Program-made: the position numbers and the translations under genes
Origin: Actinomycetota bacterium
GTDB lineage: Bacteria; Actinomycetota; Thermoleophilia; Gaiellales; Gaiellaceae
Length of the DNA stretch: 33,081 nucleotides
Reading direction: 5' to 3'
Assembly (NCBI GenBank): GCA_005883335.1
Contig: VAXM01000081.1
Location: forward strand, 1 to 33,081
The notes under the pieces: model-generated
What the model saw: only the letters and a program-made list of their open reading frames with translations
Databases searched by the model: none
What the model was told of the DNA's origin: nothing
In this document: piece after piece, positions 1-33,081 of the stretch
Position numbering within the stretch: the stretch's first letter is position 1
Layout of the letters: every line of letters starts with the position of its first letter

Positions 1-168
1 GCCTTGCTCCAGCCGGGCACCTACCTCGAGCCGTTTGTCCTGCGTGCGCTCGGGCTCGCGAGGGAGGACGAGAAGCTCGTCGAGCAGGCGTTGAGTTCGT
101 TCGAGGCGCTCGGCCTGGAGTGGCACGCCGAGGAGACGAGGAAGCTAGGAGGGCTTGACGAAACCTAG
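1..168 (+). CDS. C-terminal end of a large cyclase/AAA-TPR-type regulator (partial)
   Basis: The window opens inside this gene; 55 codons remain before the TAG at 166-168. The tail contains YLEPFVLRALG, then an FEALGLEWHAEET stretch. In my recollection this resembles the extreme C-terminus of multidomain actinobacterial proteins that carry an adenylate/guanylate cyclase or LuxR domain with an AAA ATPase and TPR-like repeats. The helix pattern is alpha-alpha repeat-like. No catalytic residue is visible in the part present, so the family call is tentative. It converges with ddl across a 145-base gap that holds a perfect inverted repeat. Confidence 0.45.
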   Translation, partial: ALLQPGTYLEPFVLRALGLAREDEKLVEQALSSFEALGLEWHAEETRKLGGLDET

Positions 169-216
169 TCTGTGCCGTCGGGCCGCGCTGTCCGCCCCGA
201 GGCCGCGTCCTCAGTC

Positions 217-243
217 GTCCCTGTAGTTATCCACTACAGGGAC
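217..243. terminator. Perfect 10-bp inverted repeat between convergent genes
   Basis: Arms 217-226 (GTCCCTGTAG) and 234-243 (CTACAGGGAC) are exact reverse complements around a 7-base loop. The repeat sits in the tail-to-tail gap between the partial forward gene and ddl, the usual place for a shared terminator. Neither strand has a T-run after it, so a canonical intrinsic terminator is not shown. It could be a T-less actinobacterial terminator, a 3'-end stabiliser or a protein-binding palindrome. The rest of the 169-313 gap shows nothing recognisable. Confidence 0.5.
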
Positions 244-313
244 TCCGTGCGTCCTTGCCTCGGAACGGCCATCGCACCCCGACGACGAGCGAGGTTCCGC
301 CAATCCCTCCTAG

Positions 314-1330
314 CTAGTAGCTCAGGCGTGAGCGCCGCTCGTGCCGCTCCAGCGCGAGCTGGACGAGCCGGTCGACGAGCTCCGCGTAGGGGATGCCCGA
401 GTCTTCGAACAGCTTCGCGTAGACGCTCGTCGCGGTGAAGCCGGGGATCGTGTTCAGCTCGTTCAGGAGCACCTCGCGCTCGTCGCGGACGAAGAAGTCG
501 ACGCGCGCCATGCCCTCGCACTCGCCGGCGACGAAGGAACGGACGGCGAGCTCCTGCACGCGCTCGATTGTCTCCTGCGGCAGGCGTGGCGGGACGATCA
601 GGTCCATGCCGCCCTCTTCGTATTTCGCCGAGAAGTCGTACCAATCGGCGCCCTGGAACCCGTGCGAGACGATCTCGCCCGGGAGCGACGCGATCGGCTT
701 CTCGTTGCCGAGCACGCCGCACTCGACCTCGACTCCGGAGACGAACTCCTCGACCAGCACCTTCTCGTCGTGCCGGAACGCGAGCTCGACGGCCGGCCCC
801 AGCTCGTTCTCGGAGCCGACCTTCGTGATTCCGACCGACGACCCGAGCCGGGCCGGCTTGACGAAGACCGGGTAGCCGAACGGGTTCTCGGGTGCCTGGC
901 CCTGCCGCAGCGTGATGTTCCTGGTGACGGGGATGCCTCGGTCACGCATGACGGCCTTGAAGACGTCCTTGTCCATCGCGAGCGCCGAGCCGAGCACCCC
1001 GGCGCCGACGTACGGGACTCCCGCGAGCTCGAGCAGCCCCTGGACGGTGCCGTCCTCGCCGAAGGGACCGTGCAGCACCGGGAAGACGACGTCGACCTCG
1101 CCCAGCGTCGCGGGCACTTTCGACGTCGGCACGGGCAGCGTCTCCGCAACGGAGCCGTCGTCGGAGCCGGTGCCGAGCTCCCAGCGCCCGTCCCGCCCGA
1201 TCTCCACGGTGACGGTCTCGTAGCGCTCCGGGTCGAGCGCCTCGAGCACGGAGCGCGCCGAGGCGAGCGAGATCTCGTGCTCCGACGAGCGGCCGCCTAG
1301 GAGCACGGCAACGCGGACGCGCTTGCTCAC
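314..1330 (-). CDS. ddl: D-alanine--D-alanine ligase
   Basis: A 338-residue ATP-grasp enzyme that joins two D-alanines in the cytoplasm to make the dipeptide end of the peptidoglycan precursor. The N-terminus carries VLLGGRSSEHEISLASA, the family's first glycine-rich motif. FPVLHGPFGEDGTVQGLLE, the central KPARLGSSVGI nucleotide-binding segment and the C-terminal LLNELNTIPGFT metal-site region follow in the expected order. Length is normal. The start is GTG at 1330, whose bases overlap the pknB stop (GTGA), so the two genes are translationally coupled. Ending a PASTA-kinase operon with ddl ties precursor supply to the wall-sensing kinase. Identity is secure; only the operon placement is unusual. 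Confidence 0.96.
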   Translation of the reverse strand: MSKRVRVAVLLGGRSSEHEISLASARSVLEALDPERYETVTVEIGRDGRWELGTGSDDGSVAETLPVPTSKVPATLGEVDVVFPVLHGPFGEDGTVQGLLELAGVPYVGAGVLGSALAMDKDVFKAVMRDRGIPVTRNITLRQGQAPENPFGYPVFVKPARLGSSVGITKVGSENELGPAVELAFRHDEKVLVEEFVSGVEVECGVLGNEKPIASLPGEIVSHGFQGADWYDFSAKYEEGGMDLIVPPRLPQETIERVQELAVRSFVAGECEGMARVDFFVRDEREVLLNELNTIPGFTATSVYAKLFEDSGIPYAELVDRLVQLALERHERRSRLSY

Positions 1331-3252
1331 TGGCCGGGCGGGATGATGTGGCCGACGGTGATGGTCACGGTCGAGCCCTGCGGCGCCTTCGTGCCGCCGG
1401 TCGGGTTCTGCGAGAGCACGATCCCGTCGAGCCCGGGGTCCTGGACGTCCTGGTTCTGCACCGAGACCTTGAAGCCGGCGCTCTCGAGGGTCGAAGTCGC
1501 GGAATCCTGGTCCTGGTTCGTAACGTCCGGGACCGTCGACTGCTTCGGTCCCTTCGAGACGCTCAGCGTCACGGTCGCCCCGGGCGCGGCCGAGCCGGTC
1601 GGCTCCTGCGCGACCACGTTGTTCTTCGGCTGATCGCTGTCGACGTTCTTCCGCGCGACGGCGAAGCCGGCGCCCTGGAGCTGCGCGCTCGCCTGGTCGA
1701 ACGAGAGTCCGACCACGTACGGCACGCTAACAGGCTGCGGCCCGCTGGAGACATTGATCCGGACGCGTTTGCCTTTGAGGATCATCGTTCCGGCCGGCGG
1801 GTCCTGGGCCGTGACGGTGTCCGGCGCCTTGTTCGAGTGCACCTGATGGACATCCGGCTTCAATCCGGCCGTCGTGAGGGTGCCGACCGCGTCGTCGCGG
1901 GTCTTGCCGACGACGTCGGGCACCTCGACCTGTGGCGGCCCCCTCGAGACGGTGATGTCGACCGTGCTGTTCTTGGCGACGTGTGTGCCCTCGTTCGGGC
2001 TCTGGGCGAAGACGACCCCCTTCTCGACTGTCTCGCTCGTCTGTCGCGTGACGCGGGGCACGAGGTTCGCGTTCCGAATCTTCTGAACCGCTCGCGACTC
2101 GCGCAGGCCCTTGGCGAGCGGAACGGCCACGGTCTTGTTCGCGCCGAGCTGGTCCTGGATCTTCGTGTACGCGAACCAGGCCGCGGCGCCCGCGGCGGCG
2201 AGCAGGAGGACGGCGAGGATCCACGGCCAGACCGGCCGCCGCCGGCGTGGAGGCCCCTCGTAGCCGTAGTAGCCGGCAGGCGGGGTCCCGCCGGGAGGCG
2301 CAGGCCGGGTCGGTGCGGCCTCGCTCGGGCGCGTGATCACGGACGTCGGCGCCGCGGCGATCACGCCTGAGCCGGAAAGAACGGCCGTGGCCGCCTCCGC
2401 CGTCTCGCTGCCGACCGGCATGCCCGTGAGCACGCGCTCGAGGTCGGCGTCCATCTGCTCGGCCGACGGGTAGCGGTCGGCCGGATCCTTCGCTAGCGCA
2501 CGCAGCACGACGAGGTCGAGGTCGTGCGGCACCTCGGGTCGCAGCTCCGACGGCGGCTTCGGCACCTCGGAGAGGTGCTTCATCGCGATCTCGAGCGGCG
2601 TCTCGCCCGTGAACGGCACCTGGCCTGTGAGGAGCTCGTAGAGGACGACCCCGACGGAGTAGAGATCCGAGGTCTGGTCGACCGGTGCGCCGCGCGCCTG
2701 CTCGGGCGAGAGGTACTGCGCGGTGCCGATGATCGAGCCGACCTCCGTCATCTGGCTCGCACCGGAGCGGGCGATCCCGAAGTCCGTCACTTTCAGGCGC
2801 CCCTCCGGGCCGACCAGCACGTTGTGCGGCTTGATGTCGCGGTGCACGATCCCGTGCCGGTGCGCGAAGCCGACCGCCGCGAGGATCTGGCGCGCGTACT
2901 CGACCGACGTCTTCACCGGTGCGGGCCCGCGGCTGACGATCAGCTCCTTGAGCGATCGCCCGTCGAGGTACTCCATCGCGATGTAGTAGGTGCCCTCGGC
3001 CGTGCCGCGGTCGTAGACGGAGACGATGTTCGGGTGCGAGAGCCCGGCCGCGTTCTTGGCCTCGCGGCGGAAGCGCTCCACGAACGAGTCGTCGGCGGCG
3101 TGCCGGTCGTTGAGGATCTTGATCGCGACGCGGCGGCCGAGCTCCTGGTCCTCGGCCAGGTAGACGTCCGCCATCCCGCCCGTGCCGAGCTTGCGCACGA
3201 TCCGGTAGCGCCCGTCGAAGACGGTGCCGATCAGGGTGTCAGAGACAGCCAT
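1327..3252 (-). CDS. pknB: PASTA-domain Ser/Thr protein kinase (PknB type)
   Basis: A 641-residue membrane kinase that senses peptidoglycan or lipid II and phosphorylates wall and division proteins. The kinase domain covers residues 17-275: glycine loop LGTGGMADVY, Lys45 in VAIKIL, catalytic HRDIKPHN at 137-144, DFG at 157-159 and activation segment ending GTAQYLSPEQ. A Pro-rich juxtamembrane stretch leads to one transmembrane helix at about 341-362. Four PASTA repeats follow outside the cell (about 375-641), marked by the recurring VPDV/VPYV and SxGP elements. I chose ATG 3252 because it directly precedes the conserved TLIGTVFDGRYRIVRKLG start; a longer frame to 3429 encodes unrelated residues. 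It follows pbpA after 127 bases and overlaps ddl by 4. A short upstream TAACCT may be its -10 box. Confidence 0.96.
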   Translation of the reverse strand: MAVSDTLIGTVFDGRYRIVRKLGTGGMADVYLAEDQELGRRVAIKILNDRHAADDSFVERFRREAKNAAGLSHPNIVSVYDRGTAEGTYYIAMEYLDGRSLKELIVSRGPAPVKTSVEYARQILAAVGFAHRHGIVHRDIKPHNVLVGPEGRLKVTDFGIARSGASQMTEVGSIIGTAQYLSPEQARGAPVDQTSDLYSVGVVLYELLTGQVPFTGETPLEIAMKHLSEVPKPPSELRPEVPHDLDLVVLRALAKDPADRYPSAEQMDADLERVLTGMPVGSETAEAATAVLSGSGVIAAAPTSVITRPSEAAPTRPAPPGGTPPAGYYGYEGPPRRRRPVWPWILAVLLLAAAGAAAWFAYTKIQDQLGANKTVAVPLAKGLRESRAVQKIRNANLVPRVTRQTSETVEKGVVFAQSPNEGTHVAKNSTVDITVSRGPPQVEVPDVVGKTRDDAVGTLTTAGLKPDVHQVHSNKAPDTVTAQDPPAGTMILKGKRVRINVSSGPQPVSVPYVVGLSFDQASAQLQGAGFAVARKNVDSDQPKNNVVAQEPTGSAAPGATVTLSVSKGPKQSTVPDVTNQDQDSATSTLESAGFKVSVQNQDVQDPGLDGIVLSQNPTGGTKAPQGSTVTITVGHIIPPGQ

Positions 3253-3325
3253 CGCTAAATCAGAGGTTAGAGACCATGCCGGTAGGGGGTCCGTTTCCGT
3301 AGTACGCCCAGACGCTGCGTTAGAC

Positions 3326-3352
3326 GGCCGCGCCGGCCAAGCCGTCGCGGCC
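3326..3352 (-). other. Strong GC hairpin in the pbpA-pknB gap
   Basis: Arms 3326-3332 (GGCCGCG) and 3346-3352 (CGCGGCC) pair. After one mismatch an inner 4-bp stem CGGC/GCCG closes a 3-base loop. It lies in the only sizeable gap (127 bases) of an operon otherwise built with 4-base overlaps. No T-run follows on the minus strand, so it is probably not a full intrinsic terminator. A processing site, partial attenuator or RNA-stability element separating pbpA from pknB-ddl are all possible. Confidence 0.4.
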
Positions 3353-3379
3353 TCTTGGTCGGCGTCGCAAGCGAGCGCC

Positions 3380-4867
3380 TCACGGACCCGACCTGCCTGT
3401 GAGCAGCGATTCCATGATTGCCTTAGCAATCGGCGCGGCCGTTGTCCCGCCGGCGCCGGTCTGGTCTTGGAGTACTACAGCGACCGCGACACGCGGTGCA
3501 TCCGCAGGCGCGAACGCCACGAACCAGGTCGTGTTGAGGCGGCCGCCCGTCTCGGCGGTTCCCGTCTTCCCGGCCACCTTGATGCCCGGAATTTGCGCTG
3601 CCGTGCCGGTGCCGCCGGTCACGACGGCCTGCATCATCTGGTTCAGCGCGGCCGCGGTGGTGGTCTTCATCGCGCGCTTGTACTTGTGCGGCTTCGTGCG
3701 CGTGACGGTCCCGCCACCTGGAGCCGTCACGCGTTGCACCACGTAGGGGCGCATCACGACACCGCTATTTGCGACTCCCGCCGCGACCATCGCCATCTGC
3801 AGCGGCGTCGTGAGCATCCGCTCCTGGCCGAAGGCGAGGCGGCCGGGGTCGACCTGCGTCTCGGCGTGACGCGGGTCGAAGAGCCTGCCGTGGTCGTACA
3901 GCCCGCTCGGGGCCCGCTCGTTCGAGGGAGTCTCGAGCGGCGGATCCTTGTAGAAGCCGAAGCGCTTGGAGGCGTTGAGGATCGACTGCGCGCCGATCGT
4001 CTTGCCGATCTCGCAGAAGACGGCGTTGATCGAGTGCTCGAGCGCCTGCAGGAAGTTGACCGGGCCGAAACTCTCCACGCGGCCCTGGTCGGCGAAGTTG
4101 TTCACCTTCCGGCCGTACTCGATGCAGTAGCCCTTGTCGACGAAGCTCGAGTTGATCGTGTAGCGGCCGGAGTCGAGCGCGGCGGTGCTCGTCACGACCT
4201 TGAAGCTCGACCCGGGCACGAAGAGGCCGGCGGTCGCGCGGTTCAACAGTCGCGAAGCGGGCTGGCACGGCGCCCCCGCGCGCGCGATCGCGCCGAAATT
4301 CGATTCGACGAGGTTCGGGTTGAAGGTCGGCTGTGATGCCATCGCGAGCACCGCTCCGGTCCGCGGGTCGAGCGCGACGGCGGCTCCGCACTTGCCCGCG
4401 AGCTGGGCCATCGCGACGCGTTGTGCACGCGGACGAACGGTCAGCCAGAGATCGTTGCCCTTGATCGTCGCGCCCCGCAGCTGGGTGAGCGTCTTGTCCA
4501 GGATCGTCTTCAGGTTCGTGTTCGAGCCCGTCAGGTAGTCGTTCTCCGACGCCTCGAGGCCCGTGCGGGAGCGGGAGAGCGTCGAGTAGCCGACGAGGTT
4601 GGCGAAGAGGCCCGCCTTTGGATAGCGCCGGAAATAGACGGTCTGCCCCGACTTCGTCTTCTTCTTCCGGTTGGTCGCGAGGATCTCGCCGTCGGCGGCG
4701 CGGATCAGCCCGCGCTTGATCGAGAACTGCGCGACGAGCTTGATCGCGTTGTCCTGACGGTCGGCCAGCCCTGCGGCCGCCCAGGTCTGCCAGTACGTCG
4801 TCCCGACGATCAGCGCGCCGATCAGCGCGAGACCGAGGAGAGCCAGTTGGGCGATCTGCTTGTTCAT
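3380..4867 (-). CDS. pbpA: Class B penicillin-binding protein (peptidoglycan transpeptidase)
   Basis: A 495-residue membrane-anchored D,D-transpeptidase that cross-links peptidoglycan. One N-terminal transmembrane segment (about residues 6-28) is followed by the PBP dimerisation region, including RGLIRAADGEILA. The transpeptidase domain has all three active-site motifs in order: SSFK (in PGSSFKVVTS), SIN (in EHSINAVFCEIG) and KTG (in AGKTGTAETG). Length matches mycobacterial PbpA. The start ATG at 4867 overlaps the stop of the upstream polymerase gene (ATGA). That coupling fits the known pairing of a SEDS glycan polymerase with a class B PBP. It is a likely target, with its partner, of the flanking kinase and phosphatase. 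Confidence 0.95.
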   Translation of the reverse strand: MNKQIAQLALLGLALIGALIVGTTYWQTWAAAGLADRQDNAIKLVAQFSIKRGLIRAADGEILATNRKKKTKSGQTVYFRRYPKAGLFANLVGYSTLSRSRTGLEASENDYLTGSNTNLKTILDKTLTQLRGATIKGNDLWLTVRPRAQRVAMAQLAGKCGAAVALDPRTGAVLAMASQPTFNPNLVESNFGAIARAGAPCQPASRLLNRATAGLFVPGSSFKVVTSTAALDSGRYTINSSFVDKGYCIEYGRKVNNFADQGRVESFGPVNFLQALEHSINAVFCEIGKTIGAQSILNASKRFGFYKDPPLETPSNERAPSGLYDHGRLFDPRHAETQVDPGRLAFGQERMLTTPLQMAMVAAGVANSGVVMRPYVVQRVTAPGGGTVTRTKPHKYKRAMKTTTAAALNQMMQAVVTGGTGTAAQIPGIKVAGKTGTAETGGRLNTTWFVAFAPADAPRVAVAVVLQDQTGAGGTTAAPIAKAIMESLLTGRSGP

Positions 4868-6126
4868 CTGGCGGGTGCGTTCGAGCGGTTGGAGATCAGC
4901 AGGAGCCCGGCGAGGAGCACGAAGTTGGCGACGACGCTCGACCCCCCGTAGCTGACGAACGGAAGCGTCACGCCCGTCAGCGGGATCATCCTCAGGATCC
5001 CGCCGACGATGATGAACGTCTGCAGGGCGAACGAGAACGTCAGCCCGGCCGCGAGCAGCTTCGAGAAGCCGTCGTCGGCGAGCATCGCGACCTTCATGCC
5101 GCGCGCGATGAAGAGCATGAAGACGAGCAGCAGCGCCGCGGCGCCGACCAGGCCGAGCTCCTGGGCGATCGCCGAGTAGATGAAGTCGGTGTTCGCTGAC
5201 GGGATCAGCGTCGCGCCGTTCGTCGTCGTGAACGTGCCCTTGCCGAGGCCCGCGCCGCCGAAGCCCCCGTTCGAGATCGAGTAGAGCGACTGCGTGATCT
5301 GGTATCCGCTCGTGTGGATGTGGGGCCACGGGTCGATCCAGATCTCGACGCGGGTGCGGACGTGGCCGATCAGTTTGTAGGCACCGGCTGCGCCGCCCAC
5401 GAACAGCACCCCGCCGATCAGGACGTACGCGAGCCGTCCCGTGGCGACGTAGAGCATCGCCAGGAAGATCCCGAAGTAGAGAAGCGCCGAGCCGAGGTCG
5501 TTCGTCTCGACGAGGACGAGCATCGCGCCGCCCCAGATCACGAGCAGCGGGCCGAAGTCCTTCAAGCGCCCCTGGGCGAGCACCTCGCGCTTCTCCCGCA
5601 GGTAGCCGGCGAGGAAGACGATCAGCAGCACCTTCGCGATCTCGCCGGGCTGGAACTGGAGCGAGCCGAAGTGGATCCAGAGCCGCGCGCCGTTGATCGA
5701 CTGCCCGAACACGGGCAGCGCCGGCAGGACGAGCAGGCCGATCGCGGCCAGGCCGAAGAGGTACTTGTAGCTCTCGAGCCGCCGGTAGTCGCGGTGGAGG
5801 AGGAACAGCGTCGCGGCGAGCGCGCCGACGGCGACGACGATCCAGAGGCCCTGGCGGAAGGCGTCGGTCGGGTCGAGCCGGTAGATCTCCGTCAGGCCGA
5901 CCGCGGTCAGCAGCGCGGCCATCGGCAAGAGGTATGGATCAGCGTTGGGGACGGTAAGCCGGGAGACCAGGTGCGCGGCCAGGTAGAGCGCGAAGAAGAA
6001 TCCCGCGTAGGCGAGGGAGCCAGTCGAGACGACCGCCTGCCGCGCGATGTAGACGCTCGCGAAGCCGATCGCGGTCAGCATCCCGACGACGATCAGGTTC
6101 GCGAGCTCGCGGTTCCTCAGGCTCAT
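4864..6126 (-). CDS. rodA: SEDS-family peptidoglycan glycosyltransferase (RodA/FtsW)
   Basis: A 420-residue polytopic membrane protein with about ten to twelve hydrophobic helices. It polymerises lipid II into glycan strands. SEDS hallmarks are visible: GARLWIHFGSLQFQPGEIAK, the VETNDLGSALLYFG segment with its conserved acidic residue, NTDFIYSAIAQELGLVG, and the C-terminal PFVSYGGSSVVANF. The gene lies between pstP and pbpA with ATGA overlaps on both sides, the conserved actinobacterial order, which favours RodA over FtsW as the name. Sequence alone does not separate elongation from division roles. Confidence 0.94.
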   Translation of the reverse strand: MSLRNRELANLIVVGMLTAIGFASVYIARQAVVSTGSLAYAGFFFALYLAAHLVSRLTVPNADPYLLPMAALLTAVGLTEIYRLDPTDAFRQGLWIVVAVGALAATLFLLHRDYRRLESYKYLFGLAAIGLLVLPALPVFGQSINGARLWIHFGSLQFQPGEIAKVLLIVFLAGYLREKREVLAQGRLKDFGPLLVIWGGAMLVLVETNDLGSALLYFGIFLAMLYVATGRLAYVLIGGVLFVGGAAGAYKLIGHVRTRVEIWIDPWPHIHTSGYQITQSLYSISNGGFGGAGLGKGTFTTTNGATLIPSANTDFIYSAIAQELGLVGAAALLLVFMLFIARGMKVAMLADDGFSKLLAAGLTFSFALQTFIIVGGILRMIPLTGVTLPFVSYGGSSVVANFVLLAGLLLISNRSNAPAR

Positions 6127-7295
6127 TTCCCCAGCTGCTCCTCGTAGCTGCGCACCTCGTCCATTGCGGAAGACTCGCTGCGCAGGCTGTGGTCGAAGAG
6201 TTTCTTCCGCTCCGAACGACTGAGCTGGGCGGTCAGCAGCGGGCTCTCGTAGACCGTGCGGTAGAGGTGGACGTTGCCGGCGATGTTCCAGGGGACGCCT
6301 TGGTAGACCGCGACGTGGCCATCCGGCTCCGCGCCGACGAAGTGCGAGCGCCAGAGGCCCCAGACTCCGAGGCCGCCGGCGACCAGGACGAGGAGCAGCA
6401 GCAGGGAGACGAAGACGACGCGGCGCCGGACCGGGTGCTCCCTGCGCTCGCGGCCTCTCCGCCCGGTCTGGACGGCGGGAACCGCGTCGAGCTCGTCGAG
6501 GGTGGCGTCATCACCCGTTTCAGCGCCTGCCTCTTGCTCGGGAGGAGGCAAGACCACGGTCCGCTCACCCGCATCCTCTTCTGCCTGGAGCTCGAAGAAG
6601 ACGACGGTGATGTTGTCCTCGCCGCCGCCCTTGTTCGCCGCGCGCACGAGGGCCTTGGCGGCGGCGCGGACGTCGTCGCGGTGGCGGCGGATCTCCTCGA
6701 GGATTCCTTCGTCGCTCACCATGGAGGTGAGCCCGTCCGAGCAGATCATGAAGAGGTCGCCGGGCTTGGAGTCGATCGAGAACGTGTCGACGTCGACGTC
6801 CGGGTCGGTCCCGAGCGCGCGCGTCACGACCGAGCGCTGCGGATGCGTCTCGGCGTCCTCGGGCGAGAGCCTGCCGCTGCGAACGAGCTCGGCGACGAGC
6901 GAATGGTCCTCGGTCAGCTGCTCGAGCTTGCCGTCGCGCACGAGGTACGCGCGCGAGTCGCCCACGTGACCGATCCAGACGCGGCCCTCCTCGAAGAGCG
7001 CGACGGTCATCGTCGTGCCCATCCCCGAGAGGGACGCGTCCTCAGACTGGCGCTGGTAGACGCGTCGGTTCGCTTCCTGGATCAGCTCGTCGACGCGGCG
7101 CCGGCCGTCGCCGCGACCATCGCTCGAGTCGTCGCGTACCGCCGCAGCGGCGAGGCTCGACGCCAGCTCGCCGGCCTGAGCGCCGCCGATCCCGTCGGCG
7201 ACCGCGAACAGCGGGGGCTCGCAGACGTAGGCGTCCTCGTTGTGCCGGCGCCTGCGGCCGGGATCCGTGACTGCGGCGCTTTGCCCGAGATTCAA
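6123..7295 (-). CDS. pstP: PP2C-family Ser/Thr protein phosphatase (PstP type)
   Basis: A 390-residue membrane phosphatase that reverses phosphorylation by the flanking kinases. The cytoplasmic PP2C domain (about 1-240) shows the metal-site motifs RRRHNEDAY, VADGIGG, GMGTTM, GHVGDSRAY, CSDGLT and GEDNITVVF. An acidic linker and a basic stretch precede one transmembrane helix near residues 292-315, then a roughly 75-residue extracytoplasmic tail, as in mycobacterial PstP. The start is TTG at 7295, chosen because it overlaps the fhaB stop as TTGA, begins exactly at the conserved N-terminus and has GAGG a few bases upstream. The rare TTG start may lower its translation relative to its neighbours. 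Confidence 0.94.
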   Translation of the reverse strand: MNLGQSAAVTDPGRRRRHNEDAYVCEPPLFAVADGIGGAQAGELASSLAAAAVRDDSSDGRGDGRRRVDELIQEANRRVYQRQSEDASLSGMGTTMTVALFEEGRVWIGHVGDSRAYLVRDGKLEQLTEDHSLVAELVRSGRLSPEDAETHPQRSVVTRALGTDPDVDVDTFSIDSKPGDLFMICSDGLTSMVSDEGILEEIRRHRDDVRAAAKALVRAANKGGGEDNITVVFFELQAEEDAGERTVVLPPPEQEAGAETGDDATLDELDAVPAVQTGRRGRERREHPVRRRVVFVSLLLLLVLVAGGLGVWGLWRSHFVGAEPDGHVAVYQGVPWNIAGNVHLYRTVYESPLLTAQLSRSERKKLFDHSLRSESSAMDEVRSYEEQLGK

Positions 7296-7783
7296 GCTTC
7301 GTACCTCAGCTCGGTCTCGCCGATGCGGACGATGTCACCTGCGGTGAGCCGTTTCGGCCGAGTCAGGCGGATCCCGTTCAGATAGGTGCCGTTGGTCGAG
7401 CCGATGTCCTCGAGCCAGACCCCGTCGCGACGCGGCTCGAGGCGCGCGTGCGACGAGGAGGCGTACTCGTCGCGCTTCAGCTCGACGTCGTTCTGAGAGC
7501 TCCTGCCGAAGGTCAGCGGCGATGCGTCGAGATCCCACTCGTCCCCCTCGGTAAGCGCCGGGCTCTTCACCACGACGATCTTCCCGGCCTCGATGTGCGG
7601 CGCCTCGCCACCGAGCCCGGGGATCGAGCCTGGCGCGAGCACGAAGCTTTCCTGCGGGAGGCGCAAGTCGCGGGCGGCCGTCCGCACGATGCGCCAGATG
7701 AACAGGTAGAGGAGGACGAGGAAGGCGATTTTGAGAAGGAGCAGCGCCTCCTCGACCGCGATCGAGCCTGGCAGGGCGGTCAC
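7292..7783 (-). CDS. fhaB: Membrane-anchored FHA-domain protein (FhaB/FipA type)
   Basis: A 163-residue protein with one N-terminal transmembrane helix (about residues 11-33) and a C-terminal FHA phosphothreonine-binding domain. FHA signatures are FGRSSQNDVEL, SSSHARLE and DIGSTNGTYLNG. FHA proteins of this operon recruit phosphorylated partners of PknA/PknB. I use GTG 7783: it gives a GTGA overlap with the fhaA stop and a protein that starts just before the membrane helix. A longer frame to 7984 only reads through the fhaA coding region. It overlaps pstP downstream by 4 bases. Confidence 0.93.
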   Translation of the reverse strand: MTALPGSIAVEEALLLLKIAFLVLLYLFIWRIVRTAARDLRLPQESFVLAPGSIPGLGGEAPHIEAGKIVVVKSPALTEGDEWDLDASPLTFGRSSQNDVELKRDEYASSSHARLEPRRDGVWLEDIGSTNGTYLNGIRLTRPKRLTAGDIVRIGETELRYEA

Positions 7784-8547
7784 TCCGTCTCCCGCCGGAA
7801 GACGAGCTCGGTCGAGCCGAGCGTGATGCGATCGCCCTGCCGCAGCTTCGCCCGCTTCTGGCGCCGCCCGTTCACCTCCATCCCGTTGGTCGAGTCGAGG
7901 TCGATCACCCAGTAGGCGGCGCCTTCCTGCCGAACCTCCGCGTGTCGACGCGAGACGTTCGGGTCGGGCAGCTGGATGTCGCACTCCTTCGAGCGTCCGA
8001 TGACGGCCTGGCCGCCGTCGAGCTCGTGTTTCGTGCCGTTGAACGTCAGGCTGACGGTCTCGCGGCCTAGGCCGAGCTCCTCAGCCGAGACGGCTTCGGT
8101 CTCCACGGGCGGCTTGCGGTAGACCATCGTCGCCCCGGGCTCCGGCTGCGAGGGCGGCTCGCCGGGCTGCGGAGCGGCTCCCTGCACCATTCGCGTCGCG
8201 ATCCCGAACTCGCCCATCTCGAGGTCGTCGTCGGTCTCGAACTGGACGACCGGATCGGAGAGCAGCTCGTAGCGCTCGCGGCGCGCGTTCTCGGCGAGGT
8301 ACTGCTGCAGCTCGCTTCGCAGCGAGTCCTCGTAGCTCGCGAACTGCTCTCGGTCGGACGGCGCGAGGTAGACCGTGTACTCGTTCGGCGCGTAGACGCG
8401 CGAGACGGAGATGACGCGGTGATCCTCCATCTCCTTGACGAGCTTGCGCGCCAGCTCGACCGGCTGCACGTGCGTCCGGAAAGCGCGCCCGAAGACGCCC
8501 TCGAAGAGGCCTTCGATCTTGTGCTCGATGTTCCGCAGGACGCTCAT
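7780..8547 (-). CDS. fhaA: DUF3662 plus FHA-domain protein (FhaA type)
   Basis: A 255-residue cytoplasmic adaptor. The N-terminal 120 residues match DUF3662: they begin SVLRNIEHKIEGLFEGVFGR and contain QPVELARKLVKEMEDH and VYAPNEYTVYLAP. A Pro-rich linker follows, then a C-terminal FHA domain with IGRSKECDIQLPD, VSRRHAEVR and LDSTNGMEVNG. In mycobacteria FhaA binds phosphorylated MviN/MurJ and regulates peptidoglycan synthesis; that role is inferred here from family and position. ATG 8547 lies 30 bases after the upstream kinase stop, and the gene overlaps fhaB by GTGA. Confidence 0.95.
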   Translation of the reverse strand: MSVLRNIEHKIEGLFEGVFGRAFRTHVQPVELARKLVKEMEDHRVISVSRVYAPNEYTVYLAPSDREQFASYEDSLRSELQQYLAENARRERYELLSDPVVQFETDDDLEMGEFGIATRMVQGAAPQPGEPPSQPEPGATMVYRKPPVETEAVSAEELGLGRETVSLTFNGTKHELDGGQAVIGRSKECDIQLPDPNVSRRHAEVRQEGAAYWVIDLDSTNGMEVNGRRQKRAKLRQGDRITLGSTELVFRRETE

Positions 8548-8577
8548 CGGACCCCGGTTCTACCCGGGCCTTGAACT

Positions 8578-10176
8578 CTAACCCCGGGCCTTCAGCGCCA
8601 GTACGGTGCAGGTGGTCCAGGCGGCGAGGACGAGCGGCACCGCTGCAACCGTGGGCGCGGGAAGGAGCGTGACGGCTATCAGCCCCGCGCCGAGGCCCGC
8701 GATCCCCCAGAGCCCCCGCTCGCGCGCGAAGGGCACGGCGACCGCGGCGGCTGCGAGCGCAAGCGCCTCGAGCCCGAGCCAGGGGCGGGCCGTGAGCGCG
8801 TGCCAGAGGGCGACCGCGACGGCAAAGGGATCCTCGCTGCCGGCGATGCCGAGCCCCTTCGGCGGCGCGGCGCTCGTGAAGGGGAGCGATGTGTGCCGAA
8901 GTCCCGCGACGAGCGCGGCGAGCAGGACGGCGCCCCCGACCTGGAGCGCGCGTCTCGGCAGGCTCTTCACGCCCTGGGCGGCGAGCGGCAGGAGGCCGAG
9001 CGCGGCGATCGGCGCCAGCAGCGGCCCGCAGGCGAGGAACAGCCCTTCGCGCGGAGCGCGCCAGGAAAGGGCGAGCCAGGCGCAGGCAACCGCCGCGTAG
9101 AGCAAGGCGAGCCCGGACGAGATGTTCCCGAGCGGGAAGACGGGCACGGCGAGCGCGAACGCGAGTCCCAGCCGCGGCTTCGTGAGCGTGAGGAAGAACG
9201 CCAGCAGTCCCAGCAAGGGCGCGAGCAGCCCCGGGAAGAACGGCAGCTCCGCCGCGGTCCAGCCGGTGAAGAGCCCTGCCGCGGCGGGGGCGGCCAATCG
9301 CACCGGGACGCGCACGGAGACGGCGGGCGGCCTTGCCCGTCGCCGCAGCCGCTCGGCGAAGCTGTCGCGCAAGTCGCCCGCGAGCATCCGCGCCGCAGGC
9401 CTCGCGGCAGGGTCGAGCGCGAGCATCCGGTCGACGAGAGCGCAGAGCGGGCGCGGCAGGTCGGGCCGGACCTGAGCGAGCGGCGTGGCTCCTGTCTCGA
9501 TCCGCTGCGCCGTCTCCAGCAGCGAGCCGTTCCAGAACGGATGCCAGCCGGCGAGCGACTCCCAGAGCAGGACGCCGACGGCCCACACGTCCGCCGCGGG
9601 CTCGCCCGGCTCGCCGTGGAGCCGTTCGGGTGGGACGTACGCAAGCGTTCCGGGCACGTCGCCCGTCGCGGTCAGCGACTCCTCTTCGGCCAGCTGCGCC
9701 AACCCGAAGTCGAGCAGCCGCACCGAGAGCTCCTCGCCCTCGGCGACGAGCACGTTCGAAGGCTTTACGTCGCGATGCACGATTCCCCGCGAGTGCGCGT
9801 GCGCGAGCGCCTCGAGGATCTGGGCCCCGGCCTCGACGGCTTCCGCGTCGTTGAGCGCCCCCGCCCGGAGCGCCTGCCGCATCGTCTGGCCCGGCACGTA
9901 CTCGTACGCGATGTAGACGTTGCGCGAGTCGCGTTCGAGCCCGTAAGCGCGCAGGCAGCGCTCGTGCCGGAGCCGCGCCGCCGCGAGCGCCTCGCGTTCC
10001 GCCCGGCTGGCCGCCTTTCCTTCGCGCGGGACGATCTTCAGCGCGACGTCGAGCCCGGTGTTCTCGTCGCGCGCGAGCCAGACCGAGCCCGAGCCGCCGC
10101 TTCCGAGAGGGCGCAGCGGCCGGTAGCGCCCGGCGACGAGCTCGCTTGAAGAGAGCGCAACTGCAGCTTCGGCCAT
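8578..10176 (-). CDS. Ser/Thr protein kinase with polytopic membrane C-terminus
   Basis: A 532-residue protein at the head of the wall operon. Residues 15-270 form a complete Hanks-type kinase: GSGGSGSV loop, Lys47 in VALKIV, HRDVKPSN at 134-141, DFG at 156-158 and VPPE in place of APE. The remaining 260 residues are almost continuous hydrophobic helices (perhaps eight) with no PASTA repeats. It occupies the operon slot next to the FHA genes but is not PknA-like, since PknA has one helix and sits beside pknB. The membrane half may sense a lipid or wall intermediate; that is inference. No clear Shine-Dalgarno precedes ATG 10176. The divergent gap to 10269 has a TAGAGT box at 10232-10237. Confidence 0.88.
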   Translation of the reverse strand: MAEAAVALSSSELVAGRYRPLRPLGSGGSGSVWLARDENTGLDVALKIVPREGKAASRAEREALAAARLRHERCLRAYGLERDSRNVYIAYEYVPGQTMRQALRAGALNDAEAVEAGAQILEALAHAHSRGIVHRDVKPSNVLVAEGEELSVRLLDFGLAQLAEEESLTATGDVPGTLAYVPPERLHGEPGEPAADVWAVGVLLWESLAGWHPFWNGSLLETAQRIETGATPLAQVRPDLPRPLCALVDRMLALDPAARPAARMLAGDLRDSFAERLRRRARPPAVSVRVPVRLAAPAAAGLFTGWTAAELPFFPGLLAPLLGLLAFFLTLTKPRLGLAFALAVPVFPLGNISSGLALLYAAVACAWLALSWRAPREGLFLACGPLLAPIAALGLLPLAAQGVKSLPRRALQVGGAVLLAALVAGLRHTSLPFTSAAPPKGLGIAGSEDPFAVAVALWHALTARPWLGLEALALAAAAVAVPFARERGLWGIAGLGAGLIAVTLLPAPTVAAVPLVLAAWTTCTVLALKARG

Positions 10177-10269
10177 GACTCGGAGCTTTCACGACCGCTC
10201 GGACGAATCCTGCGCCCTCCGGACGACTCGATAGAGTGAGCGCGCTTTTTCCTGCAATTCCCCCGAGTT

Positions 10270-11430
10270 ATGAGCGAACGCGATGTCGACATCGACTTCG
10301 ACTTCTTCGAAGAGGAGGAGCCGACGCAGGAGTCGTCCCGGGTAGAGCGGGTCATCCGCCGGCCCGGCGGCCCCCGCGGCCCTCGGCGTCCGCCGCGCGG
10401 ACCCCAGAATCTGACCCCGCTCTTACGGCTCGTCGGCCTGGTCGCCTTCGCGATCCTGATCATCGTTCTGCTCGTCTTCTGGATCAAAAGCTGCCAGGCC
10501 AGCAGCAAGTCGAGCACGTACAAGAGCTACATGACGAAGATCTCCGAGGTGGCTTCGTCCTCGCAGCAGATCGGCAGTCAGCTGAGCACGACGCTGCTCT
10601 CGCCGGGCCTCAAGCGGCCGCAGCTCCAGAGCAAGATCTCCGGGCTCGCACGCCAGGAGCAGCTCGACGTCGACCGCGCCCGCGGGATCACGCCGCCGGG
10701 CCCGCTGCTCACGGAGCACCAGGCCGTGGTCCAGGCGCTTCAGTTCCGCGTCAGCGGGCTGACCGGCCTCTCCGATGCGCTTGGTGCGACCGCGTCCACC
10801 AAGAACACGACGAAGGCGGCCGGGGCGCTCGCGTCGCAGATGCAGCGGCTGCTCGCCAGCGACGTGGTCTGGGCCGACTCCTTCAAGGCTCCTGCGGAGA
10901 CCGAGCTGCGCCGCCAGGGCGTCACCGGCACGAACGCGGCGGGAGGCGCGCTCGTCCCGGACTCGCATTTCCTACAGAACCCGGCCCTCGCGACCGCGAG
11001 CGCGATGACGACGGTCGTCGAGCGCCTCAAGGGCGCCTCCGCCGGCACGGCGAACTGCCCGTGCGGCACCGAGCTCATCTCGGTCAAGGTGCTCCCGGCC
11101 GGCAAGGAGCTGAGCACATCCACGCAGAACGACATCGTCGTCACCGCCAGCATGTCGTTCCAGGTGACGGTCAAGAACTCCGGCAACGTGCAGGTGTTCT
11201 CGGTCCCGGTCAAGCTGACGGTCGAACAGGCGAAGGGCGGCAACGTCGTCAAGACGGCGAAGATCGGCTTCCTCAACACCGGCGCCGAGACGACCGTGAC
11301 CTTCGGCAACTTCCCGCAGCTGAACTTCACGACCCCGGCGACGATCAAGATCGAGGTCACTCCGGTGGCGGGCGAGACGAAGACCGACAACAACTCGGCG
11401 GACTACCCGGTCATCTTTTCGGTCGCGTAG
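10270..11430 (+). CDS. Membrane-anchored protein with CARDB-like extracellular domain, unknown function
   Basis: A 386-residue protein I cannot name. The N-terminus is very acidic (DVDIDFDFFEEEEP), then comes an Arg/Pro/Gly-rich cytoplasmic stretch, then one transmembrane helix at about residues 50-70. The long outer part begins with a Ser/Lys/Gln-rich helical region (about 75-200). It ends in a beta-rich domain (about 265-386) with VTVKNSGN, VPVKLTVEQ and ETKTDNNSADYPV, which look like a CARDB or Ig-like adhesion fold. A Cys pair (NCPCG) precedes that domain. It diverges from the kinase gene and leads a rightward group with DUF4446, so a cell-envelope role is likely. ATG 10270 lacks a good Shine-Dalgarno. 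Confidence 0.8.
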   Translation: MSERDVDIDFDFFEEEEPTQESSRVERVIRRPGGPRGPRRPPRGPQNLTPLLRLVGLVAFAILIIVLLVFWIKSCQASSKSSTYKSYMTKISEVASSSQQIGSQLSTTLLSPGLKRPQLQSKISGLARQEQLDVDRARGITPPGPLLTEHQAVVQALQFRVSGLTGLSDALGATASTKNTTKAAGALASQMQRLLASDVVWADSFKAPAETELRRQGVTGTNAAGGALVPDSHFLQNPALATASAMTTVVERLKGASAGTANCPCGTELISVKVLPAGKELSTSTQNDIVVTASMSFQVTVKNSGNVQVFSVPVKLTVEQAKGGNVVKTAKIGFLNTGAETTVTFGNFPQLNFTTPATIKIEVTPVAGETKTDNNSADYPVIFSVA

Positions 11431-11445
11431 TTAGTCTCCGCCGCG

Positions 11446-11928
11446 ATGAGCTTTTCCGCCGCGACCGCTGCGTGGATCGCGATCGGAGCTGCGGCCGGCG
11501 CCGCTCTGACGCTGTTGCTGGCGGGCTGGATCTGGCTCCGCGTGCGGCGGCTGAAGGTGGGCCAGGCCGTGCTGCTCGGCGGCGGGAAGGCGGATCTCGT
11601 CGACTTCGCGGTCTCGCTGCAGGGCCGCATCGACGACCTCCATCGCGCCGTGGACGAGGTCGCGGCCGGGCTCGTGCGCGTCGATCGGCGGGCGGACGAG
11701 TCGGTCCGCAACATCTCGATCGTCCGCTACGACGCCTACGAGGACGCGGGCGGGAACCAGTCAGCGTCCCTCGCGGTGCTCGACTCGCAGCGGACCGGCG
11801 TGGTCGTGAGCGCGATCCAGGGCCGCGACTACGCGAGGATCTACATGAAGGAGCTCGACCGCGGACGGCCTTCCGTGGCGCTTTCGCCCGAAGAGGCGGA
11901 GGCCGTCGAGAGAGCCATGTCCCGCTAG
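11446..11928 (+). CDS. DUF4446 family membrane protein
   Basis: A 160-residue protein with one N-terminal transmembrane helix (about residues 7-29) and a cytoplasmic remainder containing a short coiled-coil stretch. The diagnostic DUF4446 block is clear: IVRYDAYEDAGGNQSASLAVLD, then RTGVVVSAIQGRDYARIYMKEL. The family is widespread in Firmicutes and Actinobacteria and has no established function known to me. It lies 15 bases after the CARDB-like gene and just before an HNH gene. A TAGTCT box at 11432-11437, 8 bases before ATG, could give a nearly leaderless transcript as well as read-through. Confidence 0.88.
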   Translation: MSFSAATAAWIAIGAAAGAALTLLLAGWIWLRVRRLKVGQAVLLGGGKADLVDFAVSLQGRIDDLHRAVDEVAAGLVRVDRRADESVRNISIVRYDAYEDAGGNQSASLAVLDSQRTGVVVSAIQGRDYARIYMKELDRGRPSVALSPEEAEAVERAMSR

Positions 11929-11949
11929 CTCGTTGCTAGATTTTTGCGT

Positions 11950-12474
11950 GTGCAGCAGGTTCTCGTCCTGAACGCGAGCTACGAGCCACTGAACGTGACA
12001 ACCGTTCGGCGTGCCCACGTGCTCGTGTTCAAGGGCAAGGCCGAGGTGATCGAGGAGCTCGACCAGCCCCTCAGATCGGCGACCGACACCTATCCGCGGC
12101 CGCACGTGATCCGGCTCGTCCAGTACGTCCGCGTCCCGCGAACGCTCCAGCGAAAGATCTCGCGCCGGGCGCTGTTCGCCCGCGACGGCTGGCGCTGCAT
12201 GTACTGCGGCACGAACGGCGGGAAGCTGACCCTCGACCACGTCGTGCCGCGCAGCCGGGGCGGCGACTCGGTCTGGGAGAACGTCGTCACCTCGTGCGCC
12301 CCATGCAATATGCGCAAGGGCAACCGGCTCCCCGAGGAGGTCTCGATGACGCTCCGCGCGAAGCCGCGGCCGCCCGCGTCCGTGCTCTTCATCCATCTCG
12401 CCACGCCGCGGATCCCGAACGGATGGCAGCAGTACCTGAACGGCTTCGGCGATCACGCCACCGCGACGGCGTGA
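11950..12474 (+). CDS. HNH endonuclease
   Basis: A 174-residue HNH protein of the common bacterial family that begins VLVLNASYEPLNVTTVRRA. The nuclease core (about residues 78-125) has the zinc ribbon CMYC and CAPC, the catalytic LDHVVPRSRGG and the closing asparagine-rich ENVVTSC segment. Members are usually chromosomal genes of unknown cellular role and are not necessarily restriction enzymes. No methyltransferase specificity gene or mobile element is adjacent. I prefer GTG 11950 because TAGATT at 11937-11942 lies 7 bases upstream, which fits a leaderless transcript. TTG 11944 in the same frame is the alternative and adds two residues. Confidence 0.9.
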   Translation: MQQVLVLNASYEPLNVTTVRRAHVLVFKGKAEVIEELDQPLRSATDTYPRPHVIRLVQYVRVPRTLQRKISRRALFARDGWRCMYCGTNGGKLTLDHVVPRSRGGDSVWENVVTSCAPCNMRKGNRLPEEVSMTLRAKPRPPASVLFIHLATPRIPNGWQQYLNGFGDHATATA

Positions 12475-12482
12475 CGTAGCCC

Positions 12483-12519
12483 CCTGGTCGCGCCGTACCT
12501 ACGGCATACGCGAACCAGG
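12483..12519 (+). other. Nested hairpin ending on the Shine-Dalgarno of the SIMPL gene
   Basis: Reading inward, the arms are 12483-12488 with 12514-12519, 12489-12492 with 12509-12512, and 12493-12496 with 12501-12504. They close a 4-base loop, with one bulged A and a 4-base asymmetric bulge: 14 pairs in all. The 3' arm shares its last two bases with the ribosome-binding sequence GGAGGAG at 12518-12524. It begins 9 bases after the HNH stop. It may be a T-less terminator or a structure that tunes initiation of the next gene. Confidence 0.5.
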
Positions 12520-12527
12520 AGGAGACG

Positions 12528-13229
12528 ATGAAGACGATCTCGATCGCGGCGCTGGCCGCGGCGCTCGCTGCGGCGGTGGCCGTGGCCGTAACTCGGCCCG
12601 GCGCGGCCCACGGAGGCTCGGACCCGAGCACCCGCACCGTCACGGTCGAGGGCACGGCCACGGCGCGGGTCGTGCCCGACACGGCCACGTTCACCTTCGG
12701 ACAGGAGACGGAGAGCACAACGGCCAAGGGCGCGCTCGCGGAAAACGCCGCCCACATGCGGCGCGTGATCTCCGCGCTGCTGCGCGCCGGAGTGGCCAAG
12801 GACGACATCCAGACCCAGGACGTCTCGGTCTACCCACGCCGGAACGAGAACAACGACGTGGTGGGTTTCAGCGCGAACGGTTCGGTGGTCGCGACGGTGC
12901 GACGGCTGGCCCGGGCGGGAGCGGTCGTCGATGCGGCGGTGGCGGCCGGCGCCGACGAGACTTCGGGCCCGCAGTTCGATCGCTCGAGCCGCTCCGAGCT
13001 GACGCAGAAGGCACTCCGCGAGGCGTTCGCAGACGCGCGGGGCAAGGCCGAGGCGCTGGCGGGCGAGGCCGGCGCATCGCTCGGTGCGGCGCGGCGGATC
13101 GAGGAGAGCGCCCAGGCGCCCGAGCCCGTGCCGCTCGGCGTCTACAGGGCGGCGCTCGACTCGACGCCGATCGAGCCGGGCACGCAGCAGTCCAGGGCGA
13201 CCGTGACCGTGACGTTCAGTCTCGCGTGA
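12528..13229 (+). CDS. Secreted SIMPL-domain (DUF541) protein
   Basis: A 233-residue exported protein. Residues 1-27 are a signal peptide (Lys, then an Ala/Val-rich core ending near GAAHG). The rest is a SIMPL/DUF541 domain: RTVTVEGTATARVVPDTATFTFG, GVAKDDIQTQDVSVYP, the central VVATVRRLARAGAVVDAAV segment, then ALREAFADARGKAEALA and the terminal SRATVTVTFSLA strand. Family members (for example periplasmic BP26/Omp28-like and YggE proteins) form oligomeric channel-like rings; YggE is linked to oxidative stress tolerance. A strong AGGAGGAG lies just upstream of ATG 12528. The 3' end overlaps the convergent sulfurtransferase gene by 14 bases. Confidence 0.92.
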   Translation: MKTISIAALAAALAAAVAVAVTRPGAAHGGSDPSTRTVTVEGTATARVVPDTATFTFGQETESTTAKGALAENAAHMRRVISALLRAGVAKDDIQTQDVSVYPRRNENNDVVGFSANGSVVATVRRLARAGAVVDAAVAAGADETSGPQFDRSSRSELTQKALREAFADARGKAEALAGEAGASLGAARRIEESAQAPEPVPLGVYRAALDSTPIEPGTQQSRATVTVTFSLA

Positions 13230-13911
13230 TTGGCAGCCCGAGCTGCTCCCACTCGCTCCACGAGCCGGGGTAGAGCGTGCCGTCTCGCCCGGCGAGTGCG
13301 AGGCGGTGGAGCACCACGCACGCGGTCACCCCGGAGCCGCAGTAGGCGACGAGCTCGCCCTCCGGGAGCTCGGGAAGCGCCTCGTCCCAGGGCGCGTTCC
13401 GGGCTCCCGGGATGCGTCCGGGCACCTTGTCGATCGGGTTCGCCTCGCCGCGAAACCGCTCCGGCCGGCGCGCGTCGACGATCACGAGCTCTTCGAGCCG
13501 CCTCGCGAGCTCGTTCGCGGAGATCGTGTCGTCCTCGCGCGGCCGCGGCTCGAGGTCGGCCGGCTCGATCTCCTCCTCGCCGCTGTGCAGCGGCCCGAGC
13601 CACCCGCCGAGCTCGAGCACGGCGCAGTCGTCATGGCCGAAGTGGCGCAGCAGCCACCAGAGCCGTTCCGGGCCGCCCATGTTCCCGTACGCGACGACGA
13701 AGACGCCTTCGCCGATTCCGGCGAGCGAGGCCGCGCGCGCGAAGTCGTCGGCGGAGGGAAGCGGATGCCTCCCGCCGGGCCCGGGAGGCGCGGAGAGATC
13801 CTCGTCCACGTCGAGGAACGACGCACCCGGAATGTGCCCGGCGAGGTAGAGCTGACGCCCCTTCCCCGGCGAGCCGAGCTCCCAGCGACAGTCGACGAAC
13901 TGATAGCGCAC
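13216..13911 (-). CDS. Thiosulfate/3-mercaptopyruvate sulfurtransferase
   Basis: A 231-residue tandem-rhodanese enzyme that moves sulfur from thiosulfate or 3-mercaptopyruvate to a thiophilic acceptor. The N-terminal inactive domain has VDCRWELG, YLAGHIPGASFLDVDEDL and ERLWWLLRHFGH. The C-terminal domain has IVDARRPERFRGE and the active loop CGSGVTA with Cys191. The CGSGVTA loop is typical of mercaptopyruvate sulfurtransferases. It is slightly shorter than the usual 270-290 residues. Start GTG 13911 has no Shine-Dalgarno, but TAGCGT lies 6 bases upstream on the minus strand, suggesting a leaderless mRNA. Confidence 0.92.
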   Translation of the reverse strand: MRYQFVDCRWELGSPGKGRQLYLAGHIPGASFLDVDEDLSAPPGPGGRHPLPSADDFARAASLAGIGEGVFVVAYGNMGGPERLWWLLRHFGHDDCAVLELGGWLGPLHSGEEEIEPADLEPRPREDDTISANELARRLEELVIVDARRPERFRGEANPIDKVPGRIPGARNAPWDEALPELPEGELVAYCGSGVTACVVLHRLALAGRDGTLYPGSWSEWEQLGLPITRD

Positions 13912-13937
13912 GACCGAACGCTACTGTCGCCCTGGGA

Positions 13938-13971
13938 AGTCACGGCCCGGGCGTGGGCCCGGGCCGTGACT
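13938..13971 (-). terminator. 15-bp perfect palindromic hairpin downstream of the Asp-box gene
   Basis: Arms 13938-13952 and 13957-13971 are exact reverse complements with a 4-base loop (GTGG). On the minus strand the hairpin starts 20 bases past the Asp-box gene stop, where a terminator is expected, but no T-run follows there. On the plus strand TTTT follows immediately, yet no plus-strand gene reads into it except by read-through from the SIMPL gene. It most likely ends transcription of the gene on its right and perhaps blocks antisense read-through. It also lies just upstream of the sulfurtransferase start, so a protein-binding role cannot be excluded. Confidence 0.65.
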
Positions 13972-13991
13972 GTTTTCCGAGACGGTGCCGG

Positions 13992-15674
13992 CTACGGGTT
14001 CTTTTGGAACGCGGTGAAGACGTCCGTCTCACCGAGGCCGGTCTCGCCGATGGCATCGTCGCGCCCGTCGGTCCACACCGCGTACACCGCGCGGGTGCTG
14101 GCCGCGAGCCCGTTGTAGTCGCCGATGAAGGCGCCACTGGTGAAGAACCCCAGGTTCGGGTCCCAGTCGCTACTGCTGATCTTGGCGCTGCCAAAGCTCG
14201 CCGCGTCGTTGTTCGATACGGCCTGCCACGTGTTGATGCGCACGTTGGCGGGGTCGAGCCTACGGTCGAACCAGATCACGTAGAAGTGCCCGGCTTCGTC
14301 CGATGCAGCCCACGGGAAGAACTGGTCGTTGGGTGCGGGCTGGCCGGATGCGTTGGTTGAGAGGAACCTCGAGTCCGACCAGGTCAGCCCACCGTCGTTG
14401 GAGGTCTGGTAGGAGATGTCGGCCTGAGAGGTCGGCCGGTTGATGTTGTTCTGGTACACGTACAGCAGCTTGCCGGTCTGCGGGCTATAGGCCAGGGACG
14501 TGGTGTTCGGCGCACGGAAGTGCGTCGGCGGCAGGGTGTCGTCGTTCCCCGCGTCCTGGAAGTCCGCGTACTGCCCTGCCTTGTCGATCTGGACCGCGCT
14601 CGGGAGGAACGTCAGCCCTCCGTCCGTCGACTTCTGGAAGAGCAGGTGCGGGTCGACGGAGTCGTTGCAGTTCTCGGAGACGAACCCGACATCGAGCGTG
14701 CCGTTGTTTTCGACCACCGGGTCGCTGTGCTGGTTGGCCGAGGAGCCGGTGCCGTCACCGCCGGGGTTGTCCGGCTGCACGGCGGTGTGCGACCAGGTCG
14801 TCAGCACGGGGTTCTGGGTTGGGATCGAGTCCGTGTAGGAGAGCTGGATCGGGCAGTAGTCGCTGAACCCGTCCGGCTGGATGTGGAACTTCGTGTAGGT
14901 CACGTAGATCCGCCCGTAGTGCGGGCTGCTCGGGGTGTTGTCGACTGCGATGAGCTCCTTGTCGTTGAAGATTGAAGGGTCGACCTCGCGAGTCGAATAG
15001 TCGAAGTTGGACGCCGCACGCGCAGCCTGGCGGCCGGGCGTCCAGGTCTGGCCGTCGTCGACGGACTTGTAGACCTGCACCTCGGAGAACGGCAGCGCGC
15101 GGAAGAAGCACAGCTGTGACAGGTAGAACGCGTGGTCCCGCCGGCTGTACGCGACGCCCGGGTCGCCGCCGCTGCAGAAGTCTCGAGTGCCGCCGAACTG
15201 CGGGCTGATCCGGGTGCTCGCCCAATGCCGGCCGCTGTCCGACGTCCTCATCACCACGACGCCGCCGCTGACGTAGTCGTTCGCCGCAGCGACCGCGACG
15301 TCCGGCTCGGTCACCTTGTAGGCGACCGCCGTCTCGTTCTGGGGCAGCGGCGGATAGCTGTCGTCGTTCATCTGGACGTTGGTGTCCTGCGCCTTGGGGC
15401 CGGCACCGGTGGCCCGCGCCCGAGCCCTTGCTTGCCCACCGTTCTGACCTCTGGCGGCATAGACCGCGCGCACGCTGCCCGAAATGCCGCCCGGGTAGCG
15501 CGCCACGTGGGTGACCCAGCGAGGCGTCTTGGCCGCGGGTGTAGTCGGGCTGGACTCTCCCAAACCGGCGGCCTGACCCGCGGCCAGACCGACCAGAACA
15601 GCCAGAACGGCTGCCGCTGGGATGAGTCGTCTCATCGAACCGGTCTTTCGCGAGCGGAATGCTCGGCTCTTCAT
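13992..15674 (-). CDS. Secreted BNR/Asp-box repeat (sialidase-like fold) protein
   Basis: A 560-residue exported protein. A signal peptide (RRLIPAAAVLAVLVGLAAG) occupies about residues 14-37. The mature part carries four Asp-box turns: SDSGRHW, SVDDGQTW, STDGGLTF and SNDGGLTW. These mark a six-bladed propeller of the BNR/sialidase superfamily. I do not see a convincing arginine triad, so neuraminidase activity is not claimed; a binding or other glycosidase role is equally possible. The start ATG 15674 has a strong GGAGGGGAG 6 bases upstream, unlike many genes nearby. Two hand-counted 60-base lines give 58% and 65% GC, below the neighbourhood, which may hint at transfer. Confidence 0.85.
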   Translation of the reverse strand: MKSRAFRSRKTGSMRRLIPAAAVLAVLVGLAAGQAAGLGESSPTTPAAKTPRWVTHVARYPGGISGSVRAVYAARGQNGGQARARARATGAGPKAQDTNVQMNDDSYPPLPQNETAVAYKVTEPDVAVAAANDYVSGGVVVMRTSDSGRHWASTRISPQFGGTRDFCSGGDPGVAYSRRDHAFYLSQLCFFRALPFSEVQVYKSVDDGQTWTPGRQAARAASNFDYSTREVDPSIFNDKELIAVDNTPSSPHYGRIYVTYTKFHIQPDGFSDYCPIQLSYTDSIPTQNPVLTTWSHTAVQPDNPGGDGTGSSANQHSDPVVENNGTLDVGFVSENCNDSVDPHLLFQKSTDGGLTFLPSAVQIDKAGQYADFQDAGNDDTLPPTHFRAPNTTSLAYSPQTGKLLYVYQNNINRPTSQADISYQTSNDGGLTWSDSRFLSTNASGQPAPNDQFFPWAASDEAGHFYVIWFDRRLDPANVRINTWQAVSNNDAASFGSAKISSSDWDPNLGFFTSGAFIGDYNGLAASTRAVYAVWTDGRDDAIGETGLGETDVFTAFQKNP

Positions 15675-15766
15675 ATCTCTCCCCTCCGATCCTCGTGCGG
15701 TTGTAGAGCTACGGACCCATACTGTGAGGGCCGCGCGAAGAGTCTTTCAGATATCAGCGCCGGGCT

Positions 15767-16558
15767 CTACGCCGCCCCGTTCGCGTGCTCGCTCGTCCAC
15801 GCGAGGGCGTAGTCCGCGACTTCCTCCCAGCCGTCCTGGCCCGGGAAGTGACACCGGCCCGGGTATTCCCTGTGCTCGGTGGCGGTCGCGGCCTGGTGCT
15901 GCTTCTCCCAGTTGGACCGATTGACCGACGGCGGACAGATGCGGTCCTCCTCGCCGGTGAGGAGCAGCAGGGGCGGCCGCTCCGGGCTCCGGTAGTCGAC
16001 CTTCGTCACCGCGTTCGGGTTGAAGTTGGCGTAGCCGGCCTGGAAGAACGGGCGCGCCGAGCCCGGGATGTAATAGCGCTGGTAGACCGCATCCGACGCT
16101 TCTCGGGTGAGCGAGTTGGTGAAGCACCAGTGGAACTGCTTCTGCGTGAGCGGCGTTACCTTGTTCCGGCCCAGCGGGTTGCGAAGAGCCGGCCAGCCAG
16201 CTCGAAGCGTCGAGTACGGGAGCTTCAGGACGCCCTTCGGCGCCCCTGTGCCGAGCGCAACTGCGGCGGCGCCGAGGCCGCGATCGATCAGCAGTTGCGT
16301 GAAGAGGCCGCCGAACGAGTGGCCGATGATGATGGGCGGCTGGTCGAGGCCCCGGATGATCTTGTCGTAGTGGTCGACGACGTCGGTGATCGAGAGCCCT
16401 CGCAGCGGCGACGGATCACGGCGCAGCTCGTCGGGCTCGGCCTCGAGCCCGGGCCACGCGGGGGGATGACCCTGGTCGCTGTAGCGCTTGGCCCAGTGCT
16501 CCCAGCTGAGCGGCGTCATCCACATGCCGTGGATCAGCACGATCGTCCTCGAGCTCAT
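15767..16558 (-). CDS. Alpha/beta hydrolase
   Basis: A 263-residue cytoplasmic hydrolase with the complete triad pattern: oxyanion HGMW near residue 10, nucleophile elbow GHSFGG with Ser81, Asp205 in TGEEDRICPP and His237 in YPGRCHFPG. The overall pattern (LIHGMWMTPLSWEHW at the start) fits lipase/esterase or haloperoxidase-like alpha/beta hydrolases; the substrate is unknown. A GAGGGAGAG ribosome site precedes ATG 16558. It lies 37 bases after the ammonium-transporter stop on the same strand, so it could be the last gene of the nitrogen operon. A TAGGGT in that gap could also give it its own promoter. Confidence 0.9.
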   Translation of the reverse strand: MSSRTIVLIHGMWMTPLSWEHWAKRYSDQGHPPAWPGLEAEPDELRRDPSPLRGLSITDVVDHYDKIIRGLDQPPIIIGHSFGGLFTQLLIDRGLGAAAVALGTGAPKGVLKLPYSTLRAGWPALRNPLGRNKVTPLTQKQFHWCFTNSLTREASDAVYQRYYIPGSARPFFQAGYANFNPNAVTKVDYRSPERPPLLLLTGEEDRICPPSVNRSNWEKQHQAATATEHREYPGRCHFPGQDGWEEVADYALAWTSEHANGAA

Positions 16559-16595
16559 GGCTCTCCCTCGTCGGTGACCGGTGCGCCGACCCTAC

Positions 16596-17990
16596 CTACG
16601 CGGCTTCGGGCTCGGCCTCGGGGATGACCGGTGCCTGCGGGCGGTGCGCGTGCCCGTGCCCGAGCAGGTGCCCGTGGGCCTCGGTTCCGTAGCCGCCCGG
16701 AACCGGGATGTAGAACTCGGGGTAGCCCCACATGCCGTGCTCGGAGACGTCCAGGCCGGCGGTTTCCGTCTCCTCCTCGACGCGGATGCCCCAGAGGCGC
16801 TTCATCGTCCAGAGGCACCCGAACGAGGCGGAGAAGGTAAACGCGCCGACGGCTGCGAGGCCGAGCAGCTGTATCCAGACCTGGTGCAGCGAGCCTGTGT
16901 AGACGAAGCCGCCGCGGCCCGTGTTCAGCGTCGCGGCGAGCGCCGGGACGGCGAAAAGACCGGTCGCCACGGTGCCCCACACACCCGAGACCCCGTGCAC
17001 GGCGACCGCGCCGATCGGGTCGTCGATTCCGATCCGCTCGACGGCCAGCACGCCGACGACTGCGATCACGCCCGCGACGAGGCCGATCACGACCGCGGCC
17101 CACGGGGCGACGAAGCCTGAGGCGGCGGTGACCGCGACGAGCGCGGCGAGGACGCCGTTCAGCATCATCGAGATGTCCGGCTTGCGGAGGACGAGCCACG
17201 CGGTGATTGCGCCGCTCACAGCTCCGGCCGCCGCGGCGAGGTTCGTCGTCAGCGCGACGTAGGCGAAGAAGCCGATCCGGTGGCCGGTGACCACGCTCAA
17301 CGTGGAGCCTGGGTTGAAGCCGAACCAGCCGAACCAGAGGATGAGCGTGCCGAGGACGGCGTACGGGATGTTGTGCCCGGGGATCGCGTTCCCGCGCCCT
17401 CCGTCGAACTTGCCGATCCGCGGGCCGAGGAGCAGCGCGCCCGCGAGCGCGGCCAGGGCGCCCTGGTAGTGGACGACCGTTGAGCCCGCGAAGTCCTGCA
17501 TCCCGAGCCCGAACAGCCACCCGCCGCCCCAGACCCAGTGCGAGGTGATCGAGTAGATGACCGTGAAGGCCGCGCCGAAGACGAAGTAGACCCAAAGCTT
17601 TGCGCGCTCGGCCATCGCGCCCCAGACGATCGCCAGCGAGACCCCGGCGAACACGACCTCGAAGAAGTAACCCGCAGCGCCCGGGATAGTCGTGAAGAAC
17701 GAGTACGGCGCCTTCCCGACCGACAGCAGCGAGTCGACCGAGGGTATGAAGCCGTGCGTGCCGATCACCTTGTTCCCGTCGCCGAACGCGATCCCGAAGC
17801 CGACCGCCCAGTAGACGAGCGAGCAGACGCCGAAGATCAGGACGTTCTTGCCGGCGATGTGAGCGGCGTTCTTCATCCGCGTCAGGCCAGCCTCGAGGAA
17901 CGCGAAGCCCGCCTGCATGAACATCACGAGCACGGCTGCGACGACGACCCACAGCGTATTGGCCGCGAGGAGAAGGTCGGAGTTCTTCAT
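16596..17990 (-). CDS. amtB: Ammonium transporter (Amt family)
   Basis: A 464-residue membrane channel with eleven expected helices that conducts ammonia/ammonium. Family signatures include MFMQAGFAFLEAGLTRMKNAAHI, DFAGSTVVHYQGALAAL with the first pore histidine, and GHNIPYAVLGTLILWFGWFGFNPGS. VHGVSGVWGTVATGLFA carries the second pore histidine. The cytoplasmic C-terminus is extended and His-rich (HGHLLGHGHAHRP), which could bind metal. The start ATG 17990 overlaps the PII stop as ATGA, the classic glnK-amtB pairing in which PII gates the channel. It is the fourth gene after the type II glutamine synthetase. Confidence 0.96.
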   Translation of the reverse strand: MKNSDLLLAANTLWVVVAAVLVMFMQAGFAFLEAGLTRMKNAAHIAGKNVLIFGVCSLVYWAVGFGIAFGDGNKVIGTHGFIPSVDSLLSVGKAPYSFFTTIPGAAGYFFEVVFAGVSLAIVWGAMAERAKLWVYFVFGAAFTVIYSITSHWVWGGGWLFGLGMQDFAGSTVVHYQGALAALAGALLLGPRIGKFDGGRGNAIPGHNIPYAVLGTLILWFGWFGFNPGSTLSVVTGHRIGFFAYVALTTNLAAAAGAVSGAITAWLVLRKPDISMMLNGVLAALVAVTAASGFVAPWAAVVIGLVAGVIAVVGVLAVERIGIDDPIGAVAVHGVSGVWGTVATGLFAVPALAATLNTGRGGFVYTGSLHQVWIQLLGLAAVGAFTFSASFGCLWTMKRLWGIRVEEETETAGLDVSEHGMWGYPEFYIPVPGGYGTEAHGHLLGHGHAHRPQAPVIPEAEPEAA

Positions 17991-18331
17991 GCCGCGTCCT
18001 CCAGCGGCCGGCCGGTCCGGTTGTGAGTGACATGGGCCACCGGGGTCGTCCAGACGAGCCCGTCGCCGGAATCGCTGCCGCTGCGCGCCGCGTCGGAGAC
18101 TGTTTCCGCGACCGCGGCCGCCAGGTGGTCGTCGACGACGAACGTCAGGAGCGCCTTCGGCAGGAACCGCGACTCGAAGACCCGCCCGCGGTACTCGTGC
18201 GTGATCCCGCGCTGGCGCCCGTGCCCGACCGCTTCGACCACCGTCACACCCACGTGGCCCGTCTGCTCTTCGACCGCATCGATCACGATCTCGACGCGCT
18301 CGCGGAGGACCACCGCCTCGACCTTGACCAT
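17987..18331 (-). CDS. Divergent PII-family nitrogen regulator
   Basis: A 114-residue PII-like trimer subunit that should gate the adjacent Amt channel. The fold is recognisable: VKVEAVVLRERVEIVIDAVEEQ, VTVVEAVGHGRQRG, the T-loop EYRGRVFESRFLPK and the C-terminal NRTGR. Key residues differ from classical PII. The uridylylated T-loop tyrosine (Tyr51 region, GAEY) is Phe here, and the nucleotide-binding GDGKIF segment reads GDGLVW. One of the two later arginines of the VRIRTG motif is lost. Covalent T-loop control as in E. coli is therefore unlikely. ATG 18331 is preferred over an upstream in-frame start at 18379 because a GAGGTGG site precedes it and it overlaps the acetyltransferase stop (TGATG). 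Confidence 0.88.
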   Translation of the reverse strand: MVKVEAVVLRERVEIVIDAVEEQTGHVGVTVVEAVGHGRQRGITHEYRGRVFESRFLPKALLTFVVDDHLAAAVAETVSDAARSGSDSGDGLVWTTPVAHVTHNRTGRPLEDAA

Positions 18332-18816
18332 CAGCCCACCACCTCGCTTCGTCGCTCCAGAAAGGTCACGTCCCGCCACATCCCGTGCATGCGGCCGATC
18401 CGCTCACGCGTCCCGACGACGCGGAAGCCAAAGCGCTGCAAGAGTCGGAGGCTCGGCTCGTTCTCCGGAAAGACGCCCGTCTCGAGCGTCCAGATCCCAC
18501 CGCGCTCGGAGCTCTCGATCAGCGCCGCGAGCAACTCCCGTCCCACACCCTCGCCGCGAGCGTCCTCCGCGACGTAGGTGCTCACCTCGGCCACGCCCGC
18601 GTAGCACTTCCGCGGCGACACCGGTGCCAACGCGATCCAGCCGACGACCCGCCCGTCCCGCTCCGCCACGAGGCGGTGCGCCGGCAGATGCGCGGCATCC
18701 CACGCCTCCCACGACAGCACCTCGGTCTCGAAGGTCGCATTGCCGGTCCGGATCCCTTCCGCGAAGATGCGCGCGACCTCCGGCCAGTCGTCAGGCCGAA
18801 GGTCGCGCAGGAGCAT
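18331..18816 (-). CDS. GNAT acetyltransferase, phosphinothricin acetyltransferase (PAT) like
   Basis: A 161-residue GCN5-related acetyltransferase. It opens LRDLRPDDWPEVARIFAEGI with TFETEVLSWEAWD, and the acetyl-CoA site is STYVAEDARGEGVGRELL. The end has ENEPSLRLLQRFGFRVVGTRERIGRMHGMWRDV, the pattern typical of PAT/YncA-like enzymes. Such enzymes acetylate glutamate-like amines such as phosphinothricin or methionine sulfoximine, both inhibitors of glutamine synthetase. It sits 3 bases after a glutamine synthetase and overlaps the PII gene, so protection of that enzyme is a reasonable but unproved role. The family is promiscuous and the true substrate may differ. Confidence 0.88.
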   Translation of the reverse strand: MLLRDLRPDDWPEVARIFAEGIRTGNATFETEVLSWEAWDAAHLPAHRLVAERDGRVVGWIALAPVSPRKCYAGVAEVSTYVAEDARGEGVGRELLAALIESSERGGIWTLETGVFPENEPSLRLLQRFGFRVVGTRERIGRMHGMWRDVTFLERRSEVVG

Positions 18817-18819
18817 CGG

Positions 18820-19863
18820 CTACGCCGCAAACGCGTCTTCGATCAGCGCCTGCGCGGTGACCGACTCGATCGTCTGCAGGATGCGGCCGGTGATGCGGTA
18901 CGGATCGGCCATCGAGTTCGGCCGACGATCTTCGAGGTAGCCACGGTGGCCGCTGTTGACGAAGCTGTGCGGGATGCGGATCGACGCCCCGCGATCGGCG
19001 ATGCCGTACGTGAAGTCGTCGATCGCCGCCGTCTCATGGAGCCCGGTCAGGCGCAAGTCGTTTTCGGGGCCGTAGCACGCGATGTGCTCGTCGCGCGCCT
19101 CCGAGAACGCGCTCATCAGCGCGGCGAAGTACTCCTCGCCGCCGATCTCGCGCAGGTGCTTCGTCGAGAAGTTCGTGTGCAGCCCCGAGCCGTTCCAGTC
19201 GACGTCGACGCCGAGCGGCTTCGGATGGAAGTTGACGTCGACGCCGTAGCGCTCGCAGAGGCGGAGCATCAGGTACCGCGCGATCCAGAGCTCGTCGGCT
19301 GCGCGCTTGGCGCCCTTGCCGAAGATCTGGAACTCCCACTGCCCCTTTGCGACCTCGGCATTCACGCCTTCGATCGCGATGCCGGCCTCGATGCAGAGGT
19401 CGATGTGCTCGTCGACGATCTGCCGCGCGATGTCGCCCACATTCTTGAAGCCGACGCCCGTGTAGTACTCGCCCTGCGGCGCGGGAAATCCCTCCTTCGG
19501 GAACCCGAGCGGCGAGCCGTCCTTGTACAGGAAGTACTCCTGTTCGAATCCGAACCAGGCGTCGGGGTCGTCTGCGATCGCGGCGCGGTTGTTCGACGGA
19601 TGCGGCGTTCCGTCGGGCAACAGCACCTCGCACATGACGAGGTGGCCGCGGTTGCGCGCAGGGTCGGGGAAGAGCGCGACCGGCTGGAGGAAGCAGTCCG
19701 AGCTCGAGCCGTCCGCCTGGCGTGTCGAGCTGCCGTCGAAGTTCCACAGCGGCAGCTGGTCGAGGGTCGGCTCCGTTTCGAAGTCGACGATCTTCGTCTT
19801 GCTGCGCAGGTTCGGAACGGGCTCGTAGCCGTCGAGCCAGATGTACTCGAGCTTGAACTTCAT
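18820..19863 (-). CDS. glnII: Type II (eukaryote-like) glutamine synthetase
   Basis: A 347-residue enzyme that makes glutamine from glutamate, ammonia and ATP. Length and motifs are those of the octa/decameric GSII class found in Streptomyces, Frankia and rhizobia. The motifs are LPLWNFDGSSTRQA, HPSNNRAAI, WFGFEQEYFLYK, AKGQWEFQIF, VDWNGSGLHTNFSTKHLRE and ASIRIPHSFVNSGHRGYLEDRRP. It lacks a GSI-type adenylylation region. ATG 19863 has a strong AGGAGG 7 bases upstream, which rules out the longer frame. It heads the operon with the acetyltransferase, PII and Amt genes. Its leader carries a terminator and a competing hairpin, implying attenuation control. Confidence 0.96.
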   Translation of the reverse strand: MKFKLEYIWLDGYEPVPNLRSKTKIVDFETEPTLDQLPLWNFDGSSTRQADGSSSDCFLQPVALFPDPARNRGHLVMCEVLLPDGTPHPSNNRAAIADDPDAWFGFEQEYFLYKDGSPLGFPKEGFPAPQGEYYTGVGFKNVGDIARQIVDEHIDLCIEAGIAIEGVNAEVAKGQWEFQIFGKGAKRAADELWIARYLMLRLCERYGVDVNFHPKPLGVDVDWNGSGLHTNFSTKHLREIGGEEYFAALMSAFSEARDEHIACYGPENDLRLTGLHETAAIDDFTYGIADRGASIRIPHSFVNSGHRGYLEDRRPNSMADPYRITGRILQTIESVTAQALIEDAFAA

Positions 19864-19890
19864 CCTGGTTCCTCCTCGTCTCGGACCAAC

Positions 19891-19925
19891 AAAAAAGGGC
19901 CCACGACTCTCTGGTCGTGAGGCCC
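19891..19925 (-). terminator. Intrinsic terminator inside the type II glutamine synthetase leader
   Basis: On the minus strand the stem is 19925-19914 paired with 19907-19897 (one bulged T at 19920), with a 6-base loop. Six T residues (plus-strand A at 19891-19896) follow directly. It lies between the stop of the serine protease gene and the glutamine synthetase Shine-Dalgarno, only about 28 bases before the start codon. The first bases of its 5' arm are also the 3' arm of an upstream hairpin (19919-19934), so the two cannot form together. It could simply end the protease transcript, but position and competing structure suggest an attenuator. Confidence 0.75.
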
Positions 19926-19959
19926 CAATGCCTCCGTGCCCGCCTTCGGCGGCAAGCAC
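19919..19959 (-). promoter_or_regulatory. Hairpins competing with the terminator in the glnII leader
   Basis: On the minus strand, hairpin P2 is GAGGC (19934-19930), loop ATTGGG, GCCTC (19923-19919). Its 3' arm is part of the terminator's 5' arm. One base upstream lies another hairpin (19959-19936): an outer 4-bp stem GTGC/GCAC, a 3-base bulge and an inner 5-bp stem with a GAA loop. P2 has a six-base loop with A at position 1 and G at position 4, the recognition pattern known for ANTAR antiterminator targets. The upstream hairpin does not have such a loop. Confidence 0.55.
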
Positions 19960-19966
19960 TGACCGC

Positions 19967-19995
19967 AACTTAGCTGAACAAACGGACGGCGTCTA
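19967..19995 (-). promoter_or_regulatory. Candidate promoter of the glnII operon
   Basis: On the minus strand TAGACG (19995-19990) and TAAGTT (19972-19967) are separated by exactly 17 bases and resemble -35 (4 of 6) and -10 boxes. The -35 box includes the stop codon of the protease gene. Transcription would start near 19960, exactly at the base of the first leader hairpin. Read-through from the protease gene is the alternative source of transcript. Confidence 0.45.
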
Positions 19996-20820
19996 GCAGG
20001 CGCGGAGCTTCTTGCAGACCTGGCGGATCGGGATCGCGAAGTTGATGTTCTCGCCGCCGCCCGCGACCAGCACCCCGACGATGTGGCCCTGCTTGTCGAG
20101 CGCGGGACCGCCGGAGTTGCCGGGGTTCGCGGCTGCGTCCGTCTGGATCGCCGTGCTCGAGACGCGGCTGACGATGCCGGTCGTCACCGTGCCGTAGAGC
20201 CCGTACGGGCTTCCGACCAGCAGCAGCTGGTCGCCGGTCTGCGGCAGCTTCGTGCGCGGCTTCTGCCAGAGCGGCACCGCTCCGGCCGGCTTGGCGTCCA
20301 TTCGGACGATCGCAAGATCGTGCTTCGGATCGGTCGCCAGCACCTCGCCGCTCCAGGCACCGCCCTTGCGTCTGATCGACACATCGCCGAGCTGGCCTTC
20401 CACGACGTGGTTCGCCGTCACGAGGTAGCTCGCGTCGCTGTCGCGCCAGGCGACGAAGCCGCTGCCGAGCCCGCGGTCGGTCTCGATCGTGAAGACGCTC
20501 TTGAGGACTCGCTTTGCGAGCGGGGCGATTCCTGTCTCGCGCCGCTTCAGCGTCTTCTCGGTGGAGCCGAGACGGCCGGCCAGCGCCACGTCGCGCGACT
20601 CGAGCAGGGTGACCTGCTTCTGCAGCTTTCCGATCTCGGTCCGGCGGGCTGAACGCTCCGAGCTGACCACCGTGGCCTGCCGCACCAGCACGAACATCGA
20701 CGCCGCGAGCGCGAGTAGCGCGACGATCACTGCGATGGCAGCGAGCGGAAAGCGGCGGGCGGGACCGTCGTCCCAGGTCTCGTCATAGGTCACGGGCGGC
20801 TCCACGGTTTTTATCGGCAC
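19993..20820 (-). CDS. Membrane-anchored trypsin-like serine protease (S1C, no PDZ)
   Basis: A 275-residue protein with one transmembrane helix (about residues 24-47), a short coiled coil (50-95) and an extracytoplasmic HtrA-like protease domain. The triad is intact: His138 in TANHVV, Asp168 in KHDLAIVRMD and Ser236 in NPGNSGGPA. No PDZ domain follows, so it resembles actinobacterial Mtb-MarP-like or HhoA-type proteases in minimal form. Start GTG 20820 has GGAAGG upstream. It lies upstream of glnII on the same strand, but the terminator in between suggests separate regulation. Substrates are unknown. Confidence 0.9.
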   Translation of the reverse strand: MPIKTVEPPVTYDETWDDGPARRFPLAAIAVIVALLALAASMFVLVRQATVVSSERSARRTEIGKLQKQVTLLESRDVALAGRLGSTEKTLKRRETGIAPLAKRVLKSVFTIETDRGLGSGFVAWRDSDASYLVTANHVVEGQLGDVSIRRKGGAWSGEVLATDPKHDLAIVRMDAKPAGAVPLWQKPRTKLPQTGDQLLLVGSPYGLYGTVTTGIVSRVSSTAIQTDAAANPGNSGGPALDKQGHIVGVLVAGGGENINFAIPIRQVCKKLRAC

Positions 20821-20839
20821 CCGAACCTTCCGGCTTTAC

Positions 20840-20868
20840 TTGCCGGTGGCCGAGTGCCTAGGTAAGGT
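20840..20868 (+). promoter_or_regulatory. Candidate sigma-70-type promoter of the ABC/methyltransferase/MFS operon
   Basis: TTGCCG at 20840-20845 and TAAGGT at 20863-20868 are spaced by exactly 17 bases. Transcription would start at about 20875. This is the best promoter match in the divergent gap between the protease and the ABC gene. It predicts a leader of about 90 bases. Confidence 0.55.
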
Positions 20869-20874
20869 CAGAGT

Positions 20875-20967
20875 CGTGCTGCTCACGGGTTGACTCACGG
20901 TTTCTCGGGCGCCGCCTGATCGCCAGGCAGGCGCCGGTCGTCCCGTACCCGAGTTAGGAGCAGCATG
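20875..20967 (+). promoter_or_regulatory. Structured leader that can mask its own ribosome site
   Basis: The predicted 5' end of the transcript, 20875-20884 (CGTGCTGCTC), pairs with 20958-20967 (GAGCAGCATG), which contains part of the Shine-Dalgarno and the ATG (9 Watson-Crick pairs and one G-U). Inside, 20904-20909 pairs with 20948-20953. An 11-bp hairpin with one bulged A occupies 20908-20935, so these two inner helices share two bases and partly compete. The direct repeat CTCACGG occurs at 20882 and 20894. The layout resembles a translational riboswitch or a protein-regulated leader; I do not recognise a known class. Confidence 0.5.
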
Positions 20968-21753
20968 CAGGCCCTAGAAGTTCACAACTTGCGCAAGGAG
21001 TTCGTCCGCCGCGACGGCGCGCGGGGCCGTCGTCGCGTCGAAGCGCTGCGCGGTGTGAGCTTTGACGTCGCGCGCGGCGAATGCGTCGCGATTTTGGGCC
21101 CGAACGGCTCGGGCAAGTCGACGCTGGTCCGCCTTCTGGCGACGCTGCTCCTCCCGGACGGCGGCAGCGCCCGCGTCTTCGGCCACGACGCGTTCCGCGA
21201 GACCCGCGCGGTGCGCAGGCTCGTCAACCGCGTCTCGGTCGAGGCCTCCTTCTTCAAGAAGATGTCCGCGGTCGAGAACCTGAGCTACGCGGCACGCTTC
21301 TACGGCCTGCGCGCTTCGGAGACCCGCGAGGAGATTCCGCGCATTCTCGGCCGCGTCGGCTTCCCCGCCGACCGCCGCGGCGACCCGATGGAGCACCTCT
21401 CGCGCGGCATGCAGCAGAAGGTCGCCCTGGCGCGGGCGCTCCTGACCGCGCCGGTCCTGCTCCTGCTCGACGAGCCGACGACCGGTCTCGACCCGCGCTC
21501 GAAGCAGGAGGTGCAGAAGTTCATCGAGGAAGTCCGAGCCGAGCACGACGCGACGGTGCTCCTCTGCACGCACGATCTCGCCGAGGCGGAGGCGCTGGCC
21601 GACCGCGTCGGGATCCTCGACGACGGCAATCTGCTCTGCCTCGAGCCGGCGGACCAGCTCAAGGCCCGTTACGGCTCCGAGACGCTCGAGGAGGCGTTCT
21701 TCGCCGCGAGCGGCCACGCCTTCGAGAACGGTGACGGAGGTGATCACCGATGA
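20965..21753 (+). CDS. ABC transporter ATP-binding protein
   Basis: A 262-residue nucleotide-binding subunit of an ABC-2 type exporter. Walker A is GPNGSGKST (about residues 44-52), the signature is LSRGMQQKVALARAL (Arg-Gly in place of the usual Gly-Gly), Walker B is LLLLDEPTTGLD, and the switch histidine is in LLCTHDLAEAEAL. The C-terminal ETLEEAFFAASG tail is typical of drug/lipid exporters of the DrrA/NatA group. A TAGGAG site precedes ATG 20965. It opens an operon with ATGA overlaps and is preceded by a structured leader. Confidence 0.94.
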   Translation: MQALEVHNLRKEFVRRDGARGRRRVEALRGVSFDVARGECVAILGPNGSGKSTLVRLLATLLLPDGGSARVFGHDAFRETRAVRRLVNRVSVEASFFKKMSAVENLSYAARFYGLRASETREEIPRILGRVGFPADRRGDPMEHLSRGMQQKVALARALLTAPVLLLLDEPTTGLDPRSKQEVQKFIEEVRAEHDATVLLCTHDLAEAEALADRVGILDDGNLLCLEPADQLKARYGSETLEEAFFAASGHAFENGDGGDHR

Positions 21754-22583
21754 GGGCGATGAGCCTCGCGCTGCGCCACGAGCTCGTCGGGCTTGGGGGC
21801 GTCGTCGAGCGCAACATCTACCTGGTCAAGCGCTACATCTGGTGGGACATCGCGTTCTTCCTCTGGACGGTCGCGAACACGCTGACGATCGTCTTCATCG
21901 CGAAGGGCATCCCGGCGGTGGGCGGCAAGATCGACGTCAGCCGCGTCACGACGATCCTGCTCGTCGGCGCCGTGATCTGGGCCTACCTCGGGATCATCTT
22001 CGAGATCCTCACCGAGACCGTCGCGTGGGAGCGCTGGGAGGGCACGATCGAGTACACGTTCATGGCGCCGCTCTCGCGCCCGGTGCACCTGTTCGGGATG
22101 GGCGCGTTCGCGGTCGTCTACGGGATCGTGCGCGCGGTGCTGCTGTTCGGGGTCGTGGCCGCGTTCTTCACGCTGCACGTGCCACACGCGAACTACATCG
22201 CGGCGCTCGTGCTGCTCGTCGTCGCGTCGATCTCGTTCATCGGGATCGGGATGATGACCGCGGTCCTGCCGCTGATCTCCCCCGAGAAGGGGACGCAGCT
22301 CGGGTTCGTCGCGCAGGGCCTGCTGCTCGTCGTCTCGGGCGTCTACTACCCGGTCTCGGTGCTGCCCGGCTGGATGCAGGCACTAGCGAAGATCTCGCCC
22401 GCGACCTACGCGCTGCGCGGCTGCCGGAACGCGATCCTCGAAGGGGCCGGGATCACCGACCTCTGGCGCGACATCTGGCCGCTGCTCGTGATCGGCGCCG
22501 TCTCCGTGCCGCTCGGGCTCTGGGTCTTCCACACGGGCGAGCGCTACGCGAAGAAGCACGGCAAGTTGAAGAGGTCCGGATGA
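21750..22583 (+). CDS. ABC-2 type transporter permease
   Basis: A 277-residue membrane protein with about six helices, partner of the preceding ATPase (ATGA overlap). It has the ABC-2 pattern: N-terminal cytoplasmic helix then WWDIAFFLWTVANTLTIVF, the middle WERWEGTIEYTFMAPLSRPVHL, and the late SGVYYPVSVLPGWMQALAKISPATYALRG motif. The LSRP...ISPATY signature is shared by exporters of antibiotics and lipids. The cargo cannot be told from sequence. It is coupled by another ATGA overlap to a methyltransferase gene. Confidence 0.93.
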   Translation: MRAMSLALRHELVGLGGVVERNIYLVKRYIWWDIAFFLWTVANTLTIVFIAKGIPAVGGKIDVSRVTTILLVGAVIWAYLGIIFEILTETVAWERWEGTIEYTFMAPLSRPVHLFGMGAFAVVYGIVRAVLLFGVVAAFFTLHVPHANYIAALVLLVVASISFIGIGMMTAVLPLISPEKGTQLGFVAQGLLLVVSGVYYPVSVLPGWMQALAKISPATYALRGCRNAILEGAGITDLWRDIWPLLVIGAVSVPLGLWVFHTGERYAKKHGKLKRSG

Positions 22584-23275
22584 AGGACTGGTTCGCGGGG
22601 TGCGTGGCCGAGCGCTACGACGAGTCGACCGCCGACATGCCGGTCGAGCCGGTGGTCGACTTCCTCGCCGGGCTCGCGGGCGACGGAGCCGCCCTCGAGC
22701 TCGCGATCGGGACCGGCCGCATCGCGCTGCCCCTCGCTGCGCGAGGCGTTGCAGTGGCCGGGATCGACCTGTCGCCGGACATGGTCGCAGAGCTGCGCAA
22801 GAAGCCCGGCGGCGGCGAGATCCCGGTCGCGATCGGCGACTACGCGACGACGCGCGTCGACGGGACGTTTTCGCTCTCCTACATCGTCTTCAACTCGATC
22901 AACAACCAGACGACCCAAGAGGGCCAGGTCGCGACGTTCGAGAACGCGGCCGCGCATCTCGAGCCCGGCGGGTGCTTCGTCGCCGAAGTCGGCGTGCCCT
23001 CGCGCGGCCCGCTGCGAGTGTTCGACTTGAGCGACACGCACGTGGGCGTCGACGAGTACGACGCCGACACACAGCGGCTCGTCTCGCACCACTTCAACCT
23101 CATCGATGGGCGCTGGGAGCGGCTGTCGATGCCGTTCCGCTCGGTCTCGCCCGCCGAGCTCGACCTGATGGCGCGGATCGCCGGCATGCGGCTTCGTGAG
23201 CGCTGGAGCGGCTGGCAGCGCGAGCCGTTCACAAGCGAGAGCCGGAAGCACGTCTCGGTCTGGGAGAAGGCATGA
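22580..23275 (+). CDS. Class I SAM-dependent methyltransferase
   Basis: A 231-residue soluble enzyme. It starts KDWFAGCVAERYDEST; motif I is ALELAIGTGRIALPLAARG, followed by GIDLSPDMVAELRKK and LEPGGCFVAEV. It belongs to the methyltransferase_25-like group acting on small molecules. The start ATG 22580 overlaps the permease stop (ATGA) and its own stop overlaps the MFS start, so translation of all four genes is linked. Position between two exporters suggests modification of an exported or toxic compound; that is inference. Confidence 0.9.
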   Translation: MKDWFAGCVAERYDESTADMPVEPVVDFLAGLAGDGAALELAIGTGRIALPLAARGVAVAGIDLSPDMVAELRKKPGGGEIPVAIGDYATTRVDGTFSLSYIVFNSINNQTTQEGQVATFENAAAHLEPGGCFVAEVGVPSRGPLRVFDLSDTHVGVDEYDADTQRLVSHHFNLIDGRWERLSMPFRSVSPAELDLMARIAGMRLRERWSGWQREPFTSESRKHVSVWEKA

Positions 23276-24528
23276 AGCGGCTGCCGGCGACCACCGTCTA
23301 CTACGGCCTCACCTTCGGCCTTCGCCTACCGACGTGGGTCGTCATGGCCGTCTACCTCGTCCGGGAGCTGCACTTCTCGCCGCTGCAGCTCGTGCTGATG
23401 GGAACGGCGATGGAGGCCGCGGTGTTCCTGTTCGAGGTACCGACCGGAATCGTGGCCGACACGTACAGCCGCCGCCTGTCGCTCGTCATCGGCTACCTCG
23501 GCACCGGCGCGGCTTGGGCGGCTGTGGGCTTCGTCTCCGCCCCGTGGCTGGTCATTGCGCTCTGGGCGTTCTGGGGGTTCGCGTACACCTTCACGAGCGG
23601 CGCCGAGCAGGCGTGGATCACGGACGAGGTCGGCGTCGAGAACGTCGGCACGATCTTCCTGCGCGCGGCCCGCTTCGGGCAGGCGGGCGCGGTGGTCGGG
23701 CTCATTGCCCAGGTCGCGGTTGGCACCGTCTCGCTGCGCGGCGGCGTGATCCTGGGCGGCGTCTTCACGATCGCCTGCGGGCTGGCGGCGATCCTCTTCA
23801 TGCCCGAGACGGGGTTCGTGCGCCGCCCGCGCGAGGAGCGAGCGGCGCCAATCGCCGAGCTGCGCCGCACGGCCGTGAAAGGCGGGCGCTACGCCTGGGC
23901 GCAGCCGATCGTGATGCTGCTGATCGGCGTCGAGCTCTTCATGGGCACGTCGAGCGAGGCCTTCGATCGTTTGAAGGAGGCGCACTTCCTCCGAGACGTC
24001 GGCCTTCCCGCGGTCGGAAGCCTCGATCCGGTCGTCTGGTTCGGGATCTTCTGGCTCGCCGGGATGGTGCTCAACATCGCGGCGATCGGCGGCTTGATCA
24101 GGCGCGTCGAGCGCGGCGGCCGGCAGACCGTCGCGCAGTTCCTGTTCGGATTCACCGTCCTGGAACTGGCCGCGATGCTGCTCTTCGCGCTCACGGGCTC
24201 GACGTGGGCCGCGATCGGCGGCCTGCTCGGCGTCTTCTTCGCCCGCAACATGCAGGGCCCGCTCTACGACACCTGGCTGAGCAAGCAGATCACCGACTCG
24301 AGTGTCCGGGCGACGGTCTTCTCGATCACAGGCCAGGCAAACGCGGTCGGACAGGCCGGCGGCGGACCGGTTCTCGGCGTGCTCGGCAACGTCTGGGGGA
24401 TCCGGACCGCGCTGACGGCCGGGGCCCTTGCGATTGGGCCGGCGCTCGGCTTCTACGGCCGCGCGATCGCGCACGAGGGCCGGGAACCGGAGCTGGCTGA
24501 GTTGCCGCTGCCGGCTGCGGTAGACTGA
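23272..24528 (+). CDS. Major facilitator superfamily transporter
   Basis: A 418-residue protein with about twelve helices. It opens TTVYYGLTFGLRLPTWVVMAVYLVREL and has FEVPTGIVADTYSRRLSLVIGY, the loop-2 MFS motif with the conserved Gly-x-x-Asp and arginines. A long cytoplasmic loop (about residues 185-205) divides the halves. It resembles tetracycline/multidrug-type efflux proteins. It ends a four-gene overlapped operon. The stop at 24526-24528 is only 73 bases before the next start codon, and the glnA leader fills that gap. Confidence 0.92.
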   Translation: MKRLPATTVYYGLTFGLRLPTWVVMAVYLVRELHFSPLQLVLMGTAMEAAVFLFEVPTGIVADTYSRRLSLVIGYLGTGAAWAAVGFVSAPWLVIALWAFWGFAYTFTSGAEQAWITDEVGVENVGTIFLRAARFGQAGAVVGLIAQVAVGTVSLRGGVILGGVFTIACGLAAILFMPETGFVRRPREERAAPIAELRRTAVKGGRYAWAQPIVMLLIGVELFMGTSSEAFDRLKEAHFLRDVGLPAVGSLDPVVWFGIFWLAGMVLNIAAIGGLIRRVERGGRQTVAQFLFGFTVLELAAMLLFALTGSTWAAIGGLLGVFFARNMQGPLYDTWLSKQITDSSVRATVFSITGQANAVGQAGGGPVLGVLGNVWGIRTALTAGALAIGPALGFYGRAIAHEGREPELAELPLPAAVD

Positions 24529-24537
24529 CGAGGTTCG

Positions 24538-24579
24538 GAGGCGATGTGGCCTCGGGCGCTGGAGCGTCCGGGGCTTTTG
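24538..24579 (+). promoter_or_regulatory. glnA leader: hairpin overlapping an intrinsic terminator
   Basis: Hairpin P2 is GAGGC (24538-24542), six-base loop GATGTG, GCCTC (24549-24553). The same GCCTC starts a terminator stem, 24549-24559 paired with 24564-24574 (11 pairs including two G-U, 4-base loop), followed by TTTT. The two folds exclude each other. A possible -10 box TAGACT (24521-24526) would start RNA about 5 bases before P2. The design and the bases flanking P2 repeat those of the glnII leader. A plain terminator for the MFS operon is the simpler alternative. Confidence 0.6.
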
Positions 24580-24601
24580 TGTTTTGAAGGGAGGAAATGC
24601 G

Positions 24602-25966
24602 GTGGCGCAGGTCGAGAGCAAGCCGAGGGCGACAAGCGATCCGGAGGCGCGGAAGAAGGTGCTCGAGCGGATCAAGGACGAGGGGATCGAGTTTCTGCTC
24701 CTCTGGTTCACGGACATCGAGGGGCATCTGAAGAGCTTCGCCGTCACGCCGAGCGAGATCGAGGCCGCGCTCGACGACGGGATGGGCTTCGACGGGTCGT
24801 CAATCACGGGGTTCAACGCGATCGAGGAGTCGGACATGGTCGCGATCCCGGACCCGGCCACCTTCACGCCGATGCCCTGGAAAGAGGGCGAGACGAAGGT
24901 CGCACGGATGATCTGCGACGTCGTCACGCCGGACGGGCGGCCGTACGAGGGCGACCCGCGCTACGTCCTCCGCCGCGCGCTCGACCGGATGCGCGAGCTC
25001 GGCTTCGACACCTTCAACGTCGGCCCCGAGCTCGAGTACTTCCTCTTCAAGGACGACACCGGCACCGAGACGCTGGACGAGGGCGGCTACTTCGCGATGA
25101 CAACGATGGACGCCGCGAGCGAGCTGCGCCAGGAGACCGTGCGCGCGCTGGAGACGGTCGGAATCCCGATCGAGTACGTCCATCACGAGGTCGGGCCCTC
25201 CCAGCACGAGATCGACATGCGCTTCGCGCCGGCCCTGACGATGGCCGACCACACGGTCACGTACCGCCTGATCGTCAAGGAGATCGCGAAGAAGGCCGGC
25301 TACCACGCGACCTTCATGCCCAAGCCGATCTTCGGCGAGAACGGGTCGGGGATGCACACGCACCAGTCGCTCTTCAGCGACGGCCGCAACGCCTTCTTCG
25401 ACGGCGACGACGAGTGGCACCTCTCGGACGCGGGCAAGGCGTTCATCGCCGGTCAGCTCCGCCACGCGCGCGAGATCTCGGCGGTCTTCGCCCAGTGGGT
25501 GAACTCCTATAAGCGGCTCGTGCCGGGGTACGAGGCTCCCGTGTACGTCGCGTGGTCGCGGCGCAACCGTTCGGCGCTGATCCGGATCCCGCTGTACAAG
25601 CCGGGCTCCGAGCAGGCGACCCGCGCCGAGATCCGCTGCCCCGATCCGGCCTGCAACCCGTACCTCACCTTCGCGGCGCTGCTCCACGCGGGGCTCGAGG
25701 GCATCGAGCAAGGCTATGAGCTGCCCGAGCCGATGGAGACGAACCTCTACCACCTGACCCCGGAGCAGCGGCGGGAGCGCGGAATCGTCTCGCTGCCGGA
25801 GACGCTCGGCGAGGCGATCGACGAGCTCGCGCAGTCGGAGCTGGTGCGGAAGGCGCTCGGGCCGCACATCTTCGACCGCTACGTCGAGCTGAAGCGGAAG
25901 GAATGGGACGAGTACCGCGTGCAGCTGACCGACTGGGAGAAGGACCGCTACCTCGCGGTTTTGTAG
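24602..25966 (+). CDS. glnA: Type I glutamine synthetase (GSI-alpha like)
   Basis: A 454-residue dodecamer-class glutamine synthetase. Motifs are FDGSSITGFNAIEESDM, GPELEYFLF, VGPSQHEIDMRF, the ATP-site FMPKPIFGENGSGMHTHQS and NRSALIRIP. The C-terminal half matches Bacillus/Thermotoga GSI-alpha (NLYHLTPEQRRERGIVSLPETLGEAI, then WDEYRVQLTDWEKDRYL). GSI-alpha enzymes are normally controlled by feedback and protein binding, not by adenylylation. I chose GTG 24602 because GGGAGG lies 7 bases upstream; TTG 24584 in the same frame lies before that site and inside the leader. It is the second glutamine synthetase in the window, unrelated in class to the one at 18820-19863. Confidence 0.96.
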   Translation: MAQVESKPRATSDPEARKKVLERIKDEGIEFLLLWFTDIEGHLKSFAVTPSEIEAALDDGMGFDGSSITGFNAIEESDMVAIPDPATFTPMPWKEGETKVARMICDVVTPDGRPYEGDPRYVLRRALDRMRELGFDTFNVGPELEYFLFKDDTGTETLDEGGYFAMTTMDAASELRQETVRALETVGIPIEYVHHEVGPSQHEIDMRFAPALTMADHTVTYRLIVKEIAKKAGYHATFMPKPIFGENGSGMHTHQSLFSDGRNAFFDGDDEWHLSDAGKAFIAGQLRHAREISAVFAQWVNSYKRLVPGYEAPVYVAWSRRNRSALIRIPLYKPGSEQATRAEIRCPDPACNPYLTFAALLHAGLEGIEQGYELPEPMETNLYHLTPEQRRERGIVSLPETLGEAIDELAQSELVRKALGPHIFDRYVELKRKEWDEYRVQLTDWEKDRYLAVL

Positions 25967-25982
25967 GCGAACGGTCCCTCAA

Positions 25983-26020
25983 CGACCACGAGCTGCGGAA
26001 TCTCCAGCAGCTCGCGGTCG
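25983..26020. terminator. Large hairpin between glnA and the PRC-barrel gene
   Basis: Arms pair as 25983-25987 with 26016-26020, 25989-25996 with 26007-26014, and 25997-25999 with 26003-26005. The stem has one A/C mismatch, one bulged A and a 3-base loop. It starts 16 bases after the glnA stop in a convergent gap, so it can serve both genes. No T-run follows on either strand, so efficiency as an intrinsic terminator is uncertain. The rest of 25967-26076 shows nothing else. Confidence 0.55.
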
Positions 26021-26076
26021 GCCGTCAGTCGGCCTCGCACGCCGCAGGGCGCTGAGACCGTCAGTGCTTCATTGTC

Positions 26077-26331
26077 TCACAGGAAGCTGCGCAGCGAGTC
26101 CCGCTCGACAAGCAGGCCGACCACGCCGCTCGATCCGTCGATCTGGTCGATCGCGTCCGCCGGCACGAGCCGGCGTCTGCGTCCGAAGAGGCCGCGGCGC
26201 ACAGCGAGAGCATCGGGCATGTCGGGCTGCGTGCCGTACATCGGGCATTCGACCCGCCCGACAAAGCGCCCGTTCGCGTCGGCAACCAAGTACCCCGGGG
26301 TCTGAAGCAGCGCTGACGCCGGTACCGACAT
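26077..26331 (-). CDS. Small PRC-barrel-like protein
   Basis: An 84-residue protein. SALLQTPGYLVADANGRFVGRVECP and the later LVPADAIDQIDGSSGVVGLLVERDSL follow the PRC-barrel pattern: a first strand pair with D-x-x-G-x-x-VG, then a second half ending in a charged helix. A basic turn (GLFGRRRRL) lies between. PRC barrels bind RNA (RimM) or occur as small stress or photosynthesis-linked proteins; no specific role can be given. ATG 26331 has no Shine-Dalgarno; TAGCGT lies 8 bases upstream. It diverges from the PdtaS-like kinase gene, with 81 bases between the starts. Confidence 0.72.
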   Translation of the reverse strand: MSVPASALLQTPGYLVADANGRFVGRVECPMYGTQPDMPDALAVRRGLFGRRRRLVPADAIDQIDGSSGVVGLLVERDSLRSFL

Positions 26332-26400
26332 CGGACCGGACGCTACCGGCCGACTGCAATCGCAATCTGCGGATCGCGTAAATCTTCTGTAAGCGGCTCC

Positions 26401-26406
26401 TACACT
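26401..26406 (+). promoter_or_regulatory. -10 box for a leaderless pdtaS transcript
   Basis: TACACT ends 6 bases before GTG 26413, so RNA would begin at the start codon. No Shine-Dalgarno is present. No good -35 box is visible at the expected distance. Confidence 0.5.
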
Positions 26407-26412
26407 GGGTTG

Positions 26413-27822
26413 GTGGACGAAACCGGTCGCCACCTGCGCCTCCTGACCGAGACGATCGCGGCGGTCAACTCGACGCTCGATCTCGAGGAGGTGCTCTCCC
26501 TCGTCGCGAGCAAGGTTGCGGACGCGCTCGACGCCGACGCGTGCTTCGTCTACCTCTACGACGAGCAGGCCGACGAGCTCGTGCTGCGCGCGACGCACGG
26601 CACGCGGGTCGAGGAGATGACCGGCCGCCCGCGGATGCGCCCGGGAGAGGGCATCACAGGGTCGGCCGCCGAGGCGCGGGCGCCTGTGATGATCCCGGCA
26701 CAAGCGCACCTGGACGAGCGCTTCAAGGCGTTCCCGAACTTGCCCGAGGACGAGTACGAGTCGATCCTCGCGGTGCCCATCCTGGCCCGGGAGAAGCTTG
26801 AGGGCGCGGTGAACGTCCGAACACGCGAGCCGCGCGACTTCAGCGCGGCGGAGATCGAGCTGCTCCTGGCGATCGCCGCCCAGGTCGCGCAGACGATCGA
26901 GCACGCGAAGCTCTACGCGCAGGCGCAGCGCCGGGTCGACGAGCTCGAGGCGCTGGCGCGGATCTCCGAGGCCGTGTCCGAGTCGCTGTACCTCGAGGAG
27001 TCGCTGGAAGCGATCGTCGAGGCGACGGTCGACGCTGTGGGGGCAACCGGCGCGGCGCTCGTGCTCGAGGACGGCGAAGTCGTCTGGCCGGAGGGCCGCG
27101 CGGGGAAGCATGCGGTACGCGTGCCCTTGCGGTGGAAGGGGCGCCAGGTCGGGGAGCTCGTCTGCGACCGGGACACGCCGTTCTCGTCGGACGATCGCGC
27201 CCTGCTCGGCTCGATCGCAAGCCACGCGGCGGTTGCGCTCGAGCACGGGCGGGCGGTGCTGCGCGGCGTGCTGGCCCAGGAGATCCACCATCGCGTCAAG
27301 AACAACCTGCAGACGGTCGCGTCGCTGCTCCGGCTGCAGGCGCGGACGGATGAGGTCGACGCGCAGAAGGCGCTGAACGACTCCGTGAACCGGATCCTCG
27401 CGATCGCTGCGGTGCACGAGGTGCTGACAGAGCGCCGCGACGACGACGTGGAGCTGGACGAGCTGCTCGACCGGCTGCGCGCGATGCTCGTGCAGGGGCT
27501 GGGGACGGCGAAGACAGTTGAGGCGTCGTTGGAGCCGGTGTCGCTGGGAGGAAACCGGGCGACGGCGCTCGCGCTCGTGTTTTCGGAGCTTCTTCAGAAC
27601 GCGCTCGAGCATGGCGGCGACGCGGTGCGCGTAGAGCTGGCGCGCCGTGACGGCGAGGTCGTGCTTTCCATCGCGGACGACGGGCACGGGCTCGAGGGCG
27701 AGCCTGCTTCCGGGACGGGGCTTTCGATCGTGCGCGCGCTCGTCCAGGACGAGCTCGGCGGGCGGCTTGCGCTCGAGTCGGACGGCGGGCTCAGGGCCGA
27801 GGTCGTGTTCCCGGCGACCTGA
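26413..27822 (+). CDS. pdtaS: GAF-domain sensor histidine kinase (PdtaS type, HisKA_2)
   Basis: A 469-residue cytoplasmic kinase without membrane helices. Two GAF-like domains occupy about residues 20-165 and 185-282. A HisKA_2 dimerisation domain follows with QEIHHRVKNNLQTVASLLRLQ; the phosphorylated His is 292 or 293. The C-terminal HATPase shows SELLQNALEHGG, SIADDGHGL and GTGLSIVRALV. This is the architecture of kinases paired with ANTAR response regulators (PdtaS in mycobacteria, which has GAF and PAS). The likely partner lies at 28485-29057, separated by one reversed gene. GTG 26413 is preferred over TTG 26410 because of the -10 box. The GAF ligand is unknown. Confidence 0.92.
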   Translation: MDETGRHLRLLTETIAAVNSTLDLEEVLSLVASKVADALDADACFVYLYDEQADELVLRATHGTRVEEMTGRPRMRPGEGITGSAAEARAPVMIPAQAHLDERFKAFPNLPEDEYESILAVPILAREKLEGAVNVRTREPRDFSAAEIELLLAIAAQVAQTIEHAKLYAQAQRRVDELEALARISEAVSESLYLEESLEAIVEATVDAVGATGAALVLEDGEVVWPEGRAGKHAVRVPLRWKGRQVGELVCDRDTPFSSDDRALLGSIASHAAVALEHGRAVLRGVLAQEIHHRVKNNLQTVASLLRLQARTDEVDAQKALNDSVNRILAIAAVHEVLTERRDDDVELDELLDRLRAMLVQGLGTAKTVEASLEPVSLGGNRATALALVFSELLQNALEHGGDAVRVELARRDGEVVLSIADDGHGLEGEPASGTGLSIVRALVQDELGGRLALESDGGLRAEVVFPAT

Positions 27823-28461
27823 TCAGCGCCGCTCGAGCACGGCCACGTGCCAGATCGGCCCCGAGTGCTCGTGCACGGGCGTGAACCCCATCCGCGCCGC
27901 CGCCCCGAGGATTCGCTCGTGCGGGTGGACGAACGACTCGAACCGATACACCAGCCGGAACCACGCATCGACTGCGTACCAGCCGACGCGAACCCACCAG
28001 TTGTCCCGCGGGAAGCTCAAAGCGAGCAACCGCTGCGCGTGCTCCGCCGCCGCGCCGACGAGCGACTCCGGATCGGGATAGCAGCACACGACACGGTGCA
28101 TGACCACGACGTCCGCGGGATCGACCTTGCCTTCGAGCTCGACGAAATCGCCGTGCCGCCGCGAAACCCGGTTCTGCAACCCGTTCTCGGCGAGCAGCTC
28201 CGCGGCTTCCCCGTCGTACTCCTCCGAGAGCTCGACGACGGTCGCCTCGCGCGCTCCGGCCTTGAGCAGCTCGATCTCGATCGCGCCGACGCCGCCGCCC
28301 ACCTCGAGCACCGACGCGTCGGAGACGCCGCGCTCGGCCAGGCTGTCGACGATCGAGCGCGCCGTCTTGTCGAGCCCCTTCCGGCGATAACGGCGTGCAT
28401 CGCGCCGCGCCAGGCGCTTGCTGAAGACCTTGCGGTACCGGGGAGCACAACAGGCGCTCAC
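27823..28461 (-). CDS. Class I SAM-dependent methyltransferase
   Basis: A 212-residue enzyme. Motif I is SVLEVGGGVGAIEIELLKAG, then VVELSEEYDGEAAELLAENG, then DVVVMHRVVCCYPDPESLVGAAAEH, and SFPRDNW near residue 150. The pattern resembles the magnesium-protoporphyrin O-methyltransferase/UbiG-like group, but no pigment genes are nearby, so the substrate is unknown. The N-terminus has a basic and Cys-containing segment (ACCAPRYRKVFSKRLARRDARRYRRKG). Its stop abuts the kinase stop tail to tail. Start GTG 28461 lies 23 bases from the divergent pdtaR start; a TAGACT box precedes it by 7 bases. Confidence 0.9.
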   Translation of the reverse strand: MSACCAPRYRKVFSKRLARRDARRYRRKGLDKTARSIVDSLAERGVSDASVLEVGGGVGAIEIELLKAGAREATVVELSEEYDGEAAELLAENGLQNRVSRRHGDFVELEGKVDPADVVVMHRVVCCYPDPESLVGAAAEHAQRLLALSFPRDNWWVRVGWYAVDAWFRLVYRFESFVHPHERILGAAARMGFTPVHEHSGPIWHVAVLERR

Positions 28462-28468
28462 GATGTGA

Positions 28469-28478
28469 AGTCTACGAT
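28469..28478. promoter_or_regulatory. Overlapping divergent -10 boxes for methyltransferase and pdtaR
   Basis: On the plus strand TACGAT (28473-28478) ends 6 bases before GTG 28485. On the minus strand TAGACT (28474-28469) ends 7 bases before GTG 28461. The two boxes share bases 28473-28474, so polymerase could not occupy both at once. Both transcripts would be leaderless. Confidence 0.5.
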
Positions 28479-28484
28479 CCGCGC

Positions 28485-29057
28485 GTGCGAATCCTGATCG
28501 CCGAAGACGAGACGATCATCCGGCTCGACCTCAAAGCCCTGCTCGAGCGCGCGGGCTTCGAGGTCTGCGCCGAGGCGAAGGACGGCCAGGAGGCAGTCGA
28601 GCTCGCACGGCGGGAGCAGCCCGACCTCGCCGTGCTCGACGTCAAGATGCCGCGGCTCGACGGAATCGAAGCCGCTCGCCGGATCCTCGACGAGCGCCCG
28701 ATCCCGATCGTGATGCTGACGGCGTACGGCCAGGACGAGCTCGTCTCGCGCGCGCTCGAAGCCGGCGTCTTCGGCTACCTCGTGAAGCCGTTCCGCGAGC
28801 AGGATCTCCTGCCCGCGATCCGGACGGCGCGGGCGCGTCACGACGAGCTCGCCGCGCTTCGGGAACAGGCGGACTCGCTCGCCGAGGCGCTCGAGGCGCG
28901 CAAGGCGATCGAGCGGGCCAAAGGGCTGCTGATGGAGCGCGAGAGCCTGACCGAGCAGGAGGCTTTCGCGCGCCTGCGGAAGGCCAGCCAGGTGTCCGGC
29001 AGGCCGATGAAGGTCGTGGCTGAGGCGGTCGTCGCGACCTTCGATCGCAGTCCCTGA
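28485..29057 (+). CDS. pdtaR: ANTAR-domain response regulator (PdtaR type)
   Basis: A 190-residue RNA-binding response regulator. The receiver domain (1-120) has the acidic pair in IAEDE, phospho-acceptor Asp52 in LAVLDVKMPRLDG, Thr79 in MLTAYG and Lys101 in LVKPF. The C-terminal ANTAR domain (about 130-186) reads ALEARKAIERAKGLLMER, then LTEQEAFARLRKASQVSGRP, the conserved three-helix pattern. ANTAR proteins bind hairpins with six-base loops and prevent intrinsic termination. The nearby glutamine synthetase leaders are candidate targets. GTG 28485 fits a leaderless start. Confidence 0.95.
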   Translation: MRILIAEDETIIRLDLKALLERAGFEVCAEAKDGQEAVELARREQPDLAVLDVKMPRLDGIEAARRILDERPIPIVMLTAYGQDELVSRALEAGVFGYLVKPFREQDLLPAIRTARARHDELAALREQADSLAEALEARKAIERAKGLLMERESLTEQEAFARLRKASQVSGRPMKVVAEAVVATFDRSP

Positions 29058-29079
29058 ACGCCGTCGGCAAAATGCGGAG

Positions 29080-29862
29080 GTGCGGATCCTCCACTCGTAC
29101 CGCTGGCGCCGGCGGCTGATCTTCACGGCAATCCTGGCCGCGGTTGCCGGCTTGATCGCCCTTGGCGTTCACCTGTCGACGCCCGGCAACCCCGGCAACG
29201 CGAACGGTCCCGAGGTCCCGGACTACAGCCAGCCCAAGCCGGCCCGCTTCACGCCGGCGAAGCAGCGCGCGGTCCGGCGCGTGCTCGCGGAGTTCATCCG
29301 GACGGCGGTCGCGCGGCAGCATGTCGCCCGCTCCTGGCCTCTGGCGGCGCCGAGCCTCAAGGCGGGAGTGACGCGGAAGGAGTGGAACCGCGGCGACCTG
29401 CCGGTCGTGCCCTACCCCGCGTTGGACAAGGGCCTCGGGAAATGGGACTTCGTCCAGTACTCCTACACGGACACAATCGGCCTGGAGGTCTTCCTGTTCC
29501 CGAAGCCCGGTAGCGGGTACTCCGCCCTCACCGCCGACGTCGAGCTGGTCAAGAGCCACAACGGGCGCTGGCTCGTCGACTACTGGATGCCGAAGAAGTT
29601 CCACGGCCCGCCCGCGGTCGCGGCGAAGGCTGCCAAGCCGAGGAAGGCGGCGGGCAAGCGCCGACACCAGCCGAACAAGGCCAAGGCCGCCTCCGAGCCC
29701 ATGCCCGCCGTGAAGACATCCCGTCCGAGCCGGGCGTACTGGGCGGTGCCGGTCGGCATCCTGTCCCTGATCGTGCTCGTCCCGATCGCGCTGGGAATCG
29801 GCGCCTGGTACCGGAACCGCAAGGCCGAGCGCGACTACGCGCGCTGGCGCGGCGGTACATAG
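29080..29862 (+). CDS. Two-TM membrane protein of unknown function
   Basis: A 260-residue protein I do not recognise. A basic start (RILHSYRWRRRLIF) leads to a transmembrane helix at about residues 13-32. An extracytoplasmic domain of about 150 residues follows, with FTPAKQRAVRRVLAEFI and a later beta-rich part ending in NGRWLVDYWMPKKFHG, like an SnoaL/NTF2-type or DUF4878-like fold. A Lys/Ala-rich linker precedes a second helix (about 221-245) and a basic tail. The final motif WYRNRKAERDYARW is positively charged. It lies 22 bases after pdtaR, so may be co-transcribed. GTG 29080 has no usable Shine-Dalgarno; CAAAAT ends 6 bases upstream. Confidence 0.72.
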   Translation: MRILHSYRWRRRLIFTAILAAVAGLIALGVHLSTPGNPGNANGPEVPDYSQPKPARFTPAKQRAVRRVLAEFIRTAVARQHVARSWPLAAPSLKAGVTRKEWNRGDLPVVPYPALDKGLGKWDFVQYSYTDTIGLEVFLFPKPGSGYSALTADVELVKSHNGRWLVDYWMPKKFHGPPAVAAKAAKPRKAAGKRRHQPNKAKAASEPMPAVKTSRPSRAYWAVPVGILSLIVLVPIALGIGAWYRNRKAERDYARWRGGT

Positions 29863-29865
29863 ACG

Positions 29866-31755
29866 CTAGGCGCGCTGCGCCTCTTCGAAGAGGCGCTCCC
29901 ACCGAGAGAGCAGTTCCTGCAGCTCGTTCCTCGCGCGCCGGTGAGCGTCGAGAACGTTGACGTCCGACCAGTCCTTCGAAAGACGCCGTTCGAGCTCGGC
30001 CACCGCGGCCTCGCGCTCCGCGATTTCACCCTCTAGCTGCTCGAGCTGGGTTGGGCCGCTTCGCTGCGGCTGCCGTGCGGGCTTCGCCTTTGCAGGCCGC
30101 GCCGGCGGGGCAGGATCCTCGACCTCCGGCTCCGCGCGGCGCCGCTGGTACTCGGCCCAGCCGCCGTCGTACGACCGAAGCGTCCGCTCCTCGATGGCGA
30201 GCAGCCGCCGCGCGACCGCGTCCAGCAGCGCGCGGTCGTGCGAGACGAGCAGGACCGTCCCTGGAAAGGCGTCCAGAGCCGCCTCGAGCGCCTCGCGGCT
30301 CTCGAGGTCGAGATGGTTCGTCGGCTCGTCGAGCACGAGGAAGTTCGCGCCTGACGCGACGACCAGCGCGAGCGCAAGCCGACGCCGCTCGCCGCCGGAG
30401 AGCGCGGTGACCGCCTTCTCGTGCGCCTCCCACCCGGAGAAGAGGAAGCGGCCGAGCAGCTTCTGCGCCTGCGGGCGCGGCAAGCCGGTCGCGCGCTGCG
30501 CGCAATCGAGGACGGTGCCGCGCTCGTCGAGCTCCACCTCGTGCTGGGAGAAATAGGCGGCCTCGACGCCGTAGCCGAGGCGCACCGATCCGGCTCTCTG
30601 CTCGCGGCGGCCGAGGACCGTCTCGAGCAGCGTTGTCTTCCCCGAGCCGTTCGGCCCGACGAGGCCCACGTGCTCGCCGCGCTCGAGCGCGAACGACGCG
30701 TCCGCGAGGAGATCCTTCTCGCCGGCGGCGATCTCCAGCCCGCTTCCCTCGACCACCGTACGGCCGCTGCGCGCCGGTTTCAGGAAGTCGAAGCCGAGTC
30801 GCCTATGGCGTCCATGTTCCGTCAGAAGCTCGAGCTCGCCCGCGGCGTTCGAGCGTTCCTGCTCGAGCCGCTGGATCTGCGTCAGCTTCGCCTGTGCCTG
30901 CTTGGCCTTGCTCTTCTTGTAACGGAACCGCTCGACGAACCGCTCGAGGCGCACGATGTCTTCGCCGACCCGCTCGGCGGTCTTCGCCGCGGCCGCCGCG
31001 CGGCTCGCCTTCTCGAGCCGCCAGACGTGCCAGGGGCCCGGGAAGAAGAGCGAGCGGCCCGCCTCGAGCTCGAGGACAGCCGTTGTCACCGCCTCGAGGA
31101 ACCAGCGGTCGTGGGCGACGAGGATGACCGCGGCGTCGAGCGACTGCAGCTCCTGCTCGAGCCACTCGAGGTTCTCGACGTCGAGATGGTTCGTCGGCTC
31201 GTCGAGGAGCAACAGGTCGGGATCGCCGGCCAGCGCGCGTGCCAGCGAGGCGCGCGTCAACTCGCCTCCCGAGAAGGTCTCGAGCGGCCGGTCGAGATCG
31301 GCGTCGACGAATCCGAGGCCCCGTAGCACTCGAGCCGCCCGTTCGCGCCAGTCGTAGCCGCCAGCATGCTCGAGCCGCGCCTGCGCCTCGGAGTAACGCC
31401 TCAGCGTGGCGGCGCCGTGCTCGCCGCCGGCCATCGCCTGCTCGAGCGAGCGGAGCTCCTCCTCGGTCTCGACCAGGTCGCGCGCTCCGCTGAGCGCGTA
31501 TTCGCGTAGCGTCAGCCCGTGTTGCAGCGGCGGCCGCTGGTCGTGCAGTGCGATGCGCGTGCCCTTCGCGAAGACGAGCTCGCCGCCGTGCACCTCGGTC
31601 TCGCCGGCGAGCATCCGGAGCAGCGTCGTCTTGCCTGCCCCGTTCGGCCCGGAAAGCGAGAGCCGGTCACCGCGCTCGACCGAGAACGAGACGCCCTCGA
31701 AGAGCAGTGACCCGGCGATCTCCTTGCGCAGGTTGGAACCGATGACGACGGCCAT
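29866..31755 (-). CDS. ABC-F family ATPase
   Basis: A 629-residue soluble protein with two ATPase domains and no membrane segment. First domain: Walker A GPNGAGKTT, signature FSGGELTRASLARAL, Walker B LLLLDEPTNHLD. Second domain: GPNGSGKTT, LSGGERRRLALAL and LVLDEPTNHLD. Between them is the charged interdomain linker (RLERFVERFRYKKSKAKQAQAK). A C-terminal Glu/Arg-rich coiled coil (about 555-629) resembles the Uup/YdiF type. ABC-F proteins act on the ribosome as translation factors or antibiotic-resistance proteins; sequence alone does not say which. ATG 31755 is preceded by TACGCT 7 bases upstream and no Shine-Dalgarno. It ends 3 bases from the convergent membrane gene. Confidence 0.94.
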   Translation of the reverse strand: MAVVIGSNLRKEIAGSLLFEGVSFSVERGDRLSLSGPNGAGKTTLLRMLAGETEVHGGELVFAKGTRIALHDQRPPLQHGLTLREYALSGARDLVETEEELRSLEQAMAGGEHGAATLRRYSEAQARLEHAGGYDWRERAARVLRGLGFVDADLDRPLETFSGGELTRASLARALAGDPDLLLLDEPTNHLDVENLEWLEQELQSLDAAVILVAHDRWFLEAVTTAVLELEAGRSLFFPGPWHVWRLEKASRAAAAAKTAERVGEDIVRLERFVERFRYKKSKAKQAQAKLTQIQRLEQERSNAAGELELLTEHGRHRRLGFDFLKPARSGRTVVEGSGLEIAAGEKDLLADASFALERGEHVGLVGPNGSGKTTLLETVLGRREQRAGSVRLGYGVEAAYFSQHEVELDERGTVLDCAQRATGLPRPQAQKLLGRFLFSGWEAHEKAVTALSGGERRRLALALVVASGANFLVLDEPTNHLDLESREALEAALDAFPGTVLLVSHDRALLDAVARRLLAIEERTLRSYDGGWAEYQRRRAEPEVEDPAPPARPAKAKPARQPQRSGPTQLEQLEGEIAEREAAVAELERRLSKDWSDVNVLDAHRRARNELQELLSRWERLFEEAQRA

Positions 31756-31801
31756 GCGCCTAAGCGTAGGCCGCGCCGCCGCGATGCGGGCGCTCGCGCG
31801 A

Positions 31802-32497
31802 TTAGGCGGTTGAGGTCGCGTTTGCGTCGATTACAAGAAAATCAGTGAGAGCGCAGACCGGCGAGGCGGATGAGTCGAGCCCCCAGCAGGTCGGATATGT
31901 GCCGTCTCCAAATCCGGAGTGAAACGCGATGACGTTGGCACCGCCGACCGCGAAGTCAGCCCAGCCCCAGGTCGGGATGTAGGTTGCTTCCAGCGCGGCG
32001 CTGAGAGGATCCAAGCTCGTGGACGGCTCGTGGTCGTAGTGCTGACTGAGTACGTCCGCGAGTTGCGCCAACCCCTCGGGACTCGCAAAACAGCCGGTCC
32101 CCGCGTCGACCGGATAACCGTAGAACCCATCGGCACCTAGCGTGCTCGCGTCCTGTCCCGGCCAAAGGGCGTCCTCCCAGTCGTCAGCTCGCGCGCTCGC
32201 GAGGTGTACAAGTGCAGCCGCGACCCTCTGGTCATCATTGTCCTCGAACTCGGCCACAAATACTTCGACTGGATAGGTGCCGGGCGCGACCTGCCGCTCG
32301 AAGGCGACGGCGTCGTACGCGCTCGTGATCGGGTCGCAGGCACAGAGCTTCCCCGAGGGAAGCCGAACTGATCCCACGGAGTGGTTGCGCAGGATGGCTG
32401 GACGGTTCGCAATGGTGACTCTCACTTCGTCCCTCCGCGTCAGTTCATAGAGCAGCCGGGCGGCCTGAAGCGTCTCGCTGGTTGCGCGGCTTGACAT
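31802..32497 (-). CDS. DUF4241 family protein
   Basis: A 231-residue soluble protein. The DUF4241 pattern is visible: SVRLPSGKLCACDPI, PGTYPVEVFVAEF, RVAAALVHL, the GYPVDAGTGCFASPEG segment, and the Gly-rich end with CWGLDSSASPVCALTDFLV. The family has no proven function that I know of. Composition differs from its surroundings: a hand-counted line at 32221-32280 is 53% GC against 73% at 31021-31080 in the ABC-F gene, suggesting recent acquisition. ATG 32497 lacks a Shine-Dalgarno and lies 21 bases after the transketolase stop, so it may be translated from that transcript. Confidence 0.82.
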   Translation of the reverse strand: MSSRATSETLQAARLLYELTRRDEVRVTIANRPAILRNHSVGSVRLPSGKLCACDPITSAYDAVAFERQVAPGTYPVEVFVAEFEDNDDQRVAAALVHLASARADDWEDALWPGQDASTLGADGFYGYPVDAGTGCFASPEGLAQLADVLSQHYDHEPSTSLDPLSAALEATYIPTWGWADFAVGGANVIAFHSGFGDGTYPTCWGLDSSASPVCALTDFLVIDANATSTA

Positions 32498-32518
32498 ACG
32501 GCGACGTGTTGCGCGCGC

Positions 32519-33081
32519 TTAGCGTGCTCCGACCGCAGCCTCGACGAGCGAGCGCGCTGCGTCGGCGATGTGCTCGGCGTCGATGCCTGCGGCCGCGAGC
32601 AGCTCCGCCGGCTTTCCGGAGCCCGGCATGTCGCGTACGGCCAGCCGGACGACCCGCGCCGGCGTCTCGCCGTCTGAGAGCGCTTCGAGCACCGCGTCGC
32701 CGATGCCACCCTCGGGCCAGTGGTCCTCGACGGTCAGCACACGGCCGCCCGTCGCCTCGGCGGCGGCGCGCAGCGTCTCGCCGTCGACCGGCTTGACCGA
32801 ATAGAGGTCGATCACGCGTGCCGAGATGCCCTTGCCTTCGAGCTCGTCGGCGGCCTTCAACGCCTCGTGCAGCGTGATCCCCACACCGACGATCGTCACG
32901 TCGTCGCCGTCGCGCAGCACGCGCGAGCCGCCGACCGGGAACCCCTCGTCGGCGCCGTAGAGCACGGGAGTCGCAGCGCGCGTCGTGCGGAGGAAGACAA
33001 TCCCCTTGCGGTCGGCCATCTCCTCGACGAGCTTCGCCGTCTGGTTCGCATCGCACGGGTAGAGGACCGTCGAGCCGTGGA
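32519..33081 (-). CDS. tkt: Transketolase, C-terminal part (5' end beyond window)
   Basis: About 186 residues of the C-terminal half are present; the reading frame runs off the right edge, beginning HGSTVLYPCDANQTAKLVEEM. That is the end of the pyrimidine-binding domain (GSTVLYP, VFLRTTR). VLRDGDDVTIVGVGITLHEALKAADEL and ARVIDLYSVKPVD, the classic transketolase C-terminal domain, follow, and then LTVEDHWPEGGIGDAV. The enzyme transfers two-carbon units in the pentose phosphate pathway. Phrases such as ITLHEAL and DLYSVKPVD match archaeal/actinobacterial split or full-length transketolases closely. Stop is TAA at 32521-32519. Confidence 0.93.
   Translation of the reverse strand, partial: HGSTVLYPCDANQTAKLVEEMADRKGIVFLRTTRAATPVLYGADEGFPVGGSRVLRDGDDVTIVGVGITLHEALKAADELEGKGISARVIDLYSVKPVDGETLRAAAEATGGRVLTVEDHWPEGGIGDAVLEALSDGETPARVVRLAVRDMPGSGKPAELLAAAGIDAEHIADAARSLVEAAVGAR

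Follow-up and report, generated by a model that had tools for sequence, protein, structure and literature searches.

A Ser/Thr kinase with a polytopic membrane domain at the head of the wall operon in Thermoleophilia and other Actinomycetota

Control of wall growth in actinobacteria is known mainly from mycobacteria, through the kinases PknA and PknB, and PknA has one membrane helix after its kinase domain. The window analysed here (the whole stretch of 33,081 nucleotides of contig VAXM01000081.1, from a 2.3 Mb draft genome of the Gaiellaceae that is 91.7% complete) contains a wall operon headed by a kinase of another build, in which the catalytic domain is followed by a polytopic membrane domain. 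The question raised by this locus is whether the gene is a displaced pknA or a second wall kinase in its own right, and what its membrane domain would contribute.

The kinase gene and the operon around it

The kinase is encoded by a single open frame of 532 residues located at 8578-10176 on the minus strand. Its kinase domain (about residues 13-270, positions 9367-10140) was delimited by a Pfam match together with the catalytic residues, where the Pkinase family (PF00069) covers residues 19-265 with an E-value of 8.4e-49 and 166.8 bits against a cut-off of 31.7. Residues K47, E62, D136, N141 and D156 are present together with T169 of the activation loop. In the family, K47, E62, D136, K138, N141, D156 and G158 were observed in all 58 operon-head rows and in two extra-operon rows while T169 occurs in 57 of the 58, and a pseudokinase was ruled out on the intact catalytic motifs. 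No PASTA repeats were found by Pfam in the 532 residues and the score for the PknB/Stk1 model NF033483 is 196.3 bits, below the cut-off of 450, which rules out a PASTA kinase.

The gene is the first in an operon with the order kinase-fhaA-fhaB-PP2C-rodA-pbpA-pknB-ddl, where all genes are on the minus strand. The fhaA gene (7780-8547; FhaA_N and FHA domains by Pfam) starts 30 bp past the kinase stop and is followed by fhaB, an FHA-domain protein by Pfam whose listed frame spans 7292-7984 and whose true start is probably nearer 7780. Pfam matches further identify a PP2C phosphatase in the PstP position (6123-7295), an FtsW/RodA/SpoVE glycosyltransferase (4864-6126) and, at the end of the operon, the D-Ala-D-Ala ligase Ddl (314-1330). 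Between the last two are a PbpA-like penicillin-binding protein (3380-4867; its listed frame, to 5329, overlaps rodA) and pknB (1327-3429, start uncertain), a kinase with four PASTA domains that scores 642 bits with NF033483 against the same cut-off of 450. No second kinase was found between the penicillin-binding protein and pknB in the window operon. The close spacing at the operon head is general, as the distance from kinase stop to fhaA start has a median of 9 nt and is at most 60 nt in 52 of 57 loci (the 58th, L190, whose membrane part falls in another frame, is left out of the median). The initial annotation had placed a complete kinase, without PASTA repeats, upstream of fhaA, and these statements agree with our results. 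Its membrane domain of 260 residues was confirmed as multi-helix, with nine hydrophobic peaks, and shortened to about 240 residues.

On the 5' side, an intergenic stretch (10177-10269) separates the kinase from a divergent frame at 10270-11430 on the plus strand. This frame has a sub-threshold CARDB match (22.5 against 22.7 bits) and may be a real gene that has the intergenic region in common with the kinase. No match to a sigma-70-type promoter was found in a scan of 7600-10400. Elsewhere in the window, we noticed a glutamine-synthetase-like frame (18820-19968, minus strand) that looks divergent or partial, with a catalytic-domain match only at positions 21-156 of 344, a GAF sensor with a HisKA_2/HWE-type histidine kinase (26410-27822, plus strand) and a DUF4241 protein (31802-32497, minus strand; 148.5 bits).

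The membrane domain and its distribution

The membrane domain was delimited by hydropathy and charge to about residues 293-532 (8581-9300, minus strand). Hydropathy gives nine partly overlapping hydrophobic peaks in this region, where a simple count yields five non-overlapping strong segments; taken together with charge, the profile is best described as about eight predicted helices and, at 382-399, a hydrophobic segment that resembles a hairpin. Clusters of lysine and arginine are found family-wide at R293 (the N-terminal edge; 84% of the rows), 333-335, 373-376, 404-409 and 485-489, and in the family profile these residues lie in the predicted inside loops while the long stretch 423-469 is net acidic. 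This charge pattern fits a predicted N-in, C-in topology with a cytoplasmic kinase, the helices and hairpin-like segment as above and the stretch of about 423-469 as a large loop on the outside. AlphaFold, run on the window sequence with L053 and L058 (three sequences), gave a mean pLDDT of 49, too poor for fold or topology.

No Pfam or PDB family was found above chance for the membrane domain, with no transporter or MurJ match among them, and a known membrane family was ruled out on these chance-level matches. A match to 2-succinylbenzoate-CoA ligase (E 0.01), a soluble enzyme, was taken as compositional. No column is invariant across lineages at the 90% level in the alignment of the profile described below (A4), a pattern compatible with both an anchor and a sensor. 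Furthermore, the loops are poorly conserved and no conserved charged residue was found within the membrane segments.

HHalign comparisons establish, at the level of sequence profiles, a common ancestry of the kinase-membrane fusion across lineages. The membrane domains align over the greater part of their length, and profiles of all lineages are linked via chains of matches with probabilities of at least 90% over about 120-330 columns, for example f1-f3 (99%), f1-f6/f7 (98%), f6/f7-f9 (99.6%), f9-f29 (98%), f29-f17 (99.9%), f23-mixed group (97.6%) and f5-f8 (95%). The linkage runs through intermediates, since direct comparisons such as f1-f8 (5.5%) and f1-f23 (25%) are weak, and RodA profiles reach at most 0.4% with any membrane-domain profile.

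The full-length fusion was observed at 80% identity in genomes of the same genus, at 48-66% in other genera of the family and at 30-33% in a further two families within the order. The same fusion is present, at 55% identity and in the same operon, in a Thermoleophilia bacterium from Lake Baikal. Over all genomes searched, the number of family members clearly exceeds one hundred. These relatives across genomes and families rule out an accident of assembly or of a single genome. Within the class, a profile built from 55 membrane domains (A4, with L033 and L206 excluded) found the domain in 58 of 61 genomes, which were chosen for at least 90% completeness, and one of the three misses, G045, does carry the fusion (L206).

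The initial annotation had proposed a search for the fusion and its operon position across Actinobacteria. In the phylum, A4 found the membrane domain in at least 53 of 148 genomes, where the best 18 candidates per genome were scored and absences are uncertain for large genomes of high GC content; an earlier profile (A3), which misses divergent members and for which the best 7 candidates per genome were scored, had given at least 31 of 396. The domain lies directly upstream of fhaA in 47 of the 53 carriers. Forty of these were assigned by eye from the position relative to FhaA_N, with a gap of 25-289 bp between the end of the domain and a following FhaA_N match in the same orientation, and seven were added from locus maps (L192, L197, L199, L278, L279, L281 and L282). 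The other six are four genomes of family f31, G044 (contig edges) and G269 (a marginal match of 36 residues). Among the 33 genomes of named loci, four matched: Thermoleophilia bacterium, Actinomycetota bacterium SZAS-16, Gaiellaceae bacterium and Actinobacteria bacterium AC_58. No match was found in 11 other named actinobacterial genomes, among them Streptomyces, Amycolatopsis, Micromonospora, Bifidobacterium, a Nitriliruptorales and an Acidimicrobiaceae, nor in 18 genomes of other phyla.

Copies outside the wall operon were also observed. In f31, the fusion is outside the operon in all four genomes examined (L274, L275, L276 and L277) and adjoins unrelated genes in the two that were checked, so the fusion may work independently of the operon. 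G480 and G490 have second copies outside the operon, and that of G344 lies at the end of a contig. The extra-operon copies L201:491-2212 and L269:4097-5830 each converge tail to tail on a gene whose protein product begins with a zinc-ribbon-like motif, CPRCG. In addition, G378 and G408 (f51; L283 and L284) have second membrane-domain matches in long frames in which a kinase domain was not detected; these frames are possibly diverged kinases.

Head kinases and kinases in the PknA position

The initial annotation took pknA beside pknB as the usual state and the head kinase as standing in its place. In 100 loci where fhaA was detected, the gene order was mapped with the window proteins as queries against all frames. 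Of these loci, 58 have a head kinase, 14 an additional kinase in the PknA position (after pbpA and before pknB), 28 neither and none both, shares that are biased as many of the 58 head loci were chosen for a membrane-domain match. Several C-terminal membrane segments are in the frame of 57 of the 58 head kinases, the membrane part of L190 being in an overlapping frame. A less biased set consists of 59 loci taken from the FhaA_N list (one to five per family, among the positions listed), where 20 have a head kinase, 14 a kinase in the PknA position and 25 neither. Restricting the count to the 51 loci that extend upstream by 2 kb or more and show a kinase after the penicillin-binding protein gives 17, 13 and 21. 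Eighteen loci were added later, 11 of them with a head kinase before fhaA, and the f4 genome G027 has the operon with no head kinase upstream of fhaA. With a kinase in the PknA position in 14 of 59 loci and neither kinase in 25, a pknA next to pknB is one arrangement among several and not the rule.

Two features mark PknA, namely a gene between pbpA and pknB and a single membrane helix. The window kinase lies before fhaA and has five strong segments (nine overlapping peaks), while most rows of PknA-position kinases have one membrane segment. The kinase domains were also found to separate in trees. In a FastTree tree of 169 rows, the head kinases and two extra-operon copies fall on one side of a branch labelled 99*, and in a quick IQ-TREE tree of 78 rows, 26 of them head kinases (G000other_L267_7829 was left out), a head clade (98*), a PknA-position clade (93) and a PknB clade (95*) were recovered. 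The f23 head kinases L221 and L223 are absent from the trees, with matched kinase stretches of less than 200 residues. Kinases of four other phyla are nearer to the PknA-position and PknB clades than to the head clade. A joint clade of head and PknA-position kinases was not rejected by the AU test (p-AU 0.102), so one may have descended from the other. The statement that the head kinase takes the place of PknA is sustained by the mutual exclusion in the 100 loci and opposed by the different operon site and the separate clade.

A single-membrane-helix kinase was noticed on contig C155 of the window genome (L264:7330-8847). Its relatives L041, L042, L043, L205 and L207 sit just beyond ddl on the opposite strand, and L279, L290 and L291 have a kinase in a similar site beyond ddl. 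In the IQ-TREE tree, the C155 kinase and its relatives group near PknB, but a grouping with PknA was not rejected (p-AU 0.357), and it may be the PknA-like kinase of the class. A typical pknA elsewhere in the genome, together with the fusion outside such operons, had been named as what would speak against the initial reading. No other kinase of the genome falls in the PknA clade, where the C155 kinase is the one left in doubt by the AU test, and the fusion is outside the operon only occasionally, in f31, G480 and G490.

Possible roles and comparison with known systems

We consider it probable that the head kinase is an active second wall kinase that works with PknB, the PP2C phosphatase and the FHA adaptors, where the membrane domain would serve as an anchor and probably as a sensor. 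Its anatomy, intact catalytic residues, operon position, spread over the phylum and the common ancestry of the fusion are observed, and its activity, co-expression, topology, partners and sensing are inferred. The N-terminal Hanks-type kinase domain would lie in the cytoplasm while the C-terminal domain would cross the membrane about eight times. Most likely, the kinase would phosphorylate regulators of wall growth in step with PknB, the resulting phospho-threonines would be bound by FhaA and FhaB, and PP2C would remove this phosphorylation. The membrane domain would hold the kinase at the elongation machinery (RodA-PBP) and relay a signal that arises in the membrane or close to it. As FHA readers, PP2C and PknB are encoded in the same operon, a kinase-FHA-phosphatase circuit acting on wall growth is the simplest role. 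The 28 of 100 fhaA operons that have neither head kinase nor PknA count against this reading.

An alternative is that pknA moved to the head of the operon and exchanged its single helix for the polytopic domain while it kept its job. The mutual exclusion and the unrejected joint clade would agree with such a move, and PDB chains of PknA are among the best matches of the head kinase domain. However, the separation of head and PknA-position kinases in both trees, the kinases of four other phyla that lie nearer to PknA and PknB than to the head clade and the different operon site make it unlikely. The membrane domain might also be a multi-helix anchor only, on a constitutive kinase without sensing. 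Its fast sequence drift, with no invariant positions and poorly conserved loops, fits this, but its length, helix pattern and homology are kept throughout the class and in ten or more families outside it, which is beyond the need of an anchor, and a single helix is enough in PknA and PknB; we regard this reading as doubtful.

By analogy with mycobacterial MviN, a polytopic flippase whose attached kinase-like domain recruits FhaA, the membrane domain could instead be an effector, for instance a transporter or lipid-handling unit controlled by the kinase. A small transporter could have this size, about eight helices and such a hairpin-like segment. The kinase gene adjoins fhaA, whose known mycobacterial partner is the pseudokinase domain of MviN according to the available parts of PMC12599244 and PMC11898655, and the MurJ frame of the window genome (545 residues) is too short for a MurJ-pseudokinase fusion. 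Among the rows listed, no MurJ frame in families with a head kinase exceeds 760 residues, while in f35, f25 and f46, where PknA-position kinases were seen, these frames reach 1198-1588 residues. This hints that FhaA has a partner here other than a MurJ pseudokinase; it is only a hint, as short MurJ frames are also common in families without a head kinase. Against an effector, matches to transporter and MurJ families stay at chance level, the membrane segments hold no conserved charged residue and the kinase domain is not a pseudokinase, and we consider this reading quite improbable.

Beyond the second-kinase reading preferred here, it is conceivable, if speculative, that the head kinase is an old wall kinase whose domain forms its own class of intramembrane sensor reading a lipid-linked wall intermediate. 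In that case it would have been the first partner that PknB had in the phylum and the site where FhaA docks, later lost in other branches with its role passed to PknA and the MviN pseudokinase. From its wide spread, the fusion looks like a wall-signalling kinase of its own and not a stray PknA. Roughly one in three genomes of the phylum sample and nearly all of the class have this different membrane-embedded kinase, mostly as the first gene of this operon, which suggests a second way of coupling wall synthesis to phosphorylation. A membrane domain without a named family gains a likely role, and the identity of PknA's counterpart in other branches becomes directly testable. The operon and Hanks kinases are already known; no description of the head kinase, its polytopic domain or its spread at the operon head was found in the openly available full-text literature, outside which there may be wider surveys of bacterial kinases.

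The closest known system is PknA of Mycobacteriales, likewise a Hanks-type kinase without PASTA repeats in an fhaA-fhaB-pstP-rodA-pbpA-pknA-pknB operon, and the head kinase is probably a partner of PknB too. However, PknA is encoded between pbpA and pknB and has one helix, whereas the head kinase precedes fhaA, is polytopic and falls in a separate clade in both trees, although the AU test did not reject a joint one. PASTA kinases of the PknB/Stk1 type share the operon and a related kinase domain but differ in having PASTA repeats and one helix. The locus of PstP, rodA, pbpA and a PASTA kinase that is conserved in Actinobacteria according to the available text of PMC6554272 is the same operon, although the head kinase is not mentioned in that text. 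M. tuberculosis MviN (MurJ), which has a C-terminal pseudokinase of the ActPs3 family as described in the available part of PMC12599244, resembles the head kinase in joining a polytopic membrane unit to a kinase fold tied to FhaA. The kinase-like domain of MviN is dead and follows the MurJ flippase, whereas that of the head kinase is intact and N-terminal to a membrane unit of about 240 residues that has no match to MurJ.

What the first reader, a model, noticed from the sequence alone, without database searches (positions are those of the whole stretch)
19886..19972. Attenuator-like leader of the type II glutamine synthetase operon
The 130-base gap before glnII holds, in order on the minus strand, a candidate promoter, two hairpins and a full intrinsic terminator with six T residues. 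The strong ribosome site comes next. The second hairpin (GAGGC, loop ATTGGG, GCCTC) shares its 3' arm with the terminator, so one fold excludes the other. A switchable leader ahead of an ammonium-assimilation operon implies RNA-level nitrogen control. The six-base loop has A1 and G4, the positions known to be conserved in ANTAR targets.
Basis: partly seen in the sequence, partly recalled or inferred. Interest (0 to 1): 0.72.

Follow-up and report, generated by a model that had tools for sequence, protein, structure and literature searches.

The report
ANTAR-type switch before nitrogen-assimilation genes
The short RNA ahead of this glutamine synthetase gene is a conserved on/off switch: a terminator stops transcription unless a protein, probably an RNA-binding regulator encoded in the same gene cluster, holds two small hairpins in place, and the same switch precedes most ammonium-assimilation genes in one family of soil bacteria.

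Summary
The glnII leader has a 9-bp hairpin P1 (hexaloop GCCGAA), a 5-bp hairpin P2 (hexaloop ATTGGG) and an intrinsic terminator that uses P2's 3' arm. It is not a one-off. A covariance model built from nine glnII leaders finds it in 80 of 103 genomes of the same family, and a wider model in 89. Of 116 inspected sites, 110 lie directly before glutamine synthetase (three types), P-II/amtB, a second Amt, a GNAT gene in a P-II operon, or receiver-domain genes. G4 is near-invariant in both loops (82/83 and 84/84), loop-to-loop spacing is 20-22 nt in 78 of 85, and P1 and the terminator covary. P2's 3' arm lies in the terminator in 117 of 118. The window also encodes a GAF-HisKA_2 kinase and a REC-ANTAR regulator related to PdtaR and EutV. 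Best explanation: phospho-regulated ANTAR antitermination of an ammonium-assimilation regulon. Departures from the canonical ANTAR target are G rather than A at P1 loop position 1, and glnA leaders that lack P1. Protein binding, signal and direction are inferred.

The parts
19967..19995 (-). inferred promoter of the glnII operon: -35-like TAGACG 19995-19990, 17-nt spacer, -10-like TAAGTT 19972-19967
   Evidence: Read from sequence. A TANNNT hexamer sits 27-41 nt before P2 in 73 of 94 dual-hairpin leaders, putting the RNA start at about the foot of P1. The generic sigma-70 scan did not call it.
19936..19959 (-). P1 hairpin, 9 bp, hexaloop GCCGAA 19950-19945
   Evidence: Folds as drawn; all nine pairs have changes on both sides across 85 leaders; loop G4 in 82 of 83.
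19919..19934 (-). P2 hairpin (antiterminator), GAGGC-ATTGGG-GCCTC
   Evidence: stem paired in 96% of cells, but 2 of its 5 pairs never vary and 2 have changes on both sides; loop G4 in 84 of 84.
19891..19925 (-). intrinsic terminator with U-tract 19896-19891; its 5' arm contains P2's 3' arm
   Evidence: P2 3' arm paired in the terminator fold in 117 of 118 leaders.
19871..19877 (-). Shine-Dalgarno GAGGAGG of glnII
   Evidence: Read from sequence.
18820..19863 (-). glnII, type II glutamine synthetase
   Evidence: Pfam Gln-synt_N and Gln-synt_C; 91-92% identical to L033 and L034.
18331..18816 (-). GNAT acetyltransferase, second gene of the operon
   Evidence: Pfam.
17987..18340 (-). P-II signal protein
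   Evidence: Pfam P-II, E 2e-15.
16596..17990 (-). ammonium transporter amtB
   Evidence: Pfam Ammonium_transp, E 3e-110.
24521..24578 (+). second leader, before glnA: -10-like TAGACT 24521-24526, P2 GAGGC-GATGTG-GCCTC 24538-24553, terminator 24549-24574 with TTTT; no P1
   Evidence: Model hit 24513-24582, E 1.8e-6 in the window, E 1.8e-8 in the whole genome with R2; geometry.
24602..25966 (+). glnA, type I glutamine synthetase; start more likely GTG 24602 than the listed TTG 24584, which lies within the leader
   Evidence: Pfam; orthologous starts and Shine-Dalgarno positions.
26410..27822 (+). cytosolic-type sensor kinase, GAF-HisKA_2-HATPase (PdtaS/EutW-like)
   Evidence: Pfam.
28485..29057 (+). 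REC-ANTAR response regulator, candidate binder of the leaders
   Evidence: Pfam Response_reg and ANTAR; closest solved relatives Rv1626/PdtaR 1s8n E 4e-51 and EutV 6wsh E 1e-38.

Best explanation
The leader is an ANTAR-type transcription antitermination switch. RNA starts at the foot of P1. Without the regulator, P2's 3' arm is captured by the terminator and transcription stops at 19896-19891. When the linked GAF-HisKA_2 kinase phosphorylates the REC-ANTAR protein (28485-29057), its dimer binds the P1 and P2 hexaloops, chiefly through G4, and holds P2. That removes the lower GC pairs from the terminator, and polymerase reads on into glnII-GNAT-P-II-amtB. The same switch controls the wider ammonium-assimilation set in this family. 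Shown: the two exclusive folds, their conservation and covariation, near-invariant loop guanines, the regulon, genetic linkage to an ANTAR regulator. Inferred: protein binding, phosphorylation, the nitrogen signal and its direction.
For: Folds of the two states. P1 and terminator covariation in 85 leaders: 249 cells with double changes against 74 in shuffles. Loop G4 in 82/83 (P1) and 84/84 (P2); spacing of 20-22 nt between first loop bases in 78 of 85. G4 in 45 of 46 P1 loops found by free folding, without the model's register. P2 3' arm in the terminator in 117 of 118, terminator state favoured by a median 6.4 kcal/mol. 110 of 116 sites before nitrogen or receiver-domain genes, most of them gene types the model was not trained on. 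Only two hits in the window's genome, both nitrogen genes. REC-ANTAR orthologue in 92 of 103 genomes and within 12 kb of a leader in all 31 genomes where both lie on one contig; leader and regulator losses tend to coincide, Fisher p 0.007. Known precedent: EutV binds dual hexaloops with A1/G4, and P2 overlaps the terminator (PMC3369931, PMC8934654).
Against: P1 loop position 1 is G in 72 of 83, where the canonical target has A, and mutating it in EutV targets reduced induction. Four RNA-backbone or plug residues of EutV (Met172, Asn173, Arg175, Arg177) are not kept in this regulator, by my reading of the alignment. The paired 9-bp P1 leaves a 1-nt linker against 5-12 nt in eut, although loop-to-loop distance (21 against 24 nt) is similar. 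The genome has a second ANTAR protein that could be the binder. Leader/regulator co-occurrence is confounded by genome incompleteness. No expression or binding data exist here.
Confidence: 0.83

Rival explanations
1. The leader is an antitermination switch, but the binder is another ANTAR protein (such as the one at G000:C163) or another factor, and the signal is not nitrogen (PdtaS/PdtaR in mycobacteria respond to Cu and NO).
For: A second ANTAR protein exists; PdtaS senses Cu/NO (PMC8131098); the regulator departs from EutV at several contact positions.
Against: Synteny of the window's regulator with the leaders in 31 of 31 informative genomes; targets are nearly all ammonium-assimilation genes.
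Confidence: 0.2
2. A ligand-sensing riboswitch (for example for glutamine) or another protein-independent attenuator.
For: Terminator/antiterminator anatomy alone would fit; a known glutamine riboswitch family precedes glutamine synthetase genes in cyanobacteria (from memory).
Against: No Rfam match even at E 1; the only conserved unpaired bases are hexaloop positions, no larger pocket; antiterminator state is less stable than the terminator.
Confidence: 0.04
3. An ordinary terminator of the upstream protease gene, with a chance hairpin before it.
For: The terminator lies in the gap after the protease stop codon; terminator-like sites were no more frequent than in shuffles.
Against: The protease is found upstream in only 2 of the loci, the leader is found before many different genes, and a -10-like hexamer sits between the upstream gene and P1 in most leaders.
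Confidence: 0.02

Closest known systems
EutV/EutW and the eut leaders of Enterococcus faecalis (PMC3369931, PMC8934654)
   Same: Dual hexaloop hairpins, G4, second hairpin overlapping the terminator, kinase plus REC-ANTAR regulator, similar loop-to-loop distance (24 against 21 nt)
   Different: Controls ethanolamine use; A1 in both loops; longer linker. Here P1 has G1 and the targets are ammonium-assimilation genes.
NasR-nasF and NasT leaders of Proteobacteria
   Same: ANTAR antitermination of nitrogen genes with a hexaloop leader
   Different: Nitrate-responsive; NasR has a different sensor domain and NasT is released by NasS, so neither uses a kinase of this type (partly from memory).
Nitrogen-linked ANTAR hits predicted by Ramesh et al. 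2012 (P-II, ammonium transporters, glutamine synthases; e.g. Desulfotomaculum) and GnfR of Geobacter (Ueki and Lovley 2010)
   Same: Same class of target genes
   Different: Firmicutes and Proteobacteria in the 2012 survey; the Geobacter paper could not be read here and is known from citation only.
PdtaS/PdtaR of mycobacteria and actinobacterial ANTAR RNAs (PMC8164766, PMC8131098)
   Same: Closest protein relative of the regulator by sequence (1s8n)
   Different: Mycobacterial system responds to Cu/NO; in that survey few actinobacterial ANTAR RNAs sat before terminators, and a text search found no Thermoleophilia, Gaiella or Conexibacter and no glutamine synthetase.

Membership tests
ANTAR-target antiterminator RNA | two hairpins in tandem, each with a six-base loop | tested here: met
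   83/85 P1 and 84/85 P2 loops are six bases in the model alignment; not met in the glnA subclass, which lacks P1
ANTAR-target antiterminator RNA | G at loop position 4 in both loops | tested here: met
   82/83 and 84/84; 45/46 by free folding of P1
ANTAR-target antiterminator RNA | A at loop position 1 in both loops | tested here: not met
   P2: A 59, G 23 of 84; P1: G 72, A 5 of 83. In the window P2 has A, P1 has G
ANTAR-target antiterminator RNA | second hairpin excludes an intrinsic terminator | tested here: met
   117 of 118 leaders
ANTAR-target antiterminator RNA | constrained distance between the hairpins | tested here: met
   20-22 nt between first loop bases in 78 of 85
ANTAR-target antiterminator RNA | binds an ANTAR protein | not testable with these tools
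   no binding data; an ANTAR regulator is genetically linked
REC-ANTAR response regulator (EutV/PdtaR type) | receiver domain plus ANTAR domain above curated cut-offs | tested here: met
   Pfam 106 and 72 bits
REC-ANTAR response regulator (EutV/PdtaR type) | RNA-contact residues of EutV kept | tested here: inconclusive
   my reading of the alignment: Arg142, Lys143, Lys149, Glu160, Arg168 kept; Tyr164 is Phe, Lys147 is Arg; Met172, Asn173, Arg175, Arg177 not kept
Any Rfam family, including glutamine riboswitches | match to the family covariance model | tested here: not met
   no match

The most novel reading that the evidence does not exclude
In one family-level lineage of Thermoleophilia the central ammonium-assimilation genes form a regulon run by RNA antitermination through a PdtaR-like ANTAR regulator. 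It includes a single-hairpin leader class before glnA that lacks P1 and so would break the two-hairpin rule, and receiver-only proteins under the same leaders that could act as phosphate decoys for feedback.
Probability: 0.4. Interest if true: 0.72.

Novelty: new variant of a known kind. Interest (0 to 1): 0.6.

Why it matters
In better-studied bacteria, nitrogen assimilation is mostly controlled by DNA-binding regulators (NtrC, GlnR, NtcA; from general knowledge). Here the core genes of a largely uncultured soil lineage appear to be set by an RNA switch, with targets clean enough to test directly. The natural set of about 116 leaders, with G at P1 position 1 and a P1-less class before glnA, offers a test of two assumptions about ANTAR recognition: that A1 is needed, and that two hairpins are needed. 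It also suggests a role for a PdtaS/PdtaR-type pair outside mycobacteria.

Tried and rejected
Rfam search at gathering threshold and at E 1: no match. Generic promoter scan: none called; terminator scan not above shuffles. Tested and rejected: terminator belonging to the protease. GSII homologues outside the family (L009, L010, L037 printed) show no such leader by eye. Phylum search: no hits outside the family in 296 genomes at E 1e-4; class search: five hits in sister families f2/f3 and four weaker ones elsewhere, so the arrangement is mostly confined to this family at this model's sensitivity. Ueki and Lovley 2010 is not held. Structure prediction was not used because close solved relatives exist. 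The phylogeny of the clade was not resolved by name; class Thermoleophilia is inferred from the record title of L036, a member of the same family.

Full report
Observation. Read on the minus strand, the 129-base gap between the protease-like gene and glnII holds a -35-like TAGACG and -10-like TAAGTT with a 17-base spacer, hairpin P1 (9 bp, loop GCCGAA), one base, hairpin P2 (GAGGC-ATTGGG-GCCTC), a terminator whose 5' arm contains P2's 3' arm, six T, a strong Shine-Dalgarno and the ATG. The two alternative folds appear when the halves are folded apart: the terminator at -19.7 kcal/mol and P1+P2 at -23.9 kcal/mol with no shuffle as good. On the whole leader the minimum-energy fold is P1 plus the terminator. 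Generic pattern scans are weak evidence: the promoter is not called and terminator-like sites are as frequent as in shuffles.

Conservation. The leader stands before glnII in relatives with 74-92% identical GSII. A covariance model (R1) built from nine of these finds 80 of 103 genomes of the same family at E 0.05. A second model (R2), built from 85 hits of R1, finds 89 of the family's genomes at E 0.001, five in sister families of the order, four weak hits elsewhere in the class, and none outside the family in a sample of 296 genomes of the phylum at E 1e-4. In the window's own genome R2 finds exactly two sites: glnII and glnA, both in the window.

The alignment of 85 hits was fitted to the model, so pair counts lean towards it. 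Even so, all nine P1 pairs and all five tested terminator pairs show changes on both sides; double-change cells are 249 against 74 in shuffles and at most 56 in slid versions. P2 itself is so conserved (two of five pairs never vary, two have changes on both sides) that its covariation is limited.

Loops. G4 is present in 82 of 83 six-base P1 loops and 84 of 84 P2 loops. Free folding of the upstream part, without the model's register, shows a 4-bp hexaloop hairpin in 46 to 50 of 94 leaders, depending on the length folded, with G4 in all but one of them. Position 1 is A or G in P2 (59 and 23 of 84) but G in most P1 loops (72 of 83). The distance between the first bases of the two loops is 20-22 nt in 78 of 85; in eutP it is 24 (positions 29 and 53).

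Switch logic. In 117 of 118 leaders at least three of the five bases of P2's 3' arm pair in the terminator, and the terminator state is favoured by a median of 6.4 kcal/mol. Termination should therefore be the default, and P2 should need help.

Regulon. Of 116 sites, 110 lie directly before a GSI paralogue (32), GSII (21), the GSI/glnA orthologue (19), an Amt orthologue or P-II, mostly P-II-amtB operons (19), a divergent Amt (11), a receiver-domain gene (7) or a GNAT gene that precedes P-II in a leader-bearing operon (1). The other six include two truncated by locus ends. The GSII- and GSI-paralogue-bearing sets do not overlap in genomes by my comparison of the lists.

Regulator. The window encodes a GAF-HisKA_2 kinase (26410-27822) and a REC-ANTAR regulator (28485-29057) beside glnA. 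Its nearest solved relatives are PdtaR/Rv1626 and EutV. An orthologue (strong match) is in 92 of 103 family genomes. Wherever it shares a contig with a leader (31 genomes) the two are within 12 kb, even on contigs of hundreds of kb to Mb. Absence of the leader and of the regulator tend to coincide (83/6/9/5, Fisher p 0.007), though incomplete genomes confound this.

Comparison with known systems. EutV needs two hexaloop hairpins, A1 and G4 in each, a limited linker, and a P2 that excludes the terminator (PMC3369931). In the structure G4 stacks on Tyr164 and A1 makes no specific contact (PMC8934654). This fits a family in which G4 is fixed and position 1 is relaxed. Because the A1 feature was tested and not met in P1, I describe the leader as working like an ANTAR target and class it as a variant. 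Nitrogen-linked ANTAR targets, including P-II, ammonium transporters and glutamine synthases, were predicted before in Firmicutes and Proteobacteria. The actinobacterial survey reports few targets with terminators, and a text search found no Thermoleophilia.

glnA subclass. In all 19 glnA leaders a TANNNT hexamer ends 9-18 nt before P2, which puts the inferred RNA start 2-11 nt before P2, and P1 is absent by folding. If the start is right, these leaders have one hexaloop only. This is the least expected feature, and it needs 5'-end mapping.

Limits. Nothing here shows binding, phosphorylation or response to nitrogen. The clade is given as a family in class Thermoleophilia on the strength of one record title (L036). 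All genomes examined are unnamed assemblies of varying completeness.

Noticed in passing
window 24521-24578; loci L150, L188, L194, L201, L203, L204, L210, L214, L215, L220-L226, L228, L229: glnA leaders keep P2 and the terminator but have a -10-like hexamer where P1 would be: a single-hexaloop class.
   Followed up: partly
L174, L176, L207, L212, L217: Leaders before receiver-only proteins about 60-69% identical to the receiver of the ANTAR regulator, with the ANTAR domain replaced by a roughly 50-residue tail (WPLRI-like motif); in L207 and L212 a second receiver gene follows (REC-ANTAR in L207). Possible feedback decoys.
   Followed up: partly
G212:C78, G213:C141, G110:C68, G114:C24, G211:C3: Two complete leaders in direct succession in one genus, before a divergent Amt gene in the loci checked.
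   Followed up: no
leader-bearing loci of the family: The leader-controlled second glutamine synthetase is either GSII (21 sites) or a GSI paralogue (32 sites), apparently never both in one genome; not checked against incompleteness.
   Followed up: no
window 19886-19882 and relatives: GGTCC (or GGACC) is found just after the U-tract in 56 of 113 leaders against about 0.016 expected per leader, and GTCCG recurs in the promoter spacer; no explanation.
   Followed up: partly
L199, L208, L219: Leaders before a HAD-type hydrolase, a 5-FTHF cyclo-ligase-like gene followed by an ABC transporter, and a circularly permuted ATP-grasp gene: possible further regulon members.
   Followed up: partly
window 24584-24604: The listed TTG start of glnA at 24584 lies beside the terminator; GTG 24602, after GGGAGGAAA, is the likelier start.
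   Followed up: no
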